Part shown: positions 1 through 42,418 of the stretch, piece by piece | Layout: each line of letters opens with the position of its first letter | How positions within the stretch are numbered: the first letter of the stretch is position 1 | DNA from: Streptococcus sp. DD10 | GTDB lineage: Bacteria; Bacillota; Bacilli; Lactobacillales; Streptococcaceae | Length of the DNA stretch: 42,418 nucleotides | Assembly: GCF_001578805.1 (NCBI RefSeq) | Contig: NZ_KQ969158.1 | Span: forward strand, 28,490-70,907 | Reading direction: 5' to 3' | The notes under the pieces: generated by a model | Seen by the model: the letters and a program-made list of their open reading frames with translations, nothing else | Databases searched by the model: none | What the model was told of the DNA's origin: nothing | Made by a program: the position numbers and the translations under genes

Positions 1-1
1 T

Positions 2-313
2 GCCATCAGTAAACGTATCCGCCTACTGAGACTACAAAAGAACATCACCCAACAGCAACTCGAAGAGCTTGCGGATTTACCATTAAAATATACCTATAAA
101 CTAGAAAATCTTAAACCCAACATAAAAATAAAAACACTTGAGAAAATAATGGACGCTTTGGATACAGATATAGAAAGTTTCTTTGATATTTCTCTGACTG
201 AAAGCAATCCCCTGATAAATCAATTATTATTTAAGCTGGAAGAGTTATCACCTAGCAAACAAGAACGAGTCACGAAACTGCTGATTCATTTTTTAGATGA
301 GATAGAAAAATAA
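2..313 (+). CDS. XRE-family HTH regulator, 5' end cut by window edge
   Basis: The frame is open from base 2 to the TAA at 311-313, giving 103 residues with no start inside the window. The N-terminal part (KRIRLLRLQKNITQQQLEEL) reads as helices 1-2 of a Cro/CI-type helix-turn-helix. It is followed by a recognition-helix region (LADLPLKYTYKLEN) and a tail holding a MDALDTDIESFF stretch, which is typical of helix 5 in XRE regulators. It lies in an accessory stretch ending at tRNA-Lys, so it may be a leftover regulator of an integrated element. The target is unknown. Confidence 0.75.
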   Translation, partial: AISKRIRLLRLQKNITQQQLEELADLPLKYTYKLENLKPNIKIKTLEKIMDALDTDIESFFDISLTESNPLINQLLFKLEELSPSKQERVTKLLIHFLDEIEK

Positions 314-346
314 GCCAAGTCGAATATAAGCTGACTTGGCTTTTTG
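312..346 (+). terminator. Rho-independent terminator of the XRE gene
   Basis: Perfect 10-bp arms AAGCCAAGTC and GACTTGGCTT are separated by an 11-nt loop and followed by a T run. The hairpin starts at the stop codon. Confidence 0.85.
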
Positions 347-372
347 ATATTCTATTATGTGACTATTAGTCC

Positions 373-800
373 GTCTCGCTCCGCTAGGTGCGAGACAAAA
401 AAATCACCCGCTATGCGGGTGCGCTATCTACGGTTATACCAAAAAACTCCAAACGCGATACAATAAAGGTGTTCAAGCCAATTGTAAAGCGAAAGGAGAA
501 GAAAAATTATCCAGTGGATGATTTTTGACGAAACCTAAAAGTAAAAAAGTTGAGGGCACAAAAGGCACATAGTTTATCACACACAAAGTGGATATGTTCT
601 ATCACATTGTGTTTACCTCTAAGTATAGACGAAAAGTCATTTATAATCAATATCAAAGTAGTTTGGGAGAAATATTCCACCGATTATGTAGTTATAAAGG
701 TATTGAAATTATCGAGGGTCACTTAATGCTAGATCATGTACATATGTTAGTCAGTATTCCACCAAGGATAAGTGTTTCAAGTTTCATGGGGTATTTATAC
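373..800 (+). mobile_element. IS200/IS605-family (IS200-like) remnant, left part
   Basis: The stretch contains the hairpin CACCCGC-tat-GCGGGTG (405-421), of the kind found at IS200 left ends, a second hairpin GTCTCGC...GCGAGAC (373-396), the usual untranslated leader, and a degraded tnpA. The right end is missing: the sequence switches to an IS630 remnant at about 800. IS200 elements lack terminal inverted repeats, so the left boundary is approximate. Confidence 0.65.
556..800 (+). pseudogene. tnpA: IS200-family transposase tnpA, frameshifted and truncated
   Basis: Y1 HUH transposase remnant. The reading frame from 556 gives AQKAHSLSHTKW, the typical N-terminus, but no ATG stands in front of it. 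Near 592-597 the frame changes by one base, after which YHIVFTSKYRRKVIYNQY continues to MGYL at about 795. The HUH dyad is present as DHVHML. The C-terminal half with the catalytic tyrosine is absent, replaced by IS630 sequence. Loss of the start, the frameshift and the truncation together mean it cannot make an active enzyme. Confidence 0.8.
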
Positions 801-1127
801 TCAATTGTTTTCAAAAAGCAACCTCGTCCATTTTCTGCTGACAGTGGACTTTAAAATATTTTTTTCCAATCCTTGAATAACTTCTTGAAGCTTATCAATG
901 ACAGCTTCCAATGATGGGAAAGCCTTATTTTTAAAACCTCGTTTTCGAATTTCTTTCCAGACTTGTTCAATAGGGTTCATTTCTGGTGTATAAGGTGGGA
1001 TAAAAGCCAACTCAATATTACTTGGAATCTCTAAGGTACTTGATTTATGCCATATAGCATTATCCATTACAAGTAAAATATAGTCATCTGGATAAGCTTG
1101 TGAAACTTGCCGTACGATGAATCTCTC
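801..1127 (-). pseudogene. IS630-family (IS630-Spn1-like) transposase, C-terminal fragment
   Basis: On the minus strand the frame can be read from about 1127 to the TGA at 801-803. It includes DYILLVMDNAIWHKS (a DDE aspartate) and IPPYTPEMNPIEQVWKEIRK, which carries the last acidic residue of the DDE triad (E in NPIEQVW). This is the C-terminal half of a DDE_3 transposase closely resembling IS630-Spn1 of pneumococcus. The N-terminal helix-turn-helix half and both terminal inverted repeats are missing. Its stop codon sits at the junction with the IS200 remnant. Confidence 0.8.
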
Positions 1128-1256
1128 AGGAGTTTTTCAATTTTCTCTATTTCTTCGTTTGTAAGTTTCATAACTACTATTATAAGATGTTTTTTTGATT
1201 TTAGTCTAGTATAAGTGAGTATCAGTTGGTAGAACAAAAGTAGAACAAATACGAAA

Positions 1257-1281
1257 AAAAGCCTTGATTACAAGGCTTTTG
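1257..1281 (-). terminator. Terminator of the 6S/tRNA-Lys transcript
   Basis: Perfect arms AAAAGCCTTG and CAAGGCTTTT flank a 4-nt loop. Read on the minus strand, the right arm is followed by a T run. It lies 13 nt beyond the tRNA 3' end. Confidence 0.85.
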
Positions 1282-1293
1282 GGTGATAAATGA

Positions 1294-1366
1294 TGCCCCC
1301 TGCAGGGCTCGAACCTGCGACCCATAGATTAAGAGTCTACTGCTCTACCAACTGAGCTAAGGAGGC
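1294..1366 (-). tRNA. tRNA-Lys (anticodon CTT)
   Basis: On the minus strand, acceptor arm GCCTCCT pairs with AGGGGGC (with G-T), the D arm is AGCTCAGTTGGTAGAGC, the anticodon loop CTCTTAA gives CTT, and the T arm is GCAGG-TTCGAGC-CCTGC. The discriminator base is A. The genomic bases after it read TCA, so CCA is not encoded. The sequence left of its 3' end is accessory debris, as expected beside a tRNA used as an integration site. Confidence 0.95.
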
Positions 1367-1370
1367 AAAT

Positions 1371-1560
1371 AAAAAGCTGTATTGGTGCCGAAACTTCACG
1401 GTTTGTATTGAACCCGCGCAATTAAGCAGGTGGGCAACTCGCTCTAACTGAAGCTGTTTCCGTGTGAGACGGCCTACATGCTGTTAGAAGTCTTTTGTTT
1501 CCCTAGTAATACAAAAAATAGTCGGTCAACACTTAAGTGTGAAGTCGTACACCACAGCGT
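1371..1560 (-). ncRNA. ssrS: 6S RNA (RNA polymerase-binding regulatory RNA)
   Basis: The gene-free stretch between rarA and tRNA-Lys holds a long RNA whose ends pair on the minus strand: 5' GCTGTGGTG with 3' CACC-a-ATACAGC. The internal sequence is largely complementary around an open centre, as in 6S RNA, and 6S lies near rarA (yrvN) in other Firmicutes too. A promoter stands directly upstream. The 3' end lies only a few bases from the 5' end of tRNA-Lys, so the two are probably co-transcribed and separated by RNase P. Exact ends are inferred from the terminal stem. Confidence 0.75.
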
Positions 1561-1572
1561 TTCTATGTTTAT

Positions 1573-1600
1573 ATGATACCACTTTTTCAAAAAAAATCAA
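1573..1600 (-). promoter_or_regulatory. Promoter of the 6S RNA
   Basis: On the minus strand there is a -35 TTGATT (1595-1600), a 16-bp spacer and a -10 TATCAT (1573-1578), placing the start near 1565. This matches the predicted 5' end of the 6S RNA. Confidence 0.6.
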
Positions 1601-1629
1601 GAGGAAAGTGCAATTTTTTGAAAAGGATT

Positions 1630-2901
1630 TCACAAGTTTCGTAATTTATCAATGGTTTCCTTGCGTTGCGCCAAGGCTCGTTCGTATTTGCCGGTATCTT
1701 CTGGAGTAAAATAGTGGTGATTTTGGATTTTTTCAGGGAGATAGTCTTGCTTGACCCAATTTCCAGGATAGTTGTGTGGATAGAGATAATCTTGGGCGTT
1801 GCCCAGTTCCTTGCTTCCACTGTAGTGACCATCACGCAGATGGCGAGGGATAGGCAGGTGGCCAGTTGTTTTGAGGTCTGCCAGCGCCTTATCCATAGCC
1901 ACATAGGCTGAGTTGGATTTTGGAGAGAGAGCCAAATCAATTACCACGTTGGCGATGAGAATACGGGCCTCGGGGAAGCCAATGCGCTCTGCAGCTTGCA
2001 GGGCTGTCACGGTATGAATCTGGGCATCAGGATTGGCGAGGCCGATATCTTCGTAGGCGATGACGGTTAGTCTTCGTGCCAAGCTTGGCAGATCCCCAGC
2101 TTCCACCAAACGAGCCGCATAGTGAAGACTAGCATTGACATCAGAGCCACGGATGGACTTTTGCAGGGCTGAAAGGACATCGTAGTGACCGTCCCCATCC
2201 TTGTCCATGGTAATATAGCTCCGTTGCAGGCTGTTTTCCATGATGTTAAGCGTGATGTGGCGGATGCCCTTGTCATTTTCGGGAGTAGAGAGAACGGCCA
2301 AATCTAGTGAATTAAAAGCAGAACGCAGGTCTCCATTTGTAGAGGTCGCGATGAAATCCAGTGCATCCTCATCTAGCTCAACTGGGAAATCAAAACCACG
2401 CTCAGGGTCAGTTAGAGCGATTTGAATCGCCTCTTTGACGTCTTGATTGGACAAGGGTTCTAACTCAAAAATCTGAACACGGCTACGAATGGCTGGAGTG
2501 ACAGAAAAGAAAGGATTTTCAGTCGTAGCCCCAATCATGATGACCTGACCACTTTCTAAGAGTGGCAAAAGAAAGTCTTGTTTGGTTTTGTCAAGTCGAT
2601 GGATTTCGTCTAGTAATAGGACGAGACCACCTGAAAATTTAGCTTCTTCAGCGATTTCTTGCAGTCGCTTCTTACTATCGACTGTCGCATTGAAGGTTCG
2701 AAAGGCATACTTGGTCGTTCCAGCGATGGCTGAGGCGATACTGGTCTTGCCGATTCCTGGAGGTCCGTAGAGAATCATGGAGGACAGGCGATTGGCTTCC
2801 ACCATGCGACGGATAATTTTTCCAGGTCCGACCAGATGCTCCTGACCGATGACCTGGTCGATGGTTTTTGGGCGCATGCGAAGCGCGAGATTGTCTGGCA
2901 T
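1630..2901 (-). CDS. rarA: Replication-associated recombination protein A (RarA/MgsA AAA+ ATPase)
   Basis: 423-aa clamp-loader-like AAA+ ATPase acting at stalled replication forks. Visible motifs are Walker A GPPGIGKTS, Walker B LLLDEIHR, sensor-1 region GATTENP, SRV(Q) with the arginine finger, and the C-terminal tetramerisation region with YEDIGLANP, HYSGSKELG and DYLYPHNYPGNW, all typical of RarA. I chose the ATG at 2901 (MPDNLALRMRP), preceded by AGAAAGGA, rather than the in-frame ATG at 2919, because the RBS lies between them and family members start here. It is divergent from the DUF3013 gene and followed by the 6S RNA gene on the same strand. Confidence 0.95.
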   Translation of the reverse strand: MPDNLALRMRPKTIDQVIGQEHLVGPGKIIRRMVEANRLSSMILYGPPGIGKTSIASAIAGTTKYAFRTFNATVDSKKRLQEIAEEAKFSGGLVLLLDEIHRLDKTKQDFLLPLLESGQVIMIGATTENPFFSVTPAIRSRVQIFELEPLSNQDVKEAIQIALTDPERGFDFPVELDEDALDFIATSTNGDLRSAFNSLDLAVLSTPENDKGIRHITLNIMENSLQRSYITMDKDGDGHYDVLSALQKSIRGSDVNASLHYAARLVEAGDLPSLARRLTVIAYEDIGLANPDAQIHTVTALQAAERIGFPEARILIANVVIDLALSPKSNSAYVAMDKALADLKTTGHLPIPRHLRDGHYSGSKELGNAQDYLYPHNYPGNWVKQDYLPEKIQNHHYFTPEDTGKYERALAQRKETIDKLRNL

Positions 2902-2957
2902 AGCAGTCCTTTCTAACATGGATTTTCTGATGTATATGTGGTAAGATGGTAGTATCT

Positions 2958-2966
2958 ATTTTAGCA
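2958..2966 (-). promoter_or_regulatory. Extended -10 promoter of rarA
   Basis: Minus-strand TGCTAAAAT matches an extended -10 (TGnTAAAAT). No convincing -35 is seen, which is normal for extended -10 promoters in streptococci. Confidence 0.5.
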
Positions 2967-3016
2967 TATTTCTGAGCAATCGGGGCGATTAAAGAGTCGC
3001 ATAGAAAGAGGACAAA

Positions 3017-3487
3017 ATGGCAACATACGGATTTTTAGATGTTTTACAGGAAGAGTTGGACAAGAACTTTCCCTTTGACTATGAGATTAGCTGGGATAAG
3101 CGCAACCATGCGGTAGAAGTGAGTTTTCTATTGGAAGCGCAAAACGCTACAGGTGTGGAGATGGTGGATGAAGACGGAGAGGTTTCGTCAGACGATATCC
3201 TCTTTGAGGAAGCAGTCCTTTTCTACAATCCTGCCAAGTCAACAGTCAATGAGGAAGATTATTTAACAGTCATCCCTTACCTGCCTAAAAAAGGATTTTC
3301 TCGTGAGTTTTTAGCTTATTTTGCTCTTTTTCTCAAAGATACAGCCGAGGTTGGGCTGGATGCGCTCATGGACTTTTTGGAAGACCCAGAAGCAGAGGAA
3401 TTTGTCATGGAATGGAACCAAGAAGTCTTTGAAGAAGGGAAAGCAGGATTGGAAGAGGGAGAATTTTACCCTTATCCGAGGTATTAG
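3017..3487 (+). CDS. DUF3013 family protein
   Basis: 156-aa acidic cytoplasmic protein of unknown function, conserved in streptococci and recognised by its start (MATYGFLDVLQEELDKNF) and acidic C-terminus ending YPYPRY. There is no signal peptide or membrane segment. The ATG at 3017 follows AGAGGA. In the pneumococcal relatives I remember, it lies close to prmA. Here a large restriction-modification gene begins 26 nt after its stop, so the foreign gene is probably read from this gene's promoter. Confidence 0.85.
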   Translation: MATYGFLDVLQEELDKNFPFDYEISWDKRNHAVEVSFLLEAQNATGVEMVDEDGEVSSDDILFEEAVLFYNPAKSTVNEEDYLTVIPYLPKKGFSREFLAYFALFLKDTAEVGLDALMDFLEDPEAEEFVMEWNQEVFEEGKAGLEEGEFYPYPRY

Positions 3488-3513
3488 GGAACAAGAAATA
3501 TGAGAGGGAAAAA

Positions 3514-6500
3514 TTGATAACTAAAAAGAATTTTAAACAAGTTTTAGAAAGCCTGGAATTTAACGAGGATAAAACGGATTACTATATTCACCGTAAAAGT
3601 GGATTGGCGGTTGATTTTGCCCAAGAAAAACTGATTTACCCCGAAGAACAAGACTTTATCGTCAACGAACGCCAAACCTGCAATTTTGCCGCGCCCGAAA
3701 ACTTTGTCGTGTTTGAATGCGTGCATCGTTTGCTGGAAAAAGGCTATCCGCCGCAAAAAATAGAATTGGAAAAACGCTGGACGTTGGGACATTCGCAAAA
3801 AAGCGGACGCGCCGATATTTCCGTCTTTTTAGACGACGACAAAACCCAGCTTTTTATGATTGTTGAATGCAAAACCGCCGGCGCAGAATACAACAAAGCC
3901 TTGAAAATCTTAAAAGAAGACGGCGGTCAGCTGTTCAGCTATTGGCAACAGGACAAATCCACCCAATGCCTGTCGCTTTATGCCTCCGATTTTTCAGACG
4001 GCGAAGTCAGCTACAAAAACGACATTGTCTTGTGCCAAGACGACGCCAACTTGGTCAAACTCGCCGAAAAAGACGACAGCATCAAACTTTACCAATCCGC
4101 CTATAACGCCGAGCAACTGCACGAAGTTTGGACGGAAACCTATTCGCAGCAACTGCATGAAAACCTGATTTTCGGGCAAGATGCCGTTGCTTTGGATTTA
4201 AACCGTCAGCCCTTACGCAAAAAAGACCTCAAAGCCTTTTCCACAGACGACAAAATCATCAACCGTTTTGAAGAAATCTTGCGCCACAACGCCGTTTCCG
4301 ACAAAGAAAACGCCTTCAACCGCCTGATCGCGCTCTTTATCTGTAAATTGGTGGACGAAGAAAAAGACGATGATCAAGAAGTCGATTTTCAATATAAAGT
4401 CGGCACTGACACCTACGAAACGCTGCAAGACCGTTTGCAACAGCTCTATCAAATCGGCATGGAAAAATTCATGAAAGAAGAAATTTTCTATGTGCATAAC
4501 GATTACGCCGAGCATCTCTTTAAAGATTTAAATATCGACACCCGAGAACATGCCAAAAACATGTTGCAAGACACCATCCGCAAGCTGAAGTTTTACACCA
4601 ACAACGACTTTTCCTTTAAAGACGTGCATAACGAAGAACTCTTTTTGCAAAACGGCAAAATCGTGATGGAAATGGTGCAACTGTTTGAAAAATACCGCAT
4701 CAGTTACGCTTCCAAACATCAGTTTTTGGGCGACATGTTTGAACAGTTGCTAAATAAAGGCTTCAAGCAAAACGAAGGGCAATTTTTCACGCCCAGCCCG
4801 ATTACGCGCTTTATTTGGGATTGCCTGCCTTTACACAATATCGTGGAAAACTTGGGCGGTGCTTATCCGAAAGTGATTGATTACGCTTGTGGTTCGGGGC
4901 ATTTCTTGACCGAAGCGGTGGAAGCCATCAACGCCGTCAAGCCGTCTGAAAATAACGATTGGACGCAGGAGAGCATTTTTGGCATAGAAAAAGATTACCG
5001 CTTGGCGCGTGTGTCGCAAGTGTCGATGTTTATGAATGGCGCGGGCAACAGCAAGATTATTTTTGGCGATGGGCTGGACAACGGCAAAGGCATTGCCAAC
5101 GAAGCCTTTGACATTCTGGTTGCCAATCCGCCTTATTCCGTGTCTGCCTTTAAATCGCATTTAAAGCTGAAAAACAACGAATTGGACTTGCTGGAAACCA
5201 TCAGCAACAACGGTGGCGAGATTGAAGTCTTATTCTGCGAACGCATTGCCCAGCTGCTCAAATCGGGCGGCGTGGGCGCGGTGATTTTGCCCTCCAGCAT
5301 TTTAAGCAACGACAGCGGTAGCTACACCGCCGCCCGAGAACTGCTGCTAAATCGCTTCCGTTTCCGTGCGATCGTGCTTTTCGGCTCCAAAACCTTTGGC
5401 GCAACGGGTACCAACACCGCCGTGTTATTCTTCGAAAAAATCAGCTATCCGCCGCAACAAGACCGTTTGGCACGCGACCAAGCCGAAGCCGTGTTTAAGC
5501 AATTTCCGCTGCAACACCAAAAAGACCAAGCGGTACTCAACGCCTATTTAGAGACCATCGGCATGCCGTCTGAACTCTACGACAAAATCCGCCAACAAAG
5601 CTTAACTTGGGCGGAATTGTCCGAAAGCGACAACGAATATTTGGCGGCGCATTTCAAGGCCTTGCAAAGCAGCATGGCATTAAGCAAAACCGAAGAGAAA
5701 AATCATCCCGATGAAAAGGCGCAAAGTGCGGTCAAATTACGCAAGTTTTTTGCAAAATTCCAAGCCATGGAAACCGACAAAATCGCCTTGTTTGCCCTGC
5801 TTTACGGCGAACAAACCTTAATCATCACCGCACCGGGCGACAACGCCAAGCAAAAAGCCTTTTTGGGCTACGACTGGAGCAACCGCAAAGGCGCGGAGGG
5901 GATACAAATCCAACAGGCAGGCGGCAAACTCTACAACGACGCCGACCGCTTCGCCCCCGACACCCTCGCCGCTTGCGTGCGCAGTATGTTTGAACAGCAA
6001 ACCGCCAGCATTACAGGCGAGCAAGCTGACTACGCCAAAGTGGTGAATACGGCGGATATGATCGACTTCCAAGCGGTGGGCTTTAATCGGGCGATACGCA
6101 CCAGCGTGCAGAAAAAAGTGGAGATAGTGAGCAAGTTTGACGTTGTTCTGTTAGAAGATTTTCCAACAGAAATTAGAAAAGGAAAATCTATTACTGCTAA
6201 AAATACCATTTCTGGAGATTATAAAGTTGTTGCCGGCGGTAAAGATTTTGCTTATACACATAATGAATTTAATCGGGCAGAAAACACCATTACCATTAGT
6301 GCATCTGGGGCAAATGCTGGCTTTGTTAATTTTTGGGCAGAGAAAATTTTTGCGTCAGACTGTACAACTGTTAGGGGCGAAAATGATATAAGCAGCAAAT
6401 ATATTTATACCTATTTGCAGAGTATTCAAGAAAATATCTACGATTTAGCTCGAGGCGCAGCGCAACCGCACGTTTATCCTGATGATATTAAGCGTTTGCC

Positions 6501-7143
6501 AATTCCACGCCCACCATTTGAAATCCAAACCCAGATTGTGGAAGCCTGCGAAAAACTTGATGAAGAATACAATCAAACCCGAATGAAGATTGAGGAATAT
6601 CGGGCGGAGATTGAATCCTTCTTCACCGATATTCAAGGAGAAACCAAACGACTTGATGAGGTAATGGATTTACGTGCAGGCGATTTTGTTCGGGCAAATG
6701 AAATTCAAGATAATTTTGCTGATGGATTATTTCCTTGTTATGGCGGAAATGGATTGCGTGGCTATGTCAAAACAATGACCAATGAAGGCGAATATAGCTT
6801 AATTGGGCGACAAGGCGCACTGTGTGGCAATGTGCATTTTGTAAAAGGACAATTCCATGCAACTGAACACGCGCTTGTGGTTTATCCTAAAATTCAAATT
6901 GAATCGTATTGGTTGTTTTATTTACTTAAATCAATGAATTTAAACCAATATTCCACTGGTACAGCTCAGCCGGGATTGTCCGTTAAAAACTTAGTTGGAA
7001 TAAAGATGACGATAATTCCATTTTCCGAACAGGAAAAAGTCGTAAGAAAAATCAAAGAACTGGAAGCTCAAATCACCGAATGCCAACAAAAACTGGACAG
7101 TATGGCAGATGCCAAAAAAGCGGTGTTGGATAAATATTTGTAA
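3514..7143 (+). CDS. Type IIG-like restriction-modification enzyme (nuclease, N6-adenine methylase and two recognition domains in one chain)
   Basis: 1209-aa protein that would cut and methylate DNA. Order of domains: an N-terminal PD-(D/E)xK nuclease (GRADISVFL with D101, then MIVECKT with E118 and K120); a helical HsdM-like linker; an HsdM-type N6-adenine methylase with GQFFTPSPI, motif I DYACGSGHF (456-464) and motif IV NPPY (538-541); two HsdS-like target recognition domains (about 880-1000 and 1050-1170), each followed by a coiled coil and containing GAAQP or GTAQPGLS. Two such domains predict a bipartite target. The frame is intact. The start is TTG at 3514 after GAGAGGG; an ATG just upstream is closed by a stop. 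From about 3540 to 6120 base and codon use is richer in GC (GCC, CGC, AAC) than the neighbours; from 6121 it becomes AT-rich. Three neisserial and one Haemophilus uptake sequence lie inside. Transfer from a Gram-negative donor is inferred. Confidence 0.9.
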   Translation: MITKKNFKQVLESLEFNEDKTDYYIHRKSGLAVDFAQEKLIYPEEQDFIVNERQTCNFAAPENFVVFECVHRLLEKGYPPQKIELEKRWTLGHSQKSGRADISVFLDDDKTQLFMIVECKTAGAEYNKALKILKEDGGQLFSYWQQDKSTQCLSLYASDFSDGEVSYKNDIVLCQDDANLVKLAEKDDSIKLYQSAYNAEQLHEVWTETYSQQLHENLIFGQDAVALDLNRQPLRKKDLKAFSTDDKIINRFEEILRHNAVSDKENAFNRLIALFICKLVDEEKDDDQEVDFQYKVGTDTYETLQDRLQQLYQIGMEKFMKEEIFYVHNDYAEHLFKDLNIDTREHAKNMLQDTIRKLKFYTNNDFSFKDVHNEELFLQNGKIVMEMVQLFEKYRISYASKHQFLGDMFEQLLNKGFKQNEGQFFTPSPITRFIWDCLPLHNIVENLGGAYPKVIDYACGSGHFLTEAVEAINAVKPSENNDWTQESIFGIEKDYRLARVSQVSMFMNGAGNSKIIFGDGLDNGKGIANEAFDILVANPPYSVSAFKSHLKLKNNELDLLETISNNGGEIEVLFCERIAQLLKSGGVGAVILPSSILSNDSGSYTAARELLLNRFRFRAIVLFGSKTFGATGTNTAVLFFEKISYPPQQDRLARDQAEAVFKQFPLQHQKDQAVLNAYLETIGMPSELYDKIRQQSLTWAELSESDNEYLAAHFKALQSSMALSKTEEKNHPDEKAQSAVKLRKFFAKFQAMETDKIALFALLYGEQTLIITAPGDNAKQKAFLGYDWSNRKGAEGIQIQQAGGKLYNDADRFAPDTLAACVRSMFEQQTASITGEQADYAKVVNTADMIDFQAVGFNRAIRTSVQKKVEIVSKFDVVLLEDFPTEIRKGKSITAKNTISGDYKVVAGGKDFAYTHNEFNRAENTITISASGANAGFVNFWAEKIFASDCTTVRGENDISSKYIYTYLQSIQENIYDLARGAAQPHVYPDDIKRLPIPRPPFEIQTQIVEACEKLDEEYNQTRMKIEEYRAEIESFFTDIQGETKRLDEVMDLRAGDFVRANEIQDNFADGLFPCYGGNGLRGYVKTMTNEGEYSLIGRQGALCGNVHFVKGQFHATEHALVVYPKIQIESYWLFYLLKSMNLNQYSTGTAQPGLSVKNLVGIKMTIIPFSEQEKVVRKIKELEAQITECQQKLDSMADAKKAVLDKYL
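3993..4002 (-). other. Neisserial DNA uptake sequence (DUS10), reverse orientation
   Basis: TTCAGACGGC is the exact reverse complement of GCCGTCTGAA, the 10-mer uptake signal scattered through Neisseria genomes. It lies within the coding sequence of the restriction-modification gene. Confidence 0.8.
4941..4950 (+). other. Neisserial DNA uptake sequence (DUS10)
   Basis: Exact GCCGTCTGAA, within the methylase domain just after motif I. The two preceding bases are AA rather than the AT of the 12-mer form. Confidence 0.8.
5563..5574 (+). other. Neisserial DNA uptake sequence, full 12-mer (AT-DUS)
   Basis: Exact ATGCCGTCTGAA, the extended form taken up most efficiently by pathogenic Neisseria. 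It is the third exact core within 1.6 kb. Confidence 0.85.
5724..5732 (+). other. Haemophilus-type uptake signal sequence (USS)
   Basis: Exact AAGTGCGGT core, preceded by A and followed by C, an A/T-rich stretch (AAATTA) and a second T-rich tract one helical turn further. This fits the extended Haemophilus influenzae USS consensus. Confidence 0.7.
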
Positions 7144-7170
7144 GTTTTTTATACAGAAAGAAGAAACTAT

Positions 7171-8121
7171 ATGGAAACATGGCAAGAGTTAAAAGTTACA
7201 GTGAAGCGTGAGGGGGAGGAACTGGTTTCCAATCTCTTGATTGAGCTGGGAGCGCAAGGTGTTGCGATTGAAGACAGTATGGACTATGTGGGAAATGTCG
7301 ATCGTTTCGGTGAGATTTTCCCAGAGGTCGAGCAGCAGGAAGAAATCATAGTGACCGCCTACTACCCTGAAACGGTGGATGTAGTGGCAGTTGAGGCAGA
7401 TTTGCAGGCTCGCCTAGCAGAATTGACAGATTTTATGGATTTGGGAGAGGTCAAAATGGGTACGACTGCTCTTTCTGAGGAAGACTGGGCAGACAATTGG
7501 AAGAAATACTATGAGCCAGCTCGTGTCACTCATGACTTGACCATCGTGCCGTCTTGGACAGACTATGAGGCGACTGCGGGAGAAAAGATTATCAAGCTAG
7601 ATCCTGGTATGGCCTTTGGGACAGGGACTCATCCAACCACTAAAATGAGCCTTTTTGCCTTGGAGCAGGTCCTTCGGGGTGGCGAGACAGTGCTCGATGT
7701 GGGAACTGGTTCAGGTGTCCTCTCCATTGCTAGCTCTCTTCTGGGTGCCAAGGAAATTTTCGCTTACGACCTGGATGATGTAGCTGTTCGGGTGGCCCAA
7801 GAAAATATTGAGCTCAATCCGGGTATGGAAAATATCCAGGTAGCAGCAGGCGATTTGCTTAAAGGTGTGGACATCGAGGCAGATGTGGTTGTGGCTAATA
7901 TCTTGGCGGATATTCTCATTCATCTGACAGAGGATGCTTATCGCTTGGTCAAGGATGAAGGCTACCTCATCATGAGTGGGATTATCAAGGACAAGTGGGA
8001 CATGGTGCGAGAGTCGGCTGAGTCAGCTGGATTCTTCCTTGAAACTCACATGATTCAAGGGGAATGGAATGCCTGTGTCTTTAAGAAAACCAAGGATATG
8101 TCCGGTGTGATTGGAGGCTAA
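7171..8121 (+). CDS. prmA: Ribosomal protein L11 methyltransferase
   Basis: 316-aa SAM-dependent enzyme that trimethylates ribosomal protein L11. It has the family N-terminus [11 protein letters not shown], the substrate loop [18 protein letters not shown] motif [15 protein letters not shown], acidic motif II AYDLDD and [10 protein letters not shown]. Length matches the family. The ATG at 7171 follows a modest RBS (GAAAGAAG). It ends one base before rsmE, whose RBS lies inside its last codons, so the two are translationally coupled. The restriction-modification gene ends 27 nt upstream without a terminator. Confidence 0.95.
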
Positions 8122-8122
8122 T

Positions 8123-8866
8123 ATGCAGCAGTATTTTATCAAAGGTCCTGCGACTTCTCCCGTGACCATCGAGGACAAGGAAACCAGTAAGCATATGTTT
8201 CAGGTCATGCGCTTGAAAGAGGATGACGAAGTGACCTTGGTTTTTGATGATGGCATCAAGCGCTTGGCGCGCGTGCTGGATGTGGAAAAACGTCAGTTTG
8301 AGTTGGTAGAAGAATTAGCTGACAATGTGGAACTGCCAATCCAAGTGACTATCGCATCAGGCTTTCCCAAGGGGGACAAGCTGGAGTTTATCACTCAGAA
8401 AGTGACGGAACTGGGCGCCAGCCAGATCTGGGCCTTCCCTGCCGACTGGTCAGTTGCCAAGTGGGACGGCAAGAAATTGGGCAAGAAAGTTGAGAAATTA
8501 GAAAAAATCGCCCTCGGTGCAGCTGAGCAAAGCAAGCGAAACCGGGTGCCGGCAGTCCAACTCTTTGAGAAAAAGGCTGATTTTCTAGCTCGGCTTGACC
8601 AGTTTGACTCTATCATAGTAGCCTATGAAGAGTCGGCTAAAGAAGGAGAAGCCGCTGCGCTCTTGCAAGTAGTCGCTGGTCTTGAAAAGGGAGCCAAACT
8701 GCTCTTTATCTTTGGTCCGGAAGGTGGTCTCTCACCTGCAGAAATTGAAAGTTTTGAAGCCAAAGGAGCTGTTCTTGCAGGACTTGGTCCGCGGATTTTA
8801 CGAGCAGAAACATCCCCGCTTTATGCCTTATCAGCAGTGAGTGTCTTGTTGGAATTAATGAAGTAG
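8123..8866 (+). CDS. rsmE: 16S rRNA m3U1498 methyltransferase
   Basis: 247-aa SPOUT-fold methyltransferase that modifies U1498 of 16S rRNA. It has an N-terminal PUA-like part (MQQYFIKG...HMFQVMRLK) and a C-terminal knot with IFGPEGGLSPAEIE and LGPRILRAETSPLYALSAVSV, the SAM-binding signature. The ATG at 8123 is preceded by GGAGG inside the end of prmA; a frame extension to 8111 would put the RBS within the gene. prmA-rsmE is a common streptococcal pair. Confidence 0.95.
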   Translation: MQQYFIKGPATSPVTIEDKETSKHMFQVMRLKEDDEVTLVFDDGIKRLARVLDVEKRQFELVEELADNVELPIQVTIASGFPKGDKLEFITQKVTELGASQIWAFPADWSVAKWDGKKLGKKVEKLEKIALGAAEQSKRNRVPAVQLFEKKADFLARLDQFDSIIVAYEESAKEGEAAALLQVVAGLEKGAKLLFIFGPEGGLSPAEIESFEAKGAVLAGLGPRILRAETSPLYALSAVSVLLELMK

Positions 8867-8887
8867 GCTGAGGGAGAAAAAGATTTA

Positions 8888-9037
8888 ATACTCTTCGAAA
8901 ATCTCTTCAAACCACGTCAGCTTCGCCTTACCGTAGGTATGTGACTGACTTCGTCAGTTCTATCCACAACCTCAAAGCAGTGCTTTGAGCAGCCTGCGGC
9001 TAGCTTCCTAGTTTGCTCTTTGATTTTCATTGAGTAT
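8888..9037. repeat. BOX element (boxA-boxB-boxC)
   Basis: About 150 bp with inverted ends ATACTC...GAGTAT. It contains a boxA core very close to the BOX-A1R primer target (CGTCAGCTTCGCCTTACCGT, three differences), a boxB hairpin (CTGACTTCGTCAG and CAAAGCAGTGCTTTG), and a boxC end with GCGGCTAGCTTCCTAGTTTG. BOX repeats are typical of pneumococcus and its Mitis-group relatives. Confidence 0.9.
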
Positions 9038-9071
9038 AAGAGTATCCTAAAAAGTAAATAGGCTCAAAAAC

Positions 9072-9127
9072 AAAAAACGAATAAATACCGATTCTAATTT
9101 TATAGTAGAAGGTAGTATTCGTTTTTT
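9072..9127. terminator. Long hairpin, probable (bidirectional) terminator
   Basis: AAAAAACGAATA (9072-9083) pairs perfectly with TATTCGTTTTTT (9116-9127), extended inside by further pairing, and is followed by A/T-rich sequence. It probably closes the prmA-rsmE operon. Confidence 0.6.
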
Positions 9128-9230
9128 ATTTGTTTAAAGAAACCTACTGAGCATGTTATTGGCCTAAGATTAACAGTATCTTTTTTGTAGGATAGAAGTG
9201 AGTAAGGAAAGTTGTTATTGGAGGAACTAA

Positions 9231-9314
9231 AAAGACACGAATCGAGGATGACTTGCCTCTAAAAGTTAGACAGAGCCTATCTAACTTTTGGGGCAGTGCA
9301 CGATTCATGTCTTT
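9231..9314. repeat. Nested inverted repeat derived from an IS3-type end
   Basis: Outer arms AAAGACACGAATCG (9231-9244) and CGATTCATGTCTTT (9301-9314; one mismatch) enclose inner arms AAAAGTTAGA (9261-9270) and TCTAACTTTT (9280-9289). The inner part shares AAAGTTAGACAGA and TCTAACTTTTGGGG with the IS3-type left end at 27751. No ORF is present. It could be a miniature element or an IS scar. Confidence 0.55.
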
Positions 9315-9441
9315 ATTTGATGATTGATTTTGAAAGCTGAAGTTAAACTGTGTGAATTTTGACTATTTCACAATGGTGGCTGGTCAAAACTGGATCTAGT
9401 CTTCGAAGCTGAGTAGAACGAATTGTATGATAAAGTGGCTG

Positions 9442-9481
9442 ACTGCTTGAGCAGTTCGGAGATGGAACGTTTTTCCATCTC
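9442..9481. repeat. Two small hairpins downstream of the phosphodiesterase gene
   Basis: ACTGC-ttga-GCAGT (9442-9455) and GAGATGGAA-cgttt-TTCCATCTC (9459-9481). Neither has a T run, so a terminator role is uncertain. I see no gene in the rest of 9128-9572. Confidence 0.35.
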
Positions 9482-9572
9482 ATTTAGCTAGAGAGAGTTC
9501 GCCATTTTATTCCCTTTTATCGATTTGCCTAGAGTTACGCAGTTTTCAGTTTTCAATAAGTATGGTCATTAC

Positions 9573-12002
9573 TTAGTTTTCTTCTGTTTTCTTTTTTATA
9601 GTCATTCCAAGTCCAGCAAGAACGAGACCAAAGAAAGTAAGGAGGGAAACGTGCTCTCCTGTATTTGGCAAGGATTTGCTTGTTGCCTTTGTGCTTGTAA
9701 TAGCAAGGGTTGATTGGGTGCTTTCAGGGAGAGTTACTTTTTGTCCACCTTTTGAAAGGGTAATGGTAGTTTCCTTTGTTTCTTTTTGTGTAACCTTAGT
9801 TTGTTGGGGATTTGGCTTGATTGAGGTATCAGTGGTTTCAACTGTATCGATTGGTTTTGGTTCGATCTTAGGTTCTACATAGATGAGCTTGTATTCTCCA
9901 AAACCGTCTTGATCAGAGCTTGCTAGATAGACCACATCTCCGTCGTTTCCAATTAAATCTTTTGCTTTTTCAGCTGTTAGGAAACGAACATCCAATCCCT
10001 TGATACTATCGGTGAAATGCCAGTTGTTGTCTGCACTTGGATTGATATTTTGTACATCAAGGATATAGTTGATAATAGCTTGACGATTTTCAAGACCAAG
10101 AAGTTGATTGAGACTGGCTTCACGAACACCTGGGAATTTTCCATTAGCACGGTAATTGTTGGTAACAACGATAAATTCTTGCTCAGCAGTGACTTCTTTT
10201 CCTTGATATTTGAGGTTACGAACACGGCTAGCTGTTTCGTTAACCATTTTTCCTTCTCGATCATATTTATTTGGCTGTGTCACGTCAAATTCGTAGGTAA
10301 CACCGTCAATGACATCGAAGTTATAGGTTCGGTAGCTACTGTTGATGAGTTGTTGTGGCTCTTTTTTAGTTGGGTCAATAGTGTTGAATTGACCAGCAGA
10401 CATTTCCAACCATTCCTTGAGTTGTGCTCCGTTGACCTTTAAGATGGCTGTGACATTGTCGTAGAGATAGAGATCGGCTACATTCTTGATGGCAATCGGA
10501 CCAGCTGGGATGTCAGTATAGGCTGTTGCGTCACCACGAGTTCCAGCCTTGAACGGTGCGGCAGCTGATAGGATAGGAAGTTCAGCTTCTGCTGTTCCTG
10601 CCAGTTCTTTTTTCGCATACCAGATTTGGGCATTGTTGACAATCTGAACAGAAGGATCATCTTTAACGAGAGCAAAATAGCTTGTAATTGGTGCAGAAGT
10701 TGTTCCTACTTGTTGGCGAACATAGTTGACAGTCCCTTCGTGAGCTTCTTTTGCGATAGTTGTAATTCGCTCATCTGCAATGTGGGATTTGGTATCAATC
10801 TTGCGAATAGATCCTTTGCTATCTGCTACAGTCCATTTGCCACTAGAATAGACAAGGTTTAAATCAATTACTCCTAGATGGTCACCATATTTACCAGCCA
10901 TCGTTACAGGTGTACCGTTAATCTTACCATTGATTCCATCAACACCTGCGTATTTCTCATAAAAACCTGTCCCGTTTCCGCTTGGAAACTCAGCATGTGA
11001 GTGTCCAGTTACAACAGCGTCTACTCCGGGAATGCTAGCAATTTGATATCCTTCGTTTTCTTCTCCCTTTTCGTATTTGTCGTCACCGATACCAGAATGG
11101 GAGAGAACAAGGACGATATCTGCTCCTGCTTGGCGCATTTGTGGAAGGATTGCTTCAATAGCCTCAACAGAGTCATTTACAAGGATTTTTCCTTCCAAGT
11201 TGGCTTTGTCCCAACTAAGGATTTGTGGTGGGACGATACCAGTGACCCCGATGTTTAGACTAACTTGACGGCCTTGTTTATCTGTAAATGTTTTGCTGAT
11301 AATCTTATAGGGGTCGTAGACATAAGCCCCTGTTTTAGGGTCGATGACATTAGCGTTGACGATGGGCATCCCAGCGGTGGCAATAACACGGTTGAGATAA
11401 TCTAGGCCGTAGTTGAATTCGTGATTCCCTAGGGTTCCTGCTTCAAATCCTAGTTTTTGAAGGGCTGCATACATCGGATGTTGCTCCCCTTCTTTAATGG
11501 GTTCTACGATAGCCTTGTAAGTTCCAAGAGGAGTTCCTTGGATCGTATCGCCATTATCCACTAAGAGGGTATTTGGATTTTCTTTTTTTGCTTCTTCGAT
11601 GAGAACAGCTGTCTTTGCTAGACCAACGTTTTCGGAAATTTTGTCCTGATAATAGTCGTAGTTGACGAGATTGGTGTGCAAATCAGTTGTGGCAAGGATA
11701 CGAACATCTACTTCCTGCCCTTCGATAGGCTCTTGTGCTTTTTCTTCACTGGTGTTAGAGGAAGTTAAAGTTGCCTCTTTGGCACTTGTGGTTACAGCTT
11801 TTTCTTCGTTTTCGCTGGCTTGAATCTTGTTTTCAGCTGTGGTAGTAGCTGTTTGGTTTTCAACAGCGGTGCTGTCTGTTTGGCTTGCAAGACCAGCTTG
11901 ATTAGAGTTTTGTCTAGCAGTTGTATCCTCAGCTTGAACAGTTGTTGTCGCAAGAACTGCAGCGGCAAGGCTTAAAAAAGCAGCTTGTTTAGAAAATGAC
12001 AT
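9573..12002 (-). CDS. LPXTG-anchored 2',3'-cyclic-nucleotide phosphodiesterase / 5'-nucleotidase
   Basis: 809-aa surface metallophosphoesterase of the CpdB/UshA family (SntA of S. suis and CdnP of S. agalactiae are relatives). It has a signal peptide with an ATTTVQA-ED type cleavage site and a low-complexity Thr/Gln/Glu linker. The calcineurin-type domain shows LATTDLHTN, VDNGDTIQG, LGNHEFNYG, VLSHSG and TGHSHAE (metal ligands). Then come a C-terminal 5'-nucleotidase domain, a Thr/Lys-rich wall-spanning stretch and the sortase motif LPNTGE with a hydrophobic segment and a KKKTEEN tail. It would release nucleosides from extracellular nucleotides, and relatives degrade cyclic dinucleotides outside the cell. 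The ATG at 12002 follows AGGAGGA. It has its own promoter. Confidence 0.9.
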   Translation of the reverse strand: MSFSKQAAFLSLAAAVLATTTVQAEDTTARQNSNQAGLASQTDSTAVENQTATTTAENKIQASENEEKAVTTSAKEATLTSSNTSEEKAQEPIEGQEVDVRILATTDLHTNLVNYDYYQDKISENVGLAKTAVLIEEAKKENPNTLLVDNGDTIQGTPLGTYKAIVEPIKEGEQHPMYAALQKLGFEAGTLGNHEFNYGLDYLNRVIATAGMPIVNANVIDPKTGAYVYDPYKIISKTFTDKQGRQVSLNIGVTGIVPPQILSWDKANLEGKILVNDSVEAIEAILPQMRQAGADIVLVLSHSGIGDDKYEKGEENEGYQIASIPGVDAVVTGHSHAEFPSGNGTGFYEKYAGVDGINGKINGTPVTMAGKYGDHLGVIDLNLVYSSGKWTVADSKGSIRKIDTKSHIADERITTIAKEAHEGTVNYVRQQVGTTSAPITSYFALVKDDPSVQIVNNAQIWYAKKELAGTAEAELPILSAAAPFKAGTRGDATAYTDIPAGPIAIKNVADLYLYDNVTAILKVNGAQLKEWLEMSAGQFNTIDPTKKEPQQLINSSYRTYNFDVIDGVTYEFDVTQPNKYDREGKMVNETASRVRNLKYQGKEVTAEQEFIVVTNNYRANGKFPGVREASLNQLLGLENRQAIINYILDVQNINPSADNNWHFTDSIKGLDVRFLTAEKAKDLIGNDGDVVYLASSDQDGFGEYKLIYVEPKIEPKPIDTVETTDTSIKPNPQQTKVTQKETKETTITLSKGGQKVTLPESTQSTLAITSTKATSKSLPNTGEHVSLLTFFGLVLAGLGMTIKKKTEEN

Positions 12003-12032
12003 AATGATCCTCCTAAAAAATCTTCATTTTCT

Positions 12033-12061
12033 ATTATACAGGATGAAAGGGCATACAGCAA
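12033..12061 (-). promoter_or_regulatory. Promoter of the surface phosphodiesterase gene
   Basis: On the minus strand there is a -35 TTGCTG (12056-12061), a 17-bp spacer and a consensus -10 TATAAT (12033-12038), about 30 nt before the start codon. Confidence 0.75.
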
Positions 12062-12150
12062 GATGTTTGCGAATGTTTTTTGCAAATTTTCAGTAAACAT
12101 ATGGTAATGTTTGTATTTTTTTGTGTTTTGGTTTTTTGGAAATCAAAAGA

Positions 12151-12474
12151 TTAGCATTTTGGTGATGGAAAGAAGAACAGAGCTGGAAATGTTCCGAACT
12201 CTGCTTGTGTTATAGTTATTTCGTTTCTTGCTGTCAGTTTGCCCTCATAGGTGGCATAGTATCCACGGTTAGATGGGCGGACAGAGGGAATTTCGAGATT
12301 GCCAGCGTAGTTATCTTGGTGCTGGTCGTTGTATTCAGAGTAGTCTATCTTGCTAGGGAGACTCGGTTCGCTACCGTAGTAACGGACGACGGTCTTGTTA
12401 TATCCTTGGTTGGCGAGAGAAAAGATAGCGCCCAAACCAACAGGGGCAAGCGCAGGAATGAAAACTTTTTTCAT
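12151..12474 (-). CDS. Small protein with signal-like N-terminus, function unknown
   Basis: 107-aa ORF starting at ATG 12474 with a strong GGAGG RBS 6 nt upstream. The N-terminus (MKKVFIPALAPVGLGAIFSL) is a lysine pair plus a hydrophobic stretch, like a signal peptide, but a clear AXA cleavage site is missing. A tyrosine-rich middle (YNDQHQDNYAGN, NRGYYATYEGKL) follows. I do not recognise the family. The last 20 or so codons run through a hairpin (CAGAG...CTCTG, with GGAA/TTCC, 12178-12204) that looks like the gene's former terminator. The original stop may have been lost, with the C-terminus FGTFPALFFFPSP being read-through. Confidence 0.6.
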   Translation of the reverse strand: MKKVFIPALAPVGLGAIFSLANQGYNKTVVRYYGSEPSLPSKIDYSEYNDQHQDNYAGNLEIPSVRPSNRGYYATYEGKLTARNEITITQAEFGTFPALFFFPSPKC

Positions 12475-12599
12475 AGAAATCCTCCTTCAAAAGTAGAATG
12501 AAAATTGATACTATATTCTGAGCAGTAAATAGCTGCTGAAATACTATTTGCATTTCCATAATGACAAATCACCATATTTATTTTAGTGAAAAAATAAAC

Positions 12600-12870
12600 A
12601 TAATCTTATCGAAGACCGTCAAAGTTATTAGACGGTTGACCTTCTTTGGTGCCGGCAAAAGCTGGCAGAGTGGAGGATAATATTACTAAGCGGAGTAGGG
12701 TAAAAGATACTTTTTTTACGATGTATCTCCTTTTAAAAAGTAAAGTAGAACGTTATTTATCGCTTTAGAAAGTGATAAAAGGTTCTAGGTTACAGTGTGC
12801 GATAGAGACTAGTGCCACTTATTGTTTCCGATTTTTTCCTCCTTCCAGCACTTCGTCTCTTTAATAAATA
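12600..12870. other. Gene-free structured region upstream of relA
   Basis: The 526 nt between the small gene and relA contain no ORF of note but several hairpins: ACCGTC/GACGGT near 12617, GCCGGC-aaaa-GCTGGC near 12655, AGATAC/GTATCT near 12707, GAAC...TTATC/GATAA...GGTTC near 12750, and a long-range AGAGAC/GTCTCT pair (about 12805-12861). It could be a decayed element or a structured leader. No known RNA family is recognised. Confidence 0.3.
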
Positions 12871-12966
12871 TACTATATTCTTAATATTCTGAAAAATTCA
12901 AATAATATGCTAATATTTTTTTGTGATTTTTATAAAAGAAATCTAGTTCCCATCTTCTCCAAAAAG

Positions 12967-12975
12967 TGATAAAAT
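12967..12975 (+). promoter_or_regulatory. Extended -10 promoter of relA
   Basis: TGATAAAAT is an extended -10 (TGnTAAAAT) 25 nt before the relA start. No clear -35 is seen. Confidence 0.55.
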
Positions 12976-13000
12976 AGACTACAAGAAATTGGAGAGAACT

Positions 13001-15217
13001 ATGCCCAAAGAAGTGAATTTGACTGGCGATCAGGTGGTCGCTTTAACGAGAGAATATTTATCAAAAGAAGATGTGGCTTTTGTACAAAAAGCTCTGGTGT
13101 ATGCGGTAGATCATCACAGTGGTCAGTTTCGTAAATCAGGAGAACCTTATATCATTCATCCTATCCAGGTGGCAGGGATATTAGCCAAACTCAAGCTGGA
13201 TGCGGTGACAGTTGCTTGCGGTTTTCTGCATGATGTAGTCGAGGATACGGATGTGACCTTTGAGGATTTGGAGGCTGAATTCGGCTCTGATGTCCGTTTG
13301 ATTGTGGATGGGGTGACTAAGCTTGGTAAAGTTGAGTACAAGTCGATTGAGGAGCAATTAGCGGAGAATCATCGAAAAATGTTGATGGCTATGTCCCAGG
13401 ATATCCGAGTGATTTTAGTCAAACTAGCTGACCGTTTGCATAATATGCGTACTCTTAAGCATCTCCGAAAGGACAAGCAGGAGAGAATTTCAAGAGAAAC
13501 GATGGATATTTATGCACCATTAGCCCATCGTTTGGGGATTTCCAGTATTAAGTGGGAGTTAGAAGATCTATCTTTTCGTTACCTTAATTCGGTTGAGTTT
13601 TACAAAATTACTCATCTAATGAAGGAAAAGCGACGCGAACGTGAGGCTTTGGTAGATGAAGTGGTGAGCAAGCTCAGTGCTTATACGTCTGAGCGTCACC
13701 TGCATGGGCAGATTTATGGCCGTCCTAAGCATATCTATTCTATCTACCGAAAAATGGTAGATAAGAAAAAGCATTTTGAAGAAATATATGATTTGATAGC
13801 GATTCGCTGCATTTTAGATACGCCGAGTGATGTTTATGCTATGTTGGGCTACATCCATGAGTTGTGGCGACCAATGCCAGGAAGGTTCAAAGATTATATT
13901 GCAAACCCCAAAGCCAATGGCTATCAGTCTATTCACACAACGGTTTATGGTCCTAAAGGTCCTATCGAGTTTCAAATTCGTACGGCTCAGATGCATGAAG
14001 TGGCAGAGTTTGGGGTTGCAGCACACTGGGCTTATAAGAAGGGTGTGACAGGACAAGTAGACAAGGCTGAATCTGCTGTGGGAATGAAGTGGATCCATGA
14101 GATGCAGGAACTCCAAGCTTCCACGGGCGATGCTAAGGAGTTTGTGGATACAGTAAAAGAAGAATATCTTGCAGAAGAAATTTATGTTTTTGCTCCTGAT
14201 GGAACGGTACGAGCTTTGCCAAAGGATTCTAGCCCGATTGATTTTGCTTATGAGATTCATACTCAAGTAGGGGAGCGAGCGGTTGGAGCTAAGGTCAATG
14301 GTCGGATGGTACCTCTTACAACCAAGTTAAAGACAGGAGATCAGATAGAGATCATCACTAGTAAGTCTTCTTTTGGTCCGAGTCGTGATTGGATTAATCT
14401 AGTTAAAACAAGCAAAGCTCGCAATAAAATCCGTCAATTCTTTAAAAATCAAGACAAGGAGTTGTCCATTTCTAAAGGACGCGAGTTGCTGATGAATCAA
14501 CTCCAAGACCAAGGATATAGCACGGCTCAATTTATGGACAAACGCCATATTGAAGATGTCTTGCAAAAGACAAGTTATAAGACGGAAGATGCCCTTTTTG
14601 CTGCGATTGGTTTTGGGGAAATCTCCGCCGTGTCTGTCTTTAATCGCTTGACGGAAAAAGAGCGTCGCGAAGAAGAACGAGCTCGTGCCAAGGCTGAAGC
14701 TGAGGAATTGGTCAAAGGTGGTGAGGTCAAGCATGAAAATAAAGATGTCATCAAGGTTAAGCATGAAGGAGGCGTGGTTATTCAGGGAGCGTCAGGCTTG
14801 CTGCTTCGGATGGCTAAATGTTGTAACCCGGTGCCAGGCGATGCGATTGTAGGCTACATTACAAAAGGTCGTGGAGTAGCTATTCACCGTGAGGACTGTA
14901 TGAATCTCAAATCTCAACGAGATTACGAACAGCGCTTAATCGATGTGGACTGGGAGGATAACAACCAGAACAAGGAGTACATGGCTCATATTGATATCTA
15001 TGGTCTTAACCGTGCAGGTTTATTAAATGATGTCTTGCAAGTCCTGTCCCATACCACTAAAAACATCTCGACAGTCAACGCTCAGCCAACTAAGGACATG
15101 AAATTTGCCAATATCCATGTATCTTTTGGTATCCAAAATCTATCCAATTTGACAACTGTTGTTGATAAGATAAAAAATGTCCCTGAGGTTTATTCGGTTA
15201 AACGGACAAATGGCTAG
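13001..15217 (+). CDS. relA: Bifunctional (p)ppGpp synthetase/hydrolase
   Basis: 738-aa Rel/SpoT-type enzyme that makes and degrades the stringent-response alarmone. Domains in order: HD hydrolase (HHSGQFRKSGEPYIIHP, then FLHDVVEDTD and LADRLHNMRT), synthetase (GRPKHIYSIYRKM, ANGYQSIHTTVYGP), TGS (VFAPDGTVRALPKDSSPIDFAYEIH), a zinc-finger region (KCCNPVPGD) and a C-terminal ACT domain ending SVKRTNG. Both active centres look intact. I chose the ATG at 13001 (MPKEVNLTG) because GGAGAG lies 4 nt upstream; the TTG at 12989 is within the leader. It is followed 67 nt later by dtd, the usual streptococcal order. Confidence 0.97.
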   Translation: MPKEVNLTGDQVVALTREYLSKEDVAFVQKALVYAVDHHSGQFRKSGEPYIIHPIQVAGILAKLKLDAVTVACGFLHDVVEDTDVTFEDLEAEFGSDVRLIVDGVTKLGKVEYKSIEEQLAENHRKMLMAMSQDIRVILVKLADRLHNMRTLKHLRKDKQERISRETMDIYAPLAHRLGISSIKWELEDLSFRYLNSVEFYKITHLMKEKRREREALVDEVVSKLSAYTSERHLHGQIYGRPKHIYSIYRKMVDKKKHFEEIYDLIAIRCILDTPSDVYAMLGYIHELWRPMPGRFKDYIANPKANGYQSIHTTVYGPKGPIEFQIRTAQMHEVAEFGVAAHWAYKKGVTGQVDKAESAVGMKWIHEMQELQASTGDAKEFVDTVKEEYLAEEIYVFAPDGTVRALPKDSSPIDFAYEIHTQVGERAVGAKVNGRMVPLTTKLKTGDQIEIITSKSSFGPSRDWINLVKTSKARNKIRQFFKNQDKELSISKGRELLMNQLQDQGYSTAQFMDKRHIEDVLQKTSYKTEDALFAAIGFGEISAVSVFNRLTEKERREEERARAKAEAEELVKGGEVKHENKDVIKVKHEGGVVIQGASGLLLRMAKCCNPVPGDAIVGYITKGRGVAIHREDCMNLKSQRDYEQRLIDVDWEDNNQNKEYMAHIDIYGLNRAGLLNDVLQVLSHTTKNISTVNAQPTKDMKFANIHVSFGIQNLSNLTTVVDKIKNVPEVYSVKRTNG

Positions 15218-15284
15218 ATTTACTTTCTTATTTAGTTGGGGGTTAAAATTGGATTTTGCAGACTTTTTAAAGGCGGTTTAAAAA

Positions 15285-15725
15285 ATGAAAATCATTATTC
15301 AGCGCGTTCAATCTGCCCAAGTTAGTGTAGAAGGTCAGACTCATGCAAGGATTAGCAAAGGTTTGCTCTTACTGGTTGGGGTAGGACCAGAAGACAGCGT
15401 AGAGGATGTCGACTATGCAGTACGTAAGATTACGCATATGCGGATTTTCTCTGACGGTGAAGGCAAGATGAATTTATCTGTTAAGGATATCGCTGGGGAG
15501 ATTTTATCTGTCTCCCAGTTTACGCTTTTTGCTGCAACTAAAAAAGGGAATCGTCCCTCCTTTACAGCTGCAGCCGGACCGGATTTGGCTAATCGTCTTT
15601 ATAGTGATTTGAATGCTAGGTTAGCTAAGGAGGTTCCAGTGAAGACGGGAATCTTTGCTGCGGATATGCAGGTGGAATTGATTAACGATGGACCAGTAAC
15701 CATTATTCTAGATACTAAGGAGTAA
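15285..15725 (+). CDS. dtd: D-aminoacyl-tRNA deacylase
   Basis: 146-aa homodimeric enzyme that hydrolyses D-amino acids (and Gly from tRNA-Ala) off mischarged tRNAs. It has the family start [15 protein letters not shown], the SQFTLFA motif with the catalytic-site Gln/Thr region, and the C-terminal [13 protein letters not shown] containing the Gly-cisPro motif (GP). The ATG at 15285 has a weak AGGCGG RBS. It pairs with relA. Confidence 0.95.
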
Positions 15726-16007
15726 GGCTAGAATTTATAAAGTTTCTAGTATTTGCTTGGTCAAGCCTATCTAGGGGTGATTGGATGATTCCTTTTATCT
15801 CAGTACATTATTACGGGATTTGCGGAGTTTTTCTCTATCGCTGTCTAAAAAGGTATATTTAGAAAGATACAAGCTTTATGAGATAGATGGTGAAAGCCGA
15901 TAGCTTGGATCTTTCTTTTTCTTTCTTCTAGACCGTGAAGATTTTTAGCTGGAGTTTGGATCAACTTTTTTGAGTGATAGAGTTAACCAATAAAAGAAGA
16001 GGTTGTG

Positions 16008-17354
16008 ATGAAAAGGATTATTTCTTTGTACAAAAAGTGGAATCAGGATTTGGAGACAAATTTTGGGATGAGTTTGATGATGATCAACTTCTTAACAAAT
16101 GGACTGATTTTTTTAGCTTGTTTTAGTGTATTTTTATTGACGGATATACGCATGCTGATGCAATCAAAACTGGATTTAGAAGCAGTTCCTTCCCTACTAG
16201 GTTCTTTCTTGTCTATTGGGTTTTATGCCTTGTTCTTATGCTTTTTTATTCCTAATATTTTTGTGCTTCTGTACTTCATTTTCCGTTGGGACAGCCTTCG
16301 AAAAAAAGACGTAAAAAACGAGATGAAACGGCAGGAGATTCATTTGAAAACAAACCATAAGAGGTATACTTCTGTATTGTGGTTTGGTTTATTTGGGTCC
16401 TTTTTGGAAGCTCTCATCATTTTCTTAGTGAAGGATATGACCTTCTATGACTGGAACGAGACCTTGATCAACAGTCAAAAACACGGTTTGATCTGGACAG
16501 GATCCTATCCTACCTTTTTTACCCTCGATTTTCTTTGCCTTCTGGCTTTGATCGTTTACTCTTACCGAGATGCGAACTCCCTCTCGCCCCTCTTGAACGT
16601 GTTGTGCATCGGAGGCATTCTCACCGGAGCCATCCTTCTAATCGTGTTTGATATTCAGCTACAAGTTTTTGGATGTCATACCTTGTTTTTACTGGTATAT
16701 TCCATCCAGTTATTGCGTATCCGAATGAGAGAATGGCAGGAGAAAAGGGAGGAATTTGTTTATGATAATCAACTTCTTCAATACTTACATCAATGGCTTA
16801 ATCATTCATGGAATTGGCCTTGGCTGGGACTACTTCTTGCTTTACCAACTCTAGCAGTGATTGTGATGTTTCTCATGTTGTTTGGTCAGCAACCTGATTC
16901 TATTATCAAAGCGTGGACGAATACAGCAGATTGGACATTCTCAGACAAGATTCCACCTCAAAACCTGGTGGTTGATGAACACTACCTTTGTACAGTAGCA
17001 GCGGGTGGTCATGAGAAACTGGTCAAGCCACAACGGATGGGGGGGCGTCATGGTCACCCTGTCATTGTCAATCGTCAATTGTGCATTGCGAATGCTTTTG
17101 AGCAGGTTTTAGAAGAAAAGTTTCCCCGTTGTCATTATTTTGTACGAAGTTTATACGATCGTTATGGCTATCCTTTTGCACAACATATCAAAAATAAATG
17201 GTTGATGGATGCGATTTACTTGATTATGAAGCCGTTGGAATGGTTCTTTCTGCTTGTTCTGTATATTGTCGATCGTCAACCAGAAAATCGGATTGCGATG
17301 CAGTATATTCATCCCCTACCCAAAGAGGATGAATTAGATTCCCGAATCGGTTAA
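16008..17354 (+). CDS. Multi-pass membrane protein, DUF6688-like
   Basis: 448-aa integral membrane protein with about seven hydrophobic segments (for example LTNGLIFLACFSVFLL, LALPTLAVIVMFLMLFG and WFFLLVLYIVD). The conserved C-terminal part includes YLCTVAAGGHEKLVKPQR, HPVIVNRQLCIANAFE and MKPLEWFFLLVLYIVD, which I associate from memory with DUF6688. Function is unknown. The conserved soluble loop with Cys and His residues suggests an enzymatic or metal-binding role, which is a guess. The start is ATG 16008 with AGAAGAGG just upstream; GTG 16005 in frame is too close to it. The 282 nt before it hold no gene, only a weak hairpin (CTAGAA/TTCTAG near 15732). Confidence 0.75.
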   Translation: MKRIISLYKKWNQDLETNFGMSLMMINFLTNGLIFLACFSVFLLTDIRMLMQSKLDLEAVPSLLGSFLSIGFYALFLCFFIPNIFVLLYFIFRWDSLRKKDVKNEMKRQEIHLKTNHKRYTSVLWFGLFGSFLEALIIFLVKDMTFYDWNETLINSQKHGLIWTGSYPTFFTLDFLCLLALIVYSYRDANSLSPLLNVLCIGGILTGAILLIVFDIQLQVFGCHTLFLLVYSIQLLRIRMREWQEKREEFVYDNQLLQYLHQWLNHSWNWPWLGLLLALPTLAVIVMFLMLFGQQPDSIIKAWTNTADWTFSDKIPPQNLVVDEHYLCTVAAGGHEKLVKPQRMGGRHGHPVIVNRQLCIANAFEQVLEEKFPRCHYFVRSLYDRYGYPFAQHIKNKWLMDAIYLIMKPLEWFFLLVLYIVDRQPENRIAMQYIHPLPKEDELDSRIG

Positions 17355-17542
17355 ACAGTGGTCTCAACTACTAAAACTTAATAATAAAACGAGGTGACGT
17401 TTAAAAAAATAGTTGATAAATGTTGCAGAGAAAAGTGTTGTCTTTTCATGTACCCTATTTATGAAGATTGGGAACCTTGTTTTAGCTTTCCATGATGACT
17501 AAAATTGTAGCAAAGCTCTTGCTCCTCAACTAGGCTTTAAAA

Positions 17543-17571
17543 TTGTAAAATAAATCAAAATAAGATAGAAT
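17543..17571 (+). promoter_or_regulatory. Promoter of the lipoprotein gene
   Basis: TTGTAA (17543-17548), a 17-bp spacer and TAGAAT (17566-17571). Confidence 0.65.
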
Positions 17572-17605
17572 AGGAGAGAATGTATACCAGGTAAAGGAAA
17601 AAATC

Positions 17606-18094
17606 ATGAAGCGAATGGCTTATGTGCTATTAGTGGGTTTGTTGGTTTGTATGACTGCCTGTTCTAGCCAAGCTCAAAACAAAACAAACGAAGTAAACCA
17701 ATCAGAAGCACAAGCGAGTACAAATCAGCCTCAAATGAACATCGAAGAAATTGTAGAGGGAAACTATGCTAGTGTAGCTGGTATTTGGGTCAGCGATAGT
17801 GGAGAACGATTGGTCTTCAATGCATCAGGTCTTGCGACTAGCAACTATCAGCCAGAAGCAGCTACCTTGACTTATTTTGGAACAGCCGAGATGATAGTTG
17901 TTGGTTCAGGCACCTTAAAAAGTACTTTTCTGCTCGAGATGATACCTGCAGGAGTAACCATTCCAGAGCAGGTGGATGATGCAGGAAATCTCCTTTTTCA
18001 AGACAATTCTGATGCAAGCAAGGATCGCTTGTGGACCGGGACAGGTAGTTATCCTTTCTTAGAAACAGGTCATTTTTTTTATCGTGTAGAATAA
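17606..18094 (+). CDS. Lipoprotein with DUF6287-like domain
   Basis: 162-aa exported lipoprotein. The N-terminus MKRMAYVLLVGLLVCMTACSS has a type II signal peptide with lipobox MTAC. A Ser/Gln/Asn-rich linker follows, then a domain beginning MNIEEIVEGNYASVAGIWV that resembles DUF6287, found in many streptococcal lipoproteins. Role unknown; it is attached to the outer face of the membrane. The ATG at 17606 follows AAAGGA. The gene is monocistronic, ends at a bidirectional terminator and is convergent with the GH92 gene. Confidence 0.8.
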   Translation: MKRMAYVLLVGLLVCMTACSSQAQNKTNEVNQSEAQASTNQPQMNIEEIVEGNYASVAGIWVSDSGERLVFNASGLATSNYQPEAATLTYFGTAEMIVVGSGTLKSTFLLEMIPAGVTIPEQVDDAGNLLFQDNSDASKDRLWTGTGSYPFLETGHFFYRVE

Positions 18095-18124
18095 AAGCTA
18101 GTTGGAATTATCCAACTAGCTTTT
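18093..18124. terminator. Bidirectional terminator
   Basis: Perfect arms AAAAGCTAGTTGGA and TCCAACTAGCTTTT with a 4-nt loop. It lies between convergent genes, overlapping the stop region of both. Confidence 0.9.
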
Positions 18125-20189
18125 ATGGTATCCAAGAAAGAGTAAACTCAATTTGTTTTGTTTCAAGTAGTTCTTGATGGCTGATGGATTGTATACATTT
18201 CTCATCAGCTGTGCATCTTGAGACAAAGAAGTGGTGTGGTAGGTTTCTGTGAGCTCGAATATGTATCCAGTGATTTTTTTCTGGTAGATAGAATTTTATA
18301 TGATTAAAGAGGGGAATGCCCAGCTGGTAGATTGGCTTGCCAGGACAGCTTGGATAGAGTCCGAGAGCAGACCAGATGTACCAAGCTGAGAGACTGCCAT
18401 TGTCTTCGTCTTCTGGATAGGCTTGAAAGTTAGCTTGAAAAGCTTGTTCTCTAATTGTTTTGACGAGGAGGCTGGTAAAGTGAGATGATAAACTATGTTG
18501 AAAGAGGTATGGGATATGAAAGCTAGGTTGGTTAGAGATAGCGACTTGGGCAAAGGGAGCAGTCGCCATTTCAGACATTTCGTGTATTTCATAACCATAA
18601 CCTAAAGTTTCAAAGTTGGCTGGTGATTTACATAGGGTCTCTAGATAATGTGTAAAGGCTTCTGGACCTCCCATAAGTTCTTTTAGGCCGTCGATATCGT
18701 GGGGGACAGCAAGTGTTGCCTGAATGGCTGAGCATTCGGCATAGTCACTACCCCATCTAGTAGGGGAAAAGTCGAGTGAAAAGTTCCCATTAGCTAGTTT
18801 TCCCTGCATATAACCAGTTTTTGGGTTGTAGAGATGACGATAGTTTTTTGACTGTCTCAGATAGTGTTTGGCGATAGTCGTTTCTTCTAACTTTTGAGCG
18901 ACAGTTGCAATACAAAAATAGTCGAGAGTATGGCTAACACTTTCATGATGGTCCTTGGAGAGGTAGCCGAACTGTTGGTATTGTTCTAACCCTTGTCTTC
19001 CATGTATCTGCAAGGGATCTTCTTTGGTAGCAGTATCTACCATGGCTGAGAGGATTCTTTTTTCTAGCTGAGGGGCTATTTCTTTGACGCATGCATCTGC
19101 TAGTACCCCATCTATTAGGGTTCCGGGCATCATCCCTCTCTCATCAGGTGCGAGCCATTTGGGTAAAAATCCGGTCTCTTCATAGCTGTTTAAGAATCCT
19201 TCTAAAAAGTCAGGATATTTATCAGACAAAATCAAACTATAAAGAGGAAAACTTGTCCGGTATAGATCCCAAAAACCAATATTCGTAAAGAGTTTTCCAG
19301 GACGGATTTTTCCGGTTAAGAGATTGATGTGCTGGTCTTTTCCGCTTTGATCCACTTCGTAAAAGGTTTGTGGAAAAAGAAAGAGACGATAAAGACAATG
19401 GTCAAAAAGTTTGCGATCACAATCCCCTTCATCCACTATATCGAAGCGATGAAGGTAGGTTTCCCAAGCTTTTTTGCTAGCTTTTTTAAGTTCGTCAAAA
19501 CTTTCGACCGGTAGGTTGACTTGCGCCTGTAGCTCAGACAGATAGGAAGTTCCAAGTTTTATCTCCAGATGACTTGTCTCAAATTGAAGGTACCAATCTT
19601 CGCCAATCTGTTCGATAGTTGAAATTGGGTGACTACTTTTCATGCTAAAAAAGAAAGTCAAATCCAGTTTTGTAGTTGGCGTTTTCTGGTGGATGGTTCC
19701 ATTTAGCTGGTAGTTGTTATCTTTTTTGAGTTGGGCATGCTTTTCACTATGAAGAATGAGAGCGATGTTTTTTCCATGCTCTTGTTTGAACGTAAGGATA
19801 GCTCCGTAGGTATTGGCAGTTACCTCGCTTGTGATTTGATAGCGTGTGGAATGAAGTTTGAGATAGTGAGGATGAAAGATGGCTTCGTTCAATTGATAAG
19901 AGGATTGGCGGTGAAAGAGATCGGTTTCACGTGGTTTTTCACTGACGGGTGTTAGGAGGAGCCAAGCATAATCTCCTATCCAAGGGCTAGGTTGATGGGT
20001 GAGACGGATTCCTTGATAGATGGGGAGGTTGGGATTGAAAAACCAAGCTCCTTGATTGTCCGTTGTTTGAGGGGTAAAGTAGTTCATGCCAAAGGGGACC
20101 CCTGTATAAGGCAGGGTATTTCCGTTTGAGTAGGCAGGATGGCTATCGCTCCCATATCGAGTGTCAATGCTTTCTACGATCGTTTTCAT
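18123..20189 (-). CDS. GH92 alpha-1,2-mannosidase
   Basis: 688-aa calcium-dependent exo-mannosidase, the counterpart of pneumococcal SpGH92 (SP_2145), removing alpha-1,2-linked mannose from high-mannose N-glycans. Family signatures are GFWDLYRTSFPLYSLI, PHDIDGLKELMGG, NQPSFHIPYLF and the C-terminal DEDNGSLSAWYIWSALGLYP. An H536-E537 pair (YEIHEMSEM) resembles the His-Glu pair linked to alpha-1,2 specificity in Bacteroides GH92 enzymes; that assignment is an inference. No signal peptide, so it probably acts on imported glycans. The ATG at 20189 follows AAGGAGTGA. It is divergent from the GH125 gene, sharing a 213-bp control region with a cre-like site. Confidence 0.93.
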   Translation of the reverse strand: MKTIVESIDTRYGSDSHPAYSNGNTLPYTGVPFGMNYFTPQTTDNQGAWFFNPNLPIYQGIRLTHQPSPWIGDYAWLLLTPVSEKPRETDLFHRQSSYQLNEAIFHPHYLKLHSTRYQITSEVTANTYGAILTFKQEHGKNIALILHSEKHAQLKKDNNYQLNGTIHQKTPTTKLDLTFFFSMKSSHPISTIEQIGEDWYLQFETSHLEIKLGTSYLSELQAQVNLPVESFDELKKASKKAWETYLHRFDIVDEGDCDRKLFDHCLYRLFLFPQTFYEVDQSGKDQHINLLTGKIRPGKLFTNIGFWDLYRTSFPLYSLILSDKYPDFLEGFLNSYEETGFLPKWLAPDERGMMPGTLIDGVLADACVKEIAPQLEKRILSAMVDTATKEDPLQIHGRQGLEQYQQFGYLSKDHHESVSHTLDYFCIATVAQKLEETTIAKHYLRQSKNYRHLYNPKTGYMQGKLANGNFSLDFSPTRWGSDYAECSAIQATLAVPHDIDGLKELMGGPEAFTHYLETLCKSPANFETLGYGYEIHEMSEMATAPFAQVAISNQPSFHIPYLFQHSLSSHFTSLLVKTIREQAFQANFQAYPEDEDNGSLSAWYIWSALGLYPSCPGKPIYQLGIPLFNHIKFYLPEKNHWIHIRAHRNLPHHFFVSRCTADEKCIQSISHQELLETKQIEFTLSWIP

Positions 20190-20236
20190 ATAGTTATCAC
20201 TCCTTTTTTTTCTATTTTAACAGAAAAAAAGAATGA

Positions 20237-20252
20237 TAGAAAACGCTTTCTA
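20237..20252. promoter_or_regulatory. cre-like CcpA operator between the GH92 and GH125 genes
   Basis: TAGAAAACGCTTTCTA is a perfect 16-bp palindrome differing from the cre consensus (WTGNAARCGNWWWCAW) only at the two symmetric T/A positions. It is placed to govern both divergent transcripts. A -10-like TATACT lies at 20316-20321 for the rightward genes. Confidence 0.7.
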
Positions 20253-20402
20253 AAATTTAAGAATTTTGTGGAAAAAGGACTAACATTTGTGTATGTATTT
20301 TCTGAAAAAAAACTTTATACTGAAAATAGAGTCGTGTAGTGTGTTTGTTTTGGGATCATCACAAAAGATCTAGACGCTAAGGTATCAGAAGGGAGAGAAC
20401 AG

Positions 20403-21680
20403 ATGAAGTATTCAAAAGAGATAGTAAGAAATTGGTTGGATAACATTGCTGAAAAGGCTAAAAATCACCCTAATTGGGTAGCTGTTTTTGAGCGTTGTTA
20501 TACGGATACACTGGATCATACAGTTGAAATTTTGGAAGATGGGACGACTTTTGTTTTAACAGGGGATATTCCTGCGATGTGGTTACGGGATTCAACTGCT
20601 CAAATAAAGCCCTATCTACCAGTTGCGAAGAGAGAACCGAATATTCGCTCGATGATTGCAGGGCTAGTCAAACGCCAGATGCGCTTTATCCTACATGATC
20701 CCTATGCAAATGCTTTTAACATCGAGGAGAACTGGAAGGGACACCATACAACGGATTTCACTAATTTATCAGGATGGATCTGGGAACGTAAATATGAAGT
20801 AGACTCTCTCTGCTACCCTTTGCAGTTGGCTTACCTACTATGGAAGGAAACTGGTGAGACAGAACAATTCGATGCTGCTTTTGTTGCAGCGAGTAGAGAG
20901 ATTTTACAAGTTTGGACAGTAGAACAGGATCATCGAAAATCACCCTATCGTTTTGAGCGACAGACAGATCGAAAAGAAGATACGTTGGTTAATGACGGTC
21001 AGGGGCCGGCCTTTGCTTTGACAGGTATGACATGGTCAGGATTTAGACCGAGTGATGATCGTTGTGAATACAGCTATCTCATTCCGTCAAACATGTTTGC
21101 AGTGGTGGTGTTAGGCTATCTAGAAGAAATCTTTAGTCAACTGGAGTTGAGCGGTTATGAGGAAGTTACCAAACAAGCTAAAAAATTGCAGGCAGAAATT
21201 CGCCAAGGGATAGAAGAATATGGCTATACTCATAATCAGAAGGGAGAAAAAATATTTGCTTTTGAAGTAGACGGATTGGGAAATGCAAGTGTGATGGATG
21301 ATCCTAATGTGCCGAGCTTACTTGCTGCTCCTTATCTGGGTTATTGTACGATCGAAGATGAGGTCTATCAGTGTACTCGAAAGACAATTCTTAGTTCTGA
21401 GAATCCCTACTACTATGAAGGCAAGTATGCGGCTGGTTTGGGAAGTTCCCATACTTTTTATCGGTATATTTGGCCGATTGCTCTTGCAATAGAGGGCTTG
21501 ACTACTAGGGATAGAGTAGAAAAAGCCCGCATTTTAGACCTTTTAGTTGCGTGTGATGGTGGAACAGGTCTGATGCATGAGAGTTTTCATGTAGATGATC
21601 CGAGTCACTACTCACGTGAATGGTTTTCTTGGGCCAATATGATGTTTTGTGAGTTGGTTCTTGATTACTACAATGAATAA
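20403..21680 (+). CDS. GH125 exo-alpha-1,6-mannosidase
   Basis: 425-aa inverting glycosidase matching pneumococcal SpGH125 (SP_2144), which trims alpha-1,6-mannose of the N-glycan core. Visible conserved blocks are TGDIPAMWLRDSTAQ near the N-terminus, DPYANAFN, WERKYEVDSLCYPL, GPAFALTGMTWSGFRPSDD, DDPNVPSLLA and the C-terminal GGTGLMHESFH. There is no signal peptide. The ATG at 20403 is preceded by GGGAGAG. It is the first gene of the rightward operon GH125-GH38-ROK-GH20. Confidence 0.95.
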   Translation: MKYSKEIVRNWLDNIAEKAKNHPNWVAVFERCYTDTLDHTVEILEDGTTFVLTGDIPAMWLRDSTAQIKPYLPVAKREPNIRSMIAGLVKRQMRFILHDPYANAFNIEENWKGHHTTDFTNLSGWIWERKYEVDSLCYPLQLAYLLWKETGETEQFDAAFVAASREILQVWTVEQDHRKSPYRFERQTDRKEDTLVNDGQGPAFALTGMTWSGFRPSDDRCEYSYLIPSNMFAVVVLGYLEEIFSQLELSGYEEVTKQAKKLQAEIRQGIEEYGYTHNQKGEKIFAFEVDGLGNASVMDDPNVPSLLAAPYLGYCTIEDEVYQCTRKTILSSENPYYYEGKYAAGLGSSHTFYRYIWPIALAIEGLTTRDRVEKARILDLLVACDGGTGLMHESFHVDDPSHYSREWFSWANMMFCELVLDYYNE

Positions 21681-21778
21681 GATATAGTATCTTTTACATT
21701 TTTAGTTAGCTTAATGGACTTATGATTGTAGGTAAGGAGTACCTGTTGTGCGTTAGAACTCACTACAAATACGAACAA

Positions 21779-21792
21779 TGCAATCGAAAACG
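21779..21792 (+). promoter_or_regulatory. Weak cre-like site before the GH38 gene
   Basis: TGCAATCGAAAACG matches TGNAANCGNWNNCA except for the last base. It lies in the 137-nt gap between the GH125 and GH38 genes, 26 nt before the GH38 start. It may be chance. Confidence 0.3.
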
Positions 21793-21817
21793 AGAAAAAT
21801 TAAATAGAGGTTATATT

Positions 21818-24448
21818 ATGGAAAATATCGTTGTCCATATCATTTCACACAGTCATTGGGATAGAGAGTGGTACCAATCTTTTGAAAGCCATCGTATGCA
21901 GTTGGTGGAGTTATTTGATGACTTATTTGAACTTTTTGAGACAGACCCAGATTTCAAGTCCTTTCACTTAGATGGGCAGATAATCGTTTTGGATGATTAC
22001 TTGGCTATTCGTCCTGAAAATAGAGACAGGCTTCAACGCTATATTGACGAAGGAAAACTTAAGATTGGCCCCTTTTATATCTTGCAGGATGATTATCTCA
22101 TCTCAAGTGAGGCAAATGTCCGCAATACTCTTATCGGTCAACAAGAATGTGCTAAATGGGGCAAGTCTACACAAATTGGTTACTTCCCAGATACCTTTGG
22201 GAATATGGGGCAGGCTCCTCAAATTTTACAAAAATCTGGGCTACATGTGGCGGCTTTTGGGCGTGGTGTGAAACCTATTGGTTTTGATAATCAAGTGCTT
22301 GAGGGAGAACAATTTACCTCTCAGTTTTCAGAGATGTACTGGCAAGGGGCTGATGGGAGTCGGATTTTAGGGATTCTCTTTGCTAACTGGTATAGTAATG
22401 GGAATGAAATCCCGGTTGAAAAAGAAGAAGCACTAACTTTTTGGAAACAAAAACTAGCGGATGTGCGTGACTATGCGTCAACCAATCAGTGGCTCATTAT
22501 GAATGGGTGTGACCACCAACCGGTTCAAAAAAATCTTAGTGAAGCCATTCGAGTCGCAAATGAATTATTTCCAGATGTAACCTTTGTTCATAGTTCTTTT
22601 GATGATTATATCAAGGCAGTGGAAGGAGCCCTTCCTGAGCAGTTGTCAACCGTATCTGGTGAATTGACAAGTCAGGAGACAGATGGCTGGTACACACTTG
22701 CAAACACGGCATCATCTCGTCTTTATCTCAAGCAAGCCTTCCAAAAAAATAGTAATCTTCTGGAGCAGGTAGTAGAGCCGTTGACGATTATCACGGGTGG
22801 GAAGAATCACAAGGACCAACTAACGTATGCTTGGAAGACCTTGCTTCAAAATGCACCTCACGACAGTATTTGTGGCTGTAGTGTAGATGAGGTTCATAGG
22901 GAGATGGAAACTCGTTATGCCAAGGTAGAACAGGTTGCTTCTTTTGTTAAGGAGAATCTTCTTCATGATTGGAAATCTAAACTTCATAGTCAATCCGCTA
23001 AGAGTGACCTGCTCTTTACTGTTATCAATACAGGTCTACATGAGAAAATGGATACGGTATCGGTAGATATGACGATAGAGATGTGTGATTTTCATAGCAC
23101 CCACCCGACAGAAGCCTATAAGAAAATGTCTGCGCTTAGTTTACCAAGTTATGTCGTTCAGGATATGGAAGGCCAACTGATAGAGGCAAAAGTAGAAGAC
23201 TTGGGGGCTCATTTTCATTATGAATTGCCAAAAGATAAATTTCGTCAAGCATATATTGCCCGTCAAGTGCGGGTGACCCTACCTATTCGTTTGGCTCCCC
23301 TTTCTTGGCAGAGCTTTCAGTTGCTAGAAGGAAAGATGCAGGAGAGTTCTGGACTCTATCAAAATGGTGTCATTGATACGCCTTATTTAACCGTAAGCTT
23401 GGATGAGGGAGTGACAGTTTATGATAAAACTACAAATGAGGCGTACGAAGATTTCATGCTCTTTGAAGATTGTGGGGATATCGGAAATGAGTATATCTAT
23501 TTTCAACCTAAAAACAGCCAACCGATTTATGCTCAACTAGTAGAAAATCAGGTGTTGGTAAATAATGCAAGGTATAGCACTGTTTTGCTAAAGCATGAGT
23601 TGACGATTCCAGTAAGTGCAGATGAAGTATTGGATGCGGAACAGAGAGGTCTCGTCGAATTCATGCATAGAAGAGCAGGACGTTCAAGTCAATATACGAC
23701 TCTCCACTTAGAAACCGAGATGACGGTGTTCGCAGATTGTCCTCAGATTCGCTTTAAAACCCGTTTTACGAACAATGCAAAAGATCATCGAATCCGAGTC
23801 CTTTTTAAGACGCACAATAGTAGTCAAACGAATGATTCAGAAAGCATCTATGAAGTAGTTCGTCGCCCAAATCAACCAGCGTCAGTTTGGGTGAATCCTG
23901 AAAACCCGCAACATCAACAATCATTTGTCAGTCTCTATGACCAAGAAAAAGCAGTTACGGTCAGCAATATTGGGCTTAATGAATATGAAATCCTAGGGAA
24001 TGATACCATTGCTGTCACAATCTTGCGCGCATCAGGAGAGCTAGGAGATTGGGGATATTTCCCTACACCAGAAGCCCAGTGTTTACGAGATTTTGAGGTT
24101 GAATTTGCAGTAGAATGCCATCAACCAGACGAACGATTTGCAGCTTATCGTCGGGCCAAGGCACTTGCCACACCATTCACAGGCTTACAAATCAAACGGC
24201 AAGAAGGGGAGGTAGCATTAGCTGGACAAGCTCTAAAACATCCAGCGCTCAGTCTCCCACAGGTTTGTCCAACAGCTTTCAAACTGGCTGAGGATGGTTC
24301 TGGTAGGGTTTTGCGCTATTATAATATGAGTCAAGAAAATGTTCGTGTCACGGAAAGTCAGCAATGTCAGCTCGATCTGTTAGAACGTCCTTATCCAGTC
24401 CATAGTGGGCTGTTAGCTCCGCAGGAGATTCGTACTGAGTTACTTTAA
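21818..24448 (+). CDS. GH38 alpha-mannosidase
   Basis: 876-aa zinc-dependent retaining alpha-mannosidase, counterpart of SP_2143 (alpha-1,3-mannosidase type). Near the N-terminus is the metal site HSHWDREW (H11, H13, D15). The presumed nucleophile is D125 in YFPDTFGNMGQ. Further metal ligands are in NAPHDSICGCSVDEVHREM (H348, D349). A large beta-rich C-terminal half follows. I chose ATG 21818 (MENIVVHIISHSHWD), preceded by AGAGG; the longer in-frame start at 21722 adds 32 residues unlike the family. It ends 12 nt before the ROK gene. Confidence 0.94.
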   Translation: MENIVVHIISHSHWDREWYQSFESHRMQLVELFDDLFELFETDPDFKSFHLDGQIIVLDDYLAIRPENRDRLQRYIDEGKLKIGPFYILQDDYLISSEANVRNTLIGQQECAKWGKSTQIGYFPDTFGNMGQAPQILQKSGLHVAAFGRGVKPIGFDNQVLEGEQFTSQFSEMYWQGADGSRILGILFANWYSNGNEIPVEKEEALTFWKQKLADVRDYASTNQWLIMNGCDHQPVQKNLSEAIRVANELFPDVTFVHSSFDDYIKAVEGALPEQLSTVSGELTSQETDGWYTLANTASSRLYLKQAFQKNSNLLEQVVEPLTIITGGKNHKDQLTYAWKTLLQNAPHDSICGCSVDEVHREMETRYAKVEQVASFVKENLLHDWKSKLHSQSAKSDLLFTVINTGLHEKMDTVSVDMTIEMCDFHSTHPTEAYKKMSALSLPSYVVQDMEGQLIEAKVEDLGAHFHYELPKDKFRQAYIARQVRVTLPIRLAPLSWQSFQLLEGKMQESSGLYQNGVIDTPYLTVSLDEGVTVYDKTTNEAYEDFMLFEDCGDIGNEYIYFQPKNSQPIYAQLVENQVLVNNARYSTVLLKHELTIPVSADEVLDAEQRGLVEFMHRRAGRSSQYTTLHLETEMTVFADCPQIRFKTRFTNNAKDHRIRVLFKTHNSSQTNDSESIYEVVRRPNQPASVWVNPENPQHQQSFVSLYDQEKAVTVSNIGLNEYEILGNDTIAVTILRASGELGDWGYFPTPEAQCLRDFEVEFAVECHQPDERFAAYRRAKALATPFTGLQIKRQEGEVALAGQALKHPALSLPQVCPTAFKLAEDGSGRVLRYYNMSQENVRVTESQQCQLDLLERPYPVHSGLLAPQEIRTELL

Positions 24449-24460
24449 TGAGGTGATTTC

Positions 24461-25339
24461 ATGAGTATTGCAACATTTGATATCGGAGGGACAGGCATCA
24501 AGTTTGCCAGTCTGACCCGTGAGGGGGACCTCCTTGAAAAAGACAGCACGCCGACGCCAGATACATTCGAAGAACTGCTGGCCTTTTTGGATAAGGAATT
24601 GAAAAAAAGACACTATGAGGGTATTGCCATCAGCGTTCCAGGAGCGGTCAATCAAGAAACCGGTGTGATTGAGGGCATCAGTGCGGTTCCTTACATTCAT
24701 GGATTTTCCTGGTACGAAGCTTTGGCTCGCTATGATCTGCCCGTTCATCTAGAAAATGATGCCAACTGTGTGGGGCTGAGTGAATTACTGGCCCATCCAG
24801 AGATTGAGAATGCAGCCTGTGTCGTCATTGGGACGGGCATTGGTGGCGCCCTGATCATCAATGGGAAACTCCACCGTGGTCGTCACGGTTTAGGGGGAGA
24901 ATTTGGTTATATGACCACCAAAACCCCAGCTGAAAAGCTCAATAATTGGTCCCAATTAGCATCGACAGGAAATATGGTCCGCTATGTCAATGAAAAAACA
25001 GGACAAACGGACTGGAGTGGCTTACGGATTTATCATGAGGCAGTTAACGGCAATACCCTCTGCCAAGAGGCTATTCAGCGGATGAATCGCCATCTCGCCC
25101 AAGGGATTCTCAATATCCAGTACTTCTTTGATCCAGACGTGATCAGCCTAGGAGGCTCCATCAGTCGCAATCCCGACTTCTTGCTAGGAGTGAAAAAGGC
25201 CATCCAAGACTATGTCGATCGTTATGAAGAATATTCAGTGGTGCCTGAGCTTGTCGCCTGCCATTACCAAGCAGATGCCAATCTCTACGGTGCCTTAGTC
25301 AATTGGTTACAGGAGGAAAAAGCGTGGCCACATTTATAG
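24461..25339 (+). CDS. ROK-family sugar kinase
   Basis: 292-aa kinase of the ROK family, counterpart of SP_2142. It has the phosphate-binding loop [10 protein letters not shown] at the N-terminus, ENDANC with the catalytic-type aspartate, [10 protein letters not shown] and [12 protein letters not shown]. The cysteine-rich zinc motif usual in ROK glucokinases (CxCGxxGC) is absent after GEFGY; the corresponding region reads [12 protein letters not shown], so it belongs to the zinc-free subgroup. In this operon it probably phosphorylates a sugar released by the mannosidases or the hexosaminidase (mannose or GlcNAc). The start is ATG 24461 after GAGGTGA. Its end overlaps the GH20 start by 16 nt. 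Confidence 0.9.
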
Positions 25340-27204
25340 GACTGACAGAAAAACAAACTGCTGCTGTTCAGATACTTGAACAACACCTTTCATTAGGTGA
25401 GCATACGATTACGGTTGCCCAAGGTAACGGTGCTTCGATCCAGATTGAGGGAGACAAAGGCGATTACCGCCTCACCTATCGCAAACCTCACCAACTTTAT
25501 CGGGCACTTTCGCTCTTATCCAATGCCCTGGAAAAAGGGGAAAAGATTAGCCTCACCGAAACAGCGGCTTATGAAGATTTGGCCTACATGGCAGACTGTT
25601 CGCGAAATGCAGTTTTGAATGTAGCCTCTGCCAAGCAGATGATTGAGGTCTTGGCTCTCATGGGCTACTCAACCTTTGAGCTCTACATGGAAGACACCTA
25701 CCAGATTGAGGGACAGCCATATTTTGGCTACTTCCGTGGATCCTACTCGGCTGAGGAATTGCAGGAAATCGAGGCTTATGCCCAGCAGTTTGACCTGACC
25801 TTTGTGCCCTGCATTCAGACCTTGGCCCACTTGTCAGCCTTCGTCAAATGGGGTGTCAAAGAAGTGCAAGAACTCCGCGATGTAGAGGACATTCTCCTTA
25901 TTGGAGAAGAAAAAGTCTATAACCTGATTGATGGTATGTTTGCCACTCTATCTAAACTGCAGACTCGCAAGGTCAATATCGGTATGGACGAGGCCCACTT
26001 AGTTGGTTTGGGACGCTATCTCATCTTAAACGGCGTTGTGGACCGCAGTCTTCTCATGTGCCAACACTTGGAGCGCGTGCTGGATATTGCCGATAAATAC
26101 GGTTTCCACTGTCAAATGTGGAGCGATATGTTCTTCAAGCTCATGTCCTCTGACGGCCAATATGATCGGGAAATTGAGATTCCAACTGAGACCCGGGCCT
26201 ATCTAGACCGTTTGAAAGACCGAGTGACACTAGTTTATTGGGATTACTACCAAGACAGCGAAGAAAAGTACAACAAGAATTTCAGCAACCACCACACTAT
26301 TAGCGATGACCTTGCTTTTGCAGGGGGCGCTTGGAAATGGATCGGCTTTACGCCCAATAATCACTTTAGTCGCCTGATCGCCATTGAGGCCAATAAAGCC
26401 TGCCGCAAAAACGGTATCAAGGAAGTCATTGTGACCGGTTGGGGGGACAACGGTGGTGAAACCGCCCAGTTCTCTATCCTACCAAGCTTGCAAATCTGGG
26501 CAGAACTCAGCTACCGCAATGACTTAGAACAACTCTCCAGTCATTTCAAGACCAATACAGGGCTTTCTGTTGAGGACTTTATGCAGATTGACTTGGGCAA
26601 TCTCCTGCCAGATCTGCCAGCCAATCTCAGTGGAATCAACCCCAATCGCTATGTCTTTTATCAGGATATTCTCTGCCCGCTTTTGGATCCGCATATCAAT
26701 CCTGAACAAGACCGAGCACACTTTGAAAAGGCTGCAACAAGCTTGACAGCTATTTCCCAACAAGCAGGGCCTTATGCTTATCTCTTTGAGACTCAGGCCC
26801 AGTTGAATAGCATCCTAGCGCAAAAAGCGACCATCGGTCGAGAGATTCGGGTGGCCTATGAGGCGCGTAATCGTCAAGCCCTAGAAAGACTGGCTCAGGA
26901 AGAGCTTTCGAGTCTTCTCCAAAAAGTCGAAGATTTTCACCAAACCTTTAGCCAGCAGTGGCTCAAGGAAAATAAGGTTTTTGGCTTGGATACGGTTGAT
27001 ATCCGTATGGGTGGCCTCATGCAACGGATCAAACGGGCGCAAAGTCGTCTGCTAGCCTTTAGCAATGGCACAATTGACCGGATCGAAGAGCTAGAAGTGG
27101 AGCTCCTTCCATTTACCGACTTCTATGCGGACCAAGAGTTCAGCGCAACCACTGCCAACCAGTGGCATACCATTGCGACCGCGTCGACTATTTATACGAC
27201 TTGA
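25324..27204 (+). CDS. GH20 beta-N-acetylhexosaminidase (GH20C type)
   Basis: 626-aa cytoplasmic exo-hexosaminidase, counterpart of SP_2141, cleaving terminal beta-linked GlcNAc/GalNAc. The substrate-assisted catalytic pair is D222-E223 in [11 protein letters not shown]. Also present are [46 protein letters not shown] and [10 protein letters not shown] (substrate-pocket tryptophans). There is no signal peptide or LPXTG motif, unlike surface StrH. I chose GTG 25324 because AGGAGG lies 7 nt upstream within the ROK gene; the longer frame to 25303 would put that RBS inside the gene. No terminator is seen after it. Confidence 0.93.
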
Positions 27205-27267
27205 TCAATAGTTTCACAGGAAATATCTTGGAATAGAGTTTCAAAGTAAGAATATCGAGGAAGTAGA

Positions 27268-27618
27268 ATGAAAAACAAAATTTCTTTTATAATCTGTTCA
27301 ATAATAGTCATTATTTCAAATTTACTGATGATATCCCCAATCAATAATGGAGTAGAAGTTGGTTCTAACATATTTATAATAGTTCTAACCCTATTTTTAC
27401 TACCTATTTTCTTTAAAGCCGTTGATTTTAAGCAAACTTCTTTTATTCGTTTAGAGTCATCAGCTCTAATTGTCTTGTCAACTCTCTCTATAATGAGGTT
27501 GATAAATAGAATAATTCCAATACCTGATATAGTCAACTTTCTATTTATTGTCATTGCTTTGGGAATGGGGATTTCATTGCTAGCAGCTTCTTTTATAAAT
27601 ATAAAAAATAAAAAATAG
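27268..27618 (+). CDS. Small hydrophobic membrane protein, unknown
   Basis: 116-aa protein with four hydrophobic segments (FIICSIIVIISNLLMI, IFIIVLTLFLLPIFF, ALIVLSTLSIM, FLFIVIALGMGISLLAA) and a basic tail (NIKNKK). The ATG at 27268 follows GAGGAAG. Base use is far more AT-rich than the glycosidase genes, suggesting a separate origin. It lies in the seam between the glycosidase operon and an IS3 remnant. I do not recognise the family. Confidence 0.6.
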   Translation: MKNKISFIICSIIVIISNLLMISPINNGVEVGSNIFIIVLTLFLLPIFFKAVDFKQTSFIRLESSALIVLSTLSIMRLINRIIPIPDIVNFLFIVIALGMGISLLAASFINIKNKK

Positions 27619-27750
27619 GCTTCCCGCGAAATTAAAACGTACTTTTAAAGGTAACAATAGCAGCAATAAGATTTATACGCTGACCTAGCAGTATTTCGTT
27701 TTGCTGGCAATCTAAAAACTTCATTTCATTAGATAAAAAATATATGAAAA

Positions 27751-28004
27751 TGAACTGCACCCCGAAAGTTAGACAGAAAAAATCTAACTTTTGGGGTGTT
27801 TTTATTATGAAATTGACTTATAAAGATAAAGTTCAGATCTATGAACTTAGAAAACAAGGATATAGCTTAGAGCAACTTTCAAATAAATTTGGGATAAACA
27901 ATTCTAATCTTAGGTACATGATTAAATTGATTGATTGTTACGGAATAAAGCTCCTGATAGACAGAAAATGGTTTATTGCCAACCGGAGAGTAATTGGACT
28001 CTAA
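27751..28004 (+). mobile_element. IS3-family (IS150-group) left end with truncated orfA
   Basis: The stretch begins TGAACTGCACCCCGAAAGTT, an IS3-type terminal repeat. It forms a hairpin (27760-27773 with 27783-27796) followed by T-rich sequence, which blocks incoming transcription. The orfA start at ATG 27807 encodes MKLTYKDKVQIYELRKQGYS and a helix-turn-helix through MIKLIDCYG, as in pneumococcal IS3-type orfA. After about residue 46 the sequence no longer matches and stops at 28002-28004. The rest of orfA, all of orfB and the right end are absent. Confidence 0.75.
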
Positions 28005-28144
28005 TCTGTTAACGGTTTACCACCTCTATTAGCAAAGTTTATGTGTAATGGAAAAAAGAGGTTAGAAAGATGGGATGCAGAAACAAATAGAAGAAGTTAC
28101 TCTCCCCTTTTATAATTTGTAGAATTTTTACTATAATTTAGGGT

Positions 28145-28173
28145 TTGAAAAGCTAGTATGTAAATAATATAAT
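28145..28173 (+). promoter_or_regulatory. Promoter of the glycan ABC importer operon
   Basis: TTGAAA (28145-28150), a 17-bp spacer and a perfect TATAAT (28168-28173). The start would be near 28180, inside the cre site. A 115-nt leader follows. Confidence 0.85.
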
Positions 28174-28179
28174 CATAAA

Positions 28180-28193
28180 TGTAATCGGTAACA
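28180..28193 (+). promoter_or_regulatory. cre site at the transcription start of the importer operon
   Basis: TGTAATCGGTAACA fits the 14-base cre consensus TGWAANCGNTNWCA at every position. Lying 6 nt after the -10, it would let CcpA block initiation or early elongation when preferred sugars are present. Confidence 0.75.
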
Positions 28194-28294
28194 ATTTAAG
28201 GAGAACAAACAAGAGAAAAGTGAAGTGAATGATTGTTGCCTTGCTTTATGTCATGACCTTATTTGTATCTCCTGTATTATAATGGGAGGAGTTT

Positions 28295-29224
28295 ATGCAA
28301 AAAATTGTTCAAACTTTAAAAAGTAACCTCATTTTCCTTTTGATGGTTCTTCCCGGAGCCCTTTGGTTGATTTTGTTTTTCTACATTCCTGTTTTTGGAA
28401 ACGTAGTTGCCTTTAAGGACTACCATATTACTGGTGAGGGCTTTATCGATAGTATCTTAAATAGTAAGTGGGTTGGCTTTGATAATTTCCGCTTTCTCTT
28501 TAGTTCTAAGGATGCCTTTATCATCACGAGAAACACCATTCTCTACAATCTTGGATTTATCTTTTTGGGATTGGTGGTTTCTGTTGGAATTGCCATTATC
28601 TTTAGTGAGTTGCGATCTAAGAGGATGGTCAAACTATTTCAGACCTCTATTCTTTTTCCTTACTTCCTATCATGGGTTATCATTAGTTTCTTTACAGATG
28701 CTTTCCTAAATATTGACAAGGGATTAATCAACCACTTGCTTCAGTCATTTGGCATAAAAGAAATGAATTTCTACGCGGATACGACCATTTGGCCAGCATT
28801 CTTGCTATTTATGGGGGTATGGAAAGGTTTTGGTTACAATAGTGTTATGTATTATGCAACCATCATGGGAATTGATCCAACCTATTACGAAGCAGCTACT
28901 GTAGATGGTGCTAGCAAGTGGCAACGAATTAAAAATATCACCATTCCTCAGCTTGCTCCGTTGATAACGGTATTGACTATTCTTGCAGTCGGAAACATCT
29001 TCCGAGCAGATTTTGGACTTTTTTATCAAATCCCACATAATGCAGGTCAGTTATATAGTGTTACCAATGTTATTGATGTCTATGTCTACAATGGCTTGAC
29101 CAAGTCAGGGGATATTGGGATGACTGCAGCAGCAGGGCTTTACCAGTCAGTCGTAGGGTTGATTTTGGTTGTGATTTCCAATTTAATTGCGAGACGGATT
29201 GATAAAAATTCAGCACTCTTTTAG
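28295..29224 (+). CDS. Sugar ABC transporter permease, NgtP1-like (N-glycan importer)
   Basis: 309-aa MalF-type permease with six transmembrane segments (first: LIFLLMVLPGALWLILFFYI) and the ATPase-contact EAA loop EAATVDGASKWQRIKNITIPQLAP. The sequence closely resembles what I remember of pneumococcal SP_0090 (NgtP1), part of the importer for N-glycan fragments. The ATG at 28295 follows GGGAGGAG. No ATPase gene is in the operon, so it probably uses the shared MsmK ATPase encoded elsewhere, as other streptococcal sugar importers do. Confidence 0.9.
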   Translation: MQKIVQTLKSNLIFLLMVLPGALWLILFFYIPVFGNVVAFKDYHITGEGFIDSILNSKWVGFDNFRFLFSSKDAFIITRNTILYNLGFIFLGLVVSVGIAIIFSELRSKRMVKLFQTSILFPYFLSWVIISFFTDAFLNIDKGLINHLLQSFGIKEMNFYADTTIWPAFLLFMGVWKGFGYNSVMYYATIMGIDPTYYEAATVDGASKWQRIKNITIPQLAPLITVLTILAVGNIFRADFGLFYQIPHNAGQLYSVTNVIDVYVYNGLTKSGDIGMTAAAGLYQSVVGLILVVISNLIARRIDKNSALF

Positions 29225-29238
29225 AAAGGAGGTTTTCC

Positions 29239-30170
29239 ATGAAAAAAGATAAAATAAAAAAGAAAAAATCGATAATGTTGGAATTCACTCCTTTAGTAAA
29301 CGTTCCAATTTCTTCTTTACCCTTTTGATGGGGTTAGTTGCTGTCGCCTGCGTGCTTCCTTTTATCTTTGTTATCATCATATCGATTACAGATGAGCAAA
29401 GTTTAGCGATAAACGGTTACAGCTTCTTTCCAGCTAAGTTTGGGGTGGATGGTTTTGTTTTCCTAGGACAGTTTAAAGATAAGATTTTACAATCCCTCTT
29501 TATTACCTTCTTTGTAACGATAGTAGGGACCTTCTGTAATGTCTTTATCACCACAACCTATGCCTATGCTATCTCTCGTTCTACCTTTAAATATCGGAGA
29601 TTTTTCACCATATTTGCCCTCTTGAGTATGCTATTTAGTGCAGGATTGGTACCAGGTTATATTGTTGTGACTCAGCTCTTACACTTGGGAGATACAGTTG
29701 GAGCCTTAATTATCCCAATGTTGTTGAATCCGTTTAACATCATTTTGATGCGAAGTTTCTTTAAACGAACCATTCCAGAAGCGATTTTAGAGTCAGCTCG
29801 TATCGATGGAGCAAGCGAAACACGGATTTTCTTCCAGATTTGTTTGCCTCTGTCTCTACCAGGTGTGGCGACGATTAGTCTTTTTACAGCTCTTGGTTTT
29901 TGGAATGATTGGTTTAATGCACTCCTATATATCAAGAGTGATAACCTCTATCCACTTCAATATCTTTTGATGCAAATCCAGAGCAATATGGACTATATCT
30001 CTAAGTCAGTTGGACAATCCAGTCAACTTGTTGGCGCTCTTCAATCTCTCCCAAGAGAGACTGGACGGATGGCTATGGTGGTTGTTGCAACTATCCCAAT
30101 TGCGATTCTCTACCCATTCTTCCAACGCTACTTTGTAAAAGGCTTAACGATTGGTGGCGTAAAAGAATAA
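29239..30170 (+). pseudogene. Sugar ABC transporter permease, NgtP2-like, with 1-base frameshift near its start
   Basis: The natural start is ATG 29239 (GAAAGGAGG upstream). After the A6 tract at 29263-29268 the frame is wrong by one missing base. Restoring one A would give IDNVGIHSFSKRSNFFFTLL joined in frame to MGLVAVACVLPF. As written, the first frame ends after 29 codons at TGA 29326-29328, which overlaps ATG 29328-29330 (TGATG). The remaining frame (29328-30170, 280 aa) holds all MalG-type features: the hydrophobic first segment VAVACVLPFIFVIIISI, the EAA loop ESARIDGASETRIFFQICLPLSLP and the end KGLTIGGVKE. It could be an inactivated gene, a phase-variable tract, a coupled restart giving a nearly full permease, or a sequencing error. 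Confidence 0.8.
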
Positions 30171-30233
30171 TCCTATACGTTTATGTATAGCTAAGTATGT
30201 CTAAAACAAAAAATAAAAAAGGAGACTATTCTT

Positions 30234-31712
30234 ATGAATAAATGGAAAAAGTATGCTCTTACTTCAGCTAGCCTTTTGGCAATCGGTGCAACCCTTGCTG
30301 CTTGTGGTAATCTAACAGGAAATAACAAAAAAGCAGCTACCTCTGATGACGGTAAGACTGTTATTAAGATGTATCAAATTGGTGATAAGCCTGATAATTT
30401 GGACGAATTATTGGAAAATGCCAACAAAATTATTGGTGAAAAAACAGGTGCTAAACTAGATATCCAATACCTCGGTTGGGGTGATTATGACAAGAAAATG
30501 AATGTCATCATCTCATCTGGTGAAAATTATGATATTGCTCTTGCTAATAACTATGTTATCAATGCACAAAAAGGTGCCTATGCTGACTTGACTGAACTAT
30601 ACAAAAAAGAAGGGAAAGATCTCTATGCGGCATTGGACCCAGCCTACATCAAGGGGAATACAGTAAATGGCAAGATTTATGCTGTTCCAGTAGCAGCCAA
30701 TGTAGCCTCATCACAAAACTTTGCCTTTAACGGACCACTTCTTGAAAAGTATGGCATTGATATTTCAAATATTAAAGATTATAGTGATCTAGAAGAAGCG
30801 CTCAAAACAATCAAAGAAAAAGAACCGAATGTAACGCCTTATGCCATGACCAAGAGTTACGGTGGGCCTGCAGATGATTTTGACTATGTAGCAGTTGATA
30901 GTCTTCCATTTGTTGTCGATTTGCAAGGTGATACGACTAAAATTGTAGACCGCTACACTATTCCACGTTATGTTGAAAAACTCAAAACTCTTCACAAATA
31001 TTATGAAGCGGGATATATTCCAAAAGATGTTACAACAAGTGATACCAGCTTTGAACTAGGTGCAGATACTTGGTTTGTCCGTGAAGAAACCGTCGGTCCT
31101 GCTGACTACGGCAACAGCCTTCTTTCTCGTGTAGCAAACCGTAAGATTGAAATTAAGCCAATCACAGGTTTGTACAAGAAAAATAATACAACTCAAGTAG
31201 CGAACTTTGTAATTTCAAACAACTCTAAGAACAAAGAAAAAGCGATGGAAGTATTGAATGTTCTAAATACAGATCCTGAAGTATTGAATGGCCTTGTTTA
31301 CGGTCCAGAAGGAACCAACTGGGAAAAAGTTGCTGGCACTGAAAATCGCGTAAAAGTTCTTGATGGCTATAATGGTAATACCCATATGTCAGGATGGAAC
31401 ACTGGTAACAACTGGATTCTTTACATAAATGAAAATGTAACAGATGACCAAATTGCTCAATCTAAGAAAGATTTGGAAGAGGCAAAAGAATCTCCAGCGC
31501 TTGGTTTTATCTTTAATACAGATTCTGTAAAAGCTGAAATTACAGCTCTTACAAATACATTAAACCAATATGCAAGTGCAATTAATACAGGTACTGTTGA
31601 TCCTGAAGTTGAAATTCCTAAGATGTTGGATAAACTCAAAGAAGAAGGAGCTTATCAAAAAGTCTTGGATGAAATGCAAAAACAATACGATGAATTTTTG
31701 GCAAACAAATAA
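30234..31712 (+). CDS. Glycan-binding lipoprotein of the ABC importer, NgtS-like
   Basis: 492-aa extracellular solute-binding protein of family 1. The N-terminus has a lipoprotein signal with lipobox LAAC (Cys24). The mature part starts with a Lys/Ala/Asp linker, then VIKMYQIGDKPDNLDELL. The sequence closely resembles pneumococcal SP_0092 (NgtS), which binds GlcNAc-ended N-glycan pieces; the block GWNTGNNWILYINENVTD is recognisable. It is anchored on the outer membrane face and hands substrate to the two permeases. The ATG at 30234 follows GGAGA. It is the last gene of the operon, closed by a strong terminator. Confidence 0.92.
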   Translation: MNKWKKYALTSASLLAIGATLAACGNLTGNNKKAATSDDGKTVIKMYQIGDKPDNLDELLENANKIIGEKTGAKLDIQYLGWGDYDKKMNVIISSGENYDIALANNYVINAQKGAYADLTELYKKEGKDLYAALDPAYIKGNTVNGKIYAVPVAANVASSQNFAFNGPLLEKYGIDISNIKDYSDLEEALKTIKEKEPNVTPYAMTKSYGGPADDFDYVAVDSLPFVVDLQGDTTKIVDRYTIPRYVEKLKTLHKYYEAGYIPKDVTTSDTSFELGADTWFVREETVGPADYGNSLLSRVANRKIEIKPITGLYKKNNTTQVANFVISNNSKNKEKAMEVLNVLNTDPEVLNGLVYGPEGTNWEKVAGTENRVKVLDGYNGNTHMSGWNTGNNWILYINENVTDDQIAQSKKDLEEAKESPALGFIFNTDSVKAEITALTNTLNQYASAINTGTVDPEVEIPKMLDKLKEEGAYQKVLDEMQKQYDEFLANK

Positions 31713-31736
31713 AGTCTGATTGGCAGATTTTCTATT

Positions 31737-31775
31737 AAAATTCCCCTTAGCTGCTCATGTTGCTAAGGGGAATTT
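31737..31775. terminator. Terminator of the importer operon (bidirectional)
   Basis: Perfect arms AAATTCCCCTTAGC and GCTAAGGGGAATTT around an 11-nt loop, followed by A/T-rich sequence. It sits between the convergent importer operon and methyltransferase gene. Confidence 0.85.
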
Positions 31776-31784
31776 ATTTATGGG

Positions 31785-32540
31785 TTATTTTTTGGAGCAG
31801 ACTGCAATATAACGCAAGTCTTTACCAGTTTTGTTGAAAAAACGATACATGCTAAGGAATTGCTTTCGATTTTCTTTTTTAAAGCCATTCCATAGAATCT
31901 TACAGGTTCCAAGCCAGCCTTCGTCTTTAATCATGCCCGGGGTTGACATAAGAGTCATAGGTCCATATTGGGCAATAACTGTTGAAAAACCTAACTGTTT
32001 AAATAATTCCTGCCATTTGTCTACATGGAGTGGTTGCACATTGACATGGATTGTTTGACTAAGTTCATCTAACAAGCTTCCCATATGGTCATCCAGATAG
32101 GCGACATCATGAGTGAGGAGTCGTCCACCAGGTTTTAGGACACGTAGGTATTCTTTGATAGCTTTTTCTTTGGCTTCTCCCCGTAGCATGGTTAACATGG
32201 CTTCATTTACGACTATATCAAAAGAGTTATCCTCGAAGGGTAATTTCATGGCGTTGCCTTGCTGAACTTGGACAAGTTTTTCTACCCCAGCTTCCTTGAT
32301 ATTTTGTTTTGCTTTGTCTAAAGCGATAGGATCCATGTCGATCCCAATGATGCTACAACCAAACGTTTGAGCCAGTTCGATAGAAGTGGTACACATGTTG
32401 CAAGCAACTTCGAGAACCTTGCTATCTTTTGAAAACTGCCCTTGTTCAATCAGCCAGTTAGTAGCAGTAACACCACCGGGTCTTAGTCTTTTCTTACCTA
32501 AACGGGCTAAGAAATTATGTCCGACTTCTTTTTTTACCAT
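31785..32540 (-). CDS. Class I SAM-dependent methyltransferase
   Basis: 251-aa soluble methyltransferase with a Rossmann fold: motif I VLEVACNMCTTSIELA (unusual, with C-N-M-C in place of the glycine-rich GxGxG), motif II IIGIDMDP, NAMKLPFEDNSFDIVVNEAML (motif IV) and VLKPGGRLLTHDV (motif V). It resembles UbiE/MenG-type methyltransferases. Substrate unknown. The atypical motif I is conserved in a streptococcal subgroup, from memory. The start at 32540 (MVKKEVGHNF) has only a weak RBS. It stands alone, convergent with the importer operon. Confidence 0.8.
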   Translation of the reverse strand: MVKKEVGHNFLARLGKKRLRPGGVTATNWLIEQGQFSKDSKVLEVACNMCTTSIELAQTFGCSIIGIDMDPIALDKAKQNIKEAGVEKLVQVQQGNAMKLPFEDNSFDIVVNEAMLTMLRGEAKEKAIKEYLRVLKPGGRLLTHDVAYLDDHMGSLLDELSQTIHVNVQPLHVDKWQELFKQLGFSTVIAQYGPMTLMSTPGMIKDEGWLGTCKILWNGFKKENRKQFLSMYRFFNKTGKDLRYIAVCSKK

Positions 32541-32772
32541 ATATTGTCAGTAACCTATTTTCTTTTTTCGATTGAAAACTATCTATGGATTTCTTTATAA
32601 CCTACAACTACTTTAAAAGAGGTTGTTTGTTTGGTTAGTGTAGAAGTTAGGTAGTGATGATGACGAATTGTACAGAAATAGGTTTTCCTTCCTTTCTTTT
32701 TTTCTTGATTTTACCATATTTTTTTGATAAATTAAAATGAAAAAATATTCTGAATATAAGAAAGGAGAAGAA

Positions 32773-33171
32773 ATGAAAGATTTTCATTTTGATGCGATTG
32801 CTGCTTTCGAAAATTATGAAATAGATAAGATGAGTGATGGGGAAGTGATGGTGTCTACTGAGGTAGTGAAGTCATCACTTAATTACTATGGTAATGCTCA
32901 CGGTGGCTACCTTTTTACTCTTTGTGACCAGATTAGTGGTCTGGTTGTCATCTCACAAGGGTCAGATGGTGTAACCCTGCAGTCTTCTATTAACTATTTA
33001 AAAGCAGCTAAACTTGGAGAACATCTAACCATTACGGGGATTTGTGTTCACAAGGGACGAACGACGCGAGTAGTAGATGTAGCCATCCATAATCAAGAGG
33101 GAGAGCATATCTGTAAAGCAACCTTTACCATGTTCATAACAGGAGATAGGGGGGAGAAAGTGCGGATTTAG
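32773..33171 (+). CDS. Hotdog-fold (PaaI-type) thioesterase
   Basis: 132-aa protein with the hotdog thioesterase signature: SLNYYGNAHGGYLFTLCDQISG (central helix with the active-site Asn/His/Gly and Asp), then TLQSSINYLKAAKLGEHL and CKATFTMFITG. It would hydrolyse acyl-CoA or aryl-CoA thioesters as a tetramer; the substrate is unknown. I chose ATG 32773 because AAAGGAG lies 5 nt upstream; the longer ATG at 32737 has no RBS. It stands alone between the methyltransferase and threonine synthase genes. Confidence 0.85.
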   Translation: MKDFHFDAIAAFENYEIDKMSDGEVMVSTEVVKSSLNYYGNAHGGYLFTLCDQISGLVVISQGSDGVTLQSSINYLKAAKLGEHLTITGICVHKGRTTRVVDVAIHNQEGEHICKATFTMFITGDRGEKVRI

Positions 33172-33220
33172 GAGATTTCTTAAAAGAATAGAGAAAAAGA
33201 GAGAGTTTTCTGAGGAATTA

Positions 33221-33229
33221 TGGTAGAAT
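33221..33229 (+). promoter_or_regulatory. Extended -10 promoter of thrC
   Basis: TGGTAGAAT (TGn plus TAGAAT), 36 nt before the thrC start. No T-box or other leader structure is seen. Confidence 0.5.
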
Positions 33230-33264
33230 AAAGTGGACTAAATGTAATGAATGAGGACAACATG

Positions 33265-34749
33265 ATGACATTGCTTTATCAATCAACGCGTGATGCGAAC
33301 AATACGGTGACTGCCAGCCAAGCGATTTTACAAGGATTGGCAACTGACGGGGGGCTTTTTACTCCAACTAGCTATCCACAGGTTGACTTGGACTTTGACA
33401 AACTCCAGAATGCTTCCTATCAAGAAGTGGCCAAACTCGTTTTGTCAGCATTTTTGGATGATTTTACAGAGGAAGAACTGGACTACTGTATCAATCATGC
33501 CTATGATAGTAAATTTGATGATGTAGCTATTGCACCATTGGTCAAGTTGGATGGTCAGTATAATTTGGAACTTTTCCATGGAAATACCATTGCCTTTAAG
33601 GACATGGCACTGTCTATCTTACCTTACTTCATGACAACTGCAGCCAAGAAACATGGTTTGGAAAATAAGATTGTCATCTTAACTGCGACTTCTGGTGATA
33701 CTGGAAAAGCGGCTATGGCAGGATTTGCGGATGTACCTGGGACTGAGATCATTGTCTTTTATCCAAAAGATGGAGTCAGCAAGGTGCAAGAATTGCAAAT
33801 GACTACTCAAACGGGGGCCAATACCCATGTAGTAGCGATCGATGGGAACTTTGACGATGCTCAGACCAATGTTAAAGTCATGTTCAATGATCAAGCCCTT
33901 CGGGAAAAGTTGGCGGCTAATAACTTGCAGTTCTCATCGGCTAACTCTATGAACATTGGTCGCTTAGTGCCCCAAATCGTCTACTATGTCTATGCTTATG
34001 CTCAATTGGTGAAGACTGGCGAGATTGAAGCGGGAGAAAAGGTTAACTTTACGGTTCCAACTGGAAACTTTGGAAATATCTTGGCGGCCTTTTATGCCAA
34101 ACAAATTGGACTTCCTGTTGGTAAACTCATCTGTGCGTCTAATGAAAATAATGTCTTGACAGACTTCTTTAAGACCCGTGTCTATGACAAGAAGCGTGGC
34201 TTTAAGGTGACAACCAGTCCATCTATGGATATCTTGGTTTCTTCAAACTTGGAGCGTTTGATTTTCCACCTTTTGGGAAATGACGCTGGCAAGACTAAGG
34301 AACTCATGGACAGTTTGTCGACCAGTGGTCAATACGAGTTGACTGGATTTGACACAGAAATCTTAGACTTGTTTGCGGCTGCCTATGCGACAGAAGCTGA
34401 GACTGCTACAGAAATTAAGCGAGTTTATGATGCAGACAACTACATTGAAGATCCGCATACAGCGGTTGCTTCTGCAGTCTTTAAAAAATACCAAGCTGAG
34501 ACTGGTGATGAAGCACCGACTGTTATCGCATCAACAGCTAGTCCTTATAAATTCCCAGTGGTAGCAGTAGAAGCAGTAACTGGAAAAGCAGGATTGAGCG
34601 ACTTTGAAGCTTTGGCAGCCTTGCAGACTCTCTCAGGAGTGGCAGTTCCACCAGCAGTAGATGGCCTTGAGACAGCTCCTGTTCGCCACAAGACAGTTGT
34701 TGCGGCAGATGAGATGCAAAAAGCAGTAGAAACTTATTTAGGTTTGTAA
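33265..34749 (+). CDS. thrC: Threonine synthase
   Basis: 494-aa PLP-dependent enzyme converting O-phosphohomoserine to threonine. The PLP lysine lies in LFHGNTIAFKDMALSILP. ILTATSGDTGKAAMAGF contacts phosphate, and NFTVPTGNFGNILAAFYA is the PLP-phosphate loop. Length matches the family. I chose ATG 33265 (MTLLYQSTRD) since GAGGA at 33253-33257 has good spacing; ATGs at 33247 and 33262 are in frame but badly placed. It is followed by a terminator and the MATE exporter gene, as in pneumococcus. Confidence 0.96.
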   Translation: MTLLYQSTRDANNTVTASQAILQGLATDGGLFTPTSYPQVDLDFDKLQNASYQEVAKLVLSAFLDDFTEEELDYCINHAYDSKFDDVAIAPLVKLDGQYNLELFHGNTIAFKDMALSILPYFMTTAAKKHGLENKIVILTATSGDTGKAAMAGFADVPGTEIIVFYPKDGVSKVQELQMTTQTGANTHVVAIDGNFDDAQTNVKVMFNDQALREKLAANNLQFSSANSMNIGRLVPQIVYYVYAYAQLVKTGEIEAGEKVNFTVPTGNFGNILAAFYAKQIGLPVGKLICASNENNVLTDFFKTRVYDKKRGFKVTTSPSMDILVSSNLERLIFHLLGNDAGKTKELMDSLSTSGQYELTGFDTEILDLFAAAYATEAETATEIKRVYDADNYIEDPHTAVASAVFKKYQAETGDEAPTVIASTASPYKFPVVAVEAVTGKAGLSDFEALAALQTLSGVAVPPAVDGLETAPVRHKTVVAADEMQKAVETYLGL

Positions 34750-34847
34750 TGTGACGGTTAAGGGAGTGGGCTAGAACTCAAAATTGAAAATTTTTAGTTC
34801 GTAGTCCAATCATCTACCACATTATTAGTCTATTACGGAACTTATTT

Positions 34848-34884
34848 GGAGGCTGAAGACGATTGTCCCAGCCTCTTCTTTTTT
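34848..34884 (+). terminator. Terminator of thrC
   Basis: GAGGCTG-aa-GAC-gatt-GTC-c-CAGCCTC followed by TTCTTTTTT. The exporter reading frame continues open through this hairpin, which shows that its true start lies downstream. Confidence 0.85.
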
Positions 34885-34896
34885 GAGGAGGATGGT

Positions 34897-36183
34897 TTGT
34901 TTCAAAATCAAAAAGAAATATTAAGAATTGCCCTACCTGCTATGGGAGAGAACTTTTTGCAGATGCTCATGGGGATGGTGGATGGATATTTGGTAGCTCA
35001 TCTAGGAATCATAGCAATCTCTGGTGTATCCGTGGCTGGGAATATTATCACCATCTATCAAGCAGTGTTTATCGCTTTAGGAGCTGCAGTAGCTAGTCTG
35101 CTTTCTAGGAGTCTAGGACAAAGAGATAATGATTCTCTAGCCCATTATGCGAGAGAGTCCATCAAGGTGACTCTTCTGTTGAGCCTTTTACTCGGAGTGT
35201 TTTCTGCACTTGGTGGGCATGCGATTTTGAACTTTCTAGGAACAGAAGCAGCGGTTGCTGATGCTGGAGCTCTTTATCTAACCCTGGTAGGTGGGACAAC
35301 CGTTTTGTTAGGTTTAACCATGACCTTAGGTACCCTGATCCGGGTGACTCGAAATCCACGTCTCCCTATGTGTGTTAGTATTCTTAGTAATGTTCTCAAT
35401 CTTGTTTTTTCTAGTTTTGCAATTTACGGATTAAAATTAGGTATTGCCGGCGTAGCTTGGGGAACAATTTTGGCTCGTTTAGTTGGAGTGGTCATTCTTT
35501 GGCGACAGGTTGATATCACACTCTTAGAATTTGACAAAGGTTTAGATAGAAAACTCTTAGCGCTGGCCTTACCAGCAGCGGGTGAGAGATTATTGATGCG
35601 AGCAGGTGATGTAGTTATAGTAGCTATTATCGTAGCCTTTGGAACAGAGATTGTTGCAGGGAATGCTGTGGGAGAAACACTAACTCAGTTTAACTATATG
35701 CCAGCCTTAGGTGTGGCAACAGCTACCGTCATGCTGGTAGCCCACTCAGTTGGTATGCAGGATTGGCAAGAGGTAGAAAAGCTCACCAAACAGAGTTATT
35801 GGATTTCGCTTGCTTTTATGTTTCCAATTGGTTTGACAATTCTACTTTTGGGTCAACCCTTAACCCAATTGTACACGTCAGATGCCGGTGCTATCGGCGC
35901 TAGTCTGACGGTAATCCTCTACTCAGCCTTCTGTATGCCCTTGACCGCGGGAACCCTTGTATATACGGCTCTTTGGCAAGGAATGGGAAATGCACGACTC
36001 CCTTTTATGGCAACAGCGATAGGGATGTGGTTTATCCGCATTGTAGCAGGTTACCTGATGGGACTCCCTCTTGGTATGGGCTTGGCAGGAGTCTGGGCTG
36101 CAACGCTTTTAGATAATGCTTTTCGCTATTTGCTTCTCTCCTATCTCTACCGTAGAAAAATACAGAAAGAAAGGACATTATGA
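34897..36183 (+). CDS. MATE-family efflux protein
   Basis: 428-aa integral membrane exporter with about 12 transmembrane segments in two similar halves. The first begins ILRIALPAMGENFLQMLMGMVDGYLVAHLG and the second LLALALPAAGERLLMRAGD, both typical MATE half-starts. It couples Na+ or H+ influx to export of cationic compounds; the substrate is unknown. It matches the gene after thrC in pneumococcus (SP_2065). I chose TTG 34897 (MFQNQKEILR), preceded by GAGGAGG; the longer frame to 34846 passes through the thrC terminator. It overlaps the HAD gene by ATGA. Confidence 0.9.
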   Translation: MFQNQKEILRIALPAMGENFLQMLMGMVDGYLVAHLGIIAISGVSVAGNIITIYQAVFIALGAAVASLLSRSLGQRDNDSLAHYARESIKVTLLLSLLLGVFSALGGHAILNFLGTEAAVADAGALYLTLVGGTTVLLGLTMTLGTLIRVTRNPRLPMCVSILSNVLNLVFSSFAIYGLKLGIAGVAWGTILARLVGVVILWRQVDITLLEFDKGLDRKLLALALPAAGERLLMRAGDVVIVAIIVAFGTEIVAGNAVGETLTQFNYMPALGVATATVMLVAHSVGMQDWQEVEKLTKQSYWISLAFMFPIGLTILLLGQPLTQLYTSDAGAIGASLTVILYSAFCMPLTAGTLVYTALWQGMGNARLPFMATAIGMWFIRIVAGYLMGLPLGMGLAGVWAATLLDNAFRYLLLSYLYRRKIQKERTL

Positions 36184-36833
36184 CCAAGATTGCCTTTATT
36201 TGGGACCTAGATGGAACCCTACTTGATTCCTATGAGGCTATCCTCGCTGGAATTGCGGAAACCTTTTCTCAGTATGCTCTCCCCTATGACAAGGAATGTG
36301 TCCGTACCTTTATTTTAGAAAAATCTGTGCAAGCTTTGCTAGAGCAAGTTGCAACAGTACACGATTTGGACTTAGCAGAACTCAACACTGTGCGTGCCCA
36401 AAGCCTGGCAGAGAAAAATGCTCAAGTTCAACTCTTACCTGGTAGCCAGGAAGTGTTAGACTGGGCCAAGCAAGCAGGCGTTCAGCAGTTTGTTTATACC
36501 CATAAGGGAGATAATGCTTTTACGATTTTGGAACATTTAGGTTTACGCGATTATTTCACAGAAATTTTGACGAGTCAGTCAGGTTTTGCTAGAAAACCAA
36601 GTCCTGAAGCTGCCCACTATCTCATGGATAAGTACCAGCTAGATCCTAATCGTACCTACTATATCGGTGACCGCCAGCTGGATATCGACTTTGCGAAAAA
36701 TAGTGGTATTAAGAGCATTAACTTCCTTGTAAGCTCCTATCCTCAAAATCAAAAAATCAGTCTTGCGACTGATATTGTTCAAATATTTGAAGATCAAGAA
36801 AATTTTAAGTTTCCTTTAAGTTCAAAACAGTAA
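36180..36833 (+). CDS. HAD-family phosphatase (phosphoglycolate phosphatase-like)
   Basis: 217-aa HAD-IA hydrolase: motif I WDLDGTLLDS (nucleophile D9, acid D11), a helical cap, motif II YTHKG, motif III lysine in ARKPSPEA, and motif IV YYIGDRQLDID. It dephosphorylates a small metabolite; the substrate is unknown. The ATG at 36180 overlaps the stop of the exporter gene (ATGA), so translation is coupled. It matches SP_2064 in position and sequence. Confidence 0.9.
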   Translation: MTKIAFIWDLDGTLLDSYEAILAGIAETFSQYALPYDKECVRTFILEKSVQALLEQVATVHDLDLAELNTVRAQSLAEKNAQVQLLPGSQEVLDWAKQAGVQQFVYTHKGDNAFTILEHLGLRDYFTEILTSQSGFARKPSPEAAHYLMDKYQLDPNRTYYIGDRQLDIDFAKNSGIKSINFLVSSYPQNQKISLATDIVQIFEDQENFKFPLSSKQ

Positions 36834-36841
36834 ACTAATAC

Positions 36842-36944
36842 CATCAAATGAAGACCTCCTATATTCATTTGATAGAAAAATCCTAAACTTTTCTTTTTCA
36901 TAATAATCTCCCATAAGGATCGCCAAATTTGGCGGTCTTTTTTG
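36842..36944 (+). terminator. Two hairpins ending the thrC-side genes
   Basis: A first stem-loop ATCAAATGAA/TTCATTTGAT (36842-36873) has no T run. The second, GATCGCCAAATTTGGCGGTC followed by six T (about 36918-36943), is a standard terminator. Confidence 0.75.
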
Positions 36945-36984
36945 TTTTTTACCTGCGAAAGCATCTATGACAGCAATATTGTTC

Positions 36985-37050
36985 TTTTTGACAAATATTT
37001 TTATTTTTTTGACAAAGATACTTGTCAAAAAGAAAAAGATGTGTTACAAT
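36985..37050 (+). promoter_or_regulatory. Promoter with palindromic operator for the PspC/DUF3169 operon
   Basis: The promoter is TTGTCA (37022-37027), a 17-bp spacer and TACAAT (37045-37050). Over the -35 lies a perfect palindrome TTTTTGACAA-agatac-TTGTCAAAAA (37006-37031). A third copy of the half-site TTTTTGACAA lies at 36985-36994, exactly 21 bp (two helical turns) upstream of the palindrome's left arm. The small XRE regulator encoded in the operon is the likely ligand of these sites, giving autoregulation. Confidence 0.75.
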
Positions 37051-37155
37051 ATAATCAAGTTAAGAAAAGATATATAAAAGAGAAGTAGAAAAACATACTT
37101 TACGTAGCTAGATATCTTGACCTTCTCGTTTCTTCTCTACTTTGTGGAGATGATC

Positions 37156-37254
37156 TTGAAGGATGTGCATCTATTGCATTTCACAGAGCCAGTTAATTCT
37201 TCGGTGGTTGTTGCGATTTATGCGGATACAGTTAAGCCTAAGGAAAGAGAATAA
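37156..37254 (+). CDS. Candidate 32-codon small ORF heading the PspC/DUF3169 operon
   Basis: A TTG start at 37156 is preceded by GTGGAG at good spacing (an in-frame ATG at 37150 lies over the RBS). The product is MKDVHLLHFTEPVNSSVVVA plus a short KPKERE tail, ending TAA 37252-37254, 12 nt before the next gene. There is a hydrophobic centre but no full membrane span. It could be a real microprotein, a leader peptide or a gene remnant. Confidence 0.35.
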   Translation: MKDVHLLHFTEPVNSSVVVAIYADTVKPKERE

Positions 37255-37266
37255 AGGGGAATGTTT

Positions 37267-37473
37267 ATGAAACTATTTGTATTTGCAGAAGGGTTGAACA
37301 AAGGATTCCTACTGACAGCTAGTGTTTTGCTTATTTTGCATAACATCTGGAGGTTGATTTCTGGTCAAGGGGTTGATGGAGAGCAAGTGTTGCTGAGTCT
37401 ATTTATAATCGCTCTGCTTGGTTGGAAGAAAGCACCCAGATTTTTTGGAGAAGTATCGGGGAGTAGGAGGTAG
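37267..37473 (+). CDS. Small membrane protein of the PspC/DUF3169 operon
   Basis: 68-aa protein with two hydrophobic segments (GFLLTASVLLILHNIW and VLLSLFIIALLGW) and a basic C-terminus. The ATG at 37267 has AAAGGGGA 7 nt upstream; ATG 37261 in frame lies on top of the RBS. It ends 3 nt before the next gene. Family not recognised. Association with a regulator, a PspC protein and a protease suggests an envelope role. Confidence 0.75.
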   Translation: MKLFVFAEGLNKGFLLTASVLLILHNIWRLISGQGVDGEQVLLSLFIIALLGWKKAPRFFGEVSGSRR

Positions 37474-37476
37474 TCT

Positions 37477-37788
37477 ATGAGTTTGTATGGTGTATGTCTG
37501 GCACTGTTTGCGTTCGTTGCGCTGATAGAACAGGGGAGTAAGATAAAAAAACTGACCAAACGGGTCAGACGCTTAGAAAAACATGAGAAAGGAAGTAGTG
37601 CGATGTCACGATTATTAGAAGAATTAAAAGGACAAAAAGCGACAGTCATTATTAATGGTTTTGGTATGGAGTGGGAAATCCTCGATGTAGATGAGGACTG
37701 GGTCAAGCTGACCCGGACGGATAAGAAAGGGAATGTGGAGACCCAGTTAAAACGAGTTGAGGACATCCAGTCTGTGAGCTTGAAGTAG
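37477..37788 (+). CDS. Membrane-anchored small protein with coiled-coil-like basic segment
   Basis: 103-aa protein: one N-terminal hydrophobic segment (GVCLALFAFVALIEQG), a strongly basic helix (KIKKLTKRVRRLEKHEK), then a small domain with KGQKATVIINGF and WEILDVDEDWVKLTRTDKKG that reads like a small beta barrel (SH3/KOW-like), ending VEDIQSVSLK. The ATG at 37477 follows GGAGG. The internal ATG 37603 (MSRLLEELKG) could make a soluble form. Role unknown. Confidence 0.75.
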   Translation: MSLYGVCLALFAFVALIEQGSKIKKLTKRVRRLEKHEKGSSAMSRLLEELKGQKATVIINGFGMEWEILDVDEDWVKLTRTDKKGNVETQLKRVEDIQSVSLK

Positions 37789-37797
37789 GAGTTTACC

Positions 37798-38004
37798 ATG
37801 ATACTAAAGAATCGGCTCAAGGAGCTGCGAGCCCGTGAAGGGCTCAATCAGACCGAGCTAGCCAAGCTAGCAGGGGTTTCGAGACAGACTATCAGTCTCC
37901 TCGAGCGAGGAGAGTACACCCCATCGGTCGTTATCGCCATCACCATTTCCCAGATATTTAAGGAACCAGTAGAAAATGTTTTTAGCCTGGTCGAGGAGGA
38001 GTAA
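37798..38004 (+). CDS. Small Cro/CI-type (XRE) regulator
   Basis: 68-aa single-domain helix-turn-helix protein: LKELRAREGLNQTELAKLAG, then VSRQTISLLERGEYTPSV (recognition helix) and IFKEPVENVFSLVEEE. This compact type (YozG/YvaO-like) usually represses its own operon. It has no sensor domain, so a signal must come through another protein or a small molecule. The ATG at 37798 follows AGGAG. The probable target is the palindrome at 37006-37031. Confidence 0.92.
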   Translation: MILKNRLKELRAREGLNQTELAKLAGVSRQTISLLERGEYTPSVVIAITISQIFKEPVENVFSLVEEE

Positions 38005-38007
38005 GAG

Positions 38008-38196
38008 ATGAAAAAAGAAATCAAGAACAGTTTAGTGGCAATCATTTTAGGGATCGCTATAATTATCGGATTTTTATCGGGAGTTTACTTGGGCTTACAT
38101 CGTCAGATGAGTTCCGTTAATTTTATTCTACTTTTAGGTGGACTACCAAGTCTTCTGATTCCATTGTGTATTCTGGCTGACAAAAAAAGAAAATGA
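38008..38196 (+). CDS. Small two-span membrane protein
   Basis: 62-aa protein with two transmembrane segments (LVAIILGIAIIIGFLSGVYL and FILLLGGLPSLLIPLCIL) and lysine-rich ends, giving a hairpin with both ends probably inside. The ATG at 38008 has GGAGGAG just before it, in the end of the regulator gene. It overlaps the frame of the next gene region. Function unknown. Confidence 0.75.
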   Translation: MKKEIKNSLVAIILGIAIIIGFLSGVYLGLHRQMSSVNFILLLGGLPSLLIPLCILADKKRK

Positions 38197-38207
38197 GGAG
38201 AATGACC

Positions 38208-38558
38208 ATGCAAGAATTCATGAAGAACTTTACTTTAGATAGAGAACAGAAAGAAATAGCTGGCGTTTGTGCTGGTTTGGCAAATTACTTTGATATCAAG
38301 GTGTTGTATATGCGCTTGATTTGGTTGCTAGCTTTTGTTAGCTCGACAGAGTTATCTATCGTGACCATCGTTGCTTATGCCTATCTAGCAGGTTGGTTAT
38401 CTCGTGGTGAGTTGTCCTTGGAAGATAAGAAAGCTCGCAATAATGCGATTTACCTCTTTGTTTTCCTAATTATTTTGGTGGGGACTAAGGGAGAGATTAT
38501 CCACACCATTTATGACTTTGGTCGTATGACAGGTGCTTGGTTAACACAGTTGTTCTAA
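38208..38558 (+). CDS. PspC-domain membrane protein
   Basis: 116-aa protein with an N-terminal PspC domain: FTLDREQKEIAGVCAGLANY, FDIKVLYMRLIWLLAFV and YAYLAGWLS, with a further hydrophobic segment (AIYLFVFLIILVG) and a C-terminal amphipathic helix. PspC-domain proteins sense or respond to membrane stress (phage-shock type). I chose ATG 38208 because GAGGAG is 7 nt upstream; ATGs at 38193 and 38202 are in frame but badly spaced. Confidence 0.88.
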   Translation: MQEFMKNFTLDREQKEIAGVCAGLANYFDIKVLYMRLIWLLAFVSSTELSIVTIVAYAYLAGWLSRGELSLEDKKARNNAIYLFVFLIILVGTKGEIIHTIYDFGRMTGAWLTQLF

Positions 38559-38570
38559 AAAGGAGAAAGT

Positions 38571-39329
38571 ATGACACCTTTAAAACGTTTTTTACGATTT
38601 ATATTCTTGATTTTAGTAGGGCTTATGTTAGCTGTAGTCATCGTATTCTCTGCAGGATTTTTACAAGCAGCCTTCTTTGAACATTTTCAGGAAACAGGTT
38701 GGCCGTATATTTTGTCCACTTTATTTTTAGGACACTTGGCCCAACTGATGACGAGTTTATTGTTAACTGTAACAGCTGGTTTTGCTTGGCTCTCTTTTAG
38801 AGCGCAAAGAAATTCCGTTCGTATCGAAGAGGCTAATGAGGAAGAGAGTTACTTGGCCTACCGTAGCTCCTTTCGTTATCTGGAGTATGCGAGTCTTACC
38901 TTTAACTTATCTGGTGCTAGTTTGCTCTTTGCTATCGTGATTGGTGCGCGTCAGCTCAATGAGGAAAATTTGAAATCAAGTTTTGAGGTGCCATTAGGAC
39001 AGATAGTGCTACTTCTATTAGTACAGTTTGTTATCTGGCGACTGACTCGTCAGCTACGTGACTATAAGATTTCTGTCTTTCCAAGCTCAAAAGAAGTGAG
39101 AGACATGATTCAGCACTATGATGAAGGAGAGTTGCAAGCTCATTATGTTCAGAGTTTTGAAACTCTATTTAACCTCAGACAGTACGTTATTCCGAGTCTT
39201 TACATCATCTTGATGATTGTAGCATATGTGTCCCCGCTTAGTGGCGTGTCAGGATTTATTATCCTGCTGGTTATCCACTTTTATGTCAATCTATCTAGTT
39301 TTAAGATGATTCGGCAGTATTTTAAATAA
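38571..39329 (+). CDS. DUF3169 family membrane protein (first copy)
   Basis: 252-aa protein with about six membrane segments (FIFLILVGLMLAVVIVFSAGF, LAQLMTSLLLTVTAGFAWLSF, IVLLLLVQFVIW, YVIPSLYIILMIVAYV and others) and a charged middle loop (RIEEANEEES). Near the end, QSFETLFNLRQYVIPSLY and the C-terminus FKMIRQYFK match the DUF3169 pattern shared with the next gene. Function unknown. The ATG at 38571 follows AAAGGAGAAAG. Confidence 0.85.
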   Translation: MTPLKRFLRFIFLILVGLMLAVVIVFSAGFLQAAFFEHFQETGWPYILSTLFLGHLAQLMTSLLLTVTAGFAWLSFRAQRNSVRIEEANEEESYLAYRSSFRYLEYASLTFNLSGASLLFAIVIGARQLNEENLKSSFEVPLGQIVLLLLVQFVIWRLTRQLRDYKISVFPSSKEVRDMIQHYDEGELQAHYVQSFETLFNLRQYVIPSLYIILMIVAYVSPLSGVSGFIILLVIHFYVNLSSFKMIRQYFK

Positions 39330-39348
39330 GAGATAGGAGGAGAAAATT

Positions 39349-40092
39349 ATGAAGTCAGATCGCTATCGTTTTTGGAGAACCACCATCACTCTTGTCATTA
39401 GTATGGTACTGGGTGGAGTTGTTGGCTATCTTACTGCAATCGGTGGGGGTAACTTTACTTTGAATCAGTTTCAAATCCAACTCACATCAGTTCAGTATTT
39501 AGTGACAACCTTGTCCTTAATCCTTTTTGCCCTTTTTCTCTATTATTTAGCAGAAACCAAAAAACAGGTGACTCTGATGAAAGAGGAAACAGACGATGAA
39601 CGAGTTGAAGTACGAGATAGAGCATCCGGTCGTGCCTATAGTATTGCTTCTATCTTAATGGGGTTGATAACGGTAACCTTATTTTTAACGCTAGGGATTA
39701 TGGGACAAGTCATGATGACTGGAGAATTTTCTACCCTCCTTTTTGCTCAATTTGTTCTGATATCAATCTTAGTCATTGTGACCACCAGTCTCTGTCATCG
39801 CTCTTTCAAGTTGCTTCATGGACAAAAAATCCCACGGAATTTATCGGTTAAGGAAATGCGTGACTTCACCATGAGTTTGATGGATGAGGCTGAAAAGCAG
39901 ATTCAGTACGAGGAGAGTTTTGAGCTTGTTTTACGCTTGAATGGCTATGTGTTCCCATTTATTTATATTGGACTTTTGCTTTTATCTAGCTTGTATGATT
40001 TGGATATTACTTTAACTTTATTTGTTCTTGCTGGTTTACAGGCTTTCATTGTGTTGAGTCAGTATCGCATTATCAAACGATATTATAAATAA
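39349..40092 (+). CDS. DUF3169 family membrane protein (second copy)
   Basis: 247-aa paralogue of the preceding protein with the same layout: two N-terminal spans (TLVISMVLGGVVGYLTAI and VTTLSLILFALFLYYL), a charged loop (KEETDDERVEVRDRASGR), central spans, then YEESFELVLRLNGYVFPFIYI and the C-terminus YRIIKRYYK. The matching ends of both copies indicate tandem duplication followed by strong divergence. They may form a heterodimer. The ATG at 39349 follows GGAGGAG. Confidence 0.85.
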   Translation: MKSDRYRFWRTTITLVISMVLGGVVGYLTAIGGGNFTLNQFQIQLTSVQYLVTTLSLILFALFLYYLAETKKQVTLMKEETDDERVEVRDRASGRAYSIASILMGLITVTLFLTLGIMGQVMMTGEFSTLLFAQFVLISILVIVTTSLCHRSFKLLHGQKIPRNLSVKEMRDFTMSLMDEAEKQIQYEESFELVLRLNGYVFPFIYIGLLLLSSLYDLDITLTLFVLAGLQAFIVLSQYRIIKRYYK

Positions 40093-40102
40093 GGAGATTA
40101 GA

Positions 40103-40801
40103 ATGAAACAAATAAAAACGATTGGTGTATCTAGTTTAAAAATAGTGGGTTTAATACTGCTGACTTTACTTATAAACAGCATTCCCATGTACTTTCTAGC
40201 TTATTCAGCAAGTATTTCACTGATTTTGGAAATCCTTTTCGTCATTCTATATATGGCTTTCCTAATTGTAATTGGTAAACACTTATTTTCTAAGTATTTT
40301 AAATATGACTTGAATGCGAAAAAGAAGTTTCGGTTCGGCTGGAAAGATGTCGGTTTTGCACTGTTGTTTGGCTTGCTTGCTAGAGTAGTAGCCGTTTTAG
40401 GAGTTATGATACAATATCTTCTTTCAGGGAAGCTTATTTCTGCAAACGACGCATCTTTGCGAGGGATCGGTGCTAACATGTCTTTTCAACATCCCTTCTT
40501 TTTGGTCTTGTTTTTATTCACCCTGGTTGTGGTTGCTCCTGTTTTTGAAGAACTAGTCTTCCGTGGTTTTGGAAATCGTCTCCTCTTCAATAAGCTTGTA
40601 TCTTGGCTTGGAGCTCTAGTTACTTCGATACTCTTTGTCCTTCCCCATGTTCATTCGTGGGCAGAAGTACCAACCTACTTTATGTTAGCCTTGGTTTGTT
40701 ATGCTTCTTATGCCCGTCGCGGAAATGTCTTGGATTCGATAGTAGTACATATGTTGAACAATCTTTTACCAGCTATTTACATTTTTTTGATGATGTTATA
40801 A
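40103..40801 (+). CDS. CPBP-family intramembrane protease (Abi/CAAX-like)
   Basis: 232-aa membrane protein with about seven spans and the glutamate protease motifs: FEELVFRGFG (EExxxR), FVLPHVHSW (conserved His) and VHMLNN (third motif). In Gram-positive bacteria such proteins often give self-immunity to bacteriocins or process peptides and membrane proteins. The ATG at 40103 follows AAGGAG. It is the last gene of the operon, closed by a terminator. Confidence 0.88.
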   Translation: MKQIKTIGVSSLKIVGLILLTLLINSIPMYFLAYSASISLILEILFVILYMAFLIVIGKHLFSKYFKYDLNAKKKFRFGWKDVGFALLFGLLARVVAVLGVMIQYLLSGKLISANDASLRGIGANMSFQHPFFLVLFLFTLVVVAPVFEELVFRGFGNRLLFNKLVSWLGALVTSILFVLPHVHSWAEVPTYFMLALVCYASYARRGNVLDSIVVHMLNNLLPAIYIFLMML

Positions 40802-40806
40802 TGTCG

Positions 40807-40826
40807 CCAGCTTTTAGCTGGTTTTT
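40807..40826 (+). terminator. Terminator of the PspC/DUF3169/CPBP operon
   Basis: CCAGC-tttta-GCTGG followed by TTTTTCTTTT, 6 nt after the CPBP stop. Confidence 0.85.
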
Positions 40827-40872
40827 CTTTTCAAAAAAAATGAGCAAAAAAATTGCAATTTTTTTCTTTGTG

Positions 40873-40911
40873 TTATACTTGATAAGTCAATGATTGATAA
40901 ATCAAGTATAA
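40873..40911 (+). promoter_or_regulatory. Palindromic operator/promoter of marR
   Basis: Perfect 11-bp arms TTATACTTGAT (40873-40883) and ATCAAGTATAA (40901-40911). The left arm contains a -10-like TATACT (40874-40879), with TTGCAA 15 bp upstream. The right arm ends 13 nt before the marR start. It is suited for autorepression by the MarR dimer. Confidence 0.75.
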
Positions 40912-40924
40912 TTAAGGAGAAACC

Positions 40925-41350
40925 ATGGCAGAAATCAATGATTTGCTCTACCAGCTACGTTTAGCAGATCAAACGATAACCCAGCTTTTTGAAAAACAAC
41001 TAGGGATTAGTCTGACCCGCTACCAAATCTTGCAGTTTTTGCTAGAGCAGGCACCGTGTAGTCAGATAACTGTGCAAGAACGCTTGCGAATTGACCAAGC
41101 AGCGCTAACTCGTCATTTTAAGATATTGGAGGAGGGCGGTTATGTTAATCGTAGTCGAAATCCAGAAAATCAGCGAGAGGTCTTGGTTCATGTGACAGAA
41201 TTTGCCAGAGAGCAGCTCGTCACCTATCCCCCTGCTCAGCACTTGCAAGTCAAAGCTCAGATGGAAGATATCCTGTCTTCTGTTGAACAGACTCAACTCA
41301 GTCATCTGCTGGAGAAATTGGTTTCTGGCTTAGAAACTATTACATTTTAA
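40925..41350 (+). CDS. MarR-family transcriptional regulator
   Basis: 141-aa winged-helix protein: an N-terminal dimerisation helix (EINDLLYQLRLADQTI), LTRYQILQFLLEQAP, SQITVQERLRIDQAALTRHFKILEEGGYV (recognition helix) and NRSRNPENQREVLVHVTEFA (wing with the conserved Asn/Arg). The ligand is unknown. The ATG at 40925 follows AAGGAGA. It is co-transcribed with the DUF1304 gene 10 nt downstream, probably its main target. Confidence 0.93.
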   Translation: MAEINDLLYQLRLADQTITQLFEKQLGISLTRYQILQFLLEQAPCSQITVQERLRIDQAALTRHFKILEEGGYVNRSRNPENQREVLVHVTEFAREQLVTYPPAQHLQVKAQMEDILSSVEQTQLSHLLEKLVSGLETITF

Positions 41351-41360
41351 GGAGTATACT

Positions 41361-41723
41361 ATGTCAATTTTTACAACTATCTTAGCTACTATTGTTGCTT
41401 TAGAACATCTTTATATTTTTTACTTGGAAAGCATTGCAACGCACTCAGACAGTACCAGTCGTGTTTTCAACATGGATAAGGAAGAACTGGCTCGCCCATC
41501 TGTCACTTCACTCTTTAAAAATCAAGGAATTTACAATGCCCTTGTCGCTGTCTTTCTCTTATATGGGATTTTTGTCTCACATAATTTGGAAATCGTGACC
41601 ATCTTTGTTCTCTTTGTTATCGGTGCTGCTAGCTATGGAGCAGCAACTGCCAATAAGAAAATCATCCTAACTCAAGGTGGGCCAGCTATCTTAGCTTTGA
41701 TCAGTATTCTGTTATTTCATTAA
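41361..41723 (+). CDS. DUF1304 family membrane protein
   Basis: 120-aa protein with four transmembrane segments. Family marks are an N-terminal span with Glu/His (ALEHLYIFYLESIA), SVTSLFKNQGIYNALVAVFLLYG, and AASYGAATANKKIILTQGGPAILALI. DUF1304 genes often follow marR genes, and a transport or stress role is suspected but not proven. The ATG at 41361 follows AAGGAG. No terminator is evident after it. Confidence 0.92.
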   Translation: MSIFTTILATIVALEHLYIFYLESIATHSDSTSRVFNMDKEELARPSVTSLFKNQGIYNALVAVFLLYGIFVSHNLEIVTIFVLFVIGAASYGAATANKKIILTQGGPAILALISILLFH

Positions 41724-41805
41724 GAAAATCAAACTAGGAGCGGTTTAATTACAGGATAGGCAATAGGTCATCGTCAAATAGTTTAGTTTATTTCAAGTTT
41801 TTTAT

Positions 41806-41834
41806 AAGCCCTTTTTAAGATTTTGGGCTACAAT
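41806..41834 (+). promoter_or_regulatory. Candidate regulated promoter with inverted repeat
   Basis: TACAAT (41829-41834) has no recognisable -35. Instead an inverted repeat AAGCCC (41806-41811) and GGGCTA (41825-41830) spans the -35 to -10 interval, as at activator-dependent promoters. A leader hairpin ATTAAG...CTTAAT follows near 41848. The 282 nt from 41724 to 42005 hold no other gene that I can see. Confidence 0.4.
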
Positions 41835-42005
41835 ACTAGTATAGATATTAAGAATCGTACGAACGACTTAATGCAGTTATAAGTAGGATGTTAACTTCTT
41901 TTATAGAATACAAGTCCTAATCGTCTTTTCGGATTGAAGAGAGGGGCTCAAAACTTCTCTAGTGCATTCTCTTTCACCGTCTCTAAAAGAAAATGAGGTA
42001 GAAAT

Positions 42006-42080
42006 ATGAAAATCTCAGTAAACTATCCAAAAAAATTTAAACCTGCGAAATTAACCCGAACTGGTTACGGAAACTCCTGA
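42006..42080 (+). CDS. Candidate 24-residue cationic peptide
   Basis: ATG 42006 has GAGGTAG upstream, and the frame ends TGA 42078-42080. The product begins MKISVNYPKKFKPAK and ends LTRTGYGNS. It is basic (six Lys, one Arg), with no signal peptide or membrane segment, and has a Gly-Tyr-Gly-Asn-Ser end. It lies between a possibly regulated promoter and two stem-loops. It could be a modified-peptide precursor, an antimicrobial or signalling peptide, or a chance ORF. I do not recognise the family. Confidence 0.35.
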   Translation: MKISVNYPKKFKPAKLTRTGYGNS

Positions 42081-42098
42081 TAAATCAATAGATTAGTA

Positions 42099-42137
42099 GT
42101 GGGAAAAATTTTATTTAGTTAATAAAATTTTTCTCAC
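42099..42137 (+). terminator. Long stem-loop after the small peptide ORF
   Basis: GTGGGAAAAATTTTATT pairs with AATAAAATTTTTCTCAC (one wobble) around a 5-nt loop. It lies 18 nt after the peptide stop. It may be a terminator or attenuator; the T run is within the stem rather than after it. Confidence 0.5.
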
Positions 42138-42229
42138 ATCTGTACCACTCAATACGTTTGATGCATTATCTTAAGATAGTGCTTGAGTGATGTATCATTG
42201 CAGTAATCAGTTATTCATTAGTTATTGAA

Positions 42230-42257
42230 GGTTGGACAGTGTTTGTCCAGCCTTTTT
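42230..42257 (+). terminator. Rho-independent terminator
   Basis: GGTTGGACA-gtgtt-TGTCCAGCC followed by TTTTT. Upstream, 42148-42190 holds another palindromic stretch (CACTCAA...TTGAGTG enclosing TATCTTAAGATA). Confidence 0.8.
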
Positions 42258-42350
42258 AATTTATCACTCTGGAAATACTAGATAATTTAGGCCTGATTTA
42301 TTAGAAAATAGGTGGTGCAACTCATCAAGTGTAGGGGAAGGGGATGACAG

Positions 42351-42418
42351 ATGAAACAAAGAGAATTTTTCTTGTTTTTATTCTGGGTGAATTACAAGAA
42401 TAAGTGCAACAATTACTC
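42351..42418 (+). CDS. Start of an unidentified protein, cut by window edge
   Basis: ATG 42351 follows GGGGAAGGGGATGACAG, a plausible RBS. The frame is open to the window end, beginning MKQREFFLFLFWVNYKNK, a hydrophobic and aromatic start. A competing ORF from ATG 42344 in another frame ends after about 20 codons. It is too short to assign. Confidence 0.35.
   Translation, partial: MKQREFFLFLFWVNYKNKCNNY

What the first reader, a model, noticed from the sequence alone, without database searches (positions are those of the whole stretch)
3514..7143. Restriction-modification gene with Neisseria and Haemophilus uptake sequences inside a Streptococcus chromosome
Three exact neisserial uptake cores (3993-4002 reverse, 4941-4950, and the full 12-mer at 5563-5574) and one exact Haemophilus uptake core (5724-5732, with A/T flanks fitting the extended consensus) lie in one 3.6-kb gene. 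A given 10-mer is expected about 0.007 times in 3.6 kb on both strands, so three copies are not chance. Flanking housekeeping genes carry none that I saw. Naturally competent Neisseria, Haemophilus and Mitis-group streptococci share the mouth and nasopharynx, and a gene bearing both signals would move easily between the two Gram-negative groups before reaching a streptococcus, which needs no signal. This looks like a cross-phylum transfer of a complete selfish defence gene by transformation.
Basis: partly seen in the sequence, partly recalled or inferred. Interest (0 to 1): 0.88.

Follow-up and report, generated by a model that had tools for sequence, protein, structure and literature searches.

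The report
Neisseria-tagged defence gene in Streptococcus
A streptococcus carries a complete DNA-cutting and DNA-marking defence gene whose first three quarters are written in Neisseria style and stamped with Neisseria DNA-uptake tags, while part of its target-recognition end resembles that of Haemophilus-family bacteria, so it looks like a recent gene import from a different bacterial phylum that shares the mouth and throat.

Summary
Three exact neisserial DUS cores (one the full 12-mer) and one Haemophilus-type USS lie in the ORF 3514-7143; the 2.19-Mb host genome has only one other DUS. The USS flanks fit real Pasteurellaceae USS. The ORF looks like an intact single-chain Type IIG (IIB-like) restriction-modification enzyme of AloI/TstI layout. 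It is a mosaic. The body (3514 to about 6138) has Neisseria codon use, outside the range of 51 host ORFs and 117 Pasteurellaceae ORFs, and neisserial DUS density (1.14 against 0.95 per kb). The rest is AT-rich; TRD1 is 82% DNA-identical to two Pasteurellaceae genes. The gene fills the DUF3013-prmA interval, where 15 of 15 relatives examined keep other genes, including a Nudix-type gene the host lacks. The two other streptococcal relatives are 37-41% identical and in another clade. Against: no neisserial homologue could be examined beyond two gonococcal chromosomes, which have none; the nearest relative over the body is 58%, on an unnamed contig; TRD1 also resembles Gemella (77%). A parallel case sits in a Pasteurellaceae genome (L106). 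Best reading: a Neisseria gene body with an exchanged recognition end, recently acquired by a streptococcus, probably by transformation (route inferred).

The parts
3514..7143 (+). Single-chain Type IIG (Type IIB-like) restriction-modification gene, 1209 aa, TTG start
   Evidence: PADLOC REase_MTase_IIG PDLC03624 1.5e-278, best stretch residues 1-1046; Pfam HSDR_N_2, N6_Mtase, two stretches of Methylase_S
3514..6138 (+). Body (nuclease + methyltransferase) with Neisseria codon use; the first ~40 codons (to ~3633) are AT-rich and undecided
   Evidence: (43 of 43 fifty-codon windows starting 3514-6034 fit Neisseria best, the first by a narrow margin)
3814..3873 (+). PD-(D/E)XK-type nuclease motif GRAD...VECK (D101, E118, K120)
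   Evidence: D101, E118, K120 invariant in the 5 rows of A3, window included; Foldseek best hits BsaXI on a model of pLDDT 64
3993..4002 (-). Neisserial DUS core, exact (+ strand codes FSDG)
4879..4905 (+). Methyltransferase motif I, DYACGSGHF
   Evidence: (all but S461 invariant in 3 rows)
4941..4950 (+). Neisserial DUS core, exact (codes KPSE)
5125..5136 (+). Methyltransferase motif IV NPPY
5563..5574 (+). Full 12-mer AT-DUS ATGCCGTCTGAA (codes MPSE); the Pasteurellaceae relative L107 reads ATGCCATCTGAA at the aligned site
5723..5752 (+). Haemophilus-type USS, core 5724-5732, with A/T flanks of the extended consensus
6154..6506 (+). TRD1 block, low GC3, 82% DNA identity to Pasteurellaceae genes L104 and L105, 77% to Gemella L006
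6649..7140 (+). TRD2 region, AT-rich, source unresolved; 156 bases of it 73% identical to S-subunit genes on E. coli plasmids
3017..3487 (+). Left flank: DUF3013 gene, host codon use
7171..8121 (+). Right flank: prmA, host codon use
3488..3513 (+). Left junction: 26 bases between the DUF3013 stop and the TTG start, with AGAGGG that looks like a ribosome site (by eye)
7144..7170 (+). Right junction: 27 bases between the stop and prmA, unlike the spacers of the 15 relatives shown

Best explanation
The ORF is an intact bifunctional restriction-modification enzyme (Type IIG, IIB-like single chain) expected to methylate an adenine in a bipartite target and to cut unmodified DNA. Its nuclease-methyltransferase body lived in a Neisseria population long enough to gain DUS and Neisseria codon use. 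Its specificity end was exchanged for an AT-rich one with a TRD1 shared with Pasteurellaceae, and one extended USS in the body also suggests passage through Pasteurellaceae. The mosaic was later taken into a streptococcus, replacing native genes between DUF3013 and prmA almost from start to stop codon, so that it sits behind a host-like ribosome site. Shown: motifs, mosaic codon use, TRD1 kinship, absence of the slot's Nudix-type gene from the host. Inferred: genus of the donor, order of transfers, transformation as the route, enzyme activity.
For: DUS: 3 of the host's 4 copies; body density 1.14/kb against 143 in 150 kb of N. gonorrhoeae and 1 in 185 kb of Pasteurellaceae DNA; in 369 genomes drawn from the class of E. 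coli the most was 27. Codon use, Neisseria minus host log-likelihood per codon: body +0.281; 51 host ORFs -0.463 to -0.004; 82 gonococcal ORFs -0.359 to +0.503, median +0.345, 4 of 82 inside the host range and 27 of 82 below the body; 117 Pasteurellaceae ORFs at most +0.053, that one being the L106 gene itself, the next -0.006. Windows: 43 of 43 up to start 6034 fit Neisseria best, 0 of 15 after. TRD1 82% DNA-identical to L104 and L105, 75% protein to L104. USS flanks. Slot: 15 of 15 relatives examined carry a Nudix-type gene there; the host has only a 30% match elsewhere. Where it survives (residues 645-872) a Pasteurellaceae fragment, L107, is the closest relative: 47% and 71% against 30% and 53% for the next. 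The contig has 282,696 bases and the gene lies 32 kb inside. Enzyme layout.
Against: No neisserial homologue was seen. Apart from two N. gonorrhoeae chromosomes in the plasmid collection, which are not among the 43 records that match at 1e-30 (whole list), Neisseria genomes could not be reached. The nearest relatives over the body are an unnamed viral contig (58% over residues 1-880, its C-terminal end in a second ORF) and Ruminococcus torques (42-45%), and the body tree joins these three at 100/100. TRD1 also has 77% DNA identity to Gemella, and codon use of 6139-7140 does not separate Pasteurellaceae (-0.979) from host (-0.999), so a Bacillota source of that end is not excluded. L107, the closest relative in its stretch, has Pasteurellaceae-like codons and no USS at the aligned site. 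Neisseria codon tables come from N. gonorrhoeae and one unnamed DUS-rich viral contig. One host genome, no reads; competence genes were not looked for.
Confidence: 0.82

Rival explanations
1. The immediate donor was a Pasteurellaceae strain that already carried a neisserial body with an exchanged specificity end; the streptococcus never met Neisseria DNA directly. (A sub-case of the best explanation, not exclusive of it.)
For: L106, a Pasteurellaceae gene of the same enzyme type, has this build: first 2700 bases nearer Neisseria in codon use (-0.964 against -1.048), the end nearer Pasteurellaceae (-0.980 against -1.168), and 5 of 5 DUS-type hits (four places) of its 20-kb stretch inside the gene. 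The USS and TRD1 of the window gene point the same way.
Against: 4 of 140 genomes of that family have relatives at E <= 1e-60; the longest match is 45% over residues 1-1041, and only TRD1 reaches 67% in G1038. The only close body relative there (L107) is AT-rich and truncated beside a transposase gene.
Confidence: 0.35
2. The body came from another Bacillota, and its codon use and DUS are coincidence.
For: L077 (unnamed contig) and L005 (R. torques) group with the body at 100/100.
Against: Those copies have 0 DUS even at one mismatch and codon use nearest the streptococcal table; chance of three exact DUS is 8e-10 to 6e-8.
Confidence: 0.03
3. Assembly chimera or contamination: neisserial DNA from a mixed culture wrongly joined to a streptococcal contig.
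For: Contamination estimate 1.19, 84 contigs; no reads to check.
Against: Only one DUS in the assembly lies outside this gene, whereas stray Neisseria contigs should bring about one per kb. Host genes resume within 26 and 27 bases of the ORF, and the Nudix-type gene of the slot is missing.
Confidence: 0.04
4. The USS at 5724 is chance and the TRD end came from a Gram-positive pool; only Neisseria and Bacillota were involved.
For: Single 9-mer core, about 0.03 expected in the gene by arithmetic (0.007 at host density); Gemella has TRD1 at 77% DNA identity; codon use of the end does not separate Pasteurellaceae from host; L107 has no USS at the aligned site.
Against: Flanks beat 91 of 111 held-out real USS, and no other of 7198 positions scores as well; TRD1 is closer to Pasteurellaceae (82%) than to Gemella.
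Confidence: 0.2

Closest known systems
AloI / CjeI / TstI-type single-chain Type IIG (Type IIB) restriction-modification enzymes
   Same: One chain of about 1250 aa with nuclease, methyltransferase and two C-terminal TRDs (PMC3874165 section 40 read; TstI abstract PMC4027205); window protein 1209 aa with the same order of domains
   Different: Target, cutting on both sides and methylation not measured; no sequence of AloI, CjeI or TstI was compared; gene is a cross-family mosaic in a streptococcus
modA Type III methyltransferase genes shared by Neisseria and Haemophilus influenzae (PMC3311624, passages read)
   Same: Restriction-modification gene with neisserial uptake sequences and, by that paper's citation of an earlier study, Haemophilus ones; recognition domain exchanged between the two groups; lower GC in the recognition domain of modA12
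   Different: Type III; described in Gram-negative hosts; here Type IIG and the carrier is Streptococcus
RM.BsaXI (Type IIB, PDB 8w0p/8w2p/8w2q)
   Same: Best structural match for the nuclease part (Foldseek 6.5e-06) and best sequence match in the PDB (8.7e-31)
   Different: Specificity part is a separate chain (8w0p_C); 17-19% identity
L106, Type IIG gene in a Pasteurellaceae genome (G1057)
   Same: Same enzyme type, DUS-type motifs inside the gene, Neisseria-leaning body and AT-rich end
   Different: Other clade (32-40% identical), mostly Kingella/Simonsiella-type DUS, resident in a Gram-negative; codon contrast smaller

Membership tests
Single-chain Type IIG/IIB restriction-modification enzyme (AloI/TstI layout) | N-terminal PD-(D/E)XK nuclease domain | tested here: met
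   HSDR_N_2 6.5e-07; D101, E118, K120 invariant in 5 rows, window included; BsaXI best Foldseek hit on a model of pLDDT 64
Single-chain Type IIG/IIB restriction-modification enzyme (AloI/TstI layout) | N6-adenine methyltransferase with motif I and NPPY | tested here: met
   N6_Mtase 1.7e-32; NPPY and all of DYACGSGHF but S461 invariant in 3 rows
Single-chain Type IIG/IIB restriction-modification enzyme (AloI/TstI layout) | Two TRDs fused at the C-terminus, about 1250 aa | tested here: met
   Methylase_S in 2 stretches; HsdS structures best hits for residues 848-1209 (model pLDDT 61); 1209 aa
Single-chain Type IIG/IIB restriction-modification enzyme (AloI/TstI layout) | Cuts on both sides of a bipartite target; methylates it | not testable with these tools
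   needs enzyme or methylome
Neisseria-derived DNA (body) | DUS at neisserial density | tested here: met
   1.14/kb against 0.95/kb in N. gonorrhoeae
Neisseria-derived DNA (body) | Neisseria codon use | tested here: met
   for 3514-6138 only; 6139-7140 does not fit Neisseria
Neisseria-derived DNA (body) | Close homologue in a Neisseria genome | tested here: inconclusive
   no Neisseria among the 43 plasmid-collection records that match, two gonococcal chromosomes included in that collection; no other Neisseria genome could be reached
Pasteurellaceae-derived DNA (specificity end) | Close DNA homologue in Pasteurellaceae | tested here: met
   TRD1 82% over 353-357 bases in L104 and L105; TRD2 has none
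Pasteurellaceae-derived DNA (specificity end) | Pasteurellaceae codon use | tested here: inconclusive
   -0.979 against -0.999 for host
Pasteurellaceae-derived DNA (specificity end) | USS in that segment | tested here: not met
   the one USS is in the body at 5724
Transfer by natural transformation | Replacement of a native segment; no mobile-element ends; competent host | tested here: inconclusive
   native slot replaced; no repeats of 14 bases or more at the junctions; competence genes not looked for

The most novel reading that the evidence does not exclude
Type IIG restriction-modification genes circulate among competent Neisseriaceae, Pasteurellaceae and streptococci of the mouth as a shared pool, picking up the uptake tag of each tag-using host and swapping recognition domains on the way, and the tags that remain act as a travel record that can be read even across phyla, into hosts that use no tag.
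Probability: 0.45. Interest if true: 0.75.

Novelty: new variant of a known kind. Interest (0 to 1): 0.66.

Why it matters
Uptake sequences are described as a barrier that keeps transformation within a group (PMC3630211, passages). Here they serve as a forensic label for DNA that left that group and crossed to another phylum. Scanning Gram-positive genomes for islands of DUS or USS would give a direct, countable measure of cross-phylum transfer between oral and nasopharyngeal neighbours, which is hard to orient by trees alone. The gene itself matters because a restriction-modification gene changes which phages and which DNA its new host accepts.

Tried and rejected
Chance: rejected by shuffles and whole-genome counts. 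Native streptococcal gene: 28 of 284 genomes of the genus match at 1e-20, but only 3, the host among them, match from the N-terminus; the other two are 37% (with a TAA inside) and 41% (to residue 696) and in another clade; the remaining 25 match only in methyltransferase or TRD. Phage or plasmid gene: no match in phages at 1e-20; 43 plasmid records match at 1e-30, all under 60% identity and none covering 80%. Bacillota at large: family PDLC03624 at 1e-60 in 1 of 299 draws, the host itself. Pseudomonadota: 1 of 398 draws at 1e-80, 44% over residues 30-642. Mobile element: no direct or inverted repeats of 14 bases or more within either junction stretch, and none linking the two sides.

A Neisseria genome was sought by motif counts in 369 unnamed draws, by reading the start of the first contig of 100 of them (four gave only N) and by ClpB in 80 (71 matched, best 71% identity); none was found. 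Viral contig scans gave L077/L078 (one contig) and L079 only. Literature: no paper on DUS-bearing genes in Streptococcus in the listings (10 of 10 papers listed; 0; 12 of 739 listed; 0; 15 of 36 listed; 5 of 5); open-licence PMC only, so absence in print is not shown. Both structure models are of low confidence and are support only.
Full report
WHAT WAS CHECKED. The host assembly (2,189,983 bases, 84 contigs) holds four DUS cores, three of them in this gene (reversed control: two), and five USS cores, one of them here (reversed control: nine). No tool named the host. It is taken as a Streptococcus from its gene content (own knowledge) and because 7 of 7 plasmid-collection records that match window 18000-42000 are Streptococcus, by short matches.

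WHAT THE GENE IS. The ORF 3514-7143 starts at TTG and codes for 1209 aa without interruption. Pfam finds a restriction nuclease N-terminus, an N6-adenine methyltransferase and two specificity stretches; PADLOC gives a Type IIG enzyme at 1.5e-278. Nuclease residues D101, E118 and K120 are invariant in the five rows of one alignment, window included; NPPY and motif I (but for one residue) are invariant in three rows. Low-confidence models (pLDDT 64 and 61) match BsaXI for the nuclease and HsdS proteins for residues 848-1209. A chain of this length with two C-terminal TRDs matches the AloI/CjeI layout of PMC3874165 (section 40 read). Activity is not shown.

THE MOSAIC. Codon tables were made from mechanical ORFs of 200 aa or more in 150 kb of N. 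gonorrhoeae plus an unnamed DUS-rich viral contig, in eight stretches of Pasteurellaceae DNA (which include the L104, L105 and L106 genes) and in the host. Each of 43 fifty-codon windows starting between 3514 and 6034 fits Neisseria best, the first by a hair, and none of the 15 windows from 6094 on does. The body scores +0.281 per codon for Neisseria against host; 51 host ORFs range from -0.463 to -0.004, 82 gonococcal ORFs from -0.359 to +0.503, 4 of 82 falling in the host range. Of 117 Pasteurellaceae ORFs the highest, +0.053, is the L106 gene itself and the next is -0.006. DUS density of the body is 1.14 per kb against 0.95 per kb in N. gonorrhoeae. The first 40 codons are AT-rich and undecided. 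The block 6154-6506 (TRD1) is 82% identical in DNA to two Pasteurellaceae genes and 77% to a Gemella gene, while the body matches those genes only in short pieces. Codon use of 6139-7140 fits Pasteurellaceae (-0.979) hardly better than host (-0.999). The source of TRD2 is unresolved.

THE USS. The single core would be weak evidence. Its flanks were scored against 111 USS sites from Pasteurellaceae DNA: the window site scores 10.23 bits, above 86 of the 111 real sites, or 91 of 111 when each is held out, and no other of 7198 positions in the gene scores as well. The core did not occur in the 150 kb of N. gonorrhoeae, though a 19-base extended match occurs elsewhere in that chromosome, so a neisserial host can hold one. 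The site lies in the body, not in the AT-rich end, so it does not mark the same event as TRD1, and L107 has no USS at the aligned site.

RELATIVES. In the body tree the window gene joins an unnamed viral contig (58% over residues 1-880) and R. torques at 100/100; the two other streptococcal genes group with Gemella, and the Pasteurellaceae genes form their own branch. A truncated Pasteurellaceae gene (L107) survives only from residue 645 on, beside a transposase gene (IS3-like by eye), with no N-terminal half in the upstream sequence held. There it is the closest relative seen: 47% over 645-761 and 71% over 762-872, against 30% and 53% for the next. At the DUS site it reads ATGCCATCTGAA, one base off the 12-mer. 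No neisserial relative was seen: no Neisseria is among the 43 plasmid-collection records that match at 1e-30, although that collection holds two N. gonorrhoeae chromosomes; no other Neisseria genome could be reached. In the family of G858 (taken as Pasteurellaceae from its USS density) 4 of 140 genomes have relatives at 1e-60.

A PARALLEL CASE. L106, in that family, is the same kind of enzyme. Its first 2700 bases lean to Neisseria codon use (-0.964 against -1.048), its end to Pasteurellaceae, and the five DUS-type hits (four places) in its 20-kb stretch all lie in the gene; the next 20 kb have one.

HOW IT SITS. I examined 15 of the 46 other genomes with a prmA match. In 15 of 15 the interval between DUF3013 and prmA holds one to four other genes, always including one with a Nudix box (read by eye). 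The host has only a 30% match to it elsewhere; the other slot genes were not searched for. The ORF begins 26 bases after the DUF3013 stop and ends 27 bases before prmA, and no repeats flank it. This is replacement of a native segment, as a double crossover would give, rather than insertion of an element. Transformation is therefore the likeliest route, but is inferred.

WHAT IS KNOWN. DUS dialects and their role as a barrier are described in PMC3630211 (passages) and DUS genome evolution in PMC2397512 (passages). PMC3311624 (passages) describes exchange of recognition domains between Neisseria and H. influenzae modA genes with neisserial uptake sequences flanking the domain, Haemophilus ones cited from an earlier study, and lower GC in the modA12 domain. 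The present case differs in enzyme type and in the carrier, a Gram-positive. No paper on this appeared in the listings.

VERDICT. The enzyme is a new member of a known kind; the event is a new variant of a known kind of transfer. By my judgement neisserial origin of the body stands at 0.9, a Pasteurellaceae-type source of TRD1 at 0.75, and transformation as the last step at 0.6.

Noticed in passing
L106 1501-5406 (genome G1057): Pasteurellaceae Type IIG gene with one AT-DUS and Kingella/Simonsiella-type DUS at three further places, Neisseria-leaning body and AT-rich end: an independent case of the same build.
   Followed up: partly
L107 1-2961 (genome G1000): Pasteurellaceae relative of the body clade, truncated at residue 645 beside a transposase gene; the DUS site is present with one changed base.
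   Followed up: partly
window 588-1067: Two overlapping transposase remnants on opposite strands (Y1_Tnp and DDE_3), next to the MgsA/RarA-type ATPase gene at 1630-2919.
   Followed up: no
window ~27749-27953: Short stretch 82-95% identical to 7 Streptococcus plasmid records, in two of them annotated as IS3 transposase.
   Followed up: no
relatives' DUF3013-prmA interval, L060-L074: Gene content of this interval varies among the 15 relatives examined (spacer 575 to 2829 bases), so the slot looks like a replacement hotspot in the genus.
   Followed up: partly
NZ_CP119140.1 and NZ_CP119142.1 in the plasmid collection: Two 2.17-Mb N. gonorrhoeae records filed as plasmids look like chromosomes; each carries at least one 19-base match to an extended Haemophilus USS query.
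   Followed up: no
genome G726: 25 of its 27 DUS cores lie on one strand, unlike the other draws; perhaps a repeat family.
   Followed up: no
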